Both the position numbers and the translations under genes were made by a program. Below are positions 1-64,000 of a DNA stretch of 64,000 bases, one piece after another. The first letter of the stretch is position 1. Every line of letters begins with the position of its first letter. The DNA is from Cyclina sinensis. Its lineage: Eukaryota > Mollusca > Bivalvia > Venerida > Veneridae. The notes below the pieces were generated by a model. It worked only from the letters and a program-made list of their open reading frames with translations. It did not search any database and had not been told where the DNA came from. The DNA is taken from NCBI GenBank assembly GCA_012932295.1, contig JAAONU010000016.1, forward strand, positions 16,459,530 to 16,523,529, read 5' to 3'.

Positions 1-1240
1 TTCTTACAACGCGAAAATGTGTCTAGGGAATTGTTAATGTTCGAATACTTCCATTTGCCTGATCTGACGTTATTTATGACGTTTTGAAGGTCAGTGTCCT
101 TGGCTGTTGCTTGAATTATCTCTTTCATAGTCATAGCTTTTGGAATGTCATGATTTGCTAAGAATGACACATATTCTTCAGCAATAGTTGACATCGCATT
201 ACATTTTCCAAGCTGTGGATGTCTGCTTAGGTAATCAGACATATTTGATTCACCTGGCTTGTATATGACCTTGAAATCGTATGTCAGTAAGCGCATTCTC
301 CAACGTTCTAGTCTTGCAGGTGGCTTTGACCTTGGATTGTTATAGATATGTTCAAGAGCTTTTCCATCACTAATCAGTGTAAATTTATGTCCAAATAAGT
401 AAATAGGCCAGTGCTCTATGGCCCAAACGATTGCTAGATTTTCCTTTTCAGTTTGTGAGTATCTTGTTTCGACCTCTATCAGCGATTTACTTGCATAGCA
501 CACAACTTTTCCATTTTGTAGCATCACGGCTGCGACTCCAACTGGACTTGCATCTACTATTACTTCAGTTTCCTTCTGTGGGTCAAAGTACGTCATTACT
601 GTGTCACTGCTAAGTACAGTTTTCAGTTTTTGAAACGAAGATTCTTGTTCGCTTTCCCATGACCATTTAGCATTTTTCTTGGTCAGTCTTCGCAAAGGCT
701 CTGTTATAGTGGAATAATTTGGTATAAAGCGCGATACATAGTTCGTCATGGCAAGAAAACTTCTGACTTCCGATACATTTTTGGGTGCTTGTGTGTTTTT
801 GATCGTTTCTACTTTCTTTGGATCTGCTGACATGCCAGATTCTCCAAATACGTAACCAAAAAATTCTAGCTTTCTCTTGTTGAATTCGCATTTTTGTTTA
901 TTTAGTGTGAGATTCTTCTGCTGAAGTCTTTGTAGGACTGCTTCGAGTCTTTTGTCATGCTCTTCTTGTGTCTTTGCAAACACGATTACGTCATCGCTTA
1001 TGTTTCTTACACCTTCTAGCCCTTCGAGTGCTGTGCGTAGAGCATTCTGAAAAATTTCTGCTGCACTGTTGATGCCAAAACTTAGATGTTTGTATCTGCG
1101 AAGCCCTACATGCGTTGTGAAAGTAGTTATGTTTCGTGATTTCTCAGAGAGTTCTAGCTGGTGATAACCTTGGTTCAAGTCTAATTTCAAAAATATGCGA
1201 GCTCCATTCAGATCAACTATCATATCGTCTATGGTTGGTA
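1..1240 (-). pseudogene. Reverse transcriptase and RNase H of the gypsy element (open at left edge)
   Basis: The minus strand reads openly from about 1238 to the window edge. RT motifs in order are FLKLDLNQGYHQLEL (first catalytic Asp), a FGINSAAEIFQ motif, and ISDDVIVF, the form of the polymerase YxDD box common in K02A2.6-like gypsy elements. The RNase H domain follows with VDASPVGVAAVM and later ESNMSDYLSRHP, a typical end of RNase H. The last codons at the edge are the linker before integrase. No stop is seen inside this part. The only lesion near it is the 2-nt insertion at its start. Confidence 0.85.
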
Positions 1241-2038
1241 TTATGTGTGTCGAGTTCTTTTTATGGCTTGATTCGGTTGTCTCATGTCCACACAGATTCT
1301 TATCTCATTGGTTTTGCTTTTAGGTTTTGGTGCGATAACTATTGGTGAAACCCAGTCTGTAGGTCCTTCTACCTTTTCAATGATGTCTAGTCTCTCTAAA
1401 CGAGCAAGTTCATCCTCAACTTGTTGTCTAAGATGAAATGGTATGCGTCTGTGTGGTTGTGTCACAGGTTGTACGTTTGAGTCAATGTGCAATTCCACCT
1501 TAGTGTCTTTCATCTTGCCGATTCCAGTGAAAACTGTTTTGTATTTGTCACAGAGCTCATTGACCTTGCTTGTATTGAGAGTGTTGATTTCAGGTATAAC
1601 TTGAAGATCTACAGATGTTGAATATGATAATAAGTTTCCACTTTGACCTTTGGCTATGAATATAGGCGCTGTAACAATCTTGTTTTCCGTTTCTATTGTT
1701 GCTTGAAATTTGCCTAATATTTTGACTGAAGTTGCACCATATGCATAAACTTTTGTGTCTGTTTTGCTGAGTTTGATTTTGCTTTTGAGCTTATTGTATG
1801 TTTGTTCATCTATGACATTTATTGACGAGCCTGTGTCGATGAGAACCTTCAATGGATGACCATTTACGTGAACTTGAATTTTCGGTCTCCGTGATTGAAC
1901 TGAATTTATGTTTTCACATGACAATATAAATGAATAGTTGGTTTCTGCTTGGATATTGTCATTTTTGTTTTCGCTTTGGCTGCTGTCATCACTGTTTAGA
2001 TTATGAACCGCTTTGTTCATCTTTTTTGAACGGCACAC
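1241..2038 (-). pseudogene. Retrotransposon aspartic protease and start of reverse transcriptase
   Basis: The frame encodes 265 residues. The retropepsin active-site motif LIDTGSSINVID lies about 90 residues in and is followed by a YAYGAT flap-region motif. The second half is the N-terminal part of a gypsy reverse transcriptase, with PHRRIPFHLR, LERLDIIEKVEGPTDWVSP and RICVDMRQPN. The frame stops at RTRHT. The expected RT continuation starts at once in another frame, and an extra AC dinucleotide in a short CACACA run explains the shift. The protease would cut the Gag-Pol polyprotein. Here it is a relic. Confidence 0.85.
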
Positions 2039-2735
2039 CCTTTCAAAGTGATTTTCTTATTGCAGTAGGTACATGTTTTTCCTGCTGCTGGGCATCTGGT
2101 GCCTGTCTTGTGCGGAAAGTCATATCCACAGTATCTGCATTGTATTTGCTTTCTTCTGGGCGTATCGACTGTTTGCCTCTGTTGACATGTCTTGGTGATC
2201 TTTTTTGAGTTAGTCTTTCTTGTAGACTTCAATGCATATGATTCCTGTTTTGTTGGATTTTCTATTTCTGATGCTTGCTTGTCAGATAGTTCCAATACTC
2301 TGGCTTCTTGTATCAGGCTATCTAGTGACATGTCTGCTTTAAGTGCTTTTCTTCTTAGTCTTGTAGATTTACAGCCTTGAATTATTTGTGTCTTAATTTC
2401 TCTGTTTCTGTCACTAATTTCACAGTTCTCAGACAGCTTTCTTAGACGGGTGTAGAAACTGTCCATAGATTCGTCACTGTTTTGCATGGCTTGTCTGAAT
2501 TGTAGACTTCATATTCTATACATTTCTTTGGACTGAAGTATTCGGTGAGCTTTTCGACAGCTGTTTTGTAGTCATCCCCTGTGTCTTGGAGTGTGTCGAA
2601 TATGTCGTTGACTTCTTCGCCAGCATAATGTAATAACAATGCACGTTGTCGCTTTGTGTTTTTAATGTCCAGCCCTATAAGTAGGTTATCTAGCCTACTA
2701 CACCACTTTTTCCAACGAGAGAGTACAAAGATGCT
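2017..2735 (-). pseudogene. Gag-like region of the gypsy element, frame-broken
   Basis: Two overlapping minus-strand frames (2442-2639 and 2017-2487) together look like one retrotransposon Gag. The upstream frame carries a W-K-K-W motif near 2715 and the YFSPKK motif that is common in this Gag type. The downstream frame opens with MQNSDESMDSFYTRLRKL, which normally continues the same helix-rich capsid region. The change of frame near 2450-2490 therefore looks like an indel. Further on, around 2040-2140, a Cys cluster (CRYCGYDFPH, then CTYCNKK) resembles a doubled zinc knuckle that binds nucleic acid. The N-terminus stops at an in-frame stop near 2740. Confidence 0.7.
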
Positions 2736-3029
2736 GCATTATAATAAGGCGGGGCTAACTATAAATGACAGGTATAGAATTACAAAGTTACAAGTTATAG
2801 ACACTACACTACGAATCACAGCATAACAAAATAACAGTGAACTAAGAAAAAAGTGATTGGTCCCATCATTTTTCCTTCTTTATTCAATTAAGATAAAATG
2901 GGATTTAATGAAATGTGATTTAACCGAAAATGCAGTTGAGCGAACAGTTTTCACAATCCCATAATGTATTTAACAGTGAAATAAAGATGCAGTATAGCAA
3001 AACGCTGTCAAACAGGTGTTTTTACACCT

Positions 3030-3392
3030 CTTTGAGTGATACCTGTTGCTCATCAGGGGTCAAGGTTTAATAAATATAGGTCAGTGGGAAGGTCAGATCC
3101 AAAGGGGGTTGTGTCCAAGTATAAAGTAAATCGACTTAGTAATATGGAAGTTATGGTTAATGTGAAAGTTTCTGGACAATTGGATCTTCAAGGTGAAGGT
3201 CCTTCAGTGGTCAAGGTCAAACAAATATAAGTCAGTGGGAAGGCCTTGTCCAAAGGGGTGTTGTGTCAAGTATGAAGTAAATCAACTTACTAATGAGAAA
3301 CTTATTGCCAAGGTTAAAGTTTTCGGACAGACAGACTGATGGATGAACAGTTCAAAAACTACATGTATATGCCTCCCTTTGAGGGCATAAAA
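3030..3392 (-). repeat. Tandem-core interspersed element, GGGAGGCATATAG family, reverse orientation
   Basis: This is the reverse complement of the family seen at 42029-43036 and 56312-56685. The head (a palindrome-like ATGCCCTC..GAGGCATAT) lies at 3375-3392, and the tandem core runs leftward. Two or more copies of a unit of about 150 bp contain phrases such as TCCAAAGGGGGTTGTGTCCA and GTCAAACAAATATA. Short reading frames here come from the repeat and are not genes. Confidence 0.7.
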
Positions 3393-3835
3393 AGACCCAG
3401 AACCAACAAGGCCTAATACCATAAAGGCCTGTTTACAGGATAAGTTAAAGGAAATTAACCTTAACCAAAAGATAAAACATGCTTGTTATTAAATTTAATT
3501 GAAAATACATTGAACAGTGTAGGTTATTTGCAAAATGAGCATATGCAATATGTATGTATCTGAAAATCAACTAAGTACAAGTCAGTACTTACGATAAAAC
3601 CTAATTTACATTTATATACAACTATGAAAAGTAAATTTACAATGAAATAAGCATTTATAAAACAGAAACAAAACAAGAAATAGTTTTATACAAACAATAT
3701 TTCAACAACAAAAAAATATCAAAGAGAACATGTTTCACCACATTAATGTCAGTTGTGGATATTTTTTGTGACAATAACATTTTCTTTGTCACTTTGATAA
3801 TAACCTACCTATTAGGTTTACCTTTGTTTTTATAC
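3393..3835. other. AT-rich stretch with no recognised feature
   Basis: No convincing coding frame, RNA or repeat was recognised. It lies between a tandem-core element and a possible inverted-repeat element. Confidence 0.4.
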
Positions 3836-3837
3836 AA

Positions 3838-4790
3838 TGTGGGCCTTACTGGTCAAGGCTGTTTTTGACCAGGCCATACATGTGAACTCTCCCGATTCTG
3901 GCGGTAAACTACCGATTTTGGGCAATCAAAATCCCCCTCCGGCTCGGGGCTTACATTCTACCGACTTTTTTCATAACATCCAAAAAAAAAATTAAATTAC
4001 AAACACCTGAGTGATGTTGATGAATGTAAACAATATTTTGACTGGTTTACCTATAACGCTACGTGTACAACACTGCTGTATATTGGAAAATGAGACCCAG
4101 TCTAATTACACCTTGACCTTAGTATTGGAAAGTTTTATTGTTTGTATATTGTCAGTTTGACACTTAAAGCGCTTCCAGTTATGAAGTTGTTAATTGCCAG
4201 GCAGATAAGGCACACATCAAAGACACAAGGGAGACTAGAAACTGGTAATTTCTGTACTTCCACTGCCACAAGCAATACAGACCCCGAAATATTGTACTGT
4301 ACTGTTATATCAAAACTGTCAAAAGTGAAACGAACCATAGCCTATCGAATAGGACTCTGAATGTATTGTTGTGCATGAAATTCTGTTGCCAACTGTTATG
4401 ACTTCCATGTGACCACGGAACTGTGTGGTGTAGTGGAAAAGTCAAGTGTCAAAAGGGAGAGTGTGAAGAGAAAAGGTACCAGTGTTCAACTTGAGTGTAA
4501 ATAAGACAAATTTGACTGTTAACTAGCTGATAAAGGTAGAGTGACTATTCAGTGTTAATAATGAATGTTTACTGTTTATTTTTTGATACATATTAAACCG
4601 GTAACAGTTTCTTTCTGTTATCAATACATTTTTTAGCATCTGTACTTGGACCATGCCTGAAATAATGTTGTGTCGGTAAATCTCCCACTTGACAGACCCA
4701 ATCTCCCTACTTTCTGAGCCAGATCTCCCTACTTGGCACCGGGAAAAGTTCACATGTATGCCAGGCTTTTTTGGTTGTGGGCCATTCTGA
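3838..4790. mobile_element. Possible nonautonomous DNA transposon with degenerate terminal inverted repeats
   Basis: The left end contains CCATACATGTGAACTCTCCC (about 3874). The right end contains GGGAAAAGTTCACATGTATG (about 4741), its approximate inverted complement. Both are flanked by GGGCC-like sequence and by paired CTCCC/GGGAG runs. The interior is AT-rich without a believable gene. The inverted pairing is clear over about 13-20 nt and weak beyond that, so the exact ends and family are uncertain. Confidence 0.4.
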
Positions 4791-5458
4791 CCCAATACCT
4801 TATCATTTGACAAAAGCTGAGTTGAAGGTAGTCTTAGTATTTCGCCTCCGAAAAAGAACCAGTTATACAGGCTGATATTTAATGTGTCTAATCCTAAAGG
4901 TTGAACAACTAGAAAATATCAGATCTATAAACGTTTTCTTTTTTTCTGTTTTTAAAATGCCTGTCGGAGACGGGACGTATTATGGGATCACCATGGCGGG
5001 CGGTTGGGCCAGCAGACAAGCAGCATCCAGATGTTTAAACTCCTCTTTAATCAAAAGTTATTGACTTGAAACTTCATAGGTGGATATAGATCTCATTAAG
5101 AGTGCATTGCACAAGAACTATCACTCTGCACTTCTTGAATTTGGAGTTATTCACCTATGTTTAATTTTCTTTTCCAGAGCATAACTCCAACACAATCAAA
5201 ACTATTGACTTGAAATTTCATAGATGGATAGATCTCATTGAGATGAACTGCAGTACAGAAGAACCATTACTCAGCACTTTTTGATTTTGGAGTTATTCCC
5301 CTTTGTTTAATTTTCTTGTCTGGAGCATAACTCCAACACTATCAAAGCTATTGACTTTAATCTTCATAGGTGGATAGATCTATTTGAGACGGAGTGCACT
5401 GCACAAGAACCGTAACTCTATACTTCATGATTTTGGAGTTATTCCCCTTTGCTTCATT

Positions 5459-7233
5459 TTTTAGCTCACCTGAGGACAATGTCCTCAAAGTGAGCTTTTG
5501 TGATGGCCCATTGTCCGTCTTCCATCATCCGTGCATCCGTCTGTCCTTCCATCCATCAACAATTCCTTAAAACAACTTCGCCTCCTAAACCACTTGTCTA
5601 AATTTGTTCAAACTTTGCAGGGGTGTTCCTTGCATGAAGCTCTACCAAATTTGTTCAAAGAATTCAATTCCATCAAGAACTCTGGTTGCTATGGCAATTG
5701 AAAGGAAAAACTTTGAAAATCTTCTTGTCACAAACCACAAGGCCCTGAGCCTTAAGATTTGGTATATAGCATTGTCAAGTGGACCTCTATCAAGTTTGTT
5801 CAAATTATGCCCCTGGGGTCAAATTTGGCCCCACCACGGGGGTTAATTGATTTTACATAGGCTTATATAGTGAAACTTTAAAATTTTCTTGTCTGAAACC
5901 ACAAGGCCCTGAGCCTTAAGATTTAGTATGTAGCATTGTCTAGTGGACCTCTACCAAGTTTGTTCAAATTCTGCCCCTGGGGTCAAATTTGGCCCCGCCC
6001 TGGGGGTCAACTTATTTAACATAGTGAAAATCTTCTTGTCTGAAACCACAAGGACCTGACCCTTCAGATTTTGTATGTAGCATTGTCATGTGGACCTCTA
6101 CCAAGTTTGTTCAAATTATACCGCTACGGTCAAATTTGGCCCTGCCCCATGGGGTCAATCGATTTTACATAGGCTTATATAGTGAAACTTTAAAAATCTT
6201 CTTGTCTGAAACCACAAGGCCCTGAGCCTTAAGGTGTGGTATGTAGCATTGTCGTGTAGATCTCTACCAAGTTTGTTCAAATTATGCCTCTGGGGTTAAA
6301 TTTGGCCCCGCCCCAGGGGTCGATTGATTTTACACAGGGAAAACTTTGAAAATCTTCTTGTCTGAAACCACAATGCCTAGAGCTTAGATATTTGGCATTT
6401 AGCACCCTCTAATGGAACTCTACAAAAATTGTTCAAATTATTTCCCTGGGGTCAAAATTGGCCCCGCCCCAGGGGTCACTTCATTTTACATAGACTTATG
6501 TAGCAAATCTTTAAAAATCTTCTTCTCAGAAACCACAATGCCTACAGTTTAAATATTTGGTAAGTAGCATTGTCTAGTGGATGTCTACCAAGTTCGTTCA
6601 AATTATGTTTCCTGGGTCAAAATTAGCCACGCCCGAGGGTTCTCTTAGTTTACATAGCTACATGTAGATTTATATAGGAAAAAGATGAAAAATAATTTTT
6701 CTCCGAAACTAATAGGACTAGACCTTAGATATTTGGTGTGGAGTATTGTGTAGAGAACCTTTACCAGTATTGTTTAAATGTCAAAATTGACCCTGCCCTG
6801 GGGGCCCTTAATATGTAAAAAAGGAAAAACTTTAAAAATCTTCTTGTCTGAAACCACAATGCCTAGAATTTTAAAATTTGTCATGAAGCAAGCTTTATCA
6901 AGCTTTTTCAAATTATTAGATTAGGTTAAAGGTCACGGAGGCTAAAAATAGATTTATCTACTGTACCTCATAGAGCCTTCATTTATAGACCAATATCTTT
7001 GATATTCAGTATATAGGTTCCTTGCATGGACCTCTACCCATGAGTAGGGTTTGAGGTCACTGGGTCAAGGTCACCATAGCTTATAATAGATATTTCTACT
7101 TTCTGTCATAGAGCCTTTATTTATTGACTGATATTTACATATTTGGTTTGTAGGCAATAAAATACTGCTTAACAGCAAACCTACTGCCAAAGTACTCAGG
7201 TGAGCGATCCAGGGCCATCATGGCCCTCTTGTT
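5459..7233 (+). mobile_element. AGCTCACCTGAG-family tandem-core element, copy 1
   Basis: The head is a hairpin (TTTTAGCTCACCTGAGGAC paired with GTCCTCAAAGTGAGCTTT), followed by GTCCGTCT-like runs. The core is a series of about 110-150-bp degenerate repeats with GAAACCACAAGGCCCTGAG, CTCTACCAAGTTTGTTCAAA and GGTCAAATTTGGCCCCGCCC. The tail GGTGAGCGATCC, palindrome GGGCCATCATGGCCC and CTTGTT ends at 7233. It is inserted in the tandem array of the element at 4958-9842. It holds no gene. Confidence 0.8.
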
Positions 7234-7491
7234 TACTCAGAGTGTAGTTCCAACACTGTCAAACCTAATGACTTGAAACATCATAGGTGGATAGATCTCA
7301 TGGAGACGGAGTGCACAGAGTGCACGGAGTGCAGTGCACAAGAACCATTCCTCTGCACTTCATGATTTTGGAGTTATTCCCCTTTGTTTAATTTTCTTGT
7401 CCAACACTATCCAAGCTCTTGACTTGAAACTTCATAGGTGGATAGATCTCAATGAGCCAGAGTGCAGTGCACAAGAACCATTACTCTGCCT

Positions 7492-9412
7492 TTTAGCTCA
7501 CCTGGCACAAAGTGCCAGAGTGAGCTTTTGTCAAACCCCAATGTCCAGTGTGCTTCGTGCGTCATGAGGCGTCAACAATTTCATTCAAACGGCATCTCCT
7601 CTGCAACCACTGGGCCAAATTCAATGGAACTTGCATGAGATGTTCCTTGCATGAAGCTCTTCCAAAGTTGTTCCATGCAGAACTCTGGTTGCCATGGCAA
7701 ACAAAACCCTTGGGTCAGAACTGGCCCCGCCCTGGGGGTCACTTGATTTTACATAGAGTTACATAGGGAAAACTTCAAAAGTCTTCTTATCAGAAACCAC
7801 AACACATGGAGCTTAGATATTTGGTATGCAGCATTGTCTAGTAAACCTCTACCAAGATTGTCCAAATCATGGCCCCTGGGTCAAAACTGGCCCCACACAG
7901 GGGTTTCATGTTTTACATAGAGTTATATAGGAAAAAACTTTAAAATCTTCTTGTCAGAAACCACAAGGCCTAGAGCTTAGGTATTTGGTGTTCAGCATTA
8001 TCTTGTAGACCTCTACCAAGATTGTTCTAATCATGGCCCCAGGGTCAAAATTGGCTTTGCCAAAGGGGTCACGTGTTTTACATAGAGTTATATAGGAAAA
8101 TCTTAAAAAATCTTCTTCTCAGAAACCGCAAGGTCTGGAGCTGAGATATTTGGTACAAGGCATCATCTAGTGGATCTCTACAAAGATTGTTCAAATTATG
8201 GCCCCTTGGTCAAAACTGGCCCCACACAGGGGCTTACCTAATTTACATAAAGTTATATAGGGAAAACTTTAAAAATCTTCTTGTCAGAAACCACAAGGCA
8301 CGGAGATTAGATATTTGGTGTTGAGCATTGTCTAGTAGACCTCTACCAAGATTGTTCAAATCATGGCCCCTGGGTCAAAATTGACTACGTGTTTTACATA
8401 GAGTTATATAGTAAATTCTTTAAAAATCTTCTTGTCAGAAACTGCAAGGCCTGGAGCTTAGATATTTTGTATGAGGCATCATCTAGTGGATCTCTACAAA
8501 GATTGTTCAAATTATGACCCTAGGATCAGAACTAGAATTACAGTGTATATAGGGAAAACTTTAAAAATCTTCTTGTAAGAAACTACAAGGCATGGAGCTT
8601 GGTGTCGAGCATTGTCTAGTAGACCTCTACCAAGATTATTCAAATCATGGCCCCTGGGTCAAAATTGACCCTGCCCAAGGGGACATGTTTTACATAGAGT
8701 TATATAGCAAAAAACTTTAAAAATCTTTTTGTCAGAAACTGCAAGGCCTGGAGCTTAGATATTTGGTAGTATGCACTGTGATCACAGTGGGGTCATCCCC
8801 CCTCCCCTGGGGGTCACTCCCCCCCCCCCACCCCAAAAAAAATTTTTTTTTTCATTTTTAAGTTTTTCGCTATGGCAATAACATTTGGATCATTTGTACA
8901 GTTTTTCAAGATGATTTCAAAAACATTATTCCTTGACCTATATTTTTGACCTACTGACCTACTTTTTTGTTTTTTAGCTACAGCGATGAAATTTGGACCA
9001 TGTGCACAGTTTTTCATTTCGATTTCAAAAATGTCATTGCATGACCTATATTTTTGACTTACTGACCTACTTTTTGTTTTTGGAGCTATGGCATTGAAAT
9101 TTGGACCAGTTGTACAGTTTTTTGTTCCGATTTTAAAAAAGTCATCGCATGACCTGTATTTTTGACCTACTGACCTACTTTTTGTTTTAAAGCTTCAGCA
9201 ATGAAATTTGGGCTGTGTGTACAGCTTTTTGTTCCAATTCAAAAATCTCGTCTTATCACCTATATTTTGACCTACTGACCTATGTTCTTGTTTTTGGAGC
9301 TATGGCAATGAAATTGCATTGGTCCATTTCTGTGATATGCATCATTACATTCATAAAAATTTCTTTCATCTTTGAACCCAGGTAAGCACTTTAGGGCCAT
9401 TGGCCCTCTTGT
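7492..9412 (+). mobile_element. AGCTCACCTGAG-family tandem-core element, copy 2
   Basis: The head TTTTAGCTCACCTGGCACAA pairs with TTGTGCCAGAGTGAGC-like sequence. The core repeats the CAGAAACCACAAGG / CTCTACCAAGATTGTTCAAA / GGGTCAAAATTGGCC unit and passes at 8800-9370 into a second repeat type of about 110 bp (TGACCTACTGACCTACTTTT, GGAGCTATGGCAATGAAATT). The tail AGGGCCATTGGCCCTCTTGTC ends at 9412. The same combination of core types recurs inside 57719-60185. Confidence 0.75.
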
Positions 9413-10245
9413 CTTAATTTTCTTGTCCAGAAAATAACCCAACACTTTTTAAGCTATTGACTTGAAACTCATAATTATGTGGGTAGATCTCATTGAGATG
9501 AATTGCTGTAACACAAGAACCATCACTCTGCACTTCTTGATTTTGGAGTTATTCCCCTCTGTTTAATTTTCTTGTCCAGAGCATAACTCATACATTATCA
9601 AACTATTGACTTGAAACTTCATAGGTGGATAGATGTCATTGAGATGAATTGCAATGCACAAGAACCATCACTCTGCACTTCTTGATTTTGGAGTTATTCC
9701 CCTTTTTTAATTTTCTTGTGCAGAGCACAACTTCTACATTATCAAAGCTTTTGACTTGAAACTTCATAGGTGGATACATGTTATTGAAACAAATTGCTCA
9801 ATTGACGGGCGTATTTTGCTCCCCCTTGCGGTACTCTTGTTTTAAGCATAATAATGAATTAGGCTAAGAGAAGGGAGTAGATTTTATCACAGGCTTTCAG
9901 GAACTGTGAAAGACAGACCCTAGAATTCTGAAAATGTATGTTTAGCATTGACTAGTGGTATTTTTAAACTGAGACAATCTTGGGTAGTATTGGAATTCAA
10001 GACTGATCACACCCTGAAATTAGGTAGATGAACTTGAGATCATGATGTATGTTTCATTTTTATTTATGTTTTCATACTTTATAAAGTAAATTGAAAGAAA
10101 TGGAGAAGTTATTTTATGGTTTCAGACTATTAATTTAATGCAACAATTATCTCTGACATTATTTAGGTGATGTTTTAGTTATTTTTTTCCATAGCAGAAT
10201 TTTTGTATTGTATGTGTGATTTAATATCACATTTATTATTCTCTC

Positions 10246-11118
10246 TGAAAATCTTTGGGGGGAGCATATAGTTGCAACTTCATCTGTCCAGCGTCCATCT
10301 TTTAGCTTGTCCCATGTTCATCACAGTTTTTGTCTGGACCATAACTCACACACAAATAAAGATATCAGCATGAAACTTTGTACATGGATAGATATCTCTG
10401 AAGAGAAGTGCAGTGCACAAGAACCATTACTCTTCACTTTCTCGTTGTTGAGTTACTGCCTTTTGTTGATTTTTCAAACTTAATTTTTGTCCAGAGCATA
10501 ACTCTTAGACTGAAAGTGTTATAAATTTGAAATTTCATAGTTGGAAAGATTTCATGAAGGAGAAGTGCACTGCACAATAACTGTTGCTCTGCACAAAATT
10601 TTGGAGTTGTTGCCCTTTGTAAATTTTCATACTCAATGTTTGTCCAGAGTATTACTCTTACACTATAAGAGTTATCAACATGAAACTTCATAGGTGGATA
10701 GATCTTATGAAGGAGAAGTGCAGTGCACAAGACCCATCACTCATTTCTTCATTTTTTGAATTATCGCCCGTTGTTAATTTTCATACTTGAATTTTTTGCG
10801 GAGCATAACTCAAATATTACAAGAGATATCATCATAAAACTTCATAGGTGGATAGATCTTATCAAAGAGAAGTGCAGAGCATAAAAAAACAGTAACCTCC
10901 ATTGTATAATTTTTGAGTTGTTGCCCTGTGGTAATTTTCATCTCATACTTCCAGCTGCCACATTTCTGAAAGACTATAACAGTAATGAACATGAAACTGG
11001 ATAGATGTCATTGAGAAGAAGTGCAGTGCACAAGAACCATTTCTCTCTATTGCATAATTTTGGAGTTATTGCCCTTTATAAACTTTAATACTTCTATTTG
11101 TCCAGACTAATACTCATA
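10246..11118 (+). repeat. Tandem-core element, about 147-bp units
   Basis: The degenerate head CTTTGGGGGGAGCATATAG is followed by about six imperfect copies of a unit with GTCCAGAGCATAACTC, CATGAAACTTCATAGGTGG and GAAGTGCAGTGCACAAGAAC. The right end is cut or interrupted by the iteron MITE at 11129. The small minus-strand frames here (for example 10434-10730) repeat the unit and are not genes. Confidence 0.65.
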
Positions 11119-11128
11119 CACCCAATAT

Positions 11129-11785
11129 GGTGTACTGACATAATCCCCTTCGGACAAAATCCCCTTCACATACCCGGACAAAATCCCCTCCATGGGTGGA
11201 CATAATCCCCTTCATGTTTTTGCAAGGCTGGACAAAATCCCCTTACCTACCCGGACAAAATCCCCTTGTTTCATAGGTTTCTTCTGTATTATTATTCTCC
11301 ATAAAAATTGATGAATAATGAACTTTTGTTTTTTTATTTATAATTATGTAACAAGTTAACCTTTATAATTATATAAGCTTGATAAGACATATTTTTTTTA
11401 TTTGTTCAGATCAATAATCAACCAAATTATCATTAAAAACAATTTAATTAGTTATAATTGTGGTAAATTATCAACTGCATAACAAATATATTTGATTAGG
11501 CAGTTTCTTTAATTGTTTTAAATTGATTAGTATGAAAAACATTTTAATTAGTTTAACAGTGTTCATTTTAATTGTTTAAAATGATGACTTAATTCACTCA
11601 AGTAAAAGTCATACCCACTTTATAAACAGAAAATTCATCCAAGGGGGATTTTGTCCTAGGTAGCAATTTTATTGAGGGGATTTTGTCCACTTCAAAATTT
11701 CACACATGAAGGGGATTATGTCCACCCATGGAGGGGATTATGTCCAGATATACAAAAATACATGAAGGGGATTTTGTCTGACATT
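11129..11785. mobile_element. MITE with long inverted arms built of GGACAAAATCCCCTT iterons
   Basis: The left arm (11129-11273) has six copies of GGACAAAATCCCCTT or GGACATAATCCCCTT. The right arm (11636-11785) has five copies in the opposite direction. Between them is about 360 bp of very AT-rich sequence. The direct repeat CACCCAATAT flanks the element at 11119-11128 and 11786-11795 and reads as a 10-bp target-site duplication. A 9-11-bp duplication suggests a Mutator-like transposase acting in trans, which is inference. No coding capacity is seen. Confidence 0.7.
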
Positions 11786-11795
11786 CACCCAATAT

Positions 11796-12900
11796 AATAG
11801 CTTTTGGGTCTATTTATAAAGGTATAGTTACTTTTCAGATTGATTTGAGTAGATAATTTTCTAACATACATTGTATATAAAAATTATAAAGGCAATAGTT
11901 TGTATTTAAAACAAAAATATATTTACAAAGCAATTTGTCATTATATGACCTAATTTAGATAATACTCATAAAATTTCCCAAAAACGCATGCCATCCATTA
12001 TAATTGTTTTGTTTCAGATGCTGACATATTTGCCTATAGTTGTAGTATACATTGATCATTGATCATTGTTACACCACTGGGCACCAGGAAAGACAAAAGA
12101 GAGTGTAATTGTTGAAGAATCTCTAGATAATGCATCTCCATTGAAACTGCATCAAAGAAAAAAAAACAACAGGTTTTGGTTAAAACAGACAGAGCATGCA
12201 GTTGTTGACTGAGATGTTAATTAATTTGTAATTTTTCAGAGTTGATAATTGAGATCATAGTTTCAGCTAACAGTTCTTTCATAAAGTGTTTCATAAAACA
12301 CAACTCAAGCTCCCATTTTGAACTGTTTGTCACTAAAGTTCAACCTTAACCATGAAGTCCTTCCATCTACAGCCTTCAAACATCACAGGTGCATGCACTT
12401 TGATGAGCTCTACCCGCCTGACCCATTCAGTGGTCGAAGGTCAATGTCCCCCCAGGGTTCATGACAGCACTTGTTCCATGTGTTAAATAATTTAAGATGA
12501 ATATATAATTATAAATATAATCAGTTTATATGAAAACTAATGACGTAATGAGCTTCTAATGTTTCGATCAAGGTTAACATAACAATGAAATGAATTGCAA
12601 TTCTAAAAATGGCACATAAAGCATTTTACAGTACGTAATATTCTTGTGTTTTGTTCTGTTTTTAATGATTTTTTTACTGATTTTGCCAAGTCTCATTCTT
12701 TCGAATGTGTGTTTGACCACCACATGCAGGAAAAGTATATTTACACAAAGTAAATAATGTGTTCAAGTCAAGAATAAAAACATTTAAAAAAAATAATTAT
12801 GCAATTAAATGATGTCATTTCTGAAACAAAATTCAGGCAGTTGGATTTCTGAAATTTAATAAGAGGCAGTTTGTAATGTTGAAATGTACTTAAGTTACGT
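11796..12900. other. AT-rich upstream region of the macrodomain gene, no feature recognised
   Basis: No gene or repeat recognised. It is the distal 5' flank of the gene starting near 13124. It could equally be intron if more 5' exons (for example an RRM domain, as in vertebrate PARP14) exist to the left. Confidence 0.4.
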
Positions 12901-13123
12901 ATGCAAAGTTATAAGGAACTTGAGCATAGAAGCGAGGTATAAGAAAACCTTTTATGGCGGACCGGTCATGTGACTTTCGTAATGTCAACAATCAGTTGAT
13001 CAATAATGGAACAGTCTATTTTGAGTTGTTGCATTTAAACTTTGCCAATTCACATCAGGACTAATGATGAGATTAAAACAGGCTGATTTATGACTTTTCA
13101 CTGATACAAAGAAATCAATCACC
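12900..13123 (+). promoter_or_regulatory. Possible promoter and 5' UTR of the macrodomain gene
   Basis: Just upstream of the first usable ATG there is a locally CG-richer patch (GGCGGACCGGTCATGTGACT near 12957) and a TATA-like GAGGTATAAGAAAACC near 12933. The ATG at 13124 has A at -3 in ATCACCATGC, a good start context. No experimental or comparative support is available, and an alternative reading (acceptor at 13184) would make this region intronic. Confidence 0.25.
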
Positions 13124-14762
13124 ATGCAGTCCTGCGAGAAGTTATTGAGGTATAGAAACAGTAAAATATTTTATCTACTTTCAGATGTAAAAATGGAAGA
13201 AGGTTGGCCTGGTCCAAGCTTTGCTAAGGTTGCTTTAGAGTCAACAAAACTGGAAATAAAGTGGTCAGTCCAAAAACCACCACTAACATACTCACTAGCT
13301 GAGTTCATTCAACCATGTATTGTGCAGTTTGCATTAGCTTCAAAACAATGGCGAGCTGACATTTTGAAAAAGTTAGCGAATGAGAAAATTTACTTTAGTA
13401 ATGAGCTTGATTCAGCATACCAATACTTAATACTGACTGTAACAACAGTTCCTGCATTTGAATCAGAAAAAGATGTAAAGAGCTATGTACATAATGCACT
13501 TCTTGAATCCTTCAGAGAAATTGACTGTTTGAAGATAAACAAGTCAAATAGCAACTGTAGTGCAGTTTTTCAGTTACAGAAGGATGAAATATCTTCTCTT
13601 TTATCAGAGGAAAAATTGATGTTATTCAATGGGAAGGAAGCGATGTACCTAGTTGCAAGAAAGTACATAATAGAATCCTATAGAAACAAGTTTAAACTCA
13701 ACTATTCTGAGATACCTTTGCTACAAGATTGCAAAAAGCCAGACATAGTGATCAAAATATTTCAGTTTGACAAAAAACTTAAGAGTCAGCATTCTGATGT
13801 AGAAATTGTGTTAAGAAACAACACTGTATGGATAACTGGATCAGCCATAGCTGTTGAAAAAGCAGCAAAAAAGATGAAAAATTTGTGGGCAAATGTCACT
13901 AAGGAAACTGTTGAATTCGACAAAGCTGACCACCTGAAATTATTACTTGATGAAGAAGGTATTGAGAACGTTAGTGTTCTTGATTTTTTCAGAAAAAGTT
14001 TAACTGAAAAAAAAATAGTATGTCATGTTGAAACTGGCTCATGTTCAGATGGTCCATGCGTATATGTTTATAGCCTTAACAAAGAGAGTTTAAAGAAAGC
14101 TAAAGAAGTTGTGAGGGGATGTGTAAATGATCAAACTGTTACCAAACAACGTTGGAAAAGGATTGAACCATTGGTAAAAGGATTTCTCAAGGAGAAAAAA
14201 TTGAAATTGTTGACAGAGACTGAAAAGTCAGTTTACTTTATTTGTACGAGGGACATTTCTGTTAAACTCAATGAAGATATACGAGACAGCGATGACAGAA
14301 AATTACCACCAATATTAAGTGATTATTTATCACATCATGGTAAAAAAAATCTTGAAAAACTGGCTGAAGAGAAAAATGTCAGTGTTACAGTTGATCAAAA
14401 AAAACATATACTTAGTATCAGTGGTAACATAGAAAGCATAAAAGCATTTACGAGCAGTTTCAAAGATTCCTATGCTTGTGTTGTTGTTTCAGTAGATGTA
14501 ACACCAAGTCTTATTTATGATTGTCAAGACAGTCTCTCTAGAATTGCAGCTTCACACAGATGTTGTGTGGAGACAAGATTTGCAGGAAATAAAGAGCCCT
14601 TACCTGAGGATTTGAAATATGTTGTCAGCTGGCAAAATAAGCATTTAACAGGAAAGGTCACATTAGTGTCAGGAAATATGGAAGATTTACGGACAGATTT
14701 CAGGATTGTTTTTGTAACAGACACATTATTTCCATTGCACAAGACCTCCCTGGAAGAGCACA
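13124..14762 (+). CDS. Macrodomain (PARP14-like) gene, exon 1: KH-like modules and start of macro A
   Basis: The long exon encodes residues 1-546 and ends at donor CACA|GTAAGTAT (phase 1). The sequence is rich in Lys and Glu and shows repeated modules that end in a beta strand and helix of the type VWITGSAIAVEKAAKKMKNL (about residues 245-265) and ILSISGNIESIKAFTSSFKD (about 425-445). This is the pattern of the KH-like repeats in PARP14-type proteins. The last 40 residues (GKVTLVSGNMEDLRTDF onward) look like the first strands of a macrodomain that continues in exon 2. The start may be Met1 at 13124 or, if TATCTACTTTCAG at 13184 is a real acceptor, the exon may begin at 13185 in phase 1 behind an unseen upstream exon. 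The reading frame is open either way. Its apparent continuation past 14762 to a stop at 14860 is read-through into the intron. ADP-ribose signalling or innate immunity is inferred from the family. Confidence 0.8.
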
Positions 14763-15288
14763 GTAAGTATAATAAACTTCTGCAAGACATCAATAGCTGG
14801 GGTTTCATTAAGACCCAGGAGCTGGGTAAATTACGCGGCTATTATTCTATTTTTCCCTAGCTACCTTTCTTAAAATCAGGCTTATTTTATAACAAACTGG
14901 CAGCAAATCACCTGCCTACTTTACATGTACTCCCTCCAACTCAAAAACTTAATGAAAACCCTGCAATAGATAAAGCTTGGTGAAAGGTGGAAAATAGCCA
15001 TTGAAATATTTTGTATGAAAGATAGCCAGTTCCTTGAAAGAACTTGTTAGTGAAATTTTGATTAATTAAATGGCATATATGAGTAGATTGCCTAACAGTC
15101 AATAAGGTCTTAACATTGAAGTTGAAAGTCAAAAGAAATTGGTCTGTACTTACAAAATGAATGGTGTTATAGTGTCATACATGTTTGAGGGGAGTCACTA
15201 TGGTAAGCATAATAATTTCAGTGCAAATCTGCCCATGTATTATTAGTGAACCTGCAGTGTTTGCAGACCAGTCAAAATAAGGTTTTGT
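14763..15288. other. Intron 1, left part, no further feature
   Basis: This is plain AT-rich intron sequence between the exon 1 donor and the inverted-repeat heptad element. Nothing else was recognised. Confidence 0.5.
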
Positions 15289-15319
15289 ATGGAACGCCTG
15301 CACTGCCTTAATATAATGA

Positions 15320-16720
15320 ATACTAGTTTGTCATGTACATGTAAATACAACAATTTGTGCTGTGCAATATTTAGTTCGTTATGTACAGAGTTTAGTTTGT
15401 TATGTAGAAACAATAGTTTGTCTTGTGCAATTACAAGTTCGTTATGTACAGAGTTTAGTTTGTTATGTAGATAAAATAGTTTGTCTTGTGCAATTATAAG
15501 TTCGTGATGTACAAAGTTTAGTTTGTTGTGTAGATAATATAGTTTGTCTTGTGCAACTATAAGTTCGTGATGTACAAAGTTGAGTTCGTCATGTAGATAA
15601 AATAGTTTGTCTTGTGTATTTATAAGTTCGTTATGTACAAATTTAATAAAATAGTCTGTCTTGTGCATTAATTAGTTCATTATGTAGATAAAATAGTTTG
15701 TCTTGGGCATTTATTAGTTTTTTATGAAGATAAAATAGTTTGTCCTATGCATTCATTAGCTTGTTATGTAGATAAAATAGTTTGTCTTGTGCATATATTA
15801 GTCTGTTATGTAGATAAAATAGTTTGTCCTGTGCATTTATCAGTTCATTAATATGTAGATGAAATAGTTTGTCTTGTGCAATTATAAGTTTGTTATGTAG
15901 AAAAAATAGTTTGTCCTGTGCATTTATCAGTTTGTTATGTAGATAAAATAGTTTGTCTTGTGCAATTATTAGTTCGTTATGTAGATAAAATAGTTTGTCT
16001 TGTGCAATTATAAGTTTGTTATGTACACAGTTCAGTTCGTTATGTAGATAAAATAGTTTGTCCTGTGCATTCATCAGTTCGTTATGTAGATAAAATAGTT
16101 TGTCTTGTGCAATTATAAGTTTGTTATGTACACAGTTCAGTTCGTTATGTAGATAAAATAGTTTGTCCTGTGCATTCATCAGTTCGTTATGTAGATAAAA
16201 TAGTTTGTCTTGTGCAATTATAAGTTTGTTATGTACACAGTTTAGTTTGTTATGTAGATAGAATAGTTTGTTTTGTGCAATTATTAGCTGTTATGTAGAT
16301 AACTTTGTCTTGTGCAATTATTAGTTTGTTATGTAGATAAAACAGTTTGTCATGGGCATTTATTAGTTTGTTATGTTGATAAAATAGGATGTCTTGTGCA
16401 ATTATTAGTTCGTTATGTAGATAAAATAGTTTGTCTTGTGCAATTTGTAGTTCGTTGTGTAGATAAAACAGTTTGTCTTGTGCATTTATTAGTTTGTTAT
16501 GTAGATAAAATAGTTTGTCTTGTGCAACTATAAGTTCGTAATGTATAAAGTTTAGTTTGTTATGTAGATAAAATAGTTTGTCTTGAAGAATAATAAGTTT
16601 GTGTTGTACATAGTTTAGTTTGTTATGTAGATACAACAGTTTGTCGTGTGCATTTATAGGTTCGTGTTGTACAAAATTTAGTTCGTTATGTACATTTATT
16701 AGTTTGTGATGTGCATTTTT
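15320..16720 (-). repeat. Left arm tandem array of the heptad element
   Basis: 21-bp monomers are arranged as 42-bp (two-monomer) and 63-bp (three-monomer) units. On the minus strand they read as 7-residue steps each led by Leu, such as LIIAQDK and LFYLHNK. Three minus-strand open frames (15243-15668, 15745-16179, 16250-16771) cover most of it, separated by stops or frame slips. The arrangement is less regular than in the right arm. Coding function is not supported, because a period divisible by three keeps frames open by itself. Confidence 0.85.
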
Positions 16721-16849
16721 CATTATGATGATGATGATATAAAAGGGAGAAAAACTATAACTAATTAGCATGAATTTGACGTCACGTTTTCGTGCTACAT
16801 TAGCGCCTAAAATATTGTTGAAATTGGGGGAGACTCTGACAAACTTGAT

Positions 16850-17650
16850 TATGTAGGCTGGTCATGACCAATAGATGACCTCTGTAGTTTTATCAGGTCA
16901 CCAGATCAAAGGCCAAGATCACAGTAACCTTGAAAAGCAAAACGGTTTCCGATAAATAACCATAGAACGCTTGGGCACATGTTCCTCAGACTTGGTATGT
17001 AGGTTGGTCATGACCAATTTTGCTTTACAGGTCACCGTGCAAAGGTCACAGTGACTTTGAATAGCAAAAAGTTTCCAATCAAGTTTTATAGAAGGCTTAG
17101 GCCAAGCGCCTCAGGACTTTAAAGACAGGTTAGTTATGACCAGTAGATGACTCCTGTAGTTTTTCAGGTCATTAAGTCAAAGTTCAAGGTCACAGTGACC
17201 TTGAAAAGCAATACAGTTTCCGATCAATAACTATAGAATGCTTGGTTCAGATTCCTCAAACTTGGTATGCCGGTTGGTCATGGCCACTAGATGAATCCTA
17301 TAGCTTTTCAGGTCACCAGTACAAAGGCAAAATGATTTCCGATGAATAACTATAGAACGTTTTGGCCAAGATCCCTAAAACTTCAGGAAAAGGTTTGTCA
17401 TGGCCGGTAGATGACCCCTATTGATTTTAGGATCATTCCGTCAAAAGCCAAGGTCGTCGTAGTGACCTTAAAATCATAACGGTTTCCGATCAAAAATTAT
17501 AGAACGCTTGGGTTTAGGTCCCTCAAACTTGACCATGACAAATAGATGACATTTATAATTTTACAGATCACCAGGTCAAGGGCCAAGGTGACACTGACCT
17601 TGAACAGCAAAACGGTTTCTGATCAATAACTGTAGAATTCTTTGGCTCAT
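16850..17650 (+). repeat. Central spacer of the heptad element: about 145-bp tandem repeats
   Basis: About five degenerate units contain GTTGGTCATGACCA, AGATGACCCCTAT-like, AGGTCACC..CAAAGGTCA and ACGGTTTCCGATCAATAAC. The unit is the same type as the large array at 22988-25235. It has no recognisable head or tail here, so it is either a fragment that landed between the arms or an original spacer. Confidence 0.7.
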
Positions 17651-17823
17651 GCCTAACTTATTTTTATGGCTGCCTGTAGGGATTTATTTTAGAAATACCC
17701 AGATTCTAGGGATAAGACTCAACTGTACAACACGAACTTATCATTGCATAAGACAGACTATTTTACCTACATAACAAACTAAACTTTGTACATCACGAAC
17801 TTATAACTGCACATGACAAACTG

Positions 17824-19497
17824 TTGTTTCTACATAACAAACTACACTTAGTACATCACAAACTAATAATTGTACAAGACAAACTATTTTATCTATATAA
17901 CATACTGAACTTTGTACATCACGAAGTAATAATTGCACATGACAAACTGTTGTTTCTACAAAACAAACTACACTTTGTACATCACGAACTAACAATTGTA
18001 CAAGACAAACTATTTTATCTACACAACATATTTAACTTTGTACATCACGAACTAGTAATTGAACAAGACAAACTATTCTTTCTGCATAACGAACTAAATT
18101 TTGTACATCACCAACTAATAATTGCACAAGACAAACTTATTTATCTACATAACAAACTAAATTTTGTACATCACAAACTAATGATTGCACAAGACAAACT
18201 ATTTTATCTACATAATGAACTACACTTTGTACATCACGAACTAGTAATTGCACAAGACAAACTATTTTATCTACATAACAAACAAAATTTTGTACATCAC
18301 GAATTAAAAAATGCACAAGACAAACTTATTTATCTACATAACAAACTAAATTTTGTACATCACAAACTAATGATTGCACAAGACAAACTATTTTATCTAC
18401 ATAATGAACTACACTTTGTACATCACGAACTAGTAATTGCACAAGACAAACTATTTTATCCACATAACAAACTAAATTTTGTACATCATGAATTAAAAAA
18501 TGCACAAGACAAACTTATTTATCTACATAACAAACTACACTTTGTACATCACATACTTATAATTGTACAAGACAAACTATTTTATCTACATAACAAACTA
18601 AAATTTGTACATCACGAACTAATGATTGCACAAGACAAACTATTTTATCTACATAACGAGCTACACTTTGTACATCACGAAGTAATAATTGCACAAGACA
18701 AACTTATTTATCTACATAACAAACTCAATTTTGTACATCACAAACTAATGATTGCACAAGACAAACTATTTTATCTACACAACATATTTAACTTTGTACA
18801 TCACGAACTAGTAATTGCACAAGACAAACTATTCTTTCTGCATAACGAACTAAATTTTGTACATCACCAACTAATAATTGCACAAGACAAACTTATTTAT
18901 CTACATAACAAACTAAATTTTGTACATCACAAACTAATGATTGCACAAGACAAACTATTTTATCTACATAATGAACTACACTTTGTACATCACGAACTAG
19001 TAATTGCACAAGACAAACTATTTTATCTACATAACAAACTAAATTTTGTACATCACGAATTAAAAAATGCACAAGACAAACTTATTTATCTACATAACAA
19101 ACTAAATTTTGTACATCACAAACTAATGATTGCACAAGACAAACTATTTTATCTACATAATGAACTACACTTTGTACATCACGAACTAGTAATTGCACAA
19201 GACAAACTATTTTATCTACATAACAAACTAAATTTTGTACATCACGAATTAAAAAATGCACAAGACAAACTTATTTATCTACATAACAAACTAAAATTTG
19301 TACATCACGAACTAATGATTGCACAAGACAAACTATTTTATCTACATAACGAGCTACACTTTGTACATCACGAAGTAATAATTGCACAAGACAAACTTAT
19401 TTATCTACATAACAAACTAAAATTTGTACATCACGAACTAATAATTGCACAACACAAACCTATTTATCTACATAACGAACTGGTATTCATCATATAG
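17824..19497 (+). repeat. Right arm heptad array containing a 557-codon open frame
   Basis: The frame encodes about 26 copies of a 21-residue unit of the type FVHHELIIAQDKLFYLHNKL. Each unit is three heptads led by Leu, Val or Phe-Leu. At DNA level the steps are 21 bp, 63 bp and a higher-order 189-bp unit (LMIAQ, LVIAQ and LKNAQ variants in fixed order), repeated around 18136-18514 and again around 18890-19268. The array continues upstream to about 17727, where the frame has a stop in place of the usual Gln codon. Most monomer differences change the residue, which fits neutral satellite growth rather than selection on protein. There is no evident start context, signal or neighbour gene. I treat it as a repeat, not as a gene. 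A coiled-coil-like product cannot be excluded. Confidence 0.85.
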
Positions 19498-19516
19498 AGG
19501 CAGCTCAGGCGTTCCA

Positions 19517-20113
19517 TAGTTTTGTGTCAGTACAGCCCTTAAGATATTCAAGTTTTATTGAAAATCAGTTATGCTTTTAATGTATTCAACTTTCATCCCA
19601 GTATAATTGTGTAGTTTTAAAAAGTACATGTAAATAAATGTTAGACCACTGTACTCAGAACATTTACTTAATAATTCTCCCAAATGAACTTTCAGTCTCT
19701 TCCTGTGTCTTCACCCCAGAAATATTTGAAATATTTCCTACTATACATGTTTACTCTGTAAATATTCATTAGCAATTTAATTCTGTGCATTAATCTGTAC
19801 ACATCATTTATGAATTTACAGTTAACAAACCTTGAATGCCAACACTTACCATTTATTTCACTTGTAAATAACACTGTTTCAAGCTCCATATGATGTCTCT
19901 GTGCTGATACTGCAGTTTTAATCCACACACACTGTCACTGTATTGCAACTGTATTATTATTATTGTTATAAGTTATTATTATTAAGCAGTGAGCAGATTT
20001 GTCCACTTTAAATTTTGTTCACCAGTTAGAGTTATTTTATAATAACTAGGTTTGCATTATTTCGAAAATTTGGAAAATTGGTGAAATCTTTAATGAATTA
20101 ATAACTTTTTCAG
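19517..20113. other. Intron 1, right part, no further feature
   Basis: AT-rich intron sequence leading to the acceptor ACTTTTTCAG at 20104-20113. No repeat or RNA was recognised. Confidence 0.5.
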
Positions 20114-20554
20114 AAAAATATGTAACCTACCCTACTTCTGGTTCCACCTTCAAAACAAGTGAAAAAATGAAACTTGGTCAAGCTCTACCATATAGGAAGG
20201 AAGGAAAATGTACAACAAAAGCCATTGTAGTGTCAAAAGCCAACCCAACTTCAGAGGGATCTTGCATTGACCGACAAACTTTGAAGACATCATTGCTGGG
20301 ACTATTGGAAGATGCAGAAGCACATTCTGCTAGGCGAATTGCTATTGCAATTGGCTTGATTGATGAAAGGTTGATGAAGCTGTGCATGGCCACAGTTTTG
20401 TCTGTGCAGCAAAGGTTGCTTCAGTTTGAAACATATCTGTTCTGTCCACCAAACACTGTAGATGAAACAGCACAGATTATAGATGACCAATACCAGGAGG
20501 AAGGGCGAGGTCATTTTAGAGAGGTACACATGGACAACATAAACTTAAAAAAAG
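20114..20554 (+). CDS. Macrodomain gene, exon 2: rest of macro A and first strand of macro B
   Basis: It starts after ACTTTTTCAG in phase 1 and encodes residues 547-693. KLGQALPYRKEGKCTTKAIV looks like the central strands of a macrodomain. It is followed by a helix (TLKTSLLGLLEDAEAHSARR) and a strand IAIAIGLIDERL, where functional macrodomains have FPAxGTGxxGFP. The ADP-ribose phosphate-binding loop is therefore lost in macro A. The end, HFREVHMDNINLKK, is the first strand of macro B. The only frame-consistent 3' end is AAAG|GCAAGT, a GC donor in phase 1. The next GT (20559) would leave phase 2, which neither acceptor of exon 3 accepts. Confidence 0.75.
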
Positions 20555-21717
20555 GCAAGTCAGTGTATTTGCTTTCTACCAGTATGTTTGTTGTTTTCCA
20601 TTTACAGGCTTGGAGTAGCAATCTTTAGTTACTTTATCCTAGCTTTTAGCTCACCTGAGCAAAGTGCTGAGGGTGAGCTTTTCTGATCAGTCTTTGTCTG
20701 TCGTATGTTGTCCATCCTTGGTCAACTTTTCATTCAAACAACATTTCCTCTGAAACCAATAAGCAAAATTTAATGAAACTTGCCTGGGATGTTTCTTGCA
20801 TGAAGCTCTACCAAGATTGTTCAAATGGTTCTGGTCCATTGCATTTCTGGTTACCTGGAGCTAAAAATAGATTTAAAAAGTTGGATCTTTAAAAATCTTC
20901 TCCAAAACCTCAAGGCCTAGAGCTAAGATATTTGGTACGAAGCACCATCTAGTGGACCTCTACCAAGTTTGTTCAAATAATGACCCTGGGGTCAGAATTG
21001 ACCTCACCCCAGGGGTCAGTTGATTTTACTTAGATTTATATAGGGAAAACTTAAAAATCTTCTTTTCAGAAACCACAAGGCCTAGAGTTTAGATATTTGG
21101 TATGCAGCATTGTCCAGTGGACTTCTACCAAGTTTGTTCAAATCATTGGCCCTTGGTCAAAAATGGCCCCGCCCCGGGGGTCACATGTTTTACATAGAGT
21201 TGTATAGGAAAACCTTTAAAGAATATTCTTGTCAGAAACCGCAAGGCCTAGAGTTTAGATATTTGGTGTGTAGGATTGTCCAGTGGACCTCTTCTAAGTT
21301 TGTTCAAATCATAGCCACTGGGTCAAAATTGTCCCTGCCCTTGGGGTCACTTGTTTACATAGAGTTATATAGGAAAAAGTTTAAAGTCTTTACATCAGAA
21401 ACCAAAAGGCATAGAGCTTTGATTTTCGTATGTAGCATTGTCAAGAGTACCTCTACCAAGTGTGTTCAAATCATGGCCCCTGTGTCAAAAATGGCCCCAC
21501 CCCAATGGTCACATATTTTACATAGAGTTTTCAGATACCACAAGGCCTGAGTTTAGATATTTGGTGTACAGCATTGTCTATTGGACCTCTGCCAAGATTG
21601 TTCAAATCATAGCCACTAGGTCAAAAAAGGTCCTGCCCCAGGGGTCACGTTTTACATTAGTTACATAGGAAAAACTTAAAAAATCTTCTTGTCAGAAACC
21701 ACAAGCCTAGAGTTATT

Positions 21718-22795
21718 ATGTCTCCCCCCAAAAATGGGGGAGACATATTGCTTTTCCCCCGGTTGTCCGTCCGTCCGTCCATCCGTCTGTCCATCACAAA
21801 ATCGTGTCTGCTCTGTATCTTCCAAAGCCCTTGAAGGATTTTTATGAAACTTGGGTCAGATGTTCACTTCATCAAGGCGACATGCAGAACCCACTTTGCT
21901 GGTGTGGTGTCTCAAGGTCAAGGTCACACTTGGAGGTTAAATGTCAAATGCCACAAAATCGTGTCCGCTCTGTATCTTCAAAAGCCCTTGAAGGATTTTT
22001 ATGAAACTTGGGTCAAATGTTCACCTCATCAAGGTGACTTGCAGAACCCACTTTGCGGGTGTGGTGTCCCAAGGTCAACGTCACACTTGGAGGTTAAATG
22101 TCAAATGCCACAAAATCCTGTCCGCTCTGTATCTTCAAAAGCCCTTGAAGGATTTTTATGAAACTTGGGTCAGATGTTCACCTCATCGGGGGAGACATAA
22201 TTATTGTTTTTCCCCGGTTGTCTGTCTGTCCATCCGTCTGTCCGTCACAAAATCGTGTCCGCTCTGTATCTACCAAAGCCCTTGAAGGATTTTTATGAAA
22301 CTTGGGTCAGATGTTCACCTCATCAAGGCGACATGCAGAACCCACTTTGCGGGTGTGGTGTCTCAAGGTCAAGGTCACACTTGGAGGTTAAATGTCAAAT
22401 GCCACAAAATCCTGTCCACTCTGTATCTTCAAAAGCCCTTGAAGGATTTTTATGAAACTTGGATCAGATGTTCACCTCATCAAGGCGACATGCAGAACCC
22501 ACTTTGCGGGTGTGGTGTCTCAAGGTCAAGGTCACACTTGGAGGTTAAATGTCAAATGCCACAAAATCCTGTCCACTCTGTATCTTCAAAAGCCCTTGAA
22601 GGATTTTTATGAAACTTGGATCAGATGTTCACCTCATCAAGGCGACATGCAGAACCCACTTTGCGGGTGTGGTGTCTCAAGGTCAAGGTCACACTTGGAG
22701 GTTAAATGTCAAATTTTACAATCGTCTGATTCAATACTGCCTGCAGCAACTGGCTGGGGGGAGACATATGTTTTTGTTCAATCAAAAACCATTTC
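21718..22795 (+). mobile_element. ATGTCTCCCC-family tandem-core element, copy 1 (157-bp units)
   Basis: The hairpin head is ATGTCTCCCCCC, spacer AAAAATGG, then GGGGGAGACAT, followed by GTCCGTCCGTCC. The core has units of exactly 157 bp in several places (AAATCGTGTCCGCTCTGTAT, ATTTTTATGAAACTTGGGTC, CAAGGTCAAGGTCACAC). A second partial head at 22190-22250 suggests an internal duplication. The end carries GGGGGGAGACATATG at about 22756. The overlapping frames of 66-117 codons here are the same unit read in different copies. Confidence 0.8.
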
Positions 22796-22987
22796 TAGTA
22801 TTTAGATATTTGGTGTGCAGTATTTTCTAGTGGACCTTTACCAAGTTTGTTCAGATCATGACCCTGGGGTCAAAACTGGCCCCACCAGGGGGGTGGGGGT
22901 CATTTGATTTTACACAAGGACTTATGAAGGGAAAACTTAAAAAATCTGCTGCTCTGAAACACCAAGGGCTAGACCTTCAATTGTTAT

Positions 22988-25235
22988 TATGCCCCCCATC
23001 GAAGATGAGGGGGCATATAGTTTTGCAAATGTCGGTTGGTCGGTCTGTCGGTCCGTCCCTCGGTAGACACTTCGTTTCCGATCAATAACTAGAGAATGCT
23101 TCGACCTAGGTTCACCAAATTTGGTATGCTGGTTGGTCATCATCAGTAGATGACCCCTATACATTTTGAGATCATTAAGTCAAAGGTCAAGCTCACAGGG
23201 ACCTTCATCCTAGAAACGGTTTTCCGATCAATAACTAGAGAACACTTTGACCTAGGTTCACCAAACTTGGAATGCTGGTTGATCATCACCAGTAGATGAC
23301 CCCTATTGACTTTGAGGTCATTAGGTCAAAGGTCAAGCTCACAGGGACCTTCATCATAAAAACGGTTTCCGATTAATAACTAGAGAACGCTTTGTCCTAG
23401 ATTCACCAAACTTGGAATGCTGGTTGATCATTACCAGTAGATGACCGCTATTGACTTTGAGGTCATTAGGTCAAAGGTCAAGATCACAGAGGTTTCATCC
23501 TAAAAACGGTTTCCGATCAATAACTAGAGAACGCTTTGACCTAGGTTCACCAAACTTAGTATTCTGGTTGACCGTTACCAGTAGATGACCTCTATTGACT
23601 TTGAGGTCATAAGGTCAAAGGTCAAGCTCACAGAGACTTTCATCCAAAAAACAGTTTCCGATCAATAACTAGAGAACGCTTTGACCTAGGTTCACCAAAC
23701 TTGGTATGCTGTTTGGTCATCACCAGTAGATGACCCTCTATTGATTTTGAGGTCATTAGGTCAAAGGTCAAGCTCACAGAGACTTTCATCCTAAAAACAG
23801 TTTCCGATCAATAACTAGAGAACGCTTTGACCTAGGTTCACCAAACTAGGTATGCTGGTTGGTCATCATCAGTAGATGACCCTTATTAATTTTGAGGTCA
23901 TTTGGTCAAAGGTCAAGCTCACAGGGACCTTCATCATAAAAACGGTTTCCAATCAGTAACAAGAGAACGCTTTGACCTTGGTTCACTAAACTTGGTATGC
24001 TAGTTGGTCATCACCAGTAGATGACCCCTATTGACTTTGAGGTCATTAGGTCAAAGGTCAAGATCACACAGACTTTCGTGCTAGAAACGGTTTCCAGTCA
24101 ATAACAAGAGAATGCCTTGACCTAGGTTCACCAAACTTGGTATGCTGGTTGGTCATCACCAGTACATGAGTCCTATTGATTTTGAGGTCATTAGGTCAAA
24201 GGTCAAGATCACAGAGACTTTCATCCTAAAAACGGTTTACGATCAATAACTAGAGAACGCGTTGACCTAGGTTCAACAAACTTGGTATGCTGGTTGGTCA
24301 TCACCAGTAGATGACCCCTAATCATTTTGAGATCATTAGGTCAAAGGTCAAGCTCACAGGGACCTTCATCATAAAAACGGTTTCAGATCAATAACAAGAG
24401 AATGCTTTGACCAAGGTTTACCAAACTTGGAATACTGGTTGGTCGTCGCCGGTAGATGACCCCTATTGACTTTGAGGTCATTAGGTCACAGGTCAAGATC
24501 ACAGAGACTTTTGTCCTAAAACGGTTTCTGCTCAATAACTAGAGAACGCTTTGACCTAGGTTCACCAAACTTGGTATGCTGGTTGGTCATCACCAGTTGA
24601 TGACCCCTATCGACTTTGAGGTCATTAGGGTAAAGGTCAAGATCACAGAGACTTTCATCCAAAAAACGGTTTCCAATCAATAACTAGAGACCGCTTAGAC
24701 CTAGGTTCACCAAACTTGGTATGCTGGTTGGTCATCACCAGTAGATGACCCCTATTGATTTTGAGGTTCATTAGGTCAAAGGTCAAGGTCACAGGGACCT
24801 TCATCCTTAAAACGGTTTCTGATCAATTACTAGAGAGCGCTTTGACCTAGGTTCACCAAACTTGTTATTCTGGTTGGTCATTACCAGTAGATGACCTCTA
24901 TTGACTTTGAGGTCATTAGGTCAAAGGTCAAGCTCCCAGAGACTTTCATCCTAAAAACTGTTTTTGATCAATAACCATAGAACGCTTTGACTTAGATTCA
25001 CCAAACTTGGTATGCTGGTTGGTCATCACCAGTAGATGAGTCCTATTGATTTTGAGGTCATTAGGTCAAAGATCAAGGCCACAGGGACCTTGATCCTAAA
25101 TCGGTTTCTGATCAATAACGAGAGAATGCTTTTGCTCAACCACAAGCAATTAGGTGCTGCTTGGGGACATGTATGTTTTACAAACATTTCTTGTTCATTG
25201 TTAGGTCTCCTCCAAACCCCGCCCTTCTGTTGAAG
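22988..25235 (+). mobile_element. ATGCCCCCC-family element with about 14 units of roughly 147 bp
   Basis: The hairpin head ATGCCCCCCATCGAAGATG pairs with GAGGGGGCATATAG and is followed by GTCGGTCCGTCC. Then about 14 well-conserved units follow with GATCAATAACTAGAGAACGC, TTGACCTAGGTTCACCAAAC, GGTTGGTCATCACCAGTAG and ATGACCCCTATTGACTTTG. Each unit has clustered AGGTCA half-sites. The right end merges into another repeat type (25236-25700) without a clear tail. No gene. Confidence 0.75.
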
Positions 25236-25700
25236 ACATATTGTTTTTGCCCTGTCTATGGGTGTCTATTTGTCTGTCTGTCTGTAACACTTAGTTTCCT
25301 TTCAATTACTTGAGTACCAGTTGACCCAAAGCCTTCAAACTTCATAGGATGATTGCCCTTATTGAATTGAAAAAAAAAACTATTGTTGTTTGGGTCAGTA
25401 GGTCAAAGGTCAAGGTCAGAGGGACCTCTAGAATGAAAACCGTTTCAACTCAATAACAGGAGTACCATTTCACCCAGAGCCTTTAAACTTTATAGGATGA
25501 TTGTCTTTACTCAGTAAAAGGACCCTATCATTTTTGGGGTCAGTACATATAGGTCAAAAGTCAAGGTCACAGGGACCTGTAGAGTGAAAACTATTTCTGC
25601 TAAAAATTTTAGTACCATTACACCCAGAGTCTTTAACTCTTCAAACTTATTGCAAACTTGTTCAAACTTGCGAACAACGAACACCCATAACAACCAGTAA
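25236..25700 (+). repeat. Tandem-core fragment (GAGTACCATTT type)
   Basis: A head-like GAAGACATATTGTTTTTGCC and GTCTGTCTGTCTG run precede two to three units with CTTCATAGGATGATTGCCCT and GTCAAAGGTCAAGGTCA. The same family appears at 47985-48090 and 50086-50775. Confidence 0.6.
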
Positions 25701-25765
25701 CGATACTTGTTACATGAGCAATGAGACTCAGATGAGCGATTTAGGACCATCATGGCCCTCTTGTT

Positions 25766-27080
25766 TCTAGCTTTATTGCAAAGTCAGTTAGCTCTAATGT
25801 AGACATATTTGAATTTACTAGAAAATACAATGGTTCTATTCATTTTAAAGTCAGTGTTGTTTTATCTAATACAGAGACATCATGCCCAGCTCTAAAAACA
25901 CTACACTGTGATAATGCTTGGTATTTGGCTGTATATATTTTGCAGATTTAGTCAAAATTTAGATTGCTTTGTACAAAGATTATTTACCATGGTATACCAG
26001 GTAACAAAATTACTTTCTCTGAAGTCGCCATCACAGATGATCAGCTTTCAGCTATTTACAAAAATGTTCATATGACCTCAGGTTAATGAATTTTGTCCTC
26101 ATTTTGAGTGTTTAATAATCAAACCATTTAAAATAAGCTTTTATGCCATTTACATATTTATCGAGTACAAACAAAAAATTTTTTTTCTTCATAAACACAA
26201 AATACATCACACATGAAGCAACTTTTTTAGCAAATGACATCTCACAAGCTGTAATCTCGAAATTGCCTCTGCCCCATGGAAATTGCCTCTGCCCCCATGG
26301 ATTTCTTTTGTATTACATCTTTGAAAATCTTCAGTTAGAAAATGTTATGTTGCATCTGATGTTTGCTTAATGGTAGACCCTCAGCCAAAGTACACAATGT
26401 ACTTATGTGAGCAATCCAGGGCCATCATGGCCCTCTTGTATTAGATTTCACACAGAAAAAATAGCACCATATCAGTTAGAGCACAACTTAGTCCCAGTAA
26501 ATGGATATGGCTTTAGGAGTCTGTAAATGCCAACTGTTTTAAGAAAATATTGTGTTTGTCACAATCAGTGCTCATAGTTGTCTATTTTCAGCTTACCATG
26601 ATATCAGTGTTAATGTGGAAAAAGCCTCTATCGTGGATATGAAGGTAGACACTATGAAAGTCTTAATTCATGGGTTTGCCATGAAGCAGATTACTACCTC
26701 TAACTCTTCATTATAATAATTACCTTCATCTCATAACTTGTTTCCAGTTTATTTTGAATCTTCATTGAAATTTATTTAACAATGAAAATTAAGAATTCAA
26801 ATATTCAAAGGTGTATATCAGACACTGGGTGGAATACTAAATAAATGTCATTATTTGTCTATTTACTTAAAAAAAGTATTACTTTAAAAATATTAGATCA
26901 GGAATATTGATCATTTAATATTCCAATACTTGTAATTCAGTACATGTACATGTACTTCTAGTTCTTTTTGTGATTCATCATTGTTCGCATACATGTACAT
27001 CTGTGGAACTTCTATGTAAATGTGTCTGTACAGCACTTACAACAAGCAGTTCATTGTGCTGTTTCTCTGTCAACAGGCAG
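25766..27080. other. Intron 2, right part, with one element tail
   Basis: It is mostly unique AT-rich intron. At 26397-26438 there is an isolated 3' tail of the AGCTCACCTGAG family (GTGAGCAATCC, GGGCCATCATGGCCC, CTTGTA). It ends at the exon 3 acceptor region TCTGTCAACAGGCAG. Confidence 0.5.
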
Positions 27081-27313
27081 ATGTTATTGTGAACACAGTC
27101 CATCCCTCTTTAGAGTTGAAGAGAGGGAGTTTGTCTCAGCAAATATTGAGTAGAGCTGGTGAAGAAATTCAGACTTACTGCAAGATGCAATACCCAAAAG
27201 GAATACAAGGAGGGGAAATGGCTATATCAGAACCAGGAAATCTGAAAATGAATGCAGTGAAGAAGATTTTCCATTGTGCATTGCCACCTTTCAAAAAATC
27301 AACATTTGTGAAA
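27081..27313 (+). CDS. Macrodomain gene, exon 3: first half of macro B
   Basis: It encodes residues 694-771 and begins in the core strand DVIVNTVHPSLELKRG, continuing with the helix SLSQQILSRAGEEI and then GGEMAISEPGNLK. This matches the macrodomain pattern DAIVNAAN..GGGV..AI..AAG. Asn of the second NAAN position is replaced by His, and the GGGV loop by KRGS. The acceptor is ACAGGCAG, with the exon starting after the second AG (27080/27081) to keep phase 1. Using the first AG (27077) would need a phase-0 donor that is not present. The donor is GTGAAA|GTAAGA, phase 0. Confidence 0.85.
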
Positions 27314-27368
27314 GTAAGATTATGATTTTGAATAATTTAATTCTTGTTTGTTGAAATATCAGGTAATA

Positions 27369-28511
27369 CACTCGGACCATGTTACTACACGCCCCATTAT
27401 AACGCTAACCTCAGTATAACGCTCAAGGGCGCTCAAGGGTCATAGCTCCCCCCCCCCCCCCCCCCCCCCCCCCAAAAAAAAGTACCTATTTTTTGCCGAC
27501 CATAATTATTTTACATGCATATCTTAGGTGCTGTTTCCATAACAACCCTTGTTTAATGTTTCAGCGAAGTACAATTAACTACGTAATTAGGACGCTCTAG
27601 GGCGGGAAAAGTGTGAAAAGCATGCAAAGTCTGGCGTTAATCTGCTTCTTTGTTCATTGTGATTGATGATCAGTCAGGTATCAAACTGTTATGAAAACCT
27701 CAAATTCGAAGCTCTGATGCGCAAACATCGACGAACTGAGTAACAAACACAAGCCAAAATCTGTTTAAAAACCTTGCGTTTTCTATTGAATGGCACAAAG
27801 TTCATTGTATCTCACGAAGATATTACAGGACTGCATCTAAGAATCTGAGAGTTGTCTTTCAGTGTTTACTTTATAACAGTTTATTCACTAATATTTTATG
27901 CTGCTTTTTTACATTTTCACATTTTTCATTTAACAGCACATGTTCTGTTCTGCTTGTTCTTTTTTTTTAACTAACATTGTTTTTTTTTCATGTTTTCCAT
28001 TTAAAAGTGTTCTGTTTATTTTTTGTTCTTTTTTTGTGTGTGTTTGATTTTTTTTAAACAACCGAGCAGAGAAAAAAGGAATGATGGGTACATGTAGATA
28101 CATCAAATTAGGTACCTTGAGTTACATGCAGCTTTACACATTGAAACTTATCAATTTTCACGGTTTTACTTTCGTAACGCTTACGCCGTGGTATTCCCGG
28201 GAATTGCTTATGTTTACTTTTTTATGCGATTTTTATCTGTTTTTTTAAACAAAGCTGGTAATATTTAACCAAATAATATTTTTCTCTTTACAAAATGTAT
28301 CTTGAGTGGTTTACAAATGAATTTGTTTTTTTGAACGTTTTTACTTTAACATAATGATACAGTTACATGTTAAATAGGTGGGTGGGGTAATTCTAGCAAA
28401 TTCAACAGGTCAACTATACGATCTCTGTAGGTGCTTTATATATCAGAACCCCGTTTATATCGCGGTCGTAAACCTTGGACCCCAACTAGAGCGCTATAAC
28501 GGGTCCCAGTG
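27369..28511. mobile_element. Nonautonomous Tc1/mariner-superfamily element, pogo/Tigger-like ends
   Basis: The left end CACTCGGACCATGTTACTAC and the right end CGCTATAACGGGTCCCAGTG are inverted and alike (CACTSGGACC), with further TTATAACGCT-type repeats just inside both ends. TA flanks both sides, as expected for a TA target duplication. The interior has a C homopolymer run (about 27448-27472) and AT-rich sequence with no transposase. It is inserted in intron 3. The pogo-like call rests on the end motif only. Confidence 0.55.
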
Positions 28512-28803
28512 TACTTAAATGCTCAAATGAAAATGGAGACTACCCGGTACTTACTCTCTTATTTGCTGAAAACATTTGTTTGACTGTAGACAGGTATACA
28601 AAAAACTGTTCAACAAATTCAAATATAGACAGATATGCAGCTATACCGAATGTATACCAGCTATCTGAGTAGCTAAGTTTAATAAAATAAAGGCAGAGAC
28701 ATAGATAACTTTGTCTCTGATAAATGTAACACTTGCAACACACAGAAGTCTTTAATTTTGTAGTAAATTTGTGCATGCACATTTACCAGTGATTTATTTA
28801 CAG

Positions 28804-29025
28804 AATGTGAAATCAATGGTTAGAAATTGTCTTCTTGAGATGGATATTGAGAATCATAAGACAATTGCATTTCCTGCCTTTGGCACAGGAAACCTTGGTT
28901 ATCCAGTAAGGGATACAGCAAAAGCAATGTTTGATGCTGTTGAGGAGTATAAGAGAAACTCTATAAACTCTTGTGTGACAAAGGTCTACTTTGTGCTGTA
29001 TAAAGGTGACAAGGAAACATGTAAC
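28804..29025 (+). CDS. Macrodomain gene, exon 4: second half of macro B with intact phosphate loop
   Basis: It encodes residues 772-845 in phase 0 after GATTTATTTACAG and ends at AAC|GTATGT (phase 0). NVKSMVRNCLLEMDIENH is the helix before the strand TIAFPAFGTGNLGYP, a textbook macrodomain loop 2 that contacts the ADP-ribose phosphates. DTAKAMFDAVEEY and the strand VTKVYFVLYKG complete the fold. This is the best-preserved macrodomain of the gene, and ADP-ribose binding is plausible. De-ADP-ribosylating activity is doubtful because of the loop 1 changes in exon 3. Confidence 0.9.
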
Positions 29026-29316
29026 GTATGTAGAAAATTCACTTTTTACTCTTTATTAATCTAATTTCTCTCAAACACCAAAATTTCACACCCTAACACC
29101 ATTCTATCTCTTATGTGGTCCTTCACACTTAATTATCATAAAAAAATGAAATTGCCTCTTTGACTCGGACTGATGGCCCAAGGCAGTAACCACCAACTAA
29201 TTGATTAACTGATTAATCATGCATCTTTAAATTACTGATTGATTCACAACTAGTCATTCAATTACATTAGCTGATTTTGTAAAATTATAATTATAAAATT
29301 TGTGCTACATCAGTTT

Positions 29317-31460
29317 TCAGCTCACCTGAGCACAAAGTGCTCAGGGTGAGCTTTTCTGATCAGTCTTTGTCTGTCCGTCCATCCATCCGTCGTCAATTTT
29401 TCATTCAAATGACATCTCCTCTGAAACCAAAGGGCCAAATTAAATGAAACTTGCCTGGGATGTTCCTTGCATGGAACTCTACCAAGTTTGTTCAAATGGT
29501 TCCAGTTCTTTGCATTTCTGGGTCACAGGAGCTAAAAACAGATTTTAAAAGTTTGATCTTTAAAAATCTTCTTGTCAGAAACCACAAGGCCTGGAGCATT
29601 GATATTTGGTATAAAGCATCATCTAGTGGACCTCTACCAAGTTTGTTCAAATTATGATCCTGGAGTCAAAACTGACCCCACCTCAGGGGGTCCCTTGTTT
29701 TACATAGAGTTATATTGGGATAACTTTAAAAATCTTCTTGTCAGAAACCGCAAGGCATAGAGCTAAGTTATTTGGTGATCAGCATTGTCTAGTTGACCTC
29801 TACCAAGTTTGTTCAAATTATACCTCTGGGGTCAAAAATGGCCTCGCCCTAGGGGTAAATTGTTTTACAAAGACTTTTATAGGAAGAACTTCAAAAATCT
29901 TCTTGTCAGAAACCGTAAGGCATAGAGCTTAAATTTTTGGTATGTAGCATTGTCTAGTGTACATCTACCAAGTTTGTTCAAATAATACCTCTGTGGTCAA
30001 ATTTGGCCCCACCCTGGGGTCATTGGTTTTACATAGGCTTATATAGTGAAAACTTCAAAAATCTTCTTGTCTGAAACCACAAGGCTCTGAACCTTAATAT
30101 TTGGTATTTACATGTAGCATTGTCTAATTGACCTCTACCAAGTTTGTCCAAATTAAGCCCCTGTGGTCAAATTTGGCCCCACCCCGGGGGTCATTTGATT
30201 TTGCATAGGGAAAACTTTGAAAATCTTCTTGTCTGAAACCACATGGGCCTTAGCTTTAAGACTTGGTAAGTAGCATTGTCTAGTGGACCTCTACCAAGTT
30301 TGCTCAAATTATACCCCTGTGGTCAGATTTGGCCCCACCCCGGGGTTATTGGTATTACATAGGCTTATATAGTGAAAACTTTAAAAATCTTCTTGTAGAA
30401 GGAGAGGTAACATTTTCATTCCAAATAATCTTGAAATTTGTCAGACAGGTTGTTTTTATGATATCTAGCTCAAGTTCGAATATGGGTCATCTGGGTCCAA
30501 AAACTAGGTCACAGAGCCCTGATAGGTCACAAAGCCCAAACATAGAAAAACCTTGTTAACACTCTAGAGGTTACATTTTCAGTCAAAATATCCCAGAAAT
30601 TTGTCAGACAGTTTGTTTTAATGACTTCTAGCTCAAGTTCGAATATCGGTTATCTTGGGTCAAAAACTAGGTCACAGAGCCCAAATATTGAAAAACCTTG
30701 TTAACACTCTAGAGGTAACATTTTCAGTCCATATAACCTGGAAATCTGTCAGAAAGGTTGTTTCAGTGATTTCTAGGTTAAATTTGAATATGGGTCATCT
30801 GGAATCAAAAACCAGGTCACAGAGCCCAAAGATAGAAAAAAAACTTGTAAGCACTCTAGAAGCTACATTTTCAGTCCAAATATTCTCGAAATTTGTCAGA
30901 AAGGATGTTTTAATGATTTCTAGCTCAGATTTGAATATAGGTCACCTGGGGTCAAAAACTAGGTCACAGACCCCAAATATGGAAAAACCTTGTTAATGCT
31001 CAAGAGGTTACATTTTCAGTCCAGGTACCCTTGGAATTTGTCAGAAAGGTTGTTGCAATAGTTTCTAGCCTAGGGGTAATCTGGGATCAAAAACTAGTTC
31101 CAGAGCCCTAAAATGTAAAAACCATTTTTACACTCCTGAGGTTACATTTTCAGTCCAAAAATCCTGGAAATTTGTCAGACAGGTTGTTTTGATGATTTGT
31201 AGCTCAAGTTTGGATATGGATCATCTGGGGTCAAAAACTAGGTCACAGACCCCAAATTTGGAAAAAAAACCTTGTTAACACTCTAGAGGCTACACTTTCA
31301 GTCCAAATTACCTGGAAATTTGTCAGAAAGATTGTTTCAATAATTTCTAAGCCAAGTTCAAATATGGGTCATCTGGGGTCAATTAACCATGTCTATAGCA
31401 ACTTTATTAAAAGCAGTCATATTCAGGTGAGCAATACAGGGCCATCATGGCCCTCTTGTT
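29317..31460 (+). mobile_element. AGCTCACCTGAG-family element, copy in intron 4
   Basis: The head AGCTCACCTGAGCACAAAG pairs with TGCTCAGGGTGAGCTTTT and is followed by GTCTGTCCGTCCATCC. The first core type runs to about 30400. A second core (30400-31390) has about seven units of roughly 150 bp with GGTTACATTTTCAGTCCAAA, TTTGTCAGACAGGTTGTTTT and GGGTCAAAAACTAGGTCAC. The tail GGTGAGCAATACAGGGCC, ATCATGGCCC and TCTTGTT ends at 31460. Confidence 0.8.
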
Positions 31461-32210
31461 AACTTTCACTTGGAACAAAACGTTTTTTTGGCAATGTAAA
31501 CAAACCAACTAACATAAGCATCATTATTAAATTTTAGTTGTCAGTGATGATAAATTGTTTGTATTTTTCAATATGAGAAAAGTCTTGAAATCAAATATTA
31601 GGCATAATGATGAATATTGTTTTTTGCCGATTTATTTTCATGTTTTTCGGAAGTTGGCGGGGGGAGATTCAAAAATTTCCAGAGTCCTGGTGACAAAGAG
31701 AGATAAAATTAATTATTTGTAACATCCAAACAATCACAAATTTTACATAAAGATACATAAGGCAAGAACACCTTAAAAATCTTAGTGTCTAGAGCTATAG
31801 CTGTTATATTTTTTGCTCATTGCATTTTCAAGTGGACAATTACAGAAGTTGCTAAAATCATGTCCATAGGGTCATTAACAGCTTGACCAGAGATGTCAAA
31901 TGTTACACATAGAGATTTAAGAAAGTAAAATGTAGGGCATTCTCAAATATACGAATAAAACAAACAGTTTCTGTGCATGTCTATTCACCATTCACTAACA
32001 AAACTTCTGTGATATAAATAGAATATTATATTCATGGTCATGTAATACAAGATTTATTTCTTTTGATATTAGAAAATAATGAAAACTCAGAGGGCTTGGT
32101 ATTTTTATTTTTGTTTTTATAGTTTTCAAATAATTTGTGCAATAAGTCCCATATTACATGACCATGCATTAAATAAGCTCTGTTTGTTTATAGAAGTATA
32201 ATATTTTCAG
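31461..32210. other. Intron 4, right part, no further feature
   Basis: AT-rich intron sequence. No gene, RNA or clear repeat recognised. Confidence 0.45.
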
Positions 32211-32271
32211 GCATTTTGTGATGAAGAGATCAGGTATAAATCAGAGTTTGGAAGAAAGGATGAAAAGCATG
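32211..32271 (+). CDS. Macrodomain gene, exon 5: short linker exon
   Basis: A 61-nt exon between AATATTTTCAG and CATG|GTAAGA encodes AFCDEEIRYKSEFGRKDEKH (phase 0 to phase 1). The charged sequence follows the last strand of macro B and is probably a linker. It is supported by strong splice sites and by frame continuity with exons 4 and 6. It is too short to recognise by itself. Confidence 0.7.
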
Positions 32272-32724
32272 GTAAGACGATAAGCAAAAATACATATAAT
32301 AATAATCATCTCTTTCTGGTGAATGTATGGTAGTCACTTGAAATAAAACCCATGTTTGAGAGGTTACGATATTTTTGCATTTTTCATGAGACAACAAGAC
32401 ATGTCTTAGCTCTATAGTCAGAAGCTTGTGGGTACATTAGTGTTTTTGTTTACATTGCTAGTCCCAGTCTAGCAGTTTCTAGTTAGTTTTCTTCACTTTC
32501 TAAGTTTCTGTAAATGGATTGAAAAAATAAATGTGTGTATCAGCAAGTTATTTGAAATTTCATTATCAAAGATTTTATAGGAATTATTATTTCATGGTTA
32601 AATTGCCTCTGTATTTGATATTTACCATATACAACACATATTCAATACCATTGAATGAACTTTTCAAGGCGTTTTGTTCATATGTTCTTCAGCTTTGAAA
32701 AGTAGGTTAAATAAGTGTGTTTGA

Positions 32725-33008
32725 TAGTAGGGGTTTAATGCCAATTCAACATCTAGGTTATATCTCGGCGGTCAGTCCACCTAACCAGTTTTCCTGGATA
32801 ACTAACCAGTAATTACCAATTTTTCCGCAAGTGACAGACTACTGTTCCCACTTGATCCACTCTGAATCAGTGGTGTGAGACAAATGAACATTAGACACAA
32901 TGTCTAAGATCAGTTATTGTCATAGAGAAATTTTGCCCTGCCCAAGGGTCGAACCAGGGACTGAAGGATTACTAATCCAATGCTCTACCTATTGAGCTAA
33001 GCAGCGGG
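32725..33008 (-). mobile_element. tRNA-derived SINE, minus strand
   Basis: Reading the minus strand, a tRNA-like head (33008 to about 32933) has an A-box-like TAGCTCAATAGGTAGAGCA and a B-box GGTTCGACCC, with a Thr-type AGT in the anticodon position. The body ends with CCAGGAAAACTGGTTAGGTG and GGCATTAAACCCC, matching the SINE at 62006-62298. The tRNA part is not a functional tRNA, since its acceptor stem does not pair well. Confidence 0.75.
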
Positions 33009-33479
33009 TTTAAGTGTCAGGGTTCTCCCCAGGATTTTTTTAAGGGATAGCTCATAAAATGCGGAAGGGGTGGGTGCAGGAGGGGTGGCCCCTCCCGCGC
33101 GCCTGTGGCAAAAATTTTTGATAGTTTTACCTTTATTTATTACAATTTCATGCTATCTGCAGACACTCTGCTGGTTAAATTATAAAAAAAGCATATATAA
33201 AGTATCATTAGTTTTATTCCATGTAACACTCAAAATGGATACCATTTTGAAATTCTTCTACCCAAGGGTAAGACTTGGGCCATTCTGGGTCGAATCCTGA
33301 AGCACGGTGATGCTGAGCCTTTAAACGTTTGGCAGGCGACTGGGGTTCATCATCACAGATGGATTCAGTTTCAGACCTGTCACTGTTCTCACTGTGTGTT
33401 TGTAAAGATGATGTTTTATAAGCTCACATTAGCAAATGTTCAAGATCAGCTATTTGGATCACCCTGTGCCTGGTGTCAA

Positions 33480-35760
33480 TCGTGTATCATCAACATTTTA
33501 GATCAAATGACATCCCCTCCAAAACCACAAAGCAGTTTTTCCACTTCATTGCACAAAAAGCAAAAGCTAAAAATAGAAAAAAAATCAAACAACTTCTTCT
33601 CTTAAACTTCAAGGTCATTTTCCAACAAATTACACAAAAATATTCCTTACATAGCCATCTGTTAAAATTGATCAAATGATTTCAGCTTTGTTGTACAAAA
33701 TGGCCACCTGAGCTAAAAACAGATGTTTGACAATTTTTGGCTTCAGTGACATCTCCTAAGAAACTATTGTGCCATATTTTACTAATCTTCACAGAAATAT
33801 TTCTTATATTTGCCATTTTCTAAAATTTCTGAAATAATTACATTTCATTGCACATAAGAGCTACAAAAGCTAAAAATAAAAAAAATCAAGCATCTAAATT
33901 GCAGTGGTCATTGTCCAAAAGCTTGAAAAAGATAAAAAAAAATTCAAATAAATCTCTTCAGGAACTGCAAGGTCATTTTCCACAAAGTTTCACAAAAATG
34001 TTCTCTGTACAGCCCTCTTTAAAACTGCTTTAATTCCTCTGCCGCATTGCACATAAGGGGGAAACAGAGCTAACAAGGAAAATTCAAATGGACTTTTGAG
34101 TCCATTTGAGTGTACGGTTTTTCACTGTATTATTAAGGAACCTTTATCTACAGCACTCTATTTTGTTTGCGGATGCCAATAAAGAAATTTAATATATATC
34201 TTTAAATTGAAGACCTGTCTGTTCAGACATATTATAACTTAGGTAATGTACATTTTTTTTAAGAAGAACAACAACATATTTGTCCATATATCTCTTGATG
34301 TTAATGGTGGTAATTATGATATTGAAACTTTGTTTGTTTTGTTAAGTAACAAAATAACATGACTTTTATGGAATAACATGCTTGAACAGAATAACAAACA
34401 TGCTTGAATAGAATAACAAATATACTTGTAATATCAATTATGATAATAAACTATGACCATCCTTTGATTACTTTGATATAATTCAACATAAAGACTAGGT
34501 GAGACACAGTCACTGTCGTTCAAAGTACGACCGGAAACCTGACAGAATTTTTAACATTAAACATAAACATTGTATCATTTTACATCATCTGAAGTCTCTT
34601 TAAATTCATATTTTGAAAATATAAGCTGATTTTGAATTTTTGCTTTTAAAAAAGAAAACTAAACTAATTTATACCTGTCGTTTCAGCATTTTTCAGCTAT
34701 TTTCTAGCAGCTTAGATGCACTAAGTTAAACCATTTACAAACAAAAAAGTAAACAGTTTTGACAATTATTTTGTAAATATGTAAAATATGAGTTTACAGA
34801 CTTTTTAAATGACATAAAATATTAAACTGTTTGATGAAAAATGACTTTGATACTGTAATAACAAAATTACTATGTTTTGCATTTTTATCAACCGCCATAT
34901 TTTTGCCAACCTTCAAAAAATTACCTGTATCTCTTATCAGTTACTTGTTACTATTAATAGATTTCAAAATGATAGCATTCAATGTTCCTAAACACTATTA
35001 CCAGACAGTCACGTGATTCTCTCCGAGGATTTCCGGAATAACACAACTTCGCAAATTCATTCAACAGGTAGCACATCGTAAAAATACGTAATGCTTCGGC
35101 AATAATCGGATCTTCTAACAGCCAATCAAAACGTAGAATTACATAATACTGGATAACACTAACCCCGCTCCAATTGTACATATAGGAATATAATACTGGC
35201 AATTTTCCGTACAGAAAAAAAGTTTTTCATCAATACATGTATTTGATTTTGTATCACATCTCCTCAAAAGTGACTATGCCTTTTTGAACCAAACTTAATA
35301 TAAATAATCCCTATTTACATTTTCTAAACTGCTCAAACTGTTCCACTCCACTGCACAAAAGAGCTGCAAAAGCTTAATATAAACAGAAAATTCAAACAAA
35401 ATCACTTTGGAAGCTGCAAGCTGCAAAATGGCCAACAAAGGTAAAAATAGGTTTTCATCATTATTTGGCTTCAGGTGACATCTTGTCACAAACTGCTATG
35501 CCATTTTTCATCAAATTTTATAGAATACGGTCTTATATTGCTCTTTTCTATAACTGCTCATACAGATCTGCTTCAATGCCTTTGAAGACTGCTAAAAGAG
35601 CTAAAAACAGAAAAGAAGGATTACTTTTCCTTTTCAACCCTCAGGTCTTTTTAATACCAAATTTCATAAAAATATTCCTTATATATCCCTTTTCTGAAAG
35701 ATTCCACTCCATTACAGGTGGTCTAAACCAGAGCTTACAAAAGAAATATATAAAATATTC
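33480..35760 (+). repeat. Old diverged tandem-core repeats, interrupted at about 34110-35210
   Basis: Degenerate units of about 130-150 bp recur (CATTGCACAAAAAGC, AAGCTAAAAATAG, CTTCAAGGTCATTTTCC, ACAAAAATATTCCTTA). They resemble the AGCTCACCTGAG-family core but are far more diverged. The array stops near 34110 and resumes near 35225, which suggests a later insertion. Confidence 0.55.
34112..35208. mobile_element. Possible nonautonomous DNA transposon inside the old repeat array
   Basis: The left end region GTGTACGGTTTTTCACTGTA and the right end TACTGGCAATTTTCCGTAC are roughly inverted copies (GTACGG..TTTT, then TATTAT). They flank about 1.1 kb of unique AT-rich sequence that interrupts the repeat array. 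The pairing is imperfect and no target duplication was fixed. Confidence 0.35.
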
Positions 35761-35775
35761 ATTTTCCTCCATTCA

Positions 35776-35817
35776 TTCATTTATTCATTCATTCATTCAT
35801 TCATTCATTCATTCACT
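35776..35817. repeat. ATTC microsatellite
   Basis: A run of about ten ATTC tetranucleotides in intron 5. Confidence 0.9.
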
Positions 35818-35869
35818 GGGTACAAAAGTTTATTGTTCATTCTTAATTTTGTCTGATCTTTCATTTGTT

Positions 35870-36230
35870 ATGCCCCCACTCTTTTGGAGGGGGGGAGCAA
35901 TTAGATTTGCCTTTGTCCGTTCATCCAAAAAAGTTGTGCAGCCTGTAGCTCCAAAAGCGCTGGAGCTAGAGTCAAGAAACTTTACAGGAACTTTGATCAG
36001 CATGTGAAGTTGTCCACCTGGGGTTTCTTGTATAGATTTATTTGGAACTGTGAGAGTTATGGCCCCTTTCTTAGTAAAAAATATAGTAATTTTCAACTTG
36101 TGTTGCCTGTACCTGCAAAAGCGCTGGAGCTAGAGTCAAGAAACTTTACAGGAATGATGATGGGTTTCTGGATTGATTTACAATTGTATGAGTTATTGCC
36201 CCTGACTTACTAGCACATCCAGTTCTGAGC
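35870..36230 (+). repeat. Tandem-core element head and two units
   Basis: The head ATGCCCCCACTCTTTTGG pairs with GGGGGGGAGCA. Two units follow with AAAAGCGCTGGAGCTAGAG and TCAAGAAACTTTACAGGAA, about 160-185 bp apart. No tail seen. Confidence 0.6.
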
Positions 36231-36769
36231 AGGGTTGACATACTGTGTCTGACTGAAGCAAATGTCTATGAGAATCAAGTACAGTACCATCAGCGTGTTG
36301 GGTGGAGCTTGACATGTTTGCTTATGTCAGGGGAAGACAGCTGCCATGGTTTATTGTTCTACACATGAGATAAGTTGCCAGTGACAACTTCAAGTGTTTC
36401 ACATCACTCTCATATGGAACAACTGTCAGCTACCATCTCATCAGAGCTCTGTCCAAGGTCATTCTGTCTTCTCTATAGCTAGATCTCCATCCTCAAACAT
36501 AACAGACTTTATTAATGCTCTAACACATATTGCAGACCAAACTTCTCCAGATGTACTGCTTGGAGTTTTCAACATAGCTTTTAATTCTACAAATTATACA
36601 AGACTGATGGATCAGTAGTCTCTGAATATGCATTAACCTGTACTTTGTATTGGTCACTTTTCATACTCATATATCTTATATGTTTAAATAGATTTACACC
36701 ATTTAAAATAATACAGTTGAACAGACAATTTTTTTTTATAATATAGGAGTCACCCGGTGGTTGGTTGCT

Positions 36770-38346
36770 CGGTCAGACTGTACCTTGTCCCAAGCACAAC
36801 TTGAAAACTACTGGTTAGAATTCAATGCGACTTCATACAATGGTCAAGCACAATGAGAGGAAGTGCACTATCCAAGAATCATAATTCCATCTTCACTATT
36901 TGCAGAGTTATTGCCCTTAATTGTTTTTCCTTGTCCGGAGCACAACTTGAAAACTACTGGTTAGAATTCAATGCAACTTCATACAATGGTCAAGCACAAT
37001 GAGAGGAAGTGCACTGTCCAAGAGTCATAACTCTATCTTCACTATTTGCAGAGTGATTGCCCTTTATTGGTTTTCCTTGTCCAGAGCACAACTTGAAAAC
37101 TACTGATTAGAATTCAGTGCAACTTCATACAATGGTCAAGCACAATAAGAGAAAGTGCACTGTCCAATTATAACTCCATCTTCACTATTTGCAGAGTTAT
37201 TGCCCTTTATTGGTTTTCCTTGTCCGGAGCATAACTTGAAAACTACTGGTTGGAGTTCAGAGCAACTTCATACAATCGTCAAGCACAATGAGAGGAAGTA
37301 CTGTGTCCAAGAATCATAACTTCATCTTCACTATTTGCAGAGTTATTGCCTTTTATCGGTTTTCCTTGTCCGGAGCATAACTTGAAAATTACTGGTTCGA
37401 ATTCAGTGCAACTTCATACAATCGTCAAGCACAATGAGAGGAAGTACTGTGTCCAAGAACCATAACTCCACCTTTTCTATTTGCAGAGTTATTGCCCTTT
37501 ATAAGTTTTCCATGTCCGGAGCGTAACTTTAAAACTACAGGTTGGAAATCAGTGCAACTTCATACAATTGTCAAGCACAATGTGAGGAAGTGCAGTGTTG
37601 AAGAATAATAACTCCATCTTCACTTTTTGCAGAGTTATTTCCCTCTGTTGGTTTTCCTTTGTATGGAGCATAACTTGATAACTACAGGTTTGAAATTAAT
37701 GCAACTTCATACAGTGGTCAAGTACAATGACAGGAAGTGCATTGTATAAGAGCTATAACTCCAAGTGCAGTGTACAAGAGCTATAACTCCATCTTCACTT
37801 TTTGCAGAGTTATTACCCTTCATTGGATTTTCTTGCCCAGAATATAACTTGAAAACTACTGGTTGGAACCCATTGCAACTTCATACAATGGTCAAGCACA
37901 ATCTGTGGATGTGCAGTGTACAAGAGCTCAAACCATGTCTTCACTATTTGCACAGTTATTGCCCTTTGTTGATTTTCTTTGTCTGGAGGATAACTTGAAA
38001 AGTATTGCTTTGAATTCAGTGGAACTTCATGCAATGGTCAAGTACAATGACAGGAAGTGCATTGTATAAGAGCTATAATCCCATCTTCATTATTTGCACA
38101 GTTATTTCCCTTTGTTGGTTTTCCTTGTCCGGAGCATAACTTGAAAACTGCTGGTTGGAATTCAGTGCAACTTCATACAATGGTCAAGCACCATGACAGG
38201 AAATGTAATGTACAAGTACCACAACAATTTTTAATTGCCCACAACCATAACTCTTTTTCTATATTTTTTACGAAGTATTCTGTTAGTTAATTAATAACTT
38301 CCTCTGTTCTGAAGCGGTGTTTTGTGGGTGTTAATCACATTTAGTG
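36770..38346 (+). repeat. Tandem array, about ten units of roughly 150 bp, with element tail
   Basis: Units contain GGAGCATAACTTGAAAACTA, TTCATACAATGGTCAAGCAC and CACTATTTGCAGAGTTATTG. The end carries the small palindrome ATCACATTTAGTGAT followed by AGCTCTAGTT, the tail form also found at 51815-51830. The head is degenerate or missing. The small frames within are unit copies. Confidence 0.75.
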
Positions 38347-38508
38347 ATAGCTCTAGTTTAATCTGTAATTTCATTTCATGAACTGTAGTTGTACATATAA
38401 TCATAGTCATGCAGTTTCTTGGCCATTTACTTATTCATGCTTGTAATAGCAAAATCACTGACTTTTAGTAGTTCTGACACTCAAACAGCTACTTTGAAAA
38501 TATTTCAG

Positions 38509-38634
38509 ATTTTCCAAGAATCTACACAGATGTTGATGCTGGTGAGCAAAAAGTGAGGCTTAATGTGGTTATGGAGAAAGATTTAGTACAACCATCATCA
38601 AATGTTGTAGTTGTTAACATAACATTTCACAAAG
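38509..38634 (+). CDS. Macrodomain gene, exon 6: start of a reduced macro-like module C
   Basis: It encodes residues 866-907 (phase 1 to phase 1) between GAAAATATTTCAG and CAAAG|GTTTGT. KVRLNVVMEKDLVQPSSN then VVVVNITFHKG reads like strands 1 and 2 of a macrodomain (V.VV.GDI....DVIVN), but the Asp and the Asn-rich loop are missing. It is joined in frame to exon 7. Confidence 0.75.
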
Positions 38635-39511
38635 GTTTGTAGCACTTTGTTTTTGCAATACACCTGGCTTTTTGTACAGCCCTATCTGTGGCTCTTTATG
38701 ATCCTCACTACTGCCATTTGTTGTCAAAAGATGTTGTTGTGTTTCATCATTACGGGTCATATTATATGTTAGGGCCAATTTTAAAATCCTTAATTAGTAT
38801 TTCGAAAGATAATGTCAAGGAATTTCTAGTTAATTGGCAAACCATTTACAAAATATTATCTGGATGATTTACATCTTGTTTTGTTGTAATAAAAGTGCAA
38901 TAATTTGTAGTTTGATCAGTAAAGATTTTTTGGTTAAATTTTCTTGTCTTGTCTAACATGAATAATGTTATAAGCTGTACTATGTCTTTTAATGAGACCA
39001 GAGACTTGCATGTAGATAATGTAATATGCATCTTTGTTTTCTTTGTCTATGACGAGATGCATTTAGACAAAACAAATTCATTTATCAAACCATCAGGTTA
39101 AAAATCCAGATAGTTATATTTATAAAATTTATTTGATAGAATTTCTTGATTATAACCTAATCAGATTCAAGATGTTCACATGATTGACACAATCATGTCT
39201 AGCATATTTTTACAATCAGTAAAGGAGACATAGGGACTGACAACATATTCATTCTTGATCTTCTTTACTATACAATGTATCACTTTATAGTTTATTTCAT
39301 AGACAATGTCATTGGCTTGAAATAAAACCATGTAAAATATTTGATATTACACTAGTGTATTAATATTTTGACCTCGACATTATTTACAAAACATTTAAGA
39401 CCTTCATGTGCACGTCAGATAAAGCAAGCAGTTTCTCAGCGTTTCAGTTACCATTTATGTACAAAACCTATGTGATACAAATAGAACATTACATGTATAT
39501 TCATGGTCATT
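38635..39511. other. Intron 6, left part, no further feature
   Basis: AT-rich intron. No gene or repeat recognised before the element at 39512. Confidence 0.45.
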
Positions 39512-40145
39512 ATGTCTCCCCCCAAAAATGGGGGAGACATATTGTTTTTCCCCTGGTTGTCCGTCCGTCCGTCCGTCTGTCTGTCCGTCACAAAATCGTG
39601 TCCGCTCTGTATCTTCCAAAGTTCTTGAAGGATTTTTATGAAACTTGGGTCAGATGTTCACCTCATCAAGGCGGCGTGCAGAACCCACTTTGTGGGTGTG
39701 GTGTCTCAAGGTCAAGGTCTTATTTGGAGGTTAAATGTCAAATGCCACAAAATTGTGTCCGCTCTGTATCTTCCAAAGCCGTTGAAGGATTTCTATGAAA
39801 CTTGGGTCAGATGTTCACCTCATCAAGGCGACGTGCAGAACCCACTTTGCAGGTGTGGTGTCTCAAGGTCAAGGTCACACTTGGAGGTTAAATGTCAAAT
39901 GCCACAAAATCTTGTCCACTCTGTATCTTCCAAAGCCCTTGAAGGATTTTCATGAAACTTGGGTCAGATGTTCACCTCATCAAGGCGACATGCAGAAACC
40001 ACTTTGCGGGTGTGGTGTCTCAAGGTCAAGGTCACACTTTGAGGTTAAATGAAAAATTTTACAATCGTCTGACTCAATACTGCCTGCAGCAACTGGCTGG
40101 GGGGGAGACATATGTTTTTGTTCAATCAAAAACCCATTTCTAGTT
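39512..40145 (+). mobile_element. ATGTCTCCCC-family tandem-core element, copy 2 (three 157-bp units)
   Basis: It has the same hairpin head, GTCCGTCCGTCC run and 157-bp units as 21718-22795, with the same 3' part (CTGCCTGCAGCAACTGGCTG, GGGGGGAGACATATG). It is a shorter and cleaner copy, useful as a reference for the family's full length. Confidence 0.85.
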
Positions 40146-41609
40146 TATTACAGGATTCATAACAATTGTTATGATAAAACGATAAAAACTTAGCAGAGCC
40201 TCATTTTTATCTTTTTCAAATAAATACAATAAAGCCTGTATTACATGACCACTCATTTAACATCCTTTATTATTTATTCTGAGATTCCCATGCTGGTGCC
40301 TTTGAGAATAGATTTCACTATAAAATACCACAGTAGTATTTGTCACCTGCAATGTGACAATTATCCTGAACATGCATGCATTTTGAAAATGACTTTATTT
40401 TTATAACATTAGATTTTTTTTTTTCTTTCTCAAATGTATTTTTAAATGACTTTATAACTAGTCATTTTTAAAATCTACTTTCATTTGCCATTTGTTAATA
40501 ACTTTAGACTGTTAAGTCTGTAATGCATTCATTGTAGTTAATTGATCTCCAGTTATTTTAAATACAAAAAACCTAAGTGTCCAAACTTATGGCCAAAGAT
40601 AGAGCCATAAAGGGCCATAAAATAGAGAAGCCCACATTCCATTCTCTGTTTGTTATACTGTAATGTTTTGTCTGCCATGTACACTTTTTAAGCAAGTTTT
40701 AATACTAGTGGCATGACACATTGCCCAATTATTTTCTAATAATTAAAGTCATGATTAAGGCAAGTATCTGAATCATTGCAACCATTTTTCTTGAGATAAA
40801 TCTCCTAAATTCAGCTAGATTCAAGTAAGCTGAATATTTTTACAATTCTTTCAATATACACATGTACCTGACACAGGAATCAATTATATTATTAAGTATG
40901 GATAAGCTTCTGCTTGATGTGTTTGCATTTGGGTCCTAGAATAATTGCATGAGATGAAACATTCATTCAATAAAAAATTGGTTTAATTGAGTTTAACTCC
41001 ATCTATTAGTCATCATCATACAGGATGGGCAAACTTGCTGATGTGGTCCTGGTCAGTAGCAGGGCTTGAACTCATGGCCATCAGTCATTTAGAATTTTAA
41101 GTGATTTCAGTTTAGCTACTTAAACAATTCGACCATAGAGAATGGACTATTCAAGAAAAAGCCTTTTGCTAGGGGCATGTGTGATTCTAACATACGGGCT
41201 TGCATATTTTCAGGATGAAATAAGTTGGTGTTATGCTTACTAAATTCTCATGTCCCTTCCCCCCCACTCTCCCCCTTTTTGTATTTGCATCTAAGTCTGA
41301 GTAACATATTAGTAGAGTGTAAGAATCAGGTTTTATAAGTTCTGGTTTTGTCCAAGTCAAACTGGTAAATGTATCTTTGGTAGAAGAAGAACCGTTGTAA
41401 ATTGTGAGGTTGTACACAGGCAAATAAAGGGATTGTAAAGAAATACTGGCTTAACCATGACATAAAATAAGTTGAAACATGCATTTTGTTTCTAAATTCC
41501 TTGGGCTTGACATACAGTAAAGCTTCATCAGCTTTGCTAAAGTTTTTTCTCTGATAGTTGTGCTACATTTTTATAATCTCACATATATTTGTTGTTGTTC
41601 TTTTATCAG
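40146..41609. other. Intron 6, right part, no further feature
   Basis: About 1.4 kb of AT-rich sequence. No gene, RNA or clear repeat recognised. It ends at a tandem acceptor (TTTTATCAGTAG). Confidence 0.45.
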
Positions 41610-41786
41610 TAGGTGGAAACCTTGAATTGAAACGTTCCTCAACAAAACCTAAAACTTGGAATGATGAACTGAAATTATATATTGGAAGCACAGAAGACCT
41701 TTCATCATTAAAGGATGCTGTTGTCAGATTGATGGACTACTGCAGAACGAAGAAGATAACTGAGGTGTTAATTCCAACAAACAATG
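41610..41786 (+). CDS. Macrodomain gene, exon 7: middle of module C
   Basis: It encodes residues 908-966 (phase 1 to phase 1). DELKLYIGSTEDLSSLKDAV, the helix VVRLMDYCRTKK, then the strand ITEVLIPTNNG corresponds to the macrodomain helix and strand before loop 2, with PTNNG where PAxGTG is expected. The acceptor is CAGTAG, so splicing after CAG or after TAG both keep the frame and differ by one Val. The donor is AATG|GTTTGT. The module is short in its middle part, so it is a reduced macrodomain at most. Confidence 0.8.
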
Positions 41787-42028
41787 GTTTGTATATCAAA
41801 ATTTTTATGAAATACACAAAAAATGTAATTATTTTATCTGGAAAATAAAAAAAACTGGTAAGAGTGAACTTGAGTAAGATTTTGCATTCCTTTGCAGTTT
41901 CAAAAACTTGATTTGTTAAGTTTTCTTAGCATCTCTACCAAAAAATTTTATTTTCTTTTGTAAAGTCAAATGAAAATGAATTGTGGTCTTAAAGGAATGT
42001 TAAGTATAGACTCAGATTGTAATTTTTA

Positions 42029-43036
42029 TGCCCTTGAAGGGAGGCATATAGTTTTTGAACTGTCCGTCGGTCAGTCCATCCGAAAACTTTAAAATTAGCC
42101 ATAACTTCCACATTAGTAAGTAGATATACTTCATACTTGGACACAACACCCCTTTGGACAAGACCTTCCTAGCTACCTATATTTGTTTGATCTTGACCTG
42201 TAAATGACCTTCATCTTGGACATCCAATTGTCAGAAAACATTGGCCATAACTTCCACATTAGTAAGTAGATATACTTCATACTTGGACACAACACCCCTT
42301 TGGACAAGACCTTCCTAGCTACCTATATTTGTTTGATCTTGACCTGTAAATGACCTTCATCTTGGACATCCAATTGTCAGAAAACTTTAACATTGGCCAT
42401 AACTTCCTAAATACTAAGTGGATATATTTAATACTTGGACACAACACCCCTTTGGACAAGAACTTCTCACTGACCTATATTTGTTCGACCTTTACCCCTG
42501 AATGACCTTCACCTTGGACATCCAATTGTCTGAAAACTTTAACATTGGCCGTAACTTCCACATTAGTAAGTAGATATACTTCATACTTAGACACAAAATC
42601 CCTTTGGACAAGATCTTCCCACTGACCTTTATTTGTTTGACCTTGATCCCTAAATGACCTTCACCTTGGACATCCAATTGTCAGAAAACTTTAACATTGG
42701 CCATAACGTCCACAATAGTAAGTGGATATACATGTACTTAATACTTGGAAACAACACCCCTTTGGACAAGACCTTCCCACTGACCTATATTTGTTTGACC
42801 TTGACCCATAAATGACCTTCACCTTGGACATCCAATTGTCATAAAACTTTAACATTGGCCATAACTTCCTCATTAGTAAGTGGATATACTTCATACTTGG
42901 ACACAACACCCCTTTGGACAAGACCTTCCCACTGACCTATATTTGTTTGACCTTGACCCCTGAATGACTTCTTATTAGCTCAAAGTTCAAAGCAACACTT
43001 CGAGGCATAGTCATCTTACAGTGACAGTTCTTGTTT
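42029..43036 (+). mobile_element. GGGAGGCATATAG-family tandem-core element
   Basis: The hairpin head ATGCCCTTGAAGGGAGGCAT is followed by CCGTCGGTCAGTCCATCC and about six units of roughly 150 bp with ACATTGGCCATAACTTCC, TACTTGGACACAACACCCC and TTTGGACAAGACCTTCC. The tail CATCTTACAGTGACAGTTCT-TGTT ends at 43036. Two units (42090-42240 and 42240-42390) are almost identical, pointing to recent unit duplication. Confidence 0.8.
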
Positions 43037-44469
43037 TAAAATAAAAAATATTTACATAAAATGTTTGATTTCAAAACATTTTCTGTTCAGAGCTACTTCC
43101 AGTACTGCAATGACAGTAAAATTCATACATGTGATATCCCGGCGGGATTTAAGAAAGTCCCGTTATCACACATCAATTCCAGCTGTCCCGGTATTCATTA
43201 AAAATTCCCGTTATTAAAATCAAGAAATAAAAAAATCTTTCATCAGCCGACGTCAATAACTTGCTCAGCTCCGGTTATGGGCGGAGCTTATACTCGGAAA
43301 CGGCGATCAATACATACTACCTTCAAACATTGACCAATCAGAGTGCATTTTACTACTTTCATTGAATTAATCCTATGTTGACACTCGTTAATGATTTACA
43401 CATTTAGCCATCAACGGGTGTTGAATTGGGTCAATATAATTCGATTGGGGATGTATACCCAGTAGAAAATTGTTGTGTACAACTTAACAAATTAATTGAA
43501 TGCTTAATTTTAAAGGCAAACGGTTAAACATCAATGCATTACTAGTGTTACTCTAACCTTTTAAACAGTGTAAGGAAATGACTAAAATACTTTTTGGTAT
43601 TTTGTTTTAATTCTCGGATTTATTTATAAGAAAAGGTCAAGTAGTTTTAAGACAAGCTTAACAAATTGTTGGAAACCAATTTCAGCAAATATTTAGTTCA
43701 TTAAACATAAGGCAGCGAGTGAAAATCTCGGATAAATTCCGATTGTCATATATTTCCGCGACCCCGCCGTATTTTAATATTTATAGAAAACAGTGTCTTG
43801 GAGTCTTTTTATATGGCAAACTTACAACATTCAATTGATTTATTAAGATAAGTGTTCATCATTTAATTATAAATACCAGTTTTTCATTGAAAAGGTTTCC
43901 TTTTCTCTAAGACTTAAATATTTCTGTCGTGGTTACTTTTGAAAGCAACAATTATAATGAATCAACATAATTTACATCTTAAAATCGTTTGTACTTTTGT
44001 TAAAAAAATTCTGGTGAAAGTGGAAACACATCCCAGACTTTTCACAAAATGGGATCTGTGTAAGGACTTAGGTCCAAAATCTAAAATTCAAAAGACAAAA
44101 AAAAATTAATTCAATCATCAGTGGGAATCTGAATATAAATGGATAGGAAAGTGTGCTAAGGGAACAGATTATGCCTTTTGCATGTGGTGCAACCTTTATG
44201 TATTAACAAAAAACACTTCATTAGTTTTCTTTTCTGTTCTTCTTGTCTTTCTTTTTGCGAAAACGAGTCGATAAAATAATTCCAGTTTTCAAGCTAAAAA
44301 TCCAGCTGAAAATCCAGTTGTGAGTTACCGAAGTTATCACATGAATGTCAGTCTGATGAATCATTTTATGAGTGTTCTTTGTTTGTTCAAACATTCTCAG
44401 TCAAATTCAGCAATGTTTGTTCTAACATTCTTAATAAATTCCAGGATTTTTAACATTTTTTTTAGTACT
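43037..44469. other. Intron 7, AT-rich stretch with no recognised feature
   Basis: A CCCG-containing patch (43135-43330, with GATATCCCGGCGGGATTTAA and CGGTTATGGGCGGAGCTTAT) stands out from the AT-rich background and may be the edge of an old element. Nothing else was recognised. Confidence 0.4.
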
Positions 44470-46168
44470 TTTTAGCTCACCTGAGCATGAAATCCTCAAG
44501 GGTGAGCTGTTAGGGTAGGTGATTGTCAGTTGTCAACTTTTTCCTCCAAATGGAAAACTTTGAAGATTTTCTCGTAGGAAACCACTTGAACAATTTTAGA
44601 AATATTTGAAAAAAAAAATGTTTCTGATAATGACCCGTTACCAAATTCCTTCAAGCCATTTGGATCCTTTAAAAAAGACCTGGCCTACAGAGGACTGGGC
44701 CTGTTTTCATGATCTGACTATGTGAAAATCTTTAAAAATCTTATCCTCAGAAACCTGGAAACCACTAGCCCTATTAAAAAAAAATCACCAAAATGTACCT
44801 TAGATGTCTCTTTATCAAATTCCTTCAAGCCATTTGAGTCTCTTAAAGAGGGTTTGCCTGTTTTCACAATATGACTATATGGAAAACTTTGAAAATCTTA
44901 TTCTGAGAAACCACTGGCACAGTTACAAAATAATTTCACAAAAATGTTTCTTAGACAACCCCCTATCAAATTCCTTCAGACTGTTGAGATGCCTTTAAAA
45001 AGGTGGCCTAAAGAGGTCAGGTTCTGTTTTGGCTCTATCACTTTATGGAAAACTTTGAAAATCTTCTCCGCAGAAACCATGGACTCAATTTCAAAATAAT
45101 CTCACAAATATGTTACATAGTTGGCCTTTAATAAAATTCCTTCAAGCCATTTTGGTTCCTTAGAAAACCTGGCCTGCAGAGGATGGGGCTTTTTTTCACT
45201 ACAGTATGCAACAATATAGAAAATCTTTTCTTCAGAAACCACAGGCACAGCTTCTAAATAATTTTAACAGAAATGTTTCTAATGTGGCCTTCAATCAAAG
45301 TCCTTCACACCTTGTTGGTTTGGAAAAAAACTTGGTTGACAGTGTGTGACAGGAGTGGTCCAGTGGTAACACGCTGGACTGGTAACCCAGGAGTCCCAAG
45401 ATCAATCCCCCGCTCCTCCTCTAACATTATTATCTTTTGGATGAGATGTTTAACTGAGGTCCCATGTATCAGTGCTGTACACTGAGCATGCAAAAGAACT
45501 AATGGTGTCTCTGGAATGTGATGCTTTCAGTATCTTGAACTATCCCCCACAATATAAGATAACTAATCTGTGTAGGGGGGATCGGTCATTTTGGCAACCG
45601 GTAAAATAGGTGTGACAGCTTTTTAGTATACAGTGATATAGAAAACATTGAAAATCTTCAGAGAAACCACTGGCACATTTTCAAAAATAATTTCTCACAA
45701 ATTCAACTTAGTTGGCACTTTTTCAATTTCCTTTGAAAAATGTTGACTTGTGAAATAATTTTGTGGCAACCTTTCAGTATCTAAATATATCGAAAAATTT
45801 AAAAATCTTCTCCTCATAAACCCTTTGCTCAGTTTCAGATTAATTTCACAGAAATGTTACTGTTAGGAAATTCCATGAAGCTATGTTGGTTCTCTAAAAA
45901 GAAATTTAAAATTTAAAATATTCTCCTAAGAAACTAAGAAGCCCCAGGCGAAAGTTTCTAAAATACTTTGCACAGAAATACACTTTTATCATATTTGTTT
46001 GAGTTAAGTTAGTAAAAAGAAATTCTAAACACTCTTAGAATTTTGAAAACATATTTTACCTTGATGTATTTATCTGTCTTCTATTTTATGAAGTTACAGC
46101 ATGGAAAAATTGAACAATATCTACAATGGTCTCAGGTGAGCAATAAAGGGCCCTCTTGCCCTCTTGTT
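44470..46168 (+). mobile_element. AGCTCACCTGAG-family element in intron 7, with a nested SINE
   Basis: The head AGCTCACCTGAGCATGAAAT pairs with CTCAAGGGTGAGCT. The core (AAACTTTGAAAATCTT, GAAACCACTGG, ATTCCTTCAAGCCATTTG) is diverged. The tail GGTGAGCAATAAAGGGCCC and GCCCTCTTGTT ends at 46168. A tRNA-like SINE interrupts it at 45352-45585. Confidence 0.75.
45352..45585 (+). mobile_element. tRNA-derived SINE (Thr-like head)
   Basis: The head GGAGTGGTCCAGTGGTAAC forms a D-arm-like A box. GGACTGGTAACCC gives a GGT anticodon position, and AAGATCAATCCC is a weak B box. The body GGATGAGATGTTTAACTGAG and TCCCATGTATCAGTG is of a kind common after tRNA-like SINE heads. The ends are approximate. It is a different SINE type from those at 32725 and 62006. 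Confidence 0.65.
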
Positions 46169-46468
46169 CCAACATTAAAAATGTGTTTGTTTTTGTTCCA
46201 ATTTTCTGAATCATTTTTCAGCATTTTTGTGTTTGTTAAAAAAATCTGAATCATTTTAAGTGTTTGTTTTGTGTTTGTTCCAACTTTTTTAATCATTTAA
46301 ATGTGCTTTGTGTTTGTTCCAACATTTGAGCACATCTTTACAATAAAAAATGCTCTTTATATGCTCACCTGAAAATTATGTTTTATAATATATGAAGAAC
46401 ATTAATTTATCCTAAAATAGATTGATTTAATAGAAACAGTTTTACCAAATTACCTTGCATGTTTGAAG

Positions 46469-46657
46469 GTATCAGGAGGACTGCAGTGGAACAGATTAAT
46501 GTTATCAAAGGAGTAGTTCAAGGATATATGGCACAACCTGAAATTTACCTGCAGCAAGTGCATATAACTGTAACTAGCTCAGACAGTTTACATGTTATGT
46601 TAGATCAGTTGAATTCTGTAAAAGGAAACAAGAGTGATTACCTTAGCTCCATCACAG
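46469..46657 (+). CDS. Macrodomain gene, exon 8: end of module C
   Basis: It encodes residues 967-1029. IRRTAVEQINVIKGVVQGYM is the helix after loop 2, and IYLQQVHITVTSSDSLHVML is the last strand and helix of a macrodomain. The acceptor TTTGAAG|GTATC at 46468/46469 is weak but is the only one that keeps phase 1. The nicer ATCAG at 46475 would need phase 2. The donor ATCACAG|GTAAGT is strong (phase 1). Confidence 0.7.
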
Positions 46658-46699
46658 GTAAGTTTCTTTTAAACTCCTTACTTAATTATTTGTTTTACC

Positions 46700-47475
46700 T
46701 CATGCTTGTTTGTAGTTTTAGCTTATGAGAGGGACAACTGCCTTGACATTTGTTTCCATACTCTACATTCTCCAGATTACATGTTTTATAATATATGAGA
46801 GCATATAGTCAGCAACTTGTCCATCTGACTGGTTTTTGTCCATAGTAAAACTAGAGAAACCAGTGAAGGGATTTACTTCAAACAAAGATGGAGGACATTG
46901 AGAGTGTGTGAAGTGCACAACTGAAAATCTTCTCTGAAACCATTAGGCCCTCAGCTTTAAAATTTGGTATGTAGCATCATCTAGTGAATTTCTTCCAAAG
47001 TATATAAATTATGTTCCTTGGTTCAAATTTGGGCCCATTTGAGGGGTCACTTGATTTACATCCAGTAATATTGGAAAAACTTTAAGAATCATCCATTCTG
47101 AAACTGCATGGTCAACAGTCGTAGAATTAGGTGTGTAGCATTGTGTAGTTGACCTCTGTCAAAATTGTTCAAATTATTTCCAAGAGGTCAATATTGGCCA
47201 TGCCCCAGTGGTCCTGTATGTGTAAAAATATAAAATCTTTGAAAATCTCATTGTCAGAAATTGTAATTCAGCTTTGTCTTTAGTGACACTGACCTAGACT
47301 TGTGACCTATTTTCTCTCTATGAAATTTGGACCAAATGTACAATTTTGCATGACATTGTAGATTTCAACTTCAGCATCATGTAAATTTACCTTGATTCCT
47401 TCACTGGACTTGCTGTTTAAATTTATATTCAATCATACTCATGTGAGCAATATAGGGCCATGATGGCCCTCGTGT
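46700..47475 (+). repeat. Degenerate tandem-core element with AGCTCACCTGAG-type tail
   Basis: It carries GAAACCATTAGGCCCTCAG and ACCTCTGTCAAAATTGTTC repeats and ends with GTGAGCAATATAGGGCCATG and ATGGCCCTCGTGTT at 47475. The head is degraded (GAGAGCATATAGTCAGC near 46795). Confidence 0.55.
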
Positions 47476-48644
47476 TATCCTATTGTAGTTTTAGCATTTT
47501 TTTCTGTCAGATTCTGCAGCTAAAGATTTTATAAGCAACATAAAATGTTTTGTCACATTTGAAGTGACAGTGGTATCCTTGATAAATGTAGCCCTCATTA
47601 TAAAACTAAGTCTTTTTTGGTAGAAAAATGATATAAAATATTTTGAGAAAGTGTGGTATACAAGACCTGTAACTCTACCTTGCTAATTAAGTTTGTACTT
47701 GATATTTCCTCTTTTGCCTCTGACAAGGCAGTATTGTGTGGGTTTTAATTATATTCAGTGATATCTCTGTGTACATTATATAACAGTGATTTTACTATAA
47801 TTCATACACAGAAAAATACACCCATTTTGAATAAGTGCTACTATGGGGAGCATGCAGCGGTTCTACCAATTTTCTTGTCTTTTATTGAGTACTTCAAGAT
47901 TTTCTTGCAAGGCTTGATTAATCCAATTCTTAACATAAATGATGCTTCCCTTCAAAGAAGAGTGCGGTATATTGTCTTTCGGATGATGGTTGGTCAGTTG
48001 ACCACATTGCTTCCATTCAATAACTCAAAAATCATTTGATCCACAGCCTTTAAACTTCATGGAGATGTTGCACTTATTGAGTAGTAGACTCTTATTTTTG
48101 TGTCGCCCTTTCGAAGAAAAGGCGATACATAGGGATCGCTTTGTCCCTCGGTCGGTCGGTCCGTCACGAAAACTTAACGTTGGCTATAACTTTGCCATTT
48201 CTAAACATTATCTTATCAAACTTTCAAATTGTATTGCCTATGACAACAGGGTCGGGTTGATGCCAAAATTTCTAGGTCAAGGTCACATTTGACAGAGTTA
48301 TGCCCCTTTTTATACATGGATTTGTCATGGAAACTTAACATTGGGAATAACTTTGCCATTTCTTAACATTTCAACATCAAACTTTCAAATTATATTGCTT
48401 ACGACAAAAGGGTCATGATGATGCCAAAATGTGTAGGTCAAGGTCACAATTGACAGAGTTATGTCCCTTTTTGTACTTGGATTTTGTCATGAAAACTTAA
48501 CATTGGCTATAACTATGCCATTTCTTAATGTTTCTTTATCAAACTTTCCAGTTGTAATGCTTACGATTGTATCACTTAAGACAACACCATTTCTCAAGGG
48601 CTGATAACCCTCAAATTTATTTTTGCAATGTTATGCCCCTTTTT

Positions 48645-49375
48645 ATGCCCCCACAAAGTGGGGTGCATATAGTGTTGCACTTGTCCATCCGTCCGTCCGT
48701 CCGTCCTGAAATCTTGTGAACGCAACTCCTCTTAAACCGGATGGCAGATTTTGCTTAAACTTCCAGGGATGAACAACCTTAATGTGTAGATGGTAGTAAA
48801 GGAAGGAATTTTCGCTGCGACCAAATTTAACAGAATTATGGCCCTTTGTTGATTTTTTCACTAGAAATTTTGTGAACGCAACTCCTCTTAAACCGGATGG
48901 CAGATTTTGCTTAAACTTCCAGGGATGAACAACCTTTATGTGTAGATGGTAGTAAAGGAAGGAATTTTTGCTGCGACCAAATTTAACAGAATTATGGCCC
49001 TTTGTTGATTTTTTCACTATATACCATATTGAAATTTTGTGAACGCAACTCCTCTTAAACCAAATGGCAGAATTTGCTTAAACTTCCAGGGATGAACAGC
49101 TTTAATGTGTAGATGGTAGTAAAGGAAGGAATTTTTGCTGTGACCATATCTAACAGAATTATGGCCCTTTGTTGATTTTTTCACTATATACCATATAAAT
49201 AATTGAACATATAAATTTTACATTTGTAATTTAATTTAACATGTACATAAGGTTACCTGTAGATCGTTTTAGGTATATGTACAGAAAAAATCTTATATAC
49301 AGGATATACATGCTCTTGTTTATGAGCACTTATGCATAGTGGGGGCATCCGTGTCCTATGGACACAGTTCTAGTT
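48645..49375 (+). mobile_element. ATGCCCCCAC-family tandem-core element
   Basis: The hairpin head ATGCCCCCACAAAGTGGGGT is followed by GTCCGTCCGTCCGTCC and three units of about 157-160 bp (GAACGCAACTCCTCTTAAAC, AACTTCCAGGGATGAACA, AGAATTATGGCCCTTTGTTG). The tail GGGGGCATCC, palindrome GTGTCCTATGGACAC and AGTTCTAGTT ends at 49375. It is complete from head to tail. The minus-strand frame 48643-49017 is two unit copies. Confidence 0.85.
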
Positions 49376-49625
49376 CAAGTTAAAATTTCTTTGTTAACCT
49401 TTTTCTTTATGTCCATGTCTCAAAAAGTGTCAAGGATATTCCATTCAAACTTGGAATACTTGATCACTAGCAAGACCCCTGCAAAGATTGTTGGTACCCA
49501 TGTCCCTGGGGTCACAGTTAGCCCCACCCCAGGGGTCACTTGATTGTGCTTATACTTATGTATAGGAAAAAAACTTCTTAAGCCTAGAAATAAAATATTA
49601 ACTGACATGAGATGGGTAAGTACTT

Positions 49626-49882
49626 CCCCCCCCCCCCCACCGTCCCCTCTGCATGGGGACCCGCCCCCCCACCCCCCCTTGGCCCAATTTTTTTCTTTTT
49701 TAAATTTTGAAACATAGGTACTTTACTCCCCATCCTACCTCAACCCCCCCCCCCACCAGTCACCCCCCCCGGGCCTTTTTTTTTAAAATTCATAGGTACT
49801 TGACTCCCCATCCACCCTCAAACCCCCCCCCCCCCCCCCCCCAACCACCTCCCGCCCCACCGGGTTCTTTTTTTTTTTTTTT
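49626..49882. repeat. C-rich low-complexity runs
   Basis: Repeated C homopolymers and CACCCCC runs with a T run near 49867. They could be assembly-prone. Confidence 0.8.
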
Positions 49883-50085
49883 CACTTGGGCCTCTTGTTT
49901 AACTTGGCTTATAATTAATATCCAGCACTGAGAAAAGTAGAGCATGCTGTCTGTGGACAGGTATTGTTGTACTTTGACTAGCATGCTGTCTTTTCCAGCA
50001 GGCTCTTGTTTACCTTTTTCTTTTTAGTTATTCTAACAGAGTACCCAAGGGCGACACAAGTGTTCCACCGAACACCCATCTAGTT

Positions 50086-50775
50086 TTAACATTCAGTAGG
50101 TAAAGGTCAAAGTCACTGTCACCTTGAATTTGAAAATTGTTTCAGCTCGATAGCTAAAGTATCATTTGACCCACATCCTTTCAGCTGAACAGGATAGTTG
50201 TCCTTATTGAGTAAAATACCCTAATAGTTTTGGAAGTCTGTAAGTCATATGTCAAGGTCACTGTCACTTTGAATTTGAAAATGATTTCTAGTCAGTAACT
50301 TGAGTATCATTAATTTTTACCCACTTCCTTCAAACTTCATAGGATGGTTGCCCTTACTGAGTACATACCCCTAATGTTTTTAAGGTCAGTAAGTCAAAGG
50401 TCAAGGCCACAGTCACATTCCTTGAATTTAAAATGGTTTTTGCTTAGTAACACAAGTACCATTTGACCCACAGCCTATAAGCTTCATGAAGTGGTTGCCC
50501 CTTTTGAGTAAACAACCTCTATTATGTTAAGGTTCAATATGTCAAAGATCAAGGTTACTGTCACCTTGAATTACACTCAATATGAACTCAAGTACTATTT
50601 CACCTACACCCTTTTAACTTCATAGATTTGTTGTAATTATTGAGTGGAAGACCCCTGTTGTTTTAAGATCAGTGAGTAAAGGTCAAGGTCTTCTTGAATT
50701 TAAAAGCTGTGTCAATAAATTGAGTATCATTCCACAGATAGCCTGCAAACTTCCAGGGTGGGGGCATACATGTAT
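50086..50775 (+). repeat. Tandem-core repeats, GAGTACCATTT type
   Basis: About four diverged units with AAGGTCAAGGTCACTGTCAC, GTATCATTTGACCCAC and CTTCATAGGATGGTTGCCC, the same type as 25236-25700. Confidence 0.6.
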
Positions 50776-50955
50776 TTCTGACATCTCGTGTTTCATTGCT
50801 ATGCAATTGAAATGCATAAAATACATGAAGTGATTGGAATTGTTTGTTGTGATTTTCAGCAAAAGTACCCTTTCAATTAACAGTTTAACACTACTTATTT
50901 TAATTTGCTTGTTATTAGCTATTAAATATAATTATGTGTGTTTTCATTTTTCCAG

Positions 50956-51100
50956 AGTTGTCTGAGAAACAGATATGGAGACTAACAGCATGTGGAAACT
51001 TTGCAGACATAAAAATTGTAGGGATGACAATGGATTCAGTTAAACAGACAGAGCTTGAACTCAGAAACTATATCTTTAGTTTGAATAGTCAAAAACAAAA
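50956..51100 (+). CDS. Macrodomain gene, exon 9: KH-like linker
   Basis: It encodes residues 1030-1077 between TTTTTCCAG and CAAAA|GTAAGT (phase 1 to phase 2). ELSEKQIWRLTACGNFADIK then IVGMTMDSVKQTELELRNYI has the strand-G-x-helix pattern of the KH-like modules in exon 1. Both splice sites are strong. Confidence 0.8.
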
Positions 51101-51390
51101 GTAAGTGTTTGATTTTTAAGCAAAAGTTGTTATGAAGCCATTTTTAATCCTTTGTCTGTGATAAACATAGTTAAATGCATTAAAAGAAACAAACTATTTA
51201 CTTGAATGAGTATAGATAAACATGCAGTATTTAGCATAGAGAAAAGGTTATAAAACTTGACAAGGAGCAGAGAATGCAACTTCAGAGGTTACTTACAGAA
51301 AAAAGTGTCTTTGATGTTGTTACGGTCTCGTGCACACCTTTGATAGTTGTATAAATACAACCTCTGACTACTGTGTCAGGGAATCGATTC

Positions 51391-51465
51391 TTTAGCTCAG
51401 TGGTTAGAGCATTGGCTTGTCACATGGGAGATCGGGGTTCAATTCCCACTCTGGGTTGTGTATTC
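51391..51465 (+). repeat. tRNA-like sequence (Asp-type anticodon), probable SINE head or tRNA pseudogene
   Basis: TTAGCTCAGTGGTTAGAGCA is a very good A-box region. TTGTCAC supplies a GTC anticodon loop, and GGGGTTCAATTCCC is a B box. The acceptor stem and part of the T stem do not pair, so it is unlikely to be a working tRNA gene. It lies in intron 9. Confidence 0.6.
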
Positions 51466-51741
51466 TAAAATGCATTGCATCTTTTCTGTTACGGACTTTC
51501 ATGTTCGTAAGATGTGTTGGACTGAGGAGGGAAACTATGAAATTGTTCATATTTTGATGATGATCGTGTTTGAAGTAAAGCTCGTGAATGCTCTAGATGT
51601 CTTATTCCAGAAGAGATCAGCTAGAGTATCAGCTAGTTCTACTAGAAAATATACAGTTCAATGGTCTACCAGTAATTGTTTTCTCTATATACAATATTAT
51701 TAAATATAAAATATATACATATTTCCATGTTTCTTATGTCA

Positions 51742-51830
51742 CTTTATGCCATTGATTCTAAGCTTTCCAGTTCCAGTATCAAGCACCCATGTGGGGGTAT
51801 CAATCACCTTTAGTGATAGTTCTAGTTTTC
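51742..51830 (+). repeat. Isolated element tail with CTAGTT end
   Basis: ATCACCTTTAGTGAT is a small palindrome followed by AGTTCTAGTT, the same tail as at 38346. The remainder of the element is missing or degraded. It sits 45 bp before the exon 10 acceptor. Confidence 0.6.
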
Positions 51831-51874
51831 ATTAATGTGTTAGAAAAAATGTTAAGTGTTGATCTTTTATGCAG

Positions 51875-51974
51875 GGAAGCTGGAGGAGCAATCCCAAAGA
51901 AAAAGATGAACCAGGTTCCTCCTACAGTGTGTGATAAGACAGGCTTGCAGAATCAACCAGATAATATAAGTGAA
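51875..51974 (+). CDS. Macrodomain gene, exon 10: linker
   Basis: A 100-nt exon (phase 2 to phase 0) between CTTTTATGCAG and GTGAA|GTAAGA encodes a basic, Pro/Gln/Asn-containing linker, EAGGAIPKKKMNQVPP onward (residues 1078-1111). No domain is expected. It joins in frame to exon 11. KKKMNQ could be a nuclear localisation-like basic patch, but this is weak. Confidence 0.7.
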
Positions 51975-52028
51975 GTAAGAAAACAGAGACTTGTTTACAT
52001 CCTTTCTGATGTACTTTATTATCCCTTA

Positions 52029-52845
52029 GTCTTTAAAATCCTTCATGCATAAAACCACAAGGCCTTGAGTTCTACAATTTTGCACAAAGTATTTCCATTG
52101 GACCTGTACCAAGATTGTTAAGACTGGGTCATTTATTGCTCCACTCCAAGGATCAGATATTTTACATTTGAGTTACATAAGGAAATTATGTCAGAAACTT
52201 ACCGACAGACTTTTGAAATTTGATAGGTAGGCTCATCTAGCAAACATTTTATCAAGTTTGTTCAAATAATGTTCCTTGGGTCACTTTTGACCCATGTGAG
52301 AGGTGACTTCTTTTAGATAGAAATATAGAGTAAAATCTTTAAAATCCTACTTCTATAAAACCACAAGACCCAGAGTTTTATAATTTAGCACAAAGTGTTT
52401 TCTATTGGACCTCTACCATGATTGCTCAGACTTTGACCAAGGGGTCATTAATGGCTCCAGTCCTATGGTAAAAATGTTATTTGTCCACTTATTTAGGCAA
52501 ACTCTTTACAAATCTTGTCAAAAACTGCAAAACTGATACTTCTGAAATTAGGTGTAAAACATTATGTAGTGGTACTGTGTCAAGTTTGTTAAAATTACAT
52601 CACTGGAGTAATGATTGGCTGGGCAGCCCAAGTTGTCACACTTTTTACTAGAAATATAGAGGAAAATCTTTAAAGTTTTTCATGTGTGAAAGCACGAGAC
52701 CCAGAGTTTTGAAATCAAAATTAATCAAACTTTGCCTCTGGGGTTCTTTAAGCTCCCCAGGTTAAGATTTTTTTACATATATAGACAAACTCTTGGAATA
52801 ATTTCTTGTCAGAAGACATATGGCCAGTGCAATTCTTTTCGTTCT
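52029..52845 (+). repeat. Diverged AGCTCACCTGAG-type core repeats
   Basis: Several diverged units with AAACCACAAGGCCTTGAG, ACCTGTACCAAGATTGTT and AAATCTTTAAAATCC. No head is seen. The end is overtaken by the element at 52848. Confidence 0.55.
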
Positions 52846-52847
52846 TT

Positions 52848-53768
52848 TTTATACGCCCATTTGAAGAAAAGGACATATTACGGGAACGCCCATGGTGGGC
52901 GGGCAGGCAGGCAGCATCCGGTTTTGTCCGGAGTATATCTTCAACATACATAGATGGATTTTAATGATACTTGTTACCAATGTTCACCATCATGGGGGAA
53001 AGTGTCACACGCGTGAAGCAGGTCTCTAAGTCAAAGGTCAAAGTCACTCATAGAAGTCAGAGGAAAACACTTGTCCCGATCAAAATTTCTACATGCATGG
53101 AGGGATTTTAATATAACTTGGGGTAAATGTTCATCATTGTGAGGCGGAGTGTCGCAGGCAAAATTCAGGTCCCAGTAGCCAAGGTCAAGGTCACACATAG
53201 AGGTCAAAAGTCAGATAAAAATATGAAACTGTGAGTATGGACTATTTAGTCATGATGAATTGAGGGTTTCTATCACAAATGTTTGCTGTCATGAGACTGA
53301 GCATTATACGCATAATCCTTGTCCATATATGCAAGGTCAAGGTCACTAGAGGTGATGAAATGTCCAGATTTTTTCGGGAGCATCTACATGCATGGAGGTA
53401 TTTTAGTATTACTTGATACAAAAGTTCACCATCATGAAGTGTAGTGTTGCATGAACCAGGTCTCTAGGTCAAAGGTCAAGGTCACACCTAGAGGTCAGTG
53501 GAAAACGCTTGTCAGGAGCAAAACTTCTACATGTGTATAGAGATTTTAATATAACTTGGCACAAATGTTGACCATTGTAAGGCGGAGTGTCACCCACAAA
53601 ATTCAGGTCCCTGTGGTCAAGGTAAGGGTCACACATAGATGGGCATATTTTGTGACAATGGTACCCTTGTTTTATTTTGATGATAAATACAAACTAACAT
53701 GGAACATACATGTATCTTTCTTGTCACATAATCAGGGGAGGGCTTTCGGGACATAATGGCCCTCTTGT
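52848..53768 (+). mobile_element. ATACGCCCATTTG-family tandem-core element
   Basis: The head ATACGCCCATTTGAAGAAAA, GGACATATTACGGGAACGCC and GGCAGGCAGGCAGCATCC is followed by about four units with TACATGCATGGAGGGATTTT, GTTCACCATCATG and TCAAAGGTCAAGGTCAC. The tail GGGGAGGGCTTTCGGGACAT and GGCCCTCTTGTT ends at 53768. The head is related to the one at 4958. Confidence 0.7.
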
Positions 53769-53985
53769 TTCCATTCATTGATGAATTATATAGATGAGGT
53801 ATTCTTATTATCGAAATACGGGACTGAATTTGTAAGAAAATCATTAGTCTAGTACTTAATGCACTTCTAATTTTTTTTCCAGATGAAAAGCAAAATGACT
53901 TTGAGCATGTTAGTGTGTAAGTGTTTCTTCCACATTCCAGTCACATTATAATAATACTAATAATACTGTTTATTTATACTTGCAG

Positions 53986-54760
53986 GATGATCTTGTGTCA
54001 GCTGAAATTAATCCTGGTATAGTAAAGTATCTCAAGCAAAATAAGAAATTTGATGCATGGAAAGAAGCGATGCAGTCTAAGTATCAGGTCAGGCTACAGC
54101 AGAAAGAAGATGCAGTTGTGATTTGCGAAGGATCTTTTCCTTCCATTCTTTCATTTGAAAGTTACCTTGATAGCACATTCTTGAGCAGCCAAGTGTCTCC
54201 CGATGATGACAATAGCAAGCAGGAAAGGACATGCCCATGCAATGGTGAGAGTGCACCAGACATGAATATAACAGCCAAGACTGAAGGAATAGCAACCACT
54301 CAAGCTTTTGCAGATAAGCACAATGAAACATCCAAACCCCCAGCAAGTAGCACAAATGATACAAAAAGGAATGGTAATGATAATGTGGAAAAATACAAGA
54401 ATATTTTTGAAAATTATGAAATTGCCATTATTGAAGGAGACATTGCTTATATGTCTACTGATTGTATAGTACGCTACACAAATGAAATATTAGTGCCTGA
54501 TGGTGCTGGTAACAGTATTTCATCTTCTAGGGGATACAGCTATTCACAGGAAACAGCTAAAAAAAGAGAAGTAGGACTTACTGACTGCTTAGTGACTGAT
54601 GATGAAAACTTGAGGTGCAAAAAGGTGATTTGTATTAAGGGCCCTGAGTGGAAGGACAAAACTAAGGCTGGACAAGTATTGCAAGATAATGTTGAGAGAT
54701 GTTTGGAAAAAGCTGATCAATTAAAGTTCTTGTCAGTGTCTTTACCAGTGGTTTATCCAG
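53986..54760 (+). CDS. Macrodomain gene, exon 11: KH-like module, low-complexity linker, macro D
   Basis: It encodes residues 1112-1369 (phase 0 to phase 1) between TTATACTTGCAG and CCAG|GTAAGA. The first 65 residues (INPGIVKYLKQNKKFDAWKE, then VVICEGSFPSILSFESYLD) form a KH-like module. A polar linker follows (Ser, Asn, Thr, Lys). The last 120 residues, YEIAIIEGDIAYMSTDCIVR onward, are a macrodomain. The GDI motif is kept, but the following DAIVNAAN is degraded to DCIVRYTN and the glycine loop to DGAGNS. The strand FLSVSLPVVYPG replaces the FPAxGTGxxGFP loop, and this exon ends within it. Confidence 0.85.
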
Positions 54761-55425
54761 GTAAGAAATAGTTCGACATTAAGGTAATGAAATAAGAATG
54801 GAGTGTTTTTACATAAACATTATTGTCAAGTAACAGAGTAGTAATTATGACTAATCTTATCATTTATAAAAGCTTAGGTGATTCTTAAAATCATTTATAA
54901 TTTTAGGAAGACCTAAGGTTAAAAAAAAAAGATAGAACCAAAAGTCATTTGACTCAGCTTTGGAATACATTACTATGAGTATGTAAAAATATTCAAGCTG
55001 AAACAAAAAAGTAACAAAAAAGTCTTGGTTGTGGTACATTTCAGCATTTGCTTGTATCATTTCATTAATAGCAGTTTTTAAGGGGAATGTTTTTTGCCCT
55101 CATTGTCACTTCAAGTTTTATTGGTAAAACTGAGACAATGTTCAACCCCAATTTGAAGGAGTCTGCATCTTGGGTTACACAAAATACAGTGAGTGATGAA
55201 AGCAAATGGTTGTCAGTGCTTTTCTTTAATGTTTTAAATAATCTTTTAATTGAACTCTATGACAATACTGAACAGATAAGTTACAAAATAAAAGATATAT
55301 GTTAATGATGAAGGTCATCTGGCTGAAAGCATTGAAATATGTTCACATTTTGGTTGTTAATAATTAAACCTTGTTGTATCATGATAATTTAGTAAATTAA
55401 ATTTGTGCTGGCTTTTAATTTTCAG
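54761..55425. other. Intron 11, no further feature
   Basis: A short AT-rich intron (665 bp). No repeat or RNA recognised. Confidence 0.6.
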
Positions 55426-56040
55426 GATCAGAGAATGTCTCTCCAGAGCTGCTGTTACAGTCGTATGTTGGGGCTCTAAAGAGCTTTTCTAAACGTAAGC
55501 AATATGTTTCAAAAGTGTTAATTGTTGAAAAAGACCCAAAAATAGCAGACTCTTTAATGAAATCATTAGATGTTATTATCAGTACACAATGTGCAAAGAC
55601 TGATACTAAAATTTGCCCTGATGAAACTAGCATTGAAATTGTGAATAAACAAAGAAGAATTAAGATTTACAGTGTTTTAGGGAATTTAGAGTCATTGGAA
55701 GTAGCAGCAGTTGTGAGTACAGAAAATAAGGATTTCTCTGGCAAAAGTAAAATTGCAAAGGCTCTTTTAAGTCTTGGTAATGATGATTATAGAAAGGAAC
55801 ATGAAAAATTATCTGGGTGCAGAAATGCTGCAGTTGGAGCAGTCATTGAAACAAGGATAACTGGTGGACAGCTAACATGCCAGTATGTGTTACATACAGT
55901 TGTTCCACGGAGGAACCGTGACTATTGTAAGGATACATTTAAGTTTGAGAGAGATATCAAACTTACAGTCAGAAAAGTCCTCAACAAAGCTTCTCAGTTA
56001 CATTGTAATTCCCTGGCATTGCCTCTGTTTGGAATATCTG
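55426..56040 (+). CDS. Macrodomain gene, exon 12: end of macro D and most of macro E
   Basis: It encodes residues 1370-1574 (phase 1 to phase 1) between TTAATTTTCAG and ATCTG|GTAAGT. The first 60 residues finish macro D (ELLLQSYVGALKSFSK helix, strand VSKVLIVEKD). Then RRIKIYSVLGNLESLEVAAV starts macro E, with a central strand pair CQYVLHTVVPRRNRDY and the helix-strand DIKLTVRKVLNKASQLHCNS then LALPLFGISG. The last is a loop 2 like macrodomains (PLFGxxG), though the Asn loop (STENKDFSGKS) is degraded. The exon ends in loop 2, so the rest of macro E must be in the next exon. Confidence 0.85.
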
Positions 56041-56247
56041 GTAAGTCATTCTTGTTTGTAGCAGCAGAATTTTTTTTAGAGCTGTTTTGTGGGGTTCAAA
56101 GTCTTTAATTTTTGAAAGCTTCTACAATTGATAATGTTTTAATGTCAATACTTCATCTTCAAGAAGTTAAACTTTTATTTTCAATCTTTTGTTTCCTTAG
56201 TTTTAGTTTATTATGGAAGTAAAATTTTATCTGTTGTAATATTATAG

Positions 56248-56285
56248 ACAGTATGTTTAATGAAAGTAGTGTCCACAATATACAG
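56248..56285 (+). CDS. Macrodomain gene, possible exon 13: short continuation of macro E
   Basis: Between TTGTAATATTATAG and TACAG|GTAATG lies a 38-nt segment that continues the frame from exon 12 (phase 1 to phase 0) and gives DSMFNESSVHNIQ after PLFGISG. Position and length fit the end of loop 2 and the start of the following helix of a macrodomain. It is short and the acceptor is only fair. If it is false, the next exon lies past 64000. Confidence 0.4.
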
Positions 56286-56311
56286 GTAATGGCTTTGTTA
56301 GTTTTTATTCT

Positions 56312-56685
56312 CAAAGGGAGACATACAGTTTTTGAACTGTCAGTCAATCCATCCTTCCATCTGCAAGCTTTAACAATGGTCATAACTTCCTTATTAGTAA
56401 ATGGATTTACTTGGACACAACACCCCTTTAGACAACACCTTCCCACTGACCTTAATTCATTTGATTTTGACCCCTGAATGACTTTCACCTTGAAGATCCA
56501 ACATTGGCCATTAACTTCCTTGTAAATAAATGGATATACTTCATACTTAGCCACAAACCCCTTTGGACAAGACTTTCTCATTGACCTGTATTTAGTTGAC
56601 CTTGGCCCCTGAATGACTACTCCTCAGCTCAAAGGTTGAAGCACCATTGCATGGGCATTGTCATCTTACAGTGACAGTTCTTGTC
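56312..56685 (+). repeat. GGGAGGCATATAG-family tandem-core element, short copy
   Basis: The head CTCAAAGGGAGACATACAG is followed by CCATCCTTCCATCTGC and two units with GGACACAACACCCC. The tail CATCTTACAGTGACAGTTCT-TGTC ends near 56685. Same family as 42029-43036. Confidence 0.7.
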
Positions 56686-57718
56686 CTATAATAGTCAAGT
56701 AGCTGTTAGGAAACCTGTATGTTAGGAAAACTGTTAGAAACCTGTATGTATTGAAGTGTAAAAAAATCATCAGTACATGGTACATTCCTGCTTTTTAGCT
56801 CGACTTTTTTTTAAAAGAAAATCGAGTTATTGTCATAGTCATTGTGTCGTTGCCGTTGCCGTTCCCGTCCGAAAATTTTAACATTGATCATAATTTTTTT
56901 ATTCCTTCATGGATTATCTTCATACTTGGACACAACAACCCTTTGGACAAGACCTTCAAGATGACCAGACTAAACTTGACCTTGACTCTTAAATGACCTT
57001 CATATTCAAGGTCAAAATATTGAATTTTTCTAAAATTGGCCATAACTTTATTATTAGTAGGTGGTTTCTCTTAATTCTTGGACACAACAACCCTTTGGAG
57101 AAGACCTTCAAGCTGACCAGACTAAACTTGACCTTGACTCATAAATGACCTTCATATTCAAGGTCAAAATATTGAATTTTGCTTAAATTGACCATAACAT
57201 TAGTATTTATGGTTGGATTTGATTTATACTTGGACAAAACAACACTTATGACAAAACCGACATGTTGAATAACTCAGATTTGACCATGACCTTAAAATTA
57301 CCTTGACCATCAAGGTCAGATGATTGAATTTTGCTTGAATTGTCATAACTCTCTCATTTATTTATAGATTTAACTCAAACTTGGACTAAACAACAGTTGT
57401 GACAAATCCCACATTAAATTATTTAAAGCTTGACCTTGACCTTTAAATGACCTTGACAGTCAAGGTCAAATCATTGAATTTTCTTAAAACTGGCCATAAC
57501 TTGGCCATGTAATTTATGGTTGGATTTGAATCAGACTTAGACGAAACAACACTTTTTGGTTTCGATTTCAAAAATGTCATCGCATGATCTATATTTTGAC
57601 CTATTGACCTATTTCTGGTTTTGAGCTACAGCAATGAAATTTGTACTGTGTGCACAGTTTTTATTTCGATTTCAAAAATGTCATGGCATGACCTATATTT
57701 TTGACCTACTGTCCTACT

Positions 57719-58649
57719 TTTTAGCTCACCTGAAAATCTTCTTACTGGAAACCTCAATGCTTACAGCTTAGATATTTGGTATGCAGCATTGTCAAGTGGA
57801 TGTCTACCAAGTTTGTTCAAATTATGTCCCCTGGGTCAAAATTAGCCACGCCCCAGGGTTCTCTTGGTTTACCTATAGTTATATAGGAAAAACATGAAAA
57901 ATCATTTTTCTTCCAAACTAATAGGACTAGACCTTAGATATTTAGTCTGGAGTATTGTGTTGAGAACCTTTACCAGTATTGTTTATATGTTGGCCCCAGG
58001 GTCAAAATTGGCCCTGCCCCAGGGGCCCTTAATATGTAAAAAAGGCAATCTTTAAAAATCTTCTTACTGGAAACCTCAATGCCTACAGCTTAGATATTTG
58101 GTATGCAGCATTGTCTAGTGAACCTCTACCTAGTTTAATTTAAAAAATGTCCCCGGGGTCACTATTGGCCCTGCCCGAGGGGTCACAAGTTTTAAATAGC
58201 AGTATAGAAGAAAATCTTTAAAAATCTTCTTGTCTAAAACCACAAGGCCTAGAATTTTATAATTTGGCATGAAGCAAGCTTTATCAAGCTTTTTGAAATT
58301 ATTAGATTAGGTTAAAGGTCACGGAGGCTAAAAATAGATTTATCTACTGTACCTCATAGAGCCTTCATTTATAGACCAATATCTTTGATATTTAGTATAT
58401 AGGTTCCTTGCATGGACGTCTACCTATGGGTAGGGTTTGAGGTCACTGGGTCAAGGTCAAGGTCACCATAGCTTATGATAGATATTTCTACTTTCTGTCA
58501 TAGAGCCTTTATTTAATGACTGATATTTTACATATTTGGTTTTTAGGCACTTACATATTTTCAATTAAACAATGAAATACTGCTTAACAGCAAACCTACA
58601 GCCAAAGTACTCAGGTGAGCGATCCAGGGCCATCATGGCCCTCTTGTTT
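57719..58649 (+). mobile_element. AGCTCACCTGAG-family element, shortened copy
   Basis: It begins TTTTTAGCTCACCTGAAAATC without the usual hairpin. It carries core units very similar to 6500-7200 in copy 1 and ends GTGAGCGATCCAGGGCC, ATCATGGCCC, TCTTGTT. Whole paragraphs (for example the ACCTCATAGAGCCTTCATTT region) match copy 1 almost letter for letter, so the two share a recent source. Confidence 0.8.
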
Positions 58650-60185
58650 GTTTTTTAGCTACAGCAATGAAATTTTGACCATGTGCACAGTTTTTCGTTT
58701 CAATTTTAGAAATGTCATAGCATGACCTATATGTTTGACCTACTGACCTACTTTTTGTTTTTGGAGCTGTGGCAATGAAATTGAGCAATGTACACAGTTT
58801 ATTGTTCCACTTTCAAAAATGTCATAGTATGACCTATATTTTTGACCTACTGACCTTAATTTTTGTTTTTTAGCTACAGCAATGAAATTTGGACCTTGTG
58901 CACAGTTTTCTTTCCGATTTCAAAAATGTCATTGCATGACCTATTTTTTTGACCTACTGACCTACTTTTTGTTTTTGGAGCTATGGCAATGAAATTTGGA
59001 CCATGTACACAGTTTTTTGTTCCAATTTCAAAAACGTCGTACATGTAGAATGACCTATATTTTTGACCTGCTGACCTACTTTTTTGTATTTAAGCTACAG
59101 CAATGAAATTTTGACCATGTGCACAGTTTTTCGTTCCGACTTCAAAAATGTCATCGCATGACCTATATTTTTGACCTACTGACCTACTTTTTGTTTTTGG
59201 AGCTGTGGCAATGAAATTTGGACCGTGTGCACAGTTTTTTGTTTCGAATTCAAAAACATCATGGCATGACCTATATTTTTGACCTACTGATCTTCTTTTT
59301 TGGTTTTTAGCTACAGCAATGAAATTTGGACCGTGTGCACAGTTTCTCGTTTAGAATTCAAAAATGTCATGGTATGACCTATATTTTTGACCTACTGACC
59401 TACTTTTTGTTTTTGGAGCTATGGCAATGAAATTTGGACCATGTACACAGTTTATTGTTCCACTTTCAAAAATGTCATAGTATGACCTATATTTTTGACC
59501 TACTGACCTAAATTTTTGTTTTTAGCTACAGCAATGAAATTTGGACCTTAAGCACAGTTTTTCTTTCCGATTTCAAAAATGTCATTGCATGACCTATTTT
59601 TTTGACCTACTGACCTACTTTTTTGTTTTTGGAGCTATGGCAATGAAATTTGGACCATGTACACAGTTTTTTGTTTCAATTTCAAAAACGTCATACATGT
59701 AGAATGACCTATATTTTTGACCTGCTGACCTACTTTTATGTATTTTAGCTACAGCAATGAAAATTGGACCATGTGCACAGTTTTTCGTTCCGACTTCAGA
59801 AATGTCATCGCATGACCTATATTTTTGACCTACTGACCTACTTTTTGTTTTTGGAGCTATGGCAATGAAATTTGGACCATGTATACAGTTTTTGTTCAGA
59901 TTTCAAAAACGTAATAGCATGACCTATATTTTTGACCTACTGACCTACTTTTTTGTTTTAAAGTGACGGCAATGAAATTTGGACTGTGTGTACAGCTTTT
60001 CGTTTTGATTTCAAAAATGTCATCTCATGACCTATATTTTGACCTACTGACCTCCTTTTTGTTTTTGGAGCTATGGCAATGAAATTGCATTGGTCCATTT
60101 CTGTGATATGCATCATTACATTCATAAAGATTTCTTTCATCTTTGAACCCAGGTTAGTGCTTTAGGGCCATTGGCTCTCTTGTTT
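58650..60185 (+). repeat. Tandem array of about 14 units of roughly 110 bp
   Basis: The unit is TATTTTTGACCTACTGACCT, then TTTTGTTTTTGGAGCTATGG, CAATGAAATTTGGACCATG and a CACAGTTTTT..TTTCAAAAATGTCAT part. The units alternate two variants (AGCTACAGCAATG and GGAGCTATGGCAATG). The same unit is at 8800-9370 and 57555-57718. The end TTTAGGGCCATTGGCTCTCT-TGTT at 60183 matches the tail at 9412. Confidence 0.8.
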
Positions 60186-60830
60186 ATTAATACTTGGACA
60201 AAACAAGGCTTATGACAAAACCTACATGTTAAATTATTCATGTATGACCTTATCCTTTAAATGACCTTTACAGTCAAATTTCTAATTATTGCATTTTGCT
60301 AAAATGGCCAAACTTCTGGTTTTATGGACGGATTTGATCTATACAGGGACAAAACAACACTGAGAATAAAAGAAACGTGTTAAACAATTCAAGCATTACC
60401 TTGACCTTTAAATGACCTTGACATTACTTAACTTGGCTATATCTTTGTTGTAAATGGATGTAGTGTCTTCATGCTTGGACATAACTACTTTTTAGACAAT
60501 ACCTCCAGAGAAAGTTAAACTGAACTTGACCTAGACCTTTAAGGTCAAATTTCTAAATGTTGCTAAAATTGGCCATAACTTTGTTATGTATAATTATATT
60601 TCCAAATGATGTTTCATTTGAAATCCCTTCACCACAATGTGCTTCCTCTGATGTGTTTGCCTTTGGAAATAGAAAAAAGTCGAGCATGGCCCCCGCTTGC
60701 AGTGGCTCTTGTTTAACAGTTAGGTATTTGATATAGTATGTGATATATTTTCAAGCATTACATTTGTATGTATTAAAGTTTGTACATAAATTTTCACTTT
60801 CCTTTGTATGGTGGCTGATTTCTGCCATTT

Positions 60831-61311
60831 CGTGTCTTCGTCCCTAAAAAGTCGAAGTCGAAGACACGATAATATGCTCAATTATCGTGTTTTCGCCTTC
60901 GACTTTTGAGGGCGCCGACACAAAGACACCATACATTTTACGCGAAATAACGATATTTTGACAGGCGAAGATACGAGATTTACTTCTGTAGAAATATCGT
61001 GTCGGTGGGTATGAATCTTCGTATCGGTGCCCTATATTCTTCGTGTCTTCGCCCCGAAAGTCGAAGACACGAAGACACGATAATTGGCCAATTTATCGAG
61101 TCTTCGTGTCTTCGTGTCTTCGCCCCGAAGGTCGAAGACACGATATTGAACAATGTTTCGTGTCTTCGTGTCATCGCCCCGAAGTCGAAGACACGAAGAC
61201 ACGATAATTGGCCAATTTATCAAGTCTTCGAGTCTTCGCCCCGAAGGTAAAAGACACGAAGACACGATATTGAACAATGTTTCGTGTCGTCGAGTCTTCG
61301 CCTTCCGGTAT
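60831..61311. repeat. Hairpin-rich GTGTCTTCG palindromic array
   Basis: GTGTCTTCG and its complement CGAAGACAC occur many times in both orientations. They form a chain of potential hairpins with GCCCCGAAG loops, separated by AATTGGCCAATTTATC or ATATTGAACAATG spacers. Open frames on both strands (60980-61334) come from the array and read as repeats of TRRHED-like peptides. No gene. Confidence 0.75.
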
Positions 61312-61374
61312 ACATGCGCAAAACAATTACACATATGCTGACTTTAAGTAAACAATATAGCCTATTTCGCGAAA

Positions 61375-61965
61375 TGGACTTTTCGACATTTAATTTCACA
61401 ATTATGACTTTGTCATATAGGCTTTGGACTTCATCCTGAATCTCAATTTGAAGTTTCAAAGTGAAAGCTGTCTGTTGTGGAGATAGGATTTTTTTAAGTT
61501 CAAAAAAGTACGTAATTCAGTCAAATGTAAGCAGATTTATTGGCCTTTGTCATATAATCTTGGGACTTCATCATGAATCTCAGTTTGAAGTTTCAAAGTG
61601 ATAGCTGTCTTTGTAAGGAAGTTTGGATACTGCATGCAAAACTTTAATCTGGATTTTCCAAGTCCCAAAAGGGGCATAATTCAGCCAAAATACAAAACAG
61701 CGTTATGGGCCTTTGTAATATTGGCTTGGATTTTCATCCTTAATATTTGTTTGAAGTTTCATATAATACACTATTCTAGTTTTGAGGATAGGATACTGCA
61801 CTTAAAAACTTAAATTTGTGTAAGAATTTATAAGTTGAAAAAGGGCCATAATTCTGTCAAAATAAGATCAAGAGTTATTGGACTTGATTCTATGACATTG
61901 TGGAATGCTCCTTAATTTGTTTGAGAAGTTTCAGCTTAATACCTGAAGTAGTATTAAAGATATGA
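61375..61965 (+). repeat. Diverged tandem repeats
   Basis: Three to four diverged units of about 145-150 bp with GGACTTCATCCTGAATCTCA, AGTTTGAAGTTTCAAAGTGA and GCCTTTGTCATAT. No head or tail seen. Confidence 0.55.
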
Positions 61966-62005
61966 CATATAATGTGGTTGGAGTTATTTCTCTTTATTAA
62001 TTTGA

Positions 62006-62298
62006 CAGCCCGCCCGCTTAGGTCAATAGGGAGAGTGTTAGATCTACGGATCTCAGGGTCGCGGGTTCGATCCTCGGGCGCGGCGTATGTTCTCTGTGAC
62101 GATTTGATAGTAACCATTGTGTCTCACATCATTTGTCCTCAACCTCTGAGTCATGTGGAGAAGTTGCAGTTACTTGCGGAGAACAGGGTAAGTACTGGTA
62201 CAGAATCCAGGAAAGCTGGTTAGGTTAACTGCCCACCGTTACATGACTGAAATACTGTTGAAAAAACGGCGTTAAACACGAAAACAAACAAACAAACA
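62006..62298 (+). mobile_element. tRNA-derived SINE with AAAC tail
   Basis: The head GCCCGCCCGCTTAGGTCAAT with A-box-like AGGGAGAGTG and the strong B box GGGTTCGATCC is followed by a body ending CCAGGAAAGCTGGTTAGGTT and GAAAAAACGGCGTTAAACAC. A simple tail of AAAC repeats runs to 62298. The same family lies on the opposite strand at 32725-33008. Confidence 0.8.
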
Positions 62299-62349
62299 AA
62301 TTATTAATTTGAAAAAGACAACATCCTTGATTCCTTTATTTATATCATT

Positions 62350-62708
62350 ATACCCCGACAAATAAAGTTTAAGTGGGTATATAGGAGTAATGTCCCCTTT
62401 TACTTCTATTTTTAATAAAAAAAAATGGTTTCCCCAACAATAACTCTGTAAGGTGGTAATGGATTTTAATGTTGCCCCTTTTCGTGTCCAATTACAAAAA
62501 CATGGCTTGTGGATCATAACTCATGAACAACCTGATGTATTGAAATAATTTTTAAACACAAATATAATAACATAAAATACAGGTGAAGTTCAATTTTGGG
62601 TATATACCACTTAATTTTCAAAGAGTTATAGTCTCTTTGCAAAGATCATGGTTTTGTTACGAAAACTCATGAATGAGTTGACGGATTGAATGATTTTACT
62701 TACACATT
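62350..62708 (+). repeat. ATACCCCGAC-family tandem-core element, truncated
   Basis: The hairpin head TATACCCCGACAAATAAAG pairs with AAGTGGGTATATAGG. It is followed by one to two units with ACTCATGAACAACCTGATG and ACTCATGAATGAGTTGACGG. The right end is cut by the MITE at 62709. Confidence 0.55.
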
Positions 62709-63175
62709 ATCACTGTTGTACAGCGTTCACCGGAAATAGCCCATCAAAATGTCTAAAACGAAAGTAAAATCGCCGATGTGGAGTTCACCCAAGGTAATGT
62801 TTCAGCTTATTTCTCAATCATATCTTTATCGATTTCTCCAAACTAAACAATATTGTGAAGCTAAATATGTCTGGTTTTAGACCAGTACTTGCTTTTTTCT
62901 GCAAGTTGGGTATTTTTGGAGTAATTGGCGATAAATTGTAGCCTTGTTGTTGACTTTTGCGAACAATGTTGATCTTTTCCACTAAATCAAACCCAAAACG
63001 CATTTGCTGTGTCAAAATCCATCTTGATTTATCAAATACAGACTTTCCTCCACTTGTATTAGAGCGGCCATTCACCAACTCGAGCTACTTTTTACAAAAT
63101 TTGCGAAAAACGGTCATGCCTTTCGTTTTAGACATTTTGATGGGCTATTTCCGGTGAACGCTGTACAACAGTGAT
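62709..63175. mobile_element. MITE or foldback element with perfect 56-bp inverted ends
   Basis: 62709-62764 and 63120-63175 are exact inverted copies (56 of 56 by eye), starting ATCACTGTTGTACAGCG and ending AAAACGAAAG. The 355-bp interior is unique. The perfect match implies a young insertion or recent conversion. Each inverted end contains an ATG followed by SKTK codons. On the minus strand the interior holds an 86-codon frame (62818-63078) rich in Lys, Ser and Gln that I do not recognise. No clear target duplication was found. Confidence 0.75.
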
Positions 63176-64000
63176 TATTTAGGATCACAAGCATTAGCAT
63201 TTCCAAAAATGCTTGAAATCGCCTTTCAGCCATGCATTTCGTCTTATCCATAGATGAATGTATTTCATGTTCTTCATTCATTAATTATATAATCTTACAA
63301 CATGCTTTGCACTGAAAAGCGAAGTTATATTTGATAATTTTCACACAGAAATTATAAAGTAGATGAAATATACATTGTAATGTTTATTGTAGCTGGACTA
63401 TTGTTGAAAGCGGACGATTTGGTTTCTTTATGAAAACATCCCAATATCTTTATACATCATGTTAAAATTTGCAGCATTAAAACCTTGTAAATATTGCTTT
63501 GTTGTAAACCAGTCTACGCATAATTAATTGACTATTTGCGTAGTTTTTCTTAAAATACATGTACTTTATATCAATCTTATTCTAAATATCTCATTTTGTC
63601 ATTCTCTATTGGAATTTATATTAATTTCATGGGTGTTAGTAAAATTGGCCCAAATTCTAGTTAAACTTTTGATTAATTTGGCTACTCTTTTTATGACAAT
63701 AATTTTATTACTACTTTCTTTTTACTGTTTAAAAACTGTACATAAGGAATAGTTTTAAATAGAAATTTGTAAGATTTTGTTTGTTGATTTATAATTAATA
63801 TGTCTTGTAATTCGGTTACTGTTTTATATGTTTTAATTGTCTTGTAAATTTCATTTGTTCTATATGTTGTATACATGGATGAGAAAGAAATAAACTTTAT
63901 ATATATATAATGTACGTACTTTGTATATTGTTTTAGAAATAAATATTTACATTTGCCATATTACTTACTGTATGAAAAATTGACGTTCATTTTGTATGAA
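63176..64000. other. AT-rich right end, no feature recognised
   Basis: No exon, RNA or clear repeat. There is a short AT dinucleotide run near 63898-63911. It could still be intron of the macrodomain gene. Confidence 0.45.

Follow-up and report, generated by a model that had tools for sequence, protein, structure and literature searches.

The window, as the whole 64 kb stretch of DNA analysed is termed here (C8:16459530-16523529), contains an element of 4231 bp at positions 15288-19518, limits that lie one to two bases outside those initially assigned to it (15289-19516). It is flanked by a perfect 6 bp target duplication, GTTTTG, found on the left at 15282-15287 and on the right at 19519-19524. 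The left end (15288-15324, + strand), which is 36-37 bp long and starts TATGGAACGCCTGCACTGCC, is repeated in inverted form as the right end (19482-19518, - strand): the left sequence, TATGGAACGCCTGCACTGCCTTAATATAATGAATAC, and the reverse complement of the right, TATGGAACGCCTGAGCTGCCTCTATATGATGAATAC, are identical at 31 of 36 positions, the same match as the 30 of 35 originally described, plus one base.

Arrays of a 21 bp monomer begin directly inside each end and run in opposite orientations, as the first-pass annotation had recognised. The left arm, at approximately 15325-16733, has many small indels and is organised mainly into 42 bp and 63 bp higher order units, 42 bp being its strongest period and 63 bp the next. 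The right arm, at approximately 17724-19481, has no indels relative to its unit in this copy, and its strongest periods of 189, 126 and 63 bp bear out the 63 bp and 189 bp higher order structure reported on this side. A ten-position core, T..ACA..AC.AACT when read outward, is common to the monomers of both arms. The right arm also carries an outward open frame of 557 codons with a TTG start (17824-19497, + strand), which stops inside the right end and is judged below to be a by-product.

Separating the arms is a 990 bp centre (16734-17723), a degenerate minisatellite with a different unit, of around 145 bp, such that the earlier description of the element as almost wholly a protein-frame satellite does not hold. 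This centre shares 90.7-96.8% identity with the centres of the other 17 measured copies. It is also around 67% identical to a separate 145 bp array elsewhere in the window (23074-25132), around which a search for inverted repeats revealed no ends that paired convincingly. Neither Rfam nor tRNA scanning of the 64 kb window gave any match.

Dispersed copies and the history of their arms

The ends are not confined to the window copy. A pattern of 35 places, allowing up to three mismatches, had 157 matches (81 forward and 76 reverse) in the 903 Mb assembly (902.9 Mb in 154 contigs), and the reversed control pattern had none in the same assembly. Among the 115 distinct ends listed, out of these 157, 72 can be joined into 36 facing pairs with spacings of 1.0-7.4 kb; the other 43 are without a partner in those lists, and some of them, such as those at L010, L012, L015, L024, L026, L028 and L035, were paired on reading the locus. 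The loci read numbered 25, comprising the window, 20 taken from the best right-arm matches and four added later (L032-L035). Two facing ends are present in 23 of them, and one end only at L013 and L021. The 6 bp duplication is perfect in 19 of the 23 two-ended copies, matches at five of six positions in three (L015, L033 and L035) and at one of six in L009. The 16 perfect hexamers among the first 18 copies share no fixed word, with A and T making up 62 of their 96 letters.

Eighteen copies, the window copy and 17 others, were measured throughout; L013, L016 and L021 were left out as unpaired by strict end patterns, although L016 was paired afterwards and has a perfect duplication. All 18 retain the same order of end, left arm, centre, right arm and end, the left array having mostly 42 bp higher order units and the right array multiples of 63 bp. 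The left arms are 797-1829 bp long, the right arms 877-1759 bp, and the centres, each a decayed 145 bp minisatellite, 924-1024 bp. The first eight letters of both ends are invariant, giving TA..TA termini of the form TATGG...CCATA, and the ends of the family take the form TATGGAACG. The distance from the end to the first monomer is 36-46 bp in these copies and 36-43 bp in five more, and arrays directly adjoin both ends in 22 of the 23 two-ended copies, the exception being L033. The element is thus one copy of a dispersed DNA transposon, as the initial description of a transposon-like unit with satellite arms had anticipated.

When the arms of the window copy are aligned to each other, 85% of aligned letters agree (1153 identities, 202 mismatches and 183 gap positions); the alignment scores 1247, and 20 shuffles gave at most 37. 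Across the 18 copies, the shared fraction of 15-mers is 0.50 between left arms and 0.49 between right arms (153 pairs each); between left and right arms it is 0.18 within the same element (18 pairs) and 0.177 between different elements (306 pairs). As the two arms of one element are no closer to each other than are those of different elements, they are not mirror copies kept alike, no homogenisation between them being seen in the 18 copies, and the difference between left and right is older than the spread of the measured copies. The asymmetry of the arms, with 42 bp higher order units on one side and multiples of 63 bp on the other, provides a test of hairpin homogenisation of inverted arms, none of which is evident in this sample.

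The likeness of the arms over their aligned letters, and the existence at L021 of an array in one orientation behind a left end only, could be taken to indicate an inverted satellite array or, as had been raised as a refutation, an assembly artefact derived from one array. Such an origin is barely credible for sequences that have defined ends and 6 bp duplications at many separate and unrelated sites, that keep a conserved centre between their arms, and in which, from copy to copy, the left arms belong to one lineage and the right arms to another.

The long open frame

Long outward frames had been described on both arms. This stands for the right arm of the window copy, which has an open run of 581 codons as well as the 557 codon frame, but not for the left, where the outward frame is broken by shifts and the longest open run is 181 codons inside the arm, or 203 when part of the centre is included. 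A single open frame extends over at least 90% of the length of seven of the 18 right arms. These frames raise the prospect that the transposon harbours a gene, or a captured gene fragment, for a long heptad-repeat protein, an explanation that the pattern of changes between monomers makes very improbable.

The changes were compared with a neutral expectation, in which each was reassigned at random among sites sharing its base and core class. In the right arms (18 arms, 375 units), the distinct changes comprise 120 nonsynonymous, 35 synonymous and three stop, against 119.9, 33.3 and 4.8 expected; in the left arms (18 arms, 409 units), the corresponding figures are 124, 36 and seven, against 125.2, 35.1 and 6.7. 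Neither arm departs from the neutral expectation for distinct changes, which lends no support to the idea that the satellite is maintained for a protein frame. When changes are counted per element, the right arms again lie near expectation (653 nonsynonymous, 227 synonymous and 24 stop, against 647.7, 226.5 and 29.8), but the left arms show a deficit of stops (11, against 41.6 expected with a standard deviation of 6.1) and an excess of synonymous changes (314, against 277.5). This element-weighted result is the one leaning most towards coding; we attribute it to a small number of old variants, each of which enters the count repeatedly. The window copy alone has 43 distinct changes; 16 of these are synonymous, a slightly high number (11.7 expected, p = 0.08), and there is no stop among them (1.4 expected, p = 0.23).

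Frame-shifting indels are common in other copies. The right arms contain 21 indel calls, in 10 of the 18 copies, of which 18 are of 1-2 bp and one is a multiple of three in length, with adjacent calls possibly being parts of one event. The third positions of codons rank with the best conserved in the monomer, another feature at odds with selection on a heptad protein. A protein search in which 7,993 candidates were scored retained none of them, and the four Pfam matches were weak and to unrelated families, with no stretch passing alone. A coding gene was consequently rejected on the neutral distinct changes, the frame-shifting indels and the lack of a protein match, the left-arm stop deficit being the contrary observation. 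The long frame instead looks like a by-product of a unit length divisible by three, in combination with one consensus frame without stops, and the element is apparently non-coding. Even a satellite whose open frame is long and tidy can therefore be non-coding, and calling a gene in such a sequence needs a test of selection.

Variant copies and the search for a transposase

Several loci depart from the standard arrangement. In L032 (1030 bp), the arms are joined without a centre, and in L034 (1324 bp) the ends are almost symmetric and both the arms and the middle are short; each of these two copies has a perfect duplication. The largest, L033 (7416 bp), was considered as an autonomous copy and rejected: it belongs to the family, its centre contains an insert with a reverse transcriptase domain (RVT_1), and its right arm has one monomer followed by around 1 kb of other sequence before the rest. 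At L021, the single-orientation array behind the left end is around 3.8 kb long, which hints at the element being a portable source of satellite. At L036, there is a good end that lacks 21 bp arrays and a poor second end-like match (14 of 36 positions mismatched); one 106 aa piece from this locus has no Pfam match.

A third type of end, containing ..CTGCCTTTATATAATG.., was found at nine loci (L029, L030 and L037-L043) and considered as a relative of the family. These nine have upstream sequence in common, seven over around 100 bp and two over the 33-36 bp compared, and L029 and L030 also share a far boundary. This type was therefore dropped as a relative, and is read as an end of the satellite-arm family that another repeat has captured.

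Reading the copies revealed no transposase. A search for the IS3-like integrase core (PF13683) gave at least 43 matches in the assembly among the best-scored candidates, three of which were fetched and found to have domains like those of LTR retrotransposon pol genes: reverse transcriptase and RNase H in L044, a piece of integrase core in L045, and an integrase with an H2C2 zinc domain in L046. Pattern searches in these three found neither a convincing family end nor paired TA ends flanked by a 6 bp duplication. They were read as Gypsy-like LTR retrotransposons and rejected as the autonomous partner. When coordinates were compared by eye, none of the 43 listed matches was close to any of the 115 listed ends.

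Possible role of the arrays and relationship to known elements

The element is probably a non-autonomous cut-and-paste transposon of the foldback type, with arrays that function as transposase-binding sites and a frame that is incidental to them. A transposase produced from another genomic site would recognise the 36-37 bp ends, cut the element out and insert it at a staggered 6 bp target, the enzyme and its cutting being postulated to account for the observed duplications. Most likely, the 21 bp arrays would present this enzyme with a series of binding sites. As 21 bp corresponds to two turns of B-DNA, the putative sites would all face one side of the helix. Unequal exchange or slippage, acting on each arm alone, may have produced the variation seen in array length. 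A precedent for such sites comes from Galileo, in the long inverted ends of which additional transposase-binding sites are described within the tandem repeats, its authors suggesting that they give foldback-like elements binding specificity (excerpts of PMC3688188).

The alternative is that the same transposon carries arrays without a role, having grown neutrally as satellite from one monomer adjacent to an end and then been spread by transposition, which we regard as rather unlikely. Consistent with it, the short-armed L034 and L032 inserted well, and rare changes private to one element strike the core as often as they do other positions (24 and 20, respectively, in the right arms, and 15 and 14 in the left), although this freedom is to be expected of dead copies. 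Against it, both arms, long separated, retain the same ten-position core, and arrays lie directly beside both ends in almost every two-ended copy. Widespread variants also avoid the core, on which fall six of 55 in the left arms, against 45 of 72 among rare variants present in one to three elements (p = 2e-9), and 12 of 37 in the right arms, against 48 of 90 (p = 0.05), a contrast that is partly circular, the core having been chosen from the same arms. These patterns hint that the monomer core may be constrained as a binding site. The indication comes from the old, widespread variants, with rare ones falling equally often inside the core and outside it.

Several observations count against the explanation of the element as a foldback-type transposon with binding-site arrays: no transposase-bearing partner was found among the three integrase matches fetched, 6 bp duplications occur in Polinton too, rare changes do not spare the monomer core, the copy at L009 is without a proper duplication, most of the right arm of L033 lies apart from its end, and stops in the left arms are fewer than expected when weighted by element.

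With regard to the superfamily, IS3EU elements are described as having TA..TA termini and 6 bp duplications, with GingerRoot mostly the same, and Polinton also generates 6 bp duplications (excerpts of PMC10045372). Both the termini and the duplications are present in the satellite-arm family, and on this basis the mobilising transposase is likely to be of the IS3EU/GingerRoot kind. The family differs in its tandem-repeat arms, which do not feature in the excerpted description of IS3EU and GingerRoot (PMC10045372). The literature searched, which covered few subscription journals, contained nothing tying IS3EU to foldbacks other than one co-mention, in an oyster satellite survey where 'foldback' occurs once, in a reference. 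It is tentatively proposed that this is an IS3EU/GingerRoot foldback family, in which a 36 bp terminus is combined with up to around 84 helically phased binding sites, the arms are separate satellites and the element acts as a portable source of satellite. If the IS3EU assignment is true, a further transposon superfamily has given rise to the foldback architecture.

The architecture itself is that of a foldback element, like FB, Galileo, Tm1 and Tetris: long inverted arms of short tandem repeats are present in all 18 copies, the number of repeats varies between arms and between copies, and the copies are dispersed and associated with target duplications. The first-pass annotation knew of no named family like it. 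This stands insofar as word searches of the literature, in which names rather than sequences were compared, brought up no previously named family possessing the same ends, and the family is new as far as searched; the architecture, however, has a name and known relatives. The 6 bp duplications differ from the 7 bp of Galileo and the 7-8 bp of the P superfamily in general. They also differ from the 8-10 bp of Mutator-type foldbacks, the group to which most foldbacks are said to belong (excerpts of PMC4079207).

Each relative resembles the family in part. Galileo, a P superfamily element of Drosophila, likewise has long, internally repetitive inverted ends, a likeness of description rather than of sequence, but its transposase is known and is P-like (excerpts of PMC3688188). 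Tm1, a Mutator/foldback element of root-knot nematodes, has inverted ends consisting of a variable number of 13-15 bp tandem units, arms that differ in length within an element and some copies without transposase; it differs in its 9 bp duplications, its terminal motifs and its known, Phantom-like transposase (excerpts of PMC3169594). The Tetris foldback of Drosophila virilis is non-autonomous, with tandem repeats inside its inverted ends that can expand into satellite and a partner that was not found, but its repeats are 220 bp long and its duplications 8-10 bp (excerpts of PMC4079207).

Among bivalves, the pearl MITEs are similarly modular and non-autonomous, with satellite-like repeats inside, comparable with the minisatellite centre here; these are described as internal and short, with no more than six monomers to an array, rather than as inverted arms (excerpts of PMC5139131). 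In the Pacific oyster, CgiSat43 is, by description rather than by sequence comparison, a dispersed repeat that also has a 21 bp unit; the survey table gives no Repbase match for it, and two other satellites of the same species, CgiSat47 (129 bp) and CgiSat35 (690 bp), have Repbase matches to IS3EU (excerpts of PMC8268682).

Variant arrays associated with the family ends

Loci elsewhere in the Cyclina sinensis assembly carry the ends of the foldback family in other arrangements. At one of these, L021, a 21-bp array in a single orientation extends for approximately 3.8 kb behind a left end (L021 2335-6096), with neither the centre nor a right end seen alongside it; it is possible that this array represents growth into a free-standing satellite. 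Another, L036 (1577-5971), has a good family end without 21-bp arrays, and its interior contains two 105-bp arrays in opposite orientation that are built from 21-bp steps.

Paired copies and embedded ends

Two pairs of copies, one on C9 (C9:14570595-14577998 and C9:14598214-14605614; 7403 and 7400 bp) and one shared between C14 and C16 (C14:26809708-26812593 and C16:25037116-25040001; both 2885 bp), have members that match or nearly match in length, which suggests possible segmental duplication. At nine further loci (L029, L030 and L037-L043), a family end and a few monomers are embedded in a different repeat, which has itself been multiplied. L029 and L030 share the terminal sequence GGTATCGGCACCGTG, which we take to be perhaps a Helitron-like end.

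Other repeats and frames in the window

A separate tandem array of around 14 units of 145 bp (window 23074-25132) is approximately 67% related to the element's centre; no convincing pair of ends was found in its flanks. Macro domains occur in two forward-strand frames of the window (53980-54768 and 55515-56105), and a reverse-strand frame (1244-2038) carries an aspartyl protease domain of retroviral type. One recurring kind of unit, approximately 165 bp long, forms arrays at 5708-6657, 7707-8768, 20887-21529 and 29558-30400; satellites described from bivalves have units of similar size.
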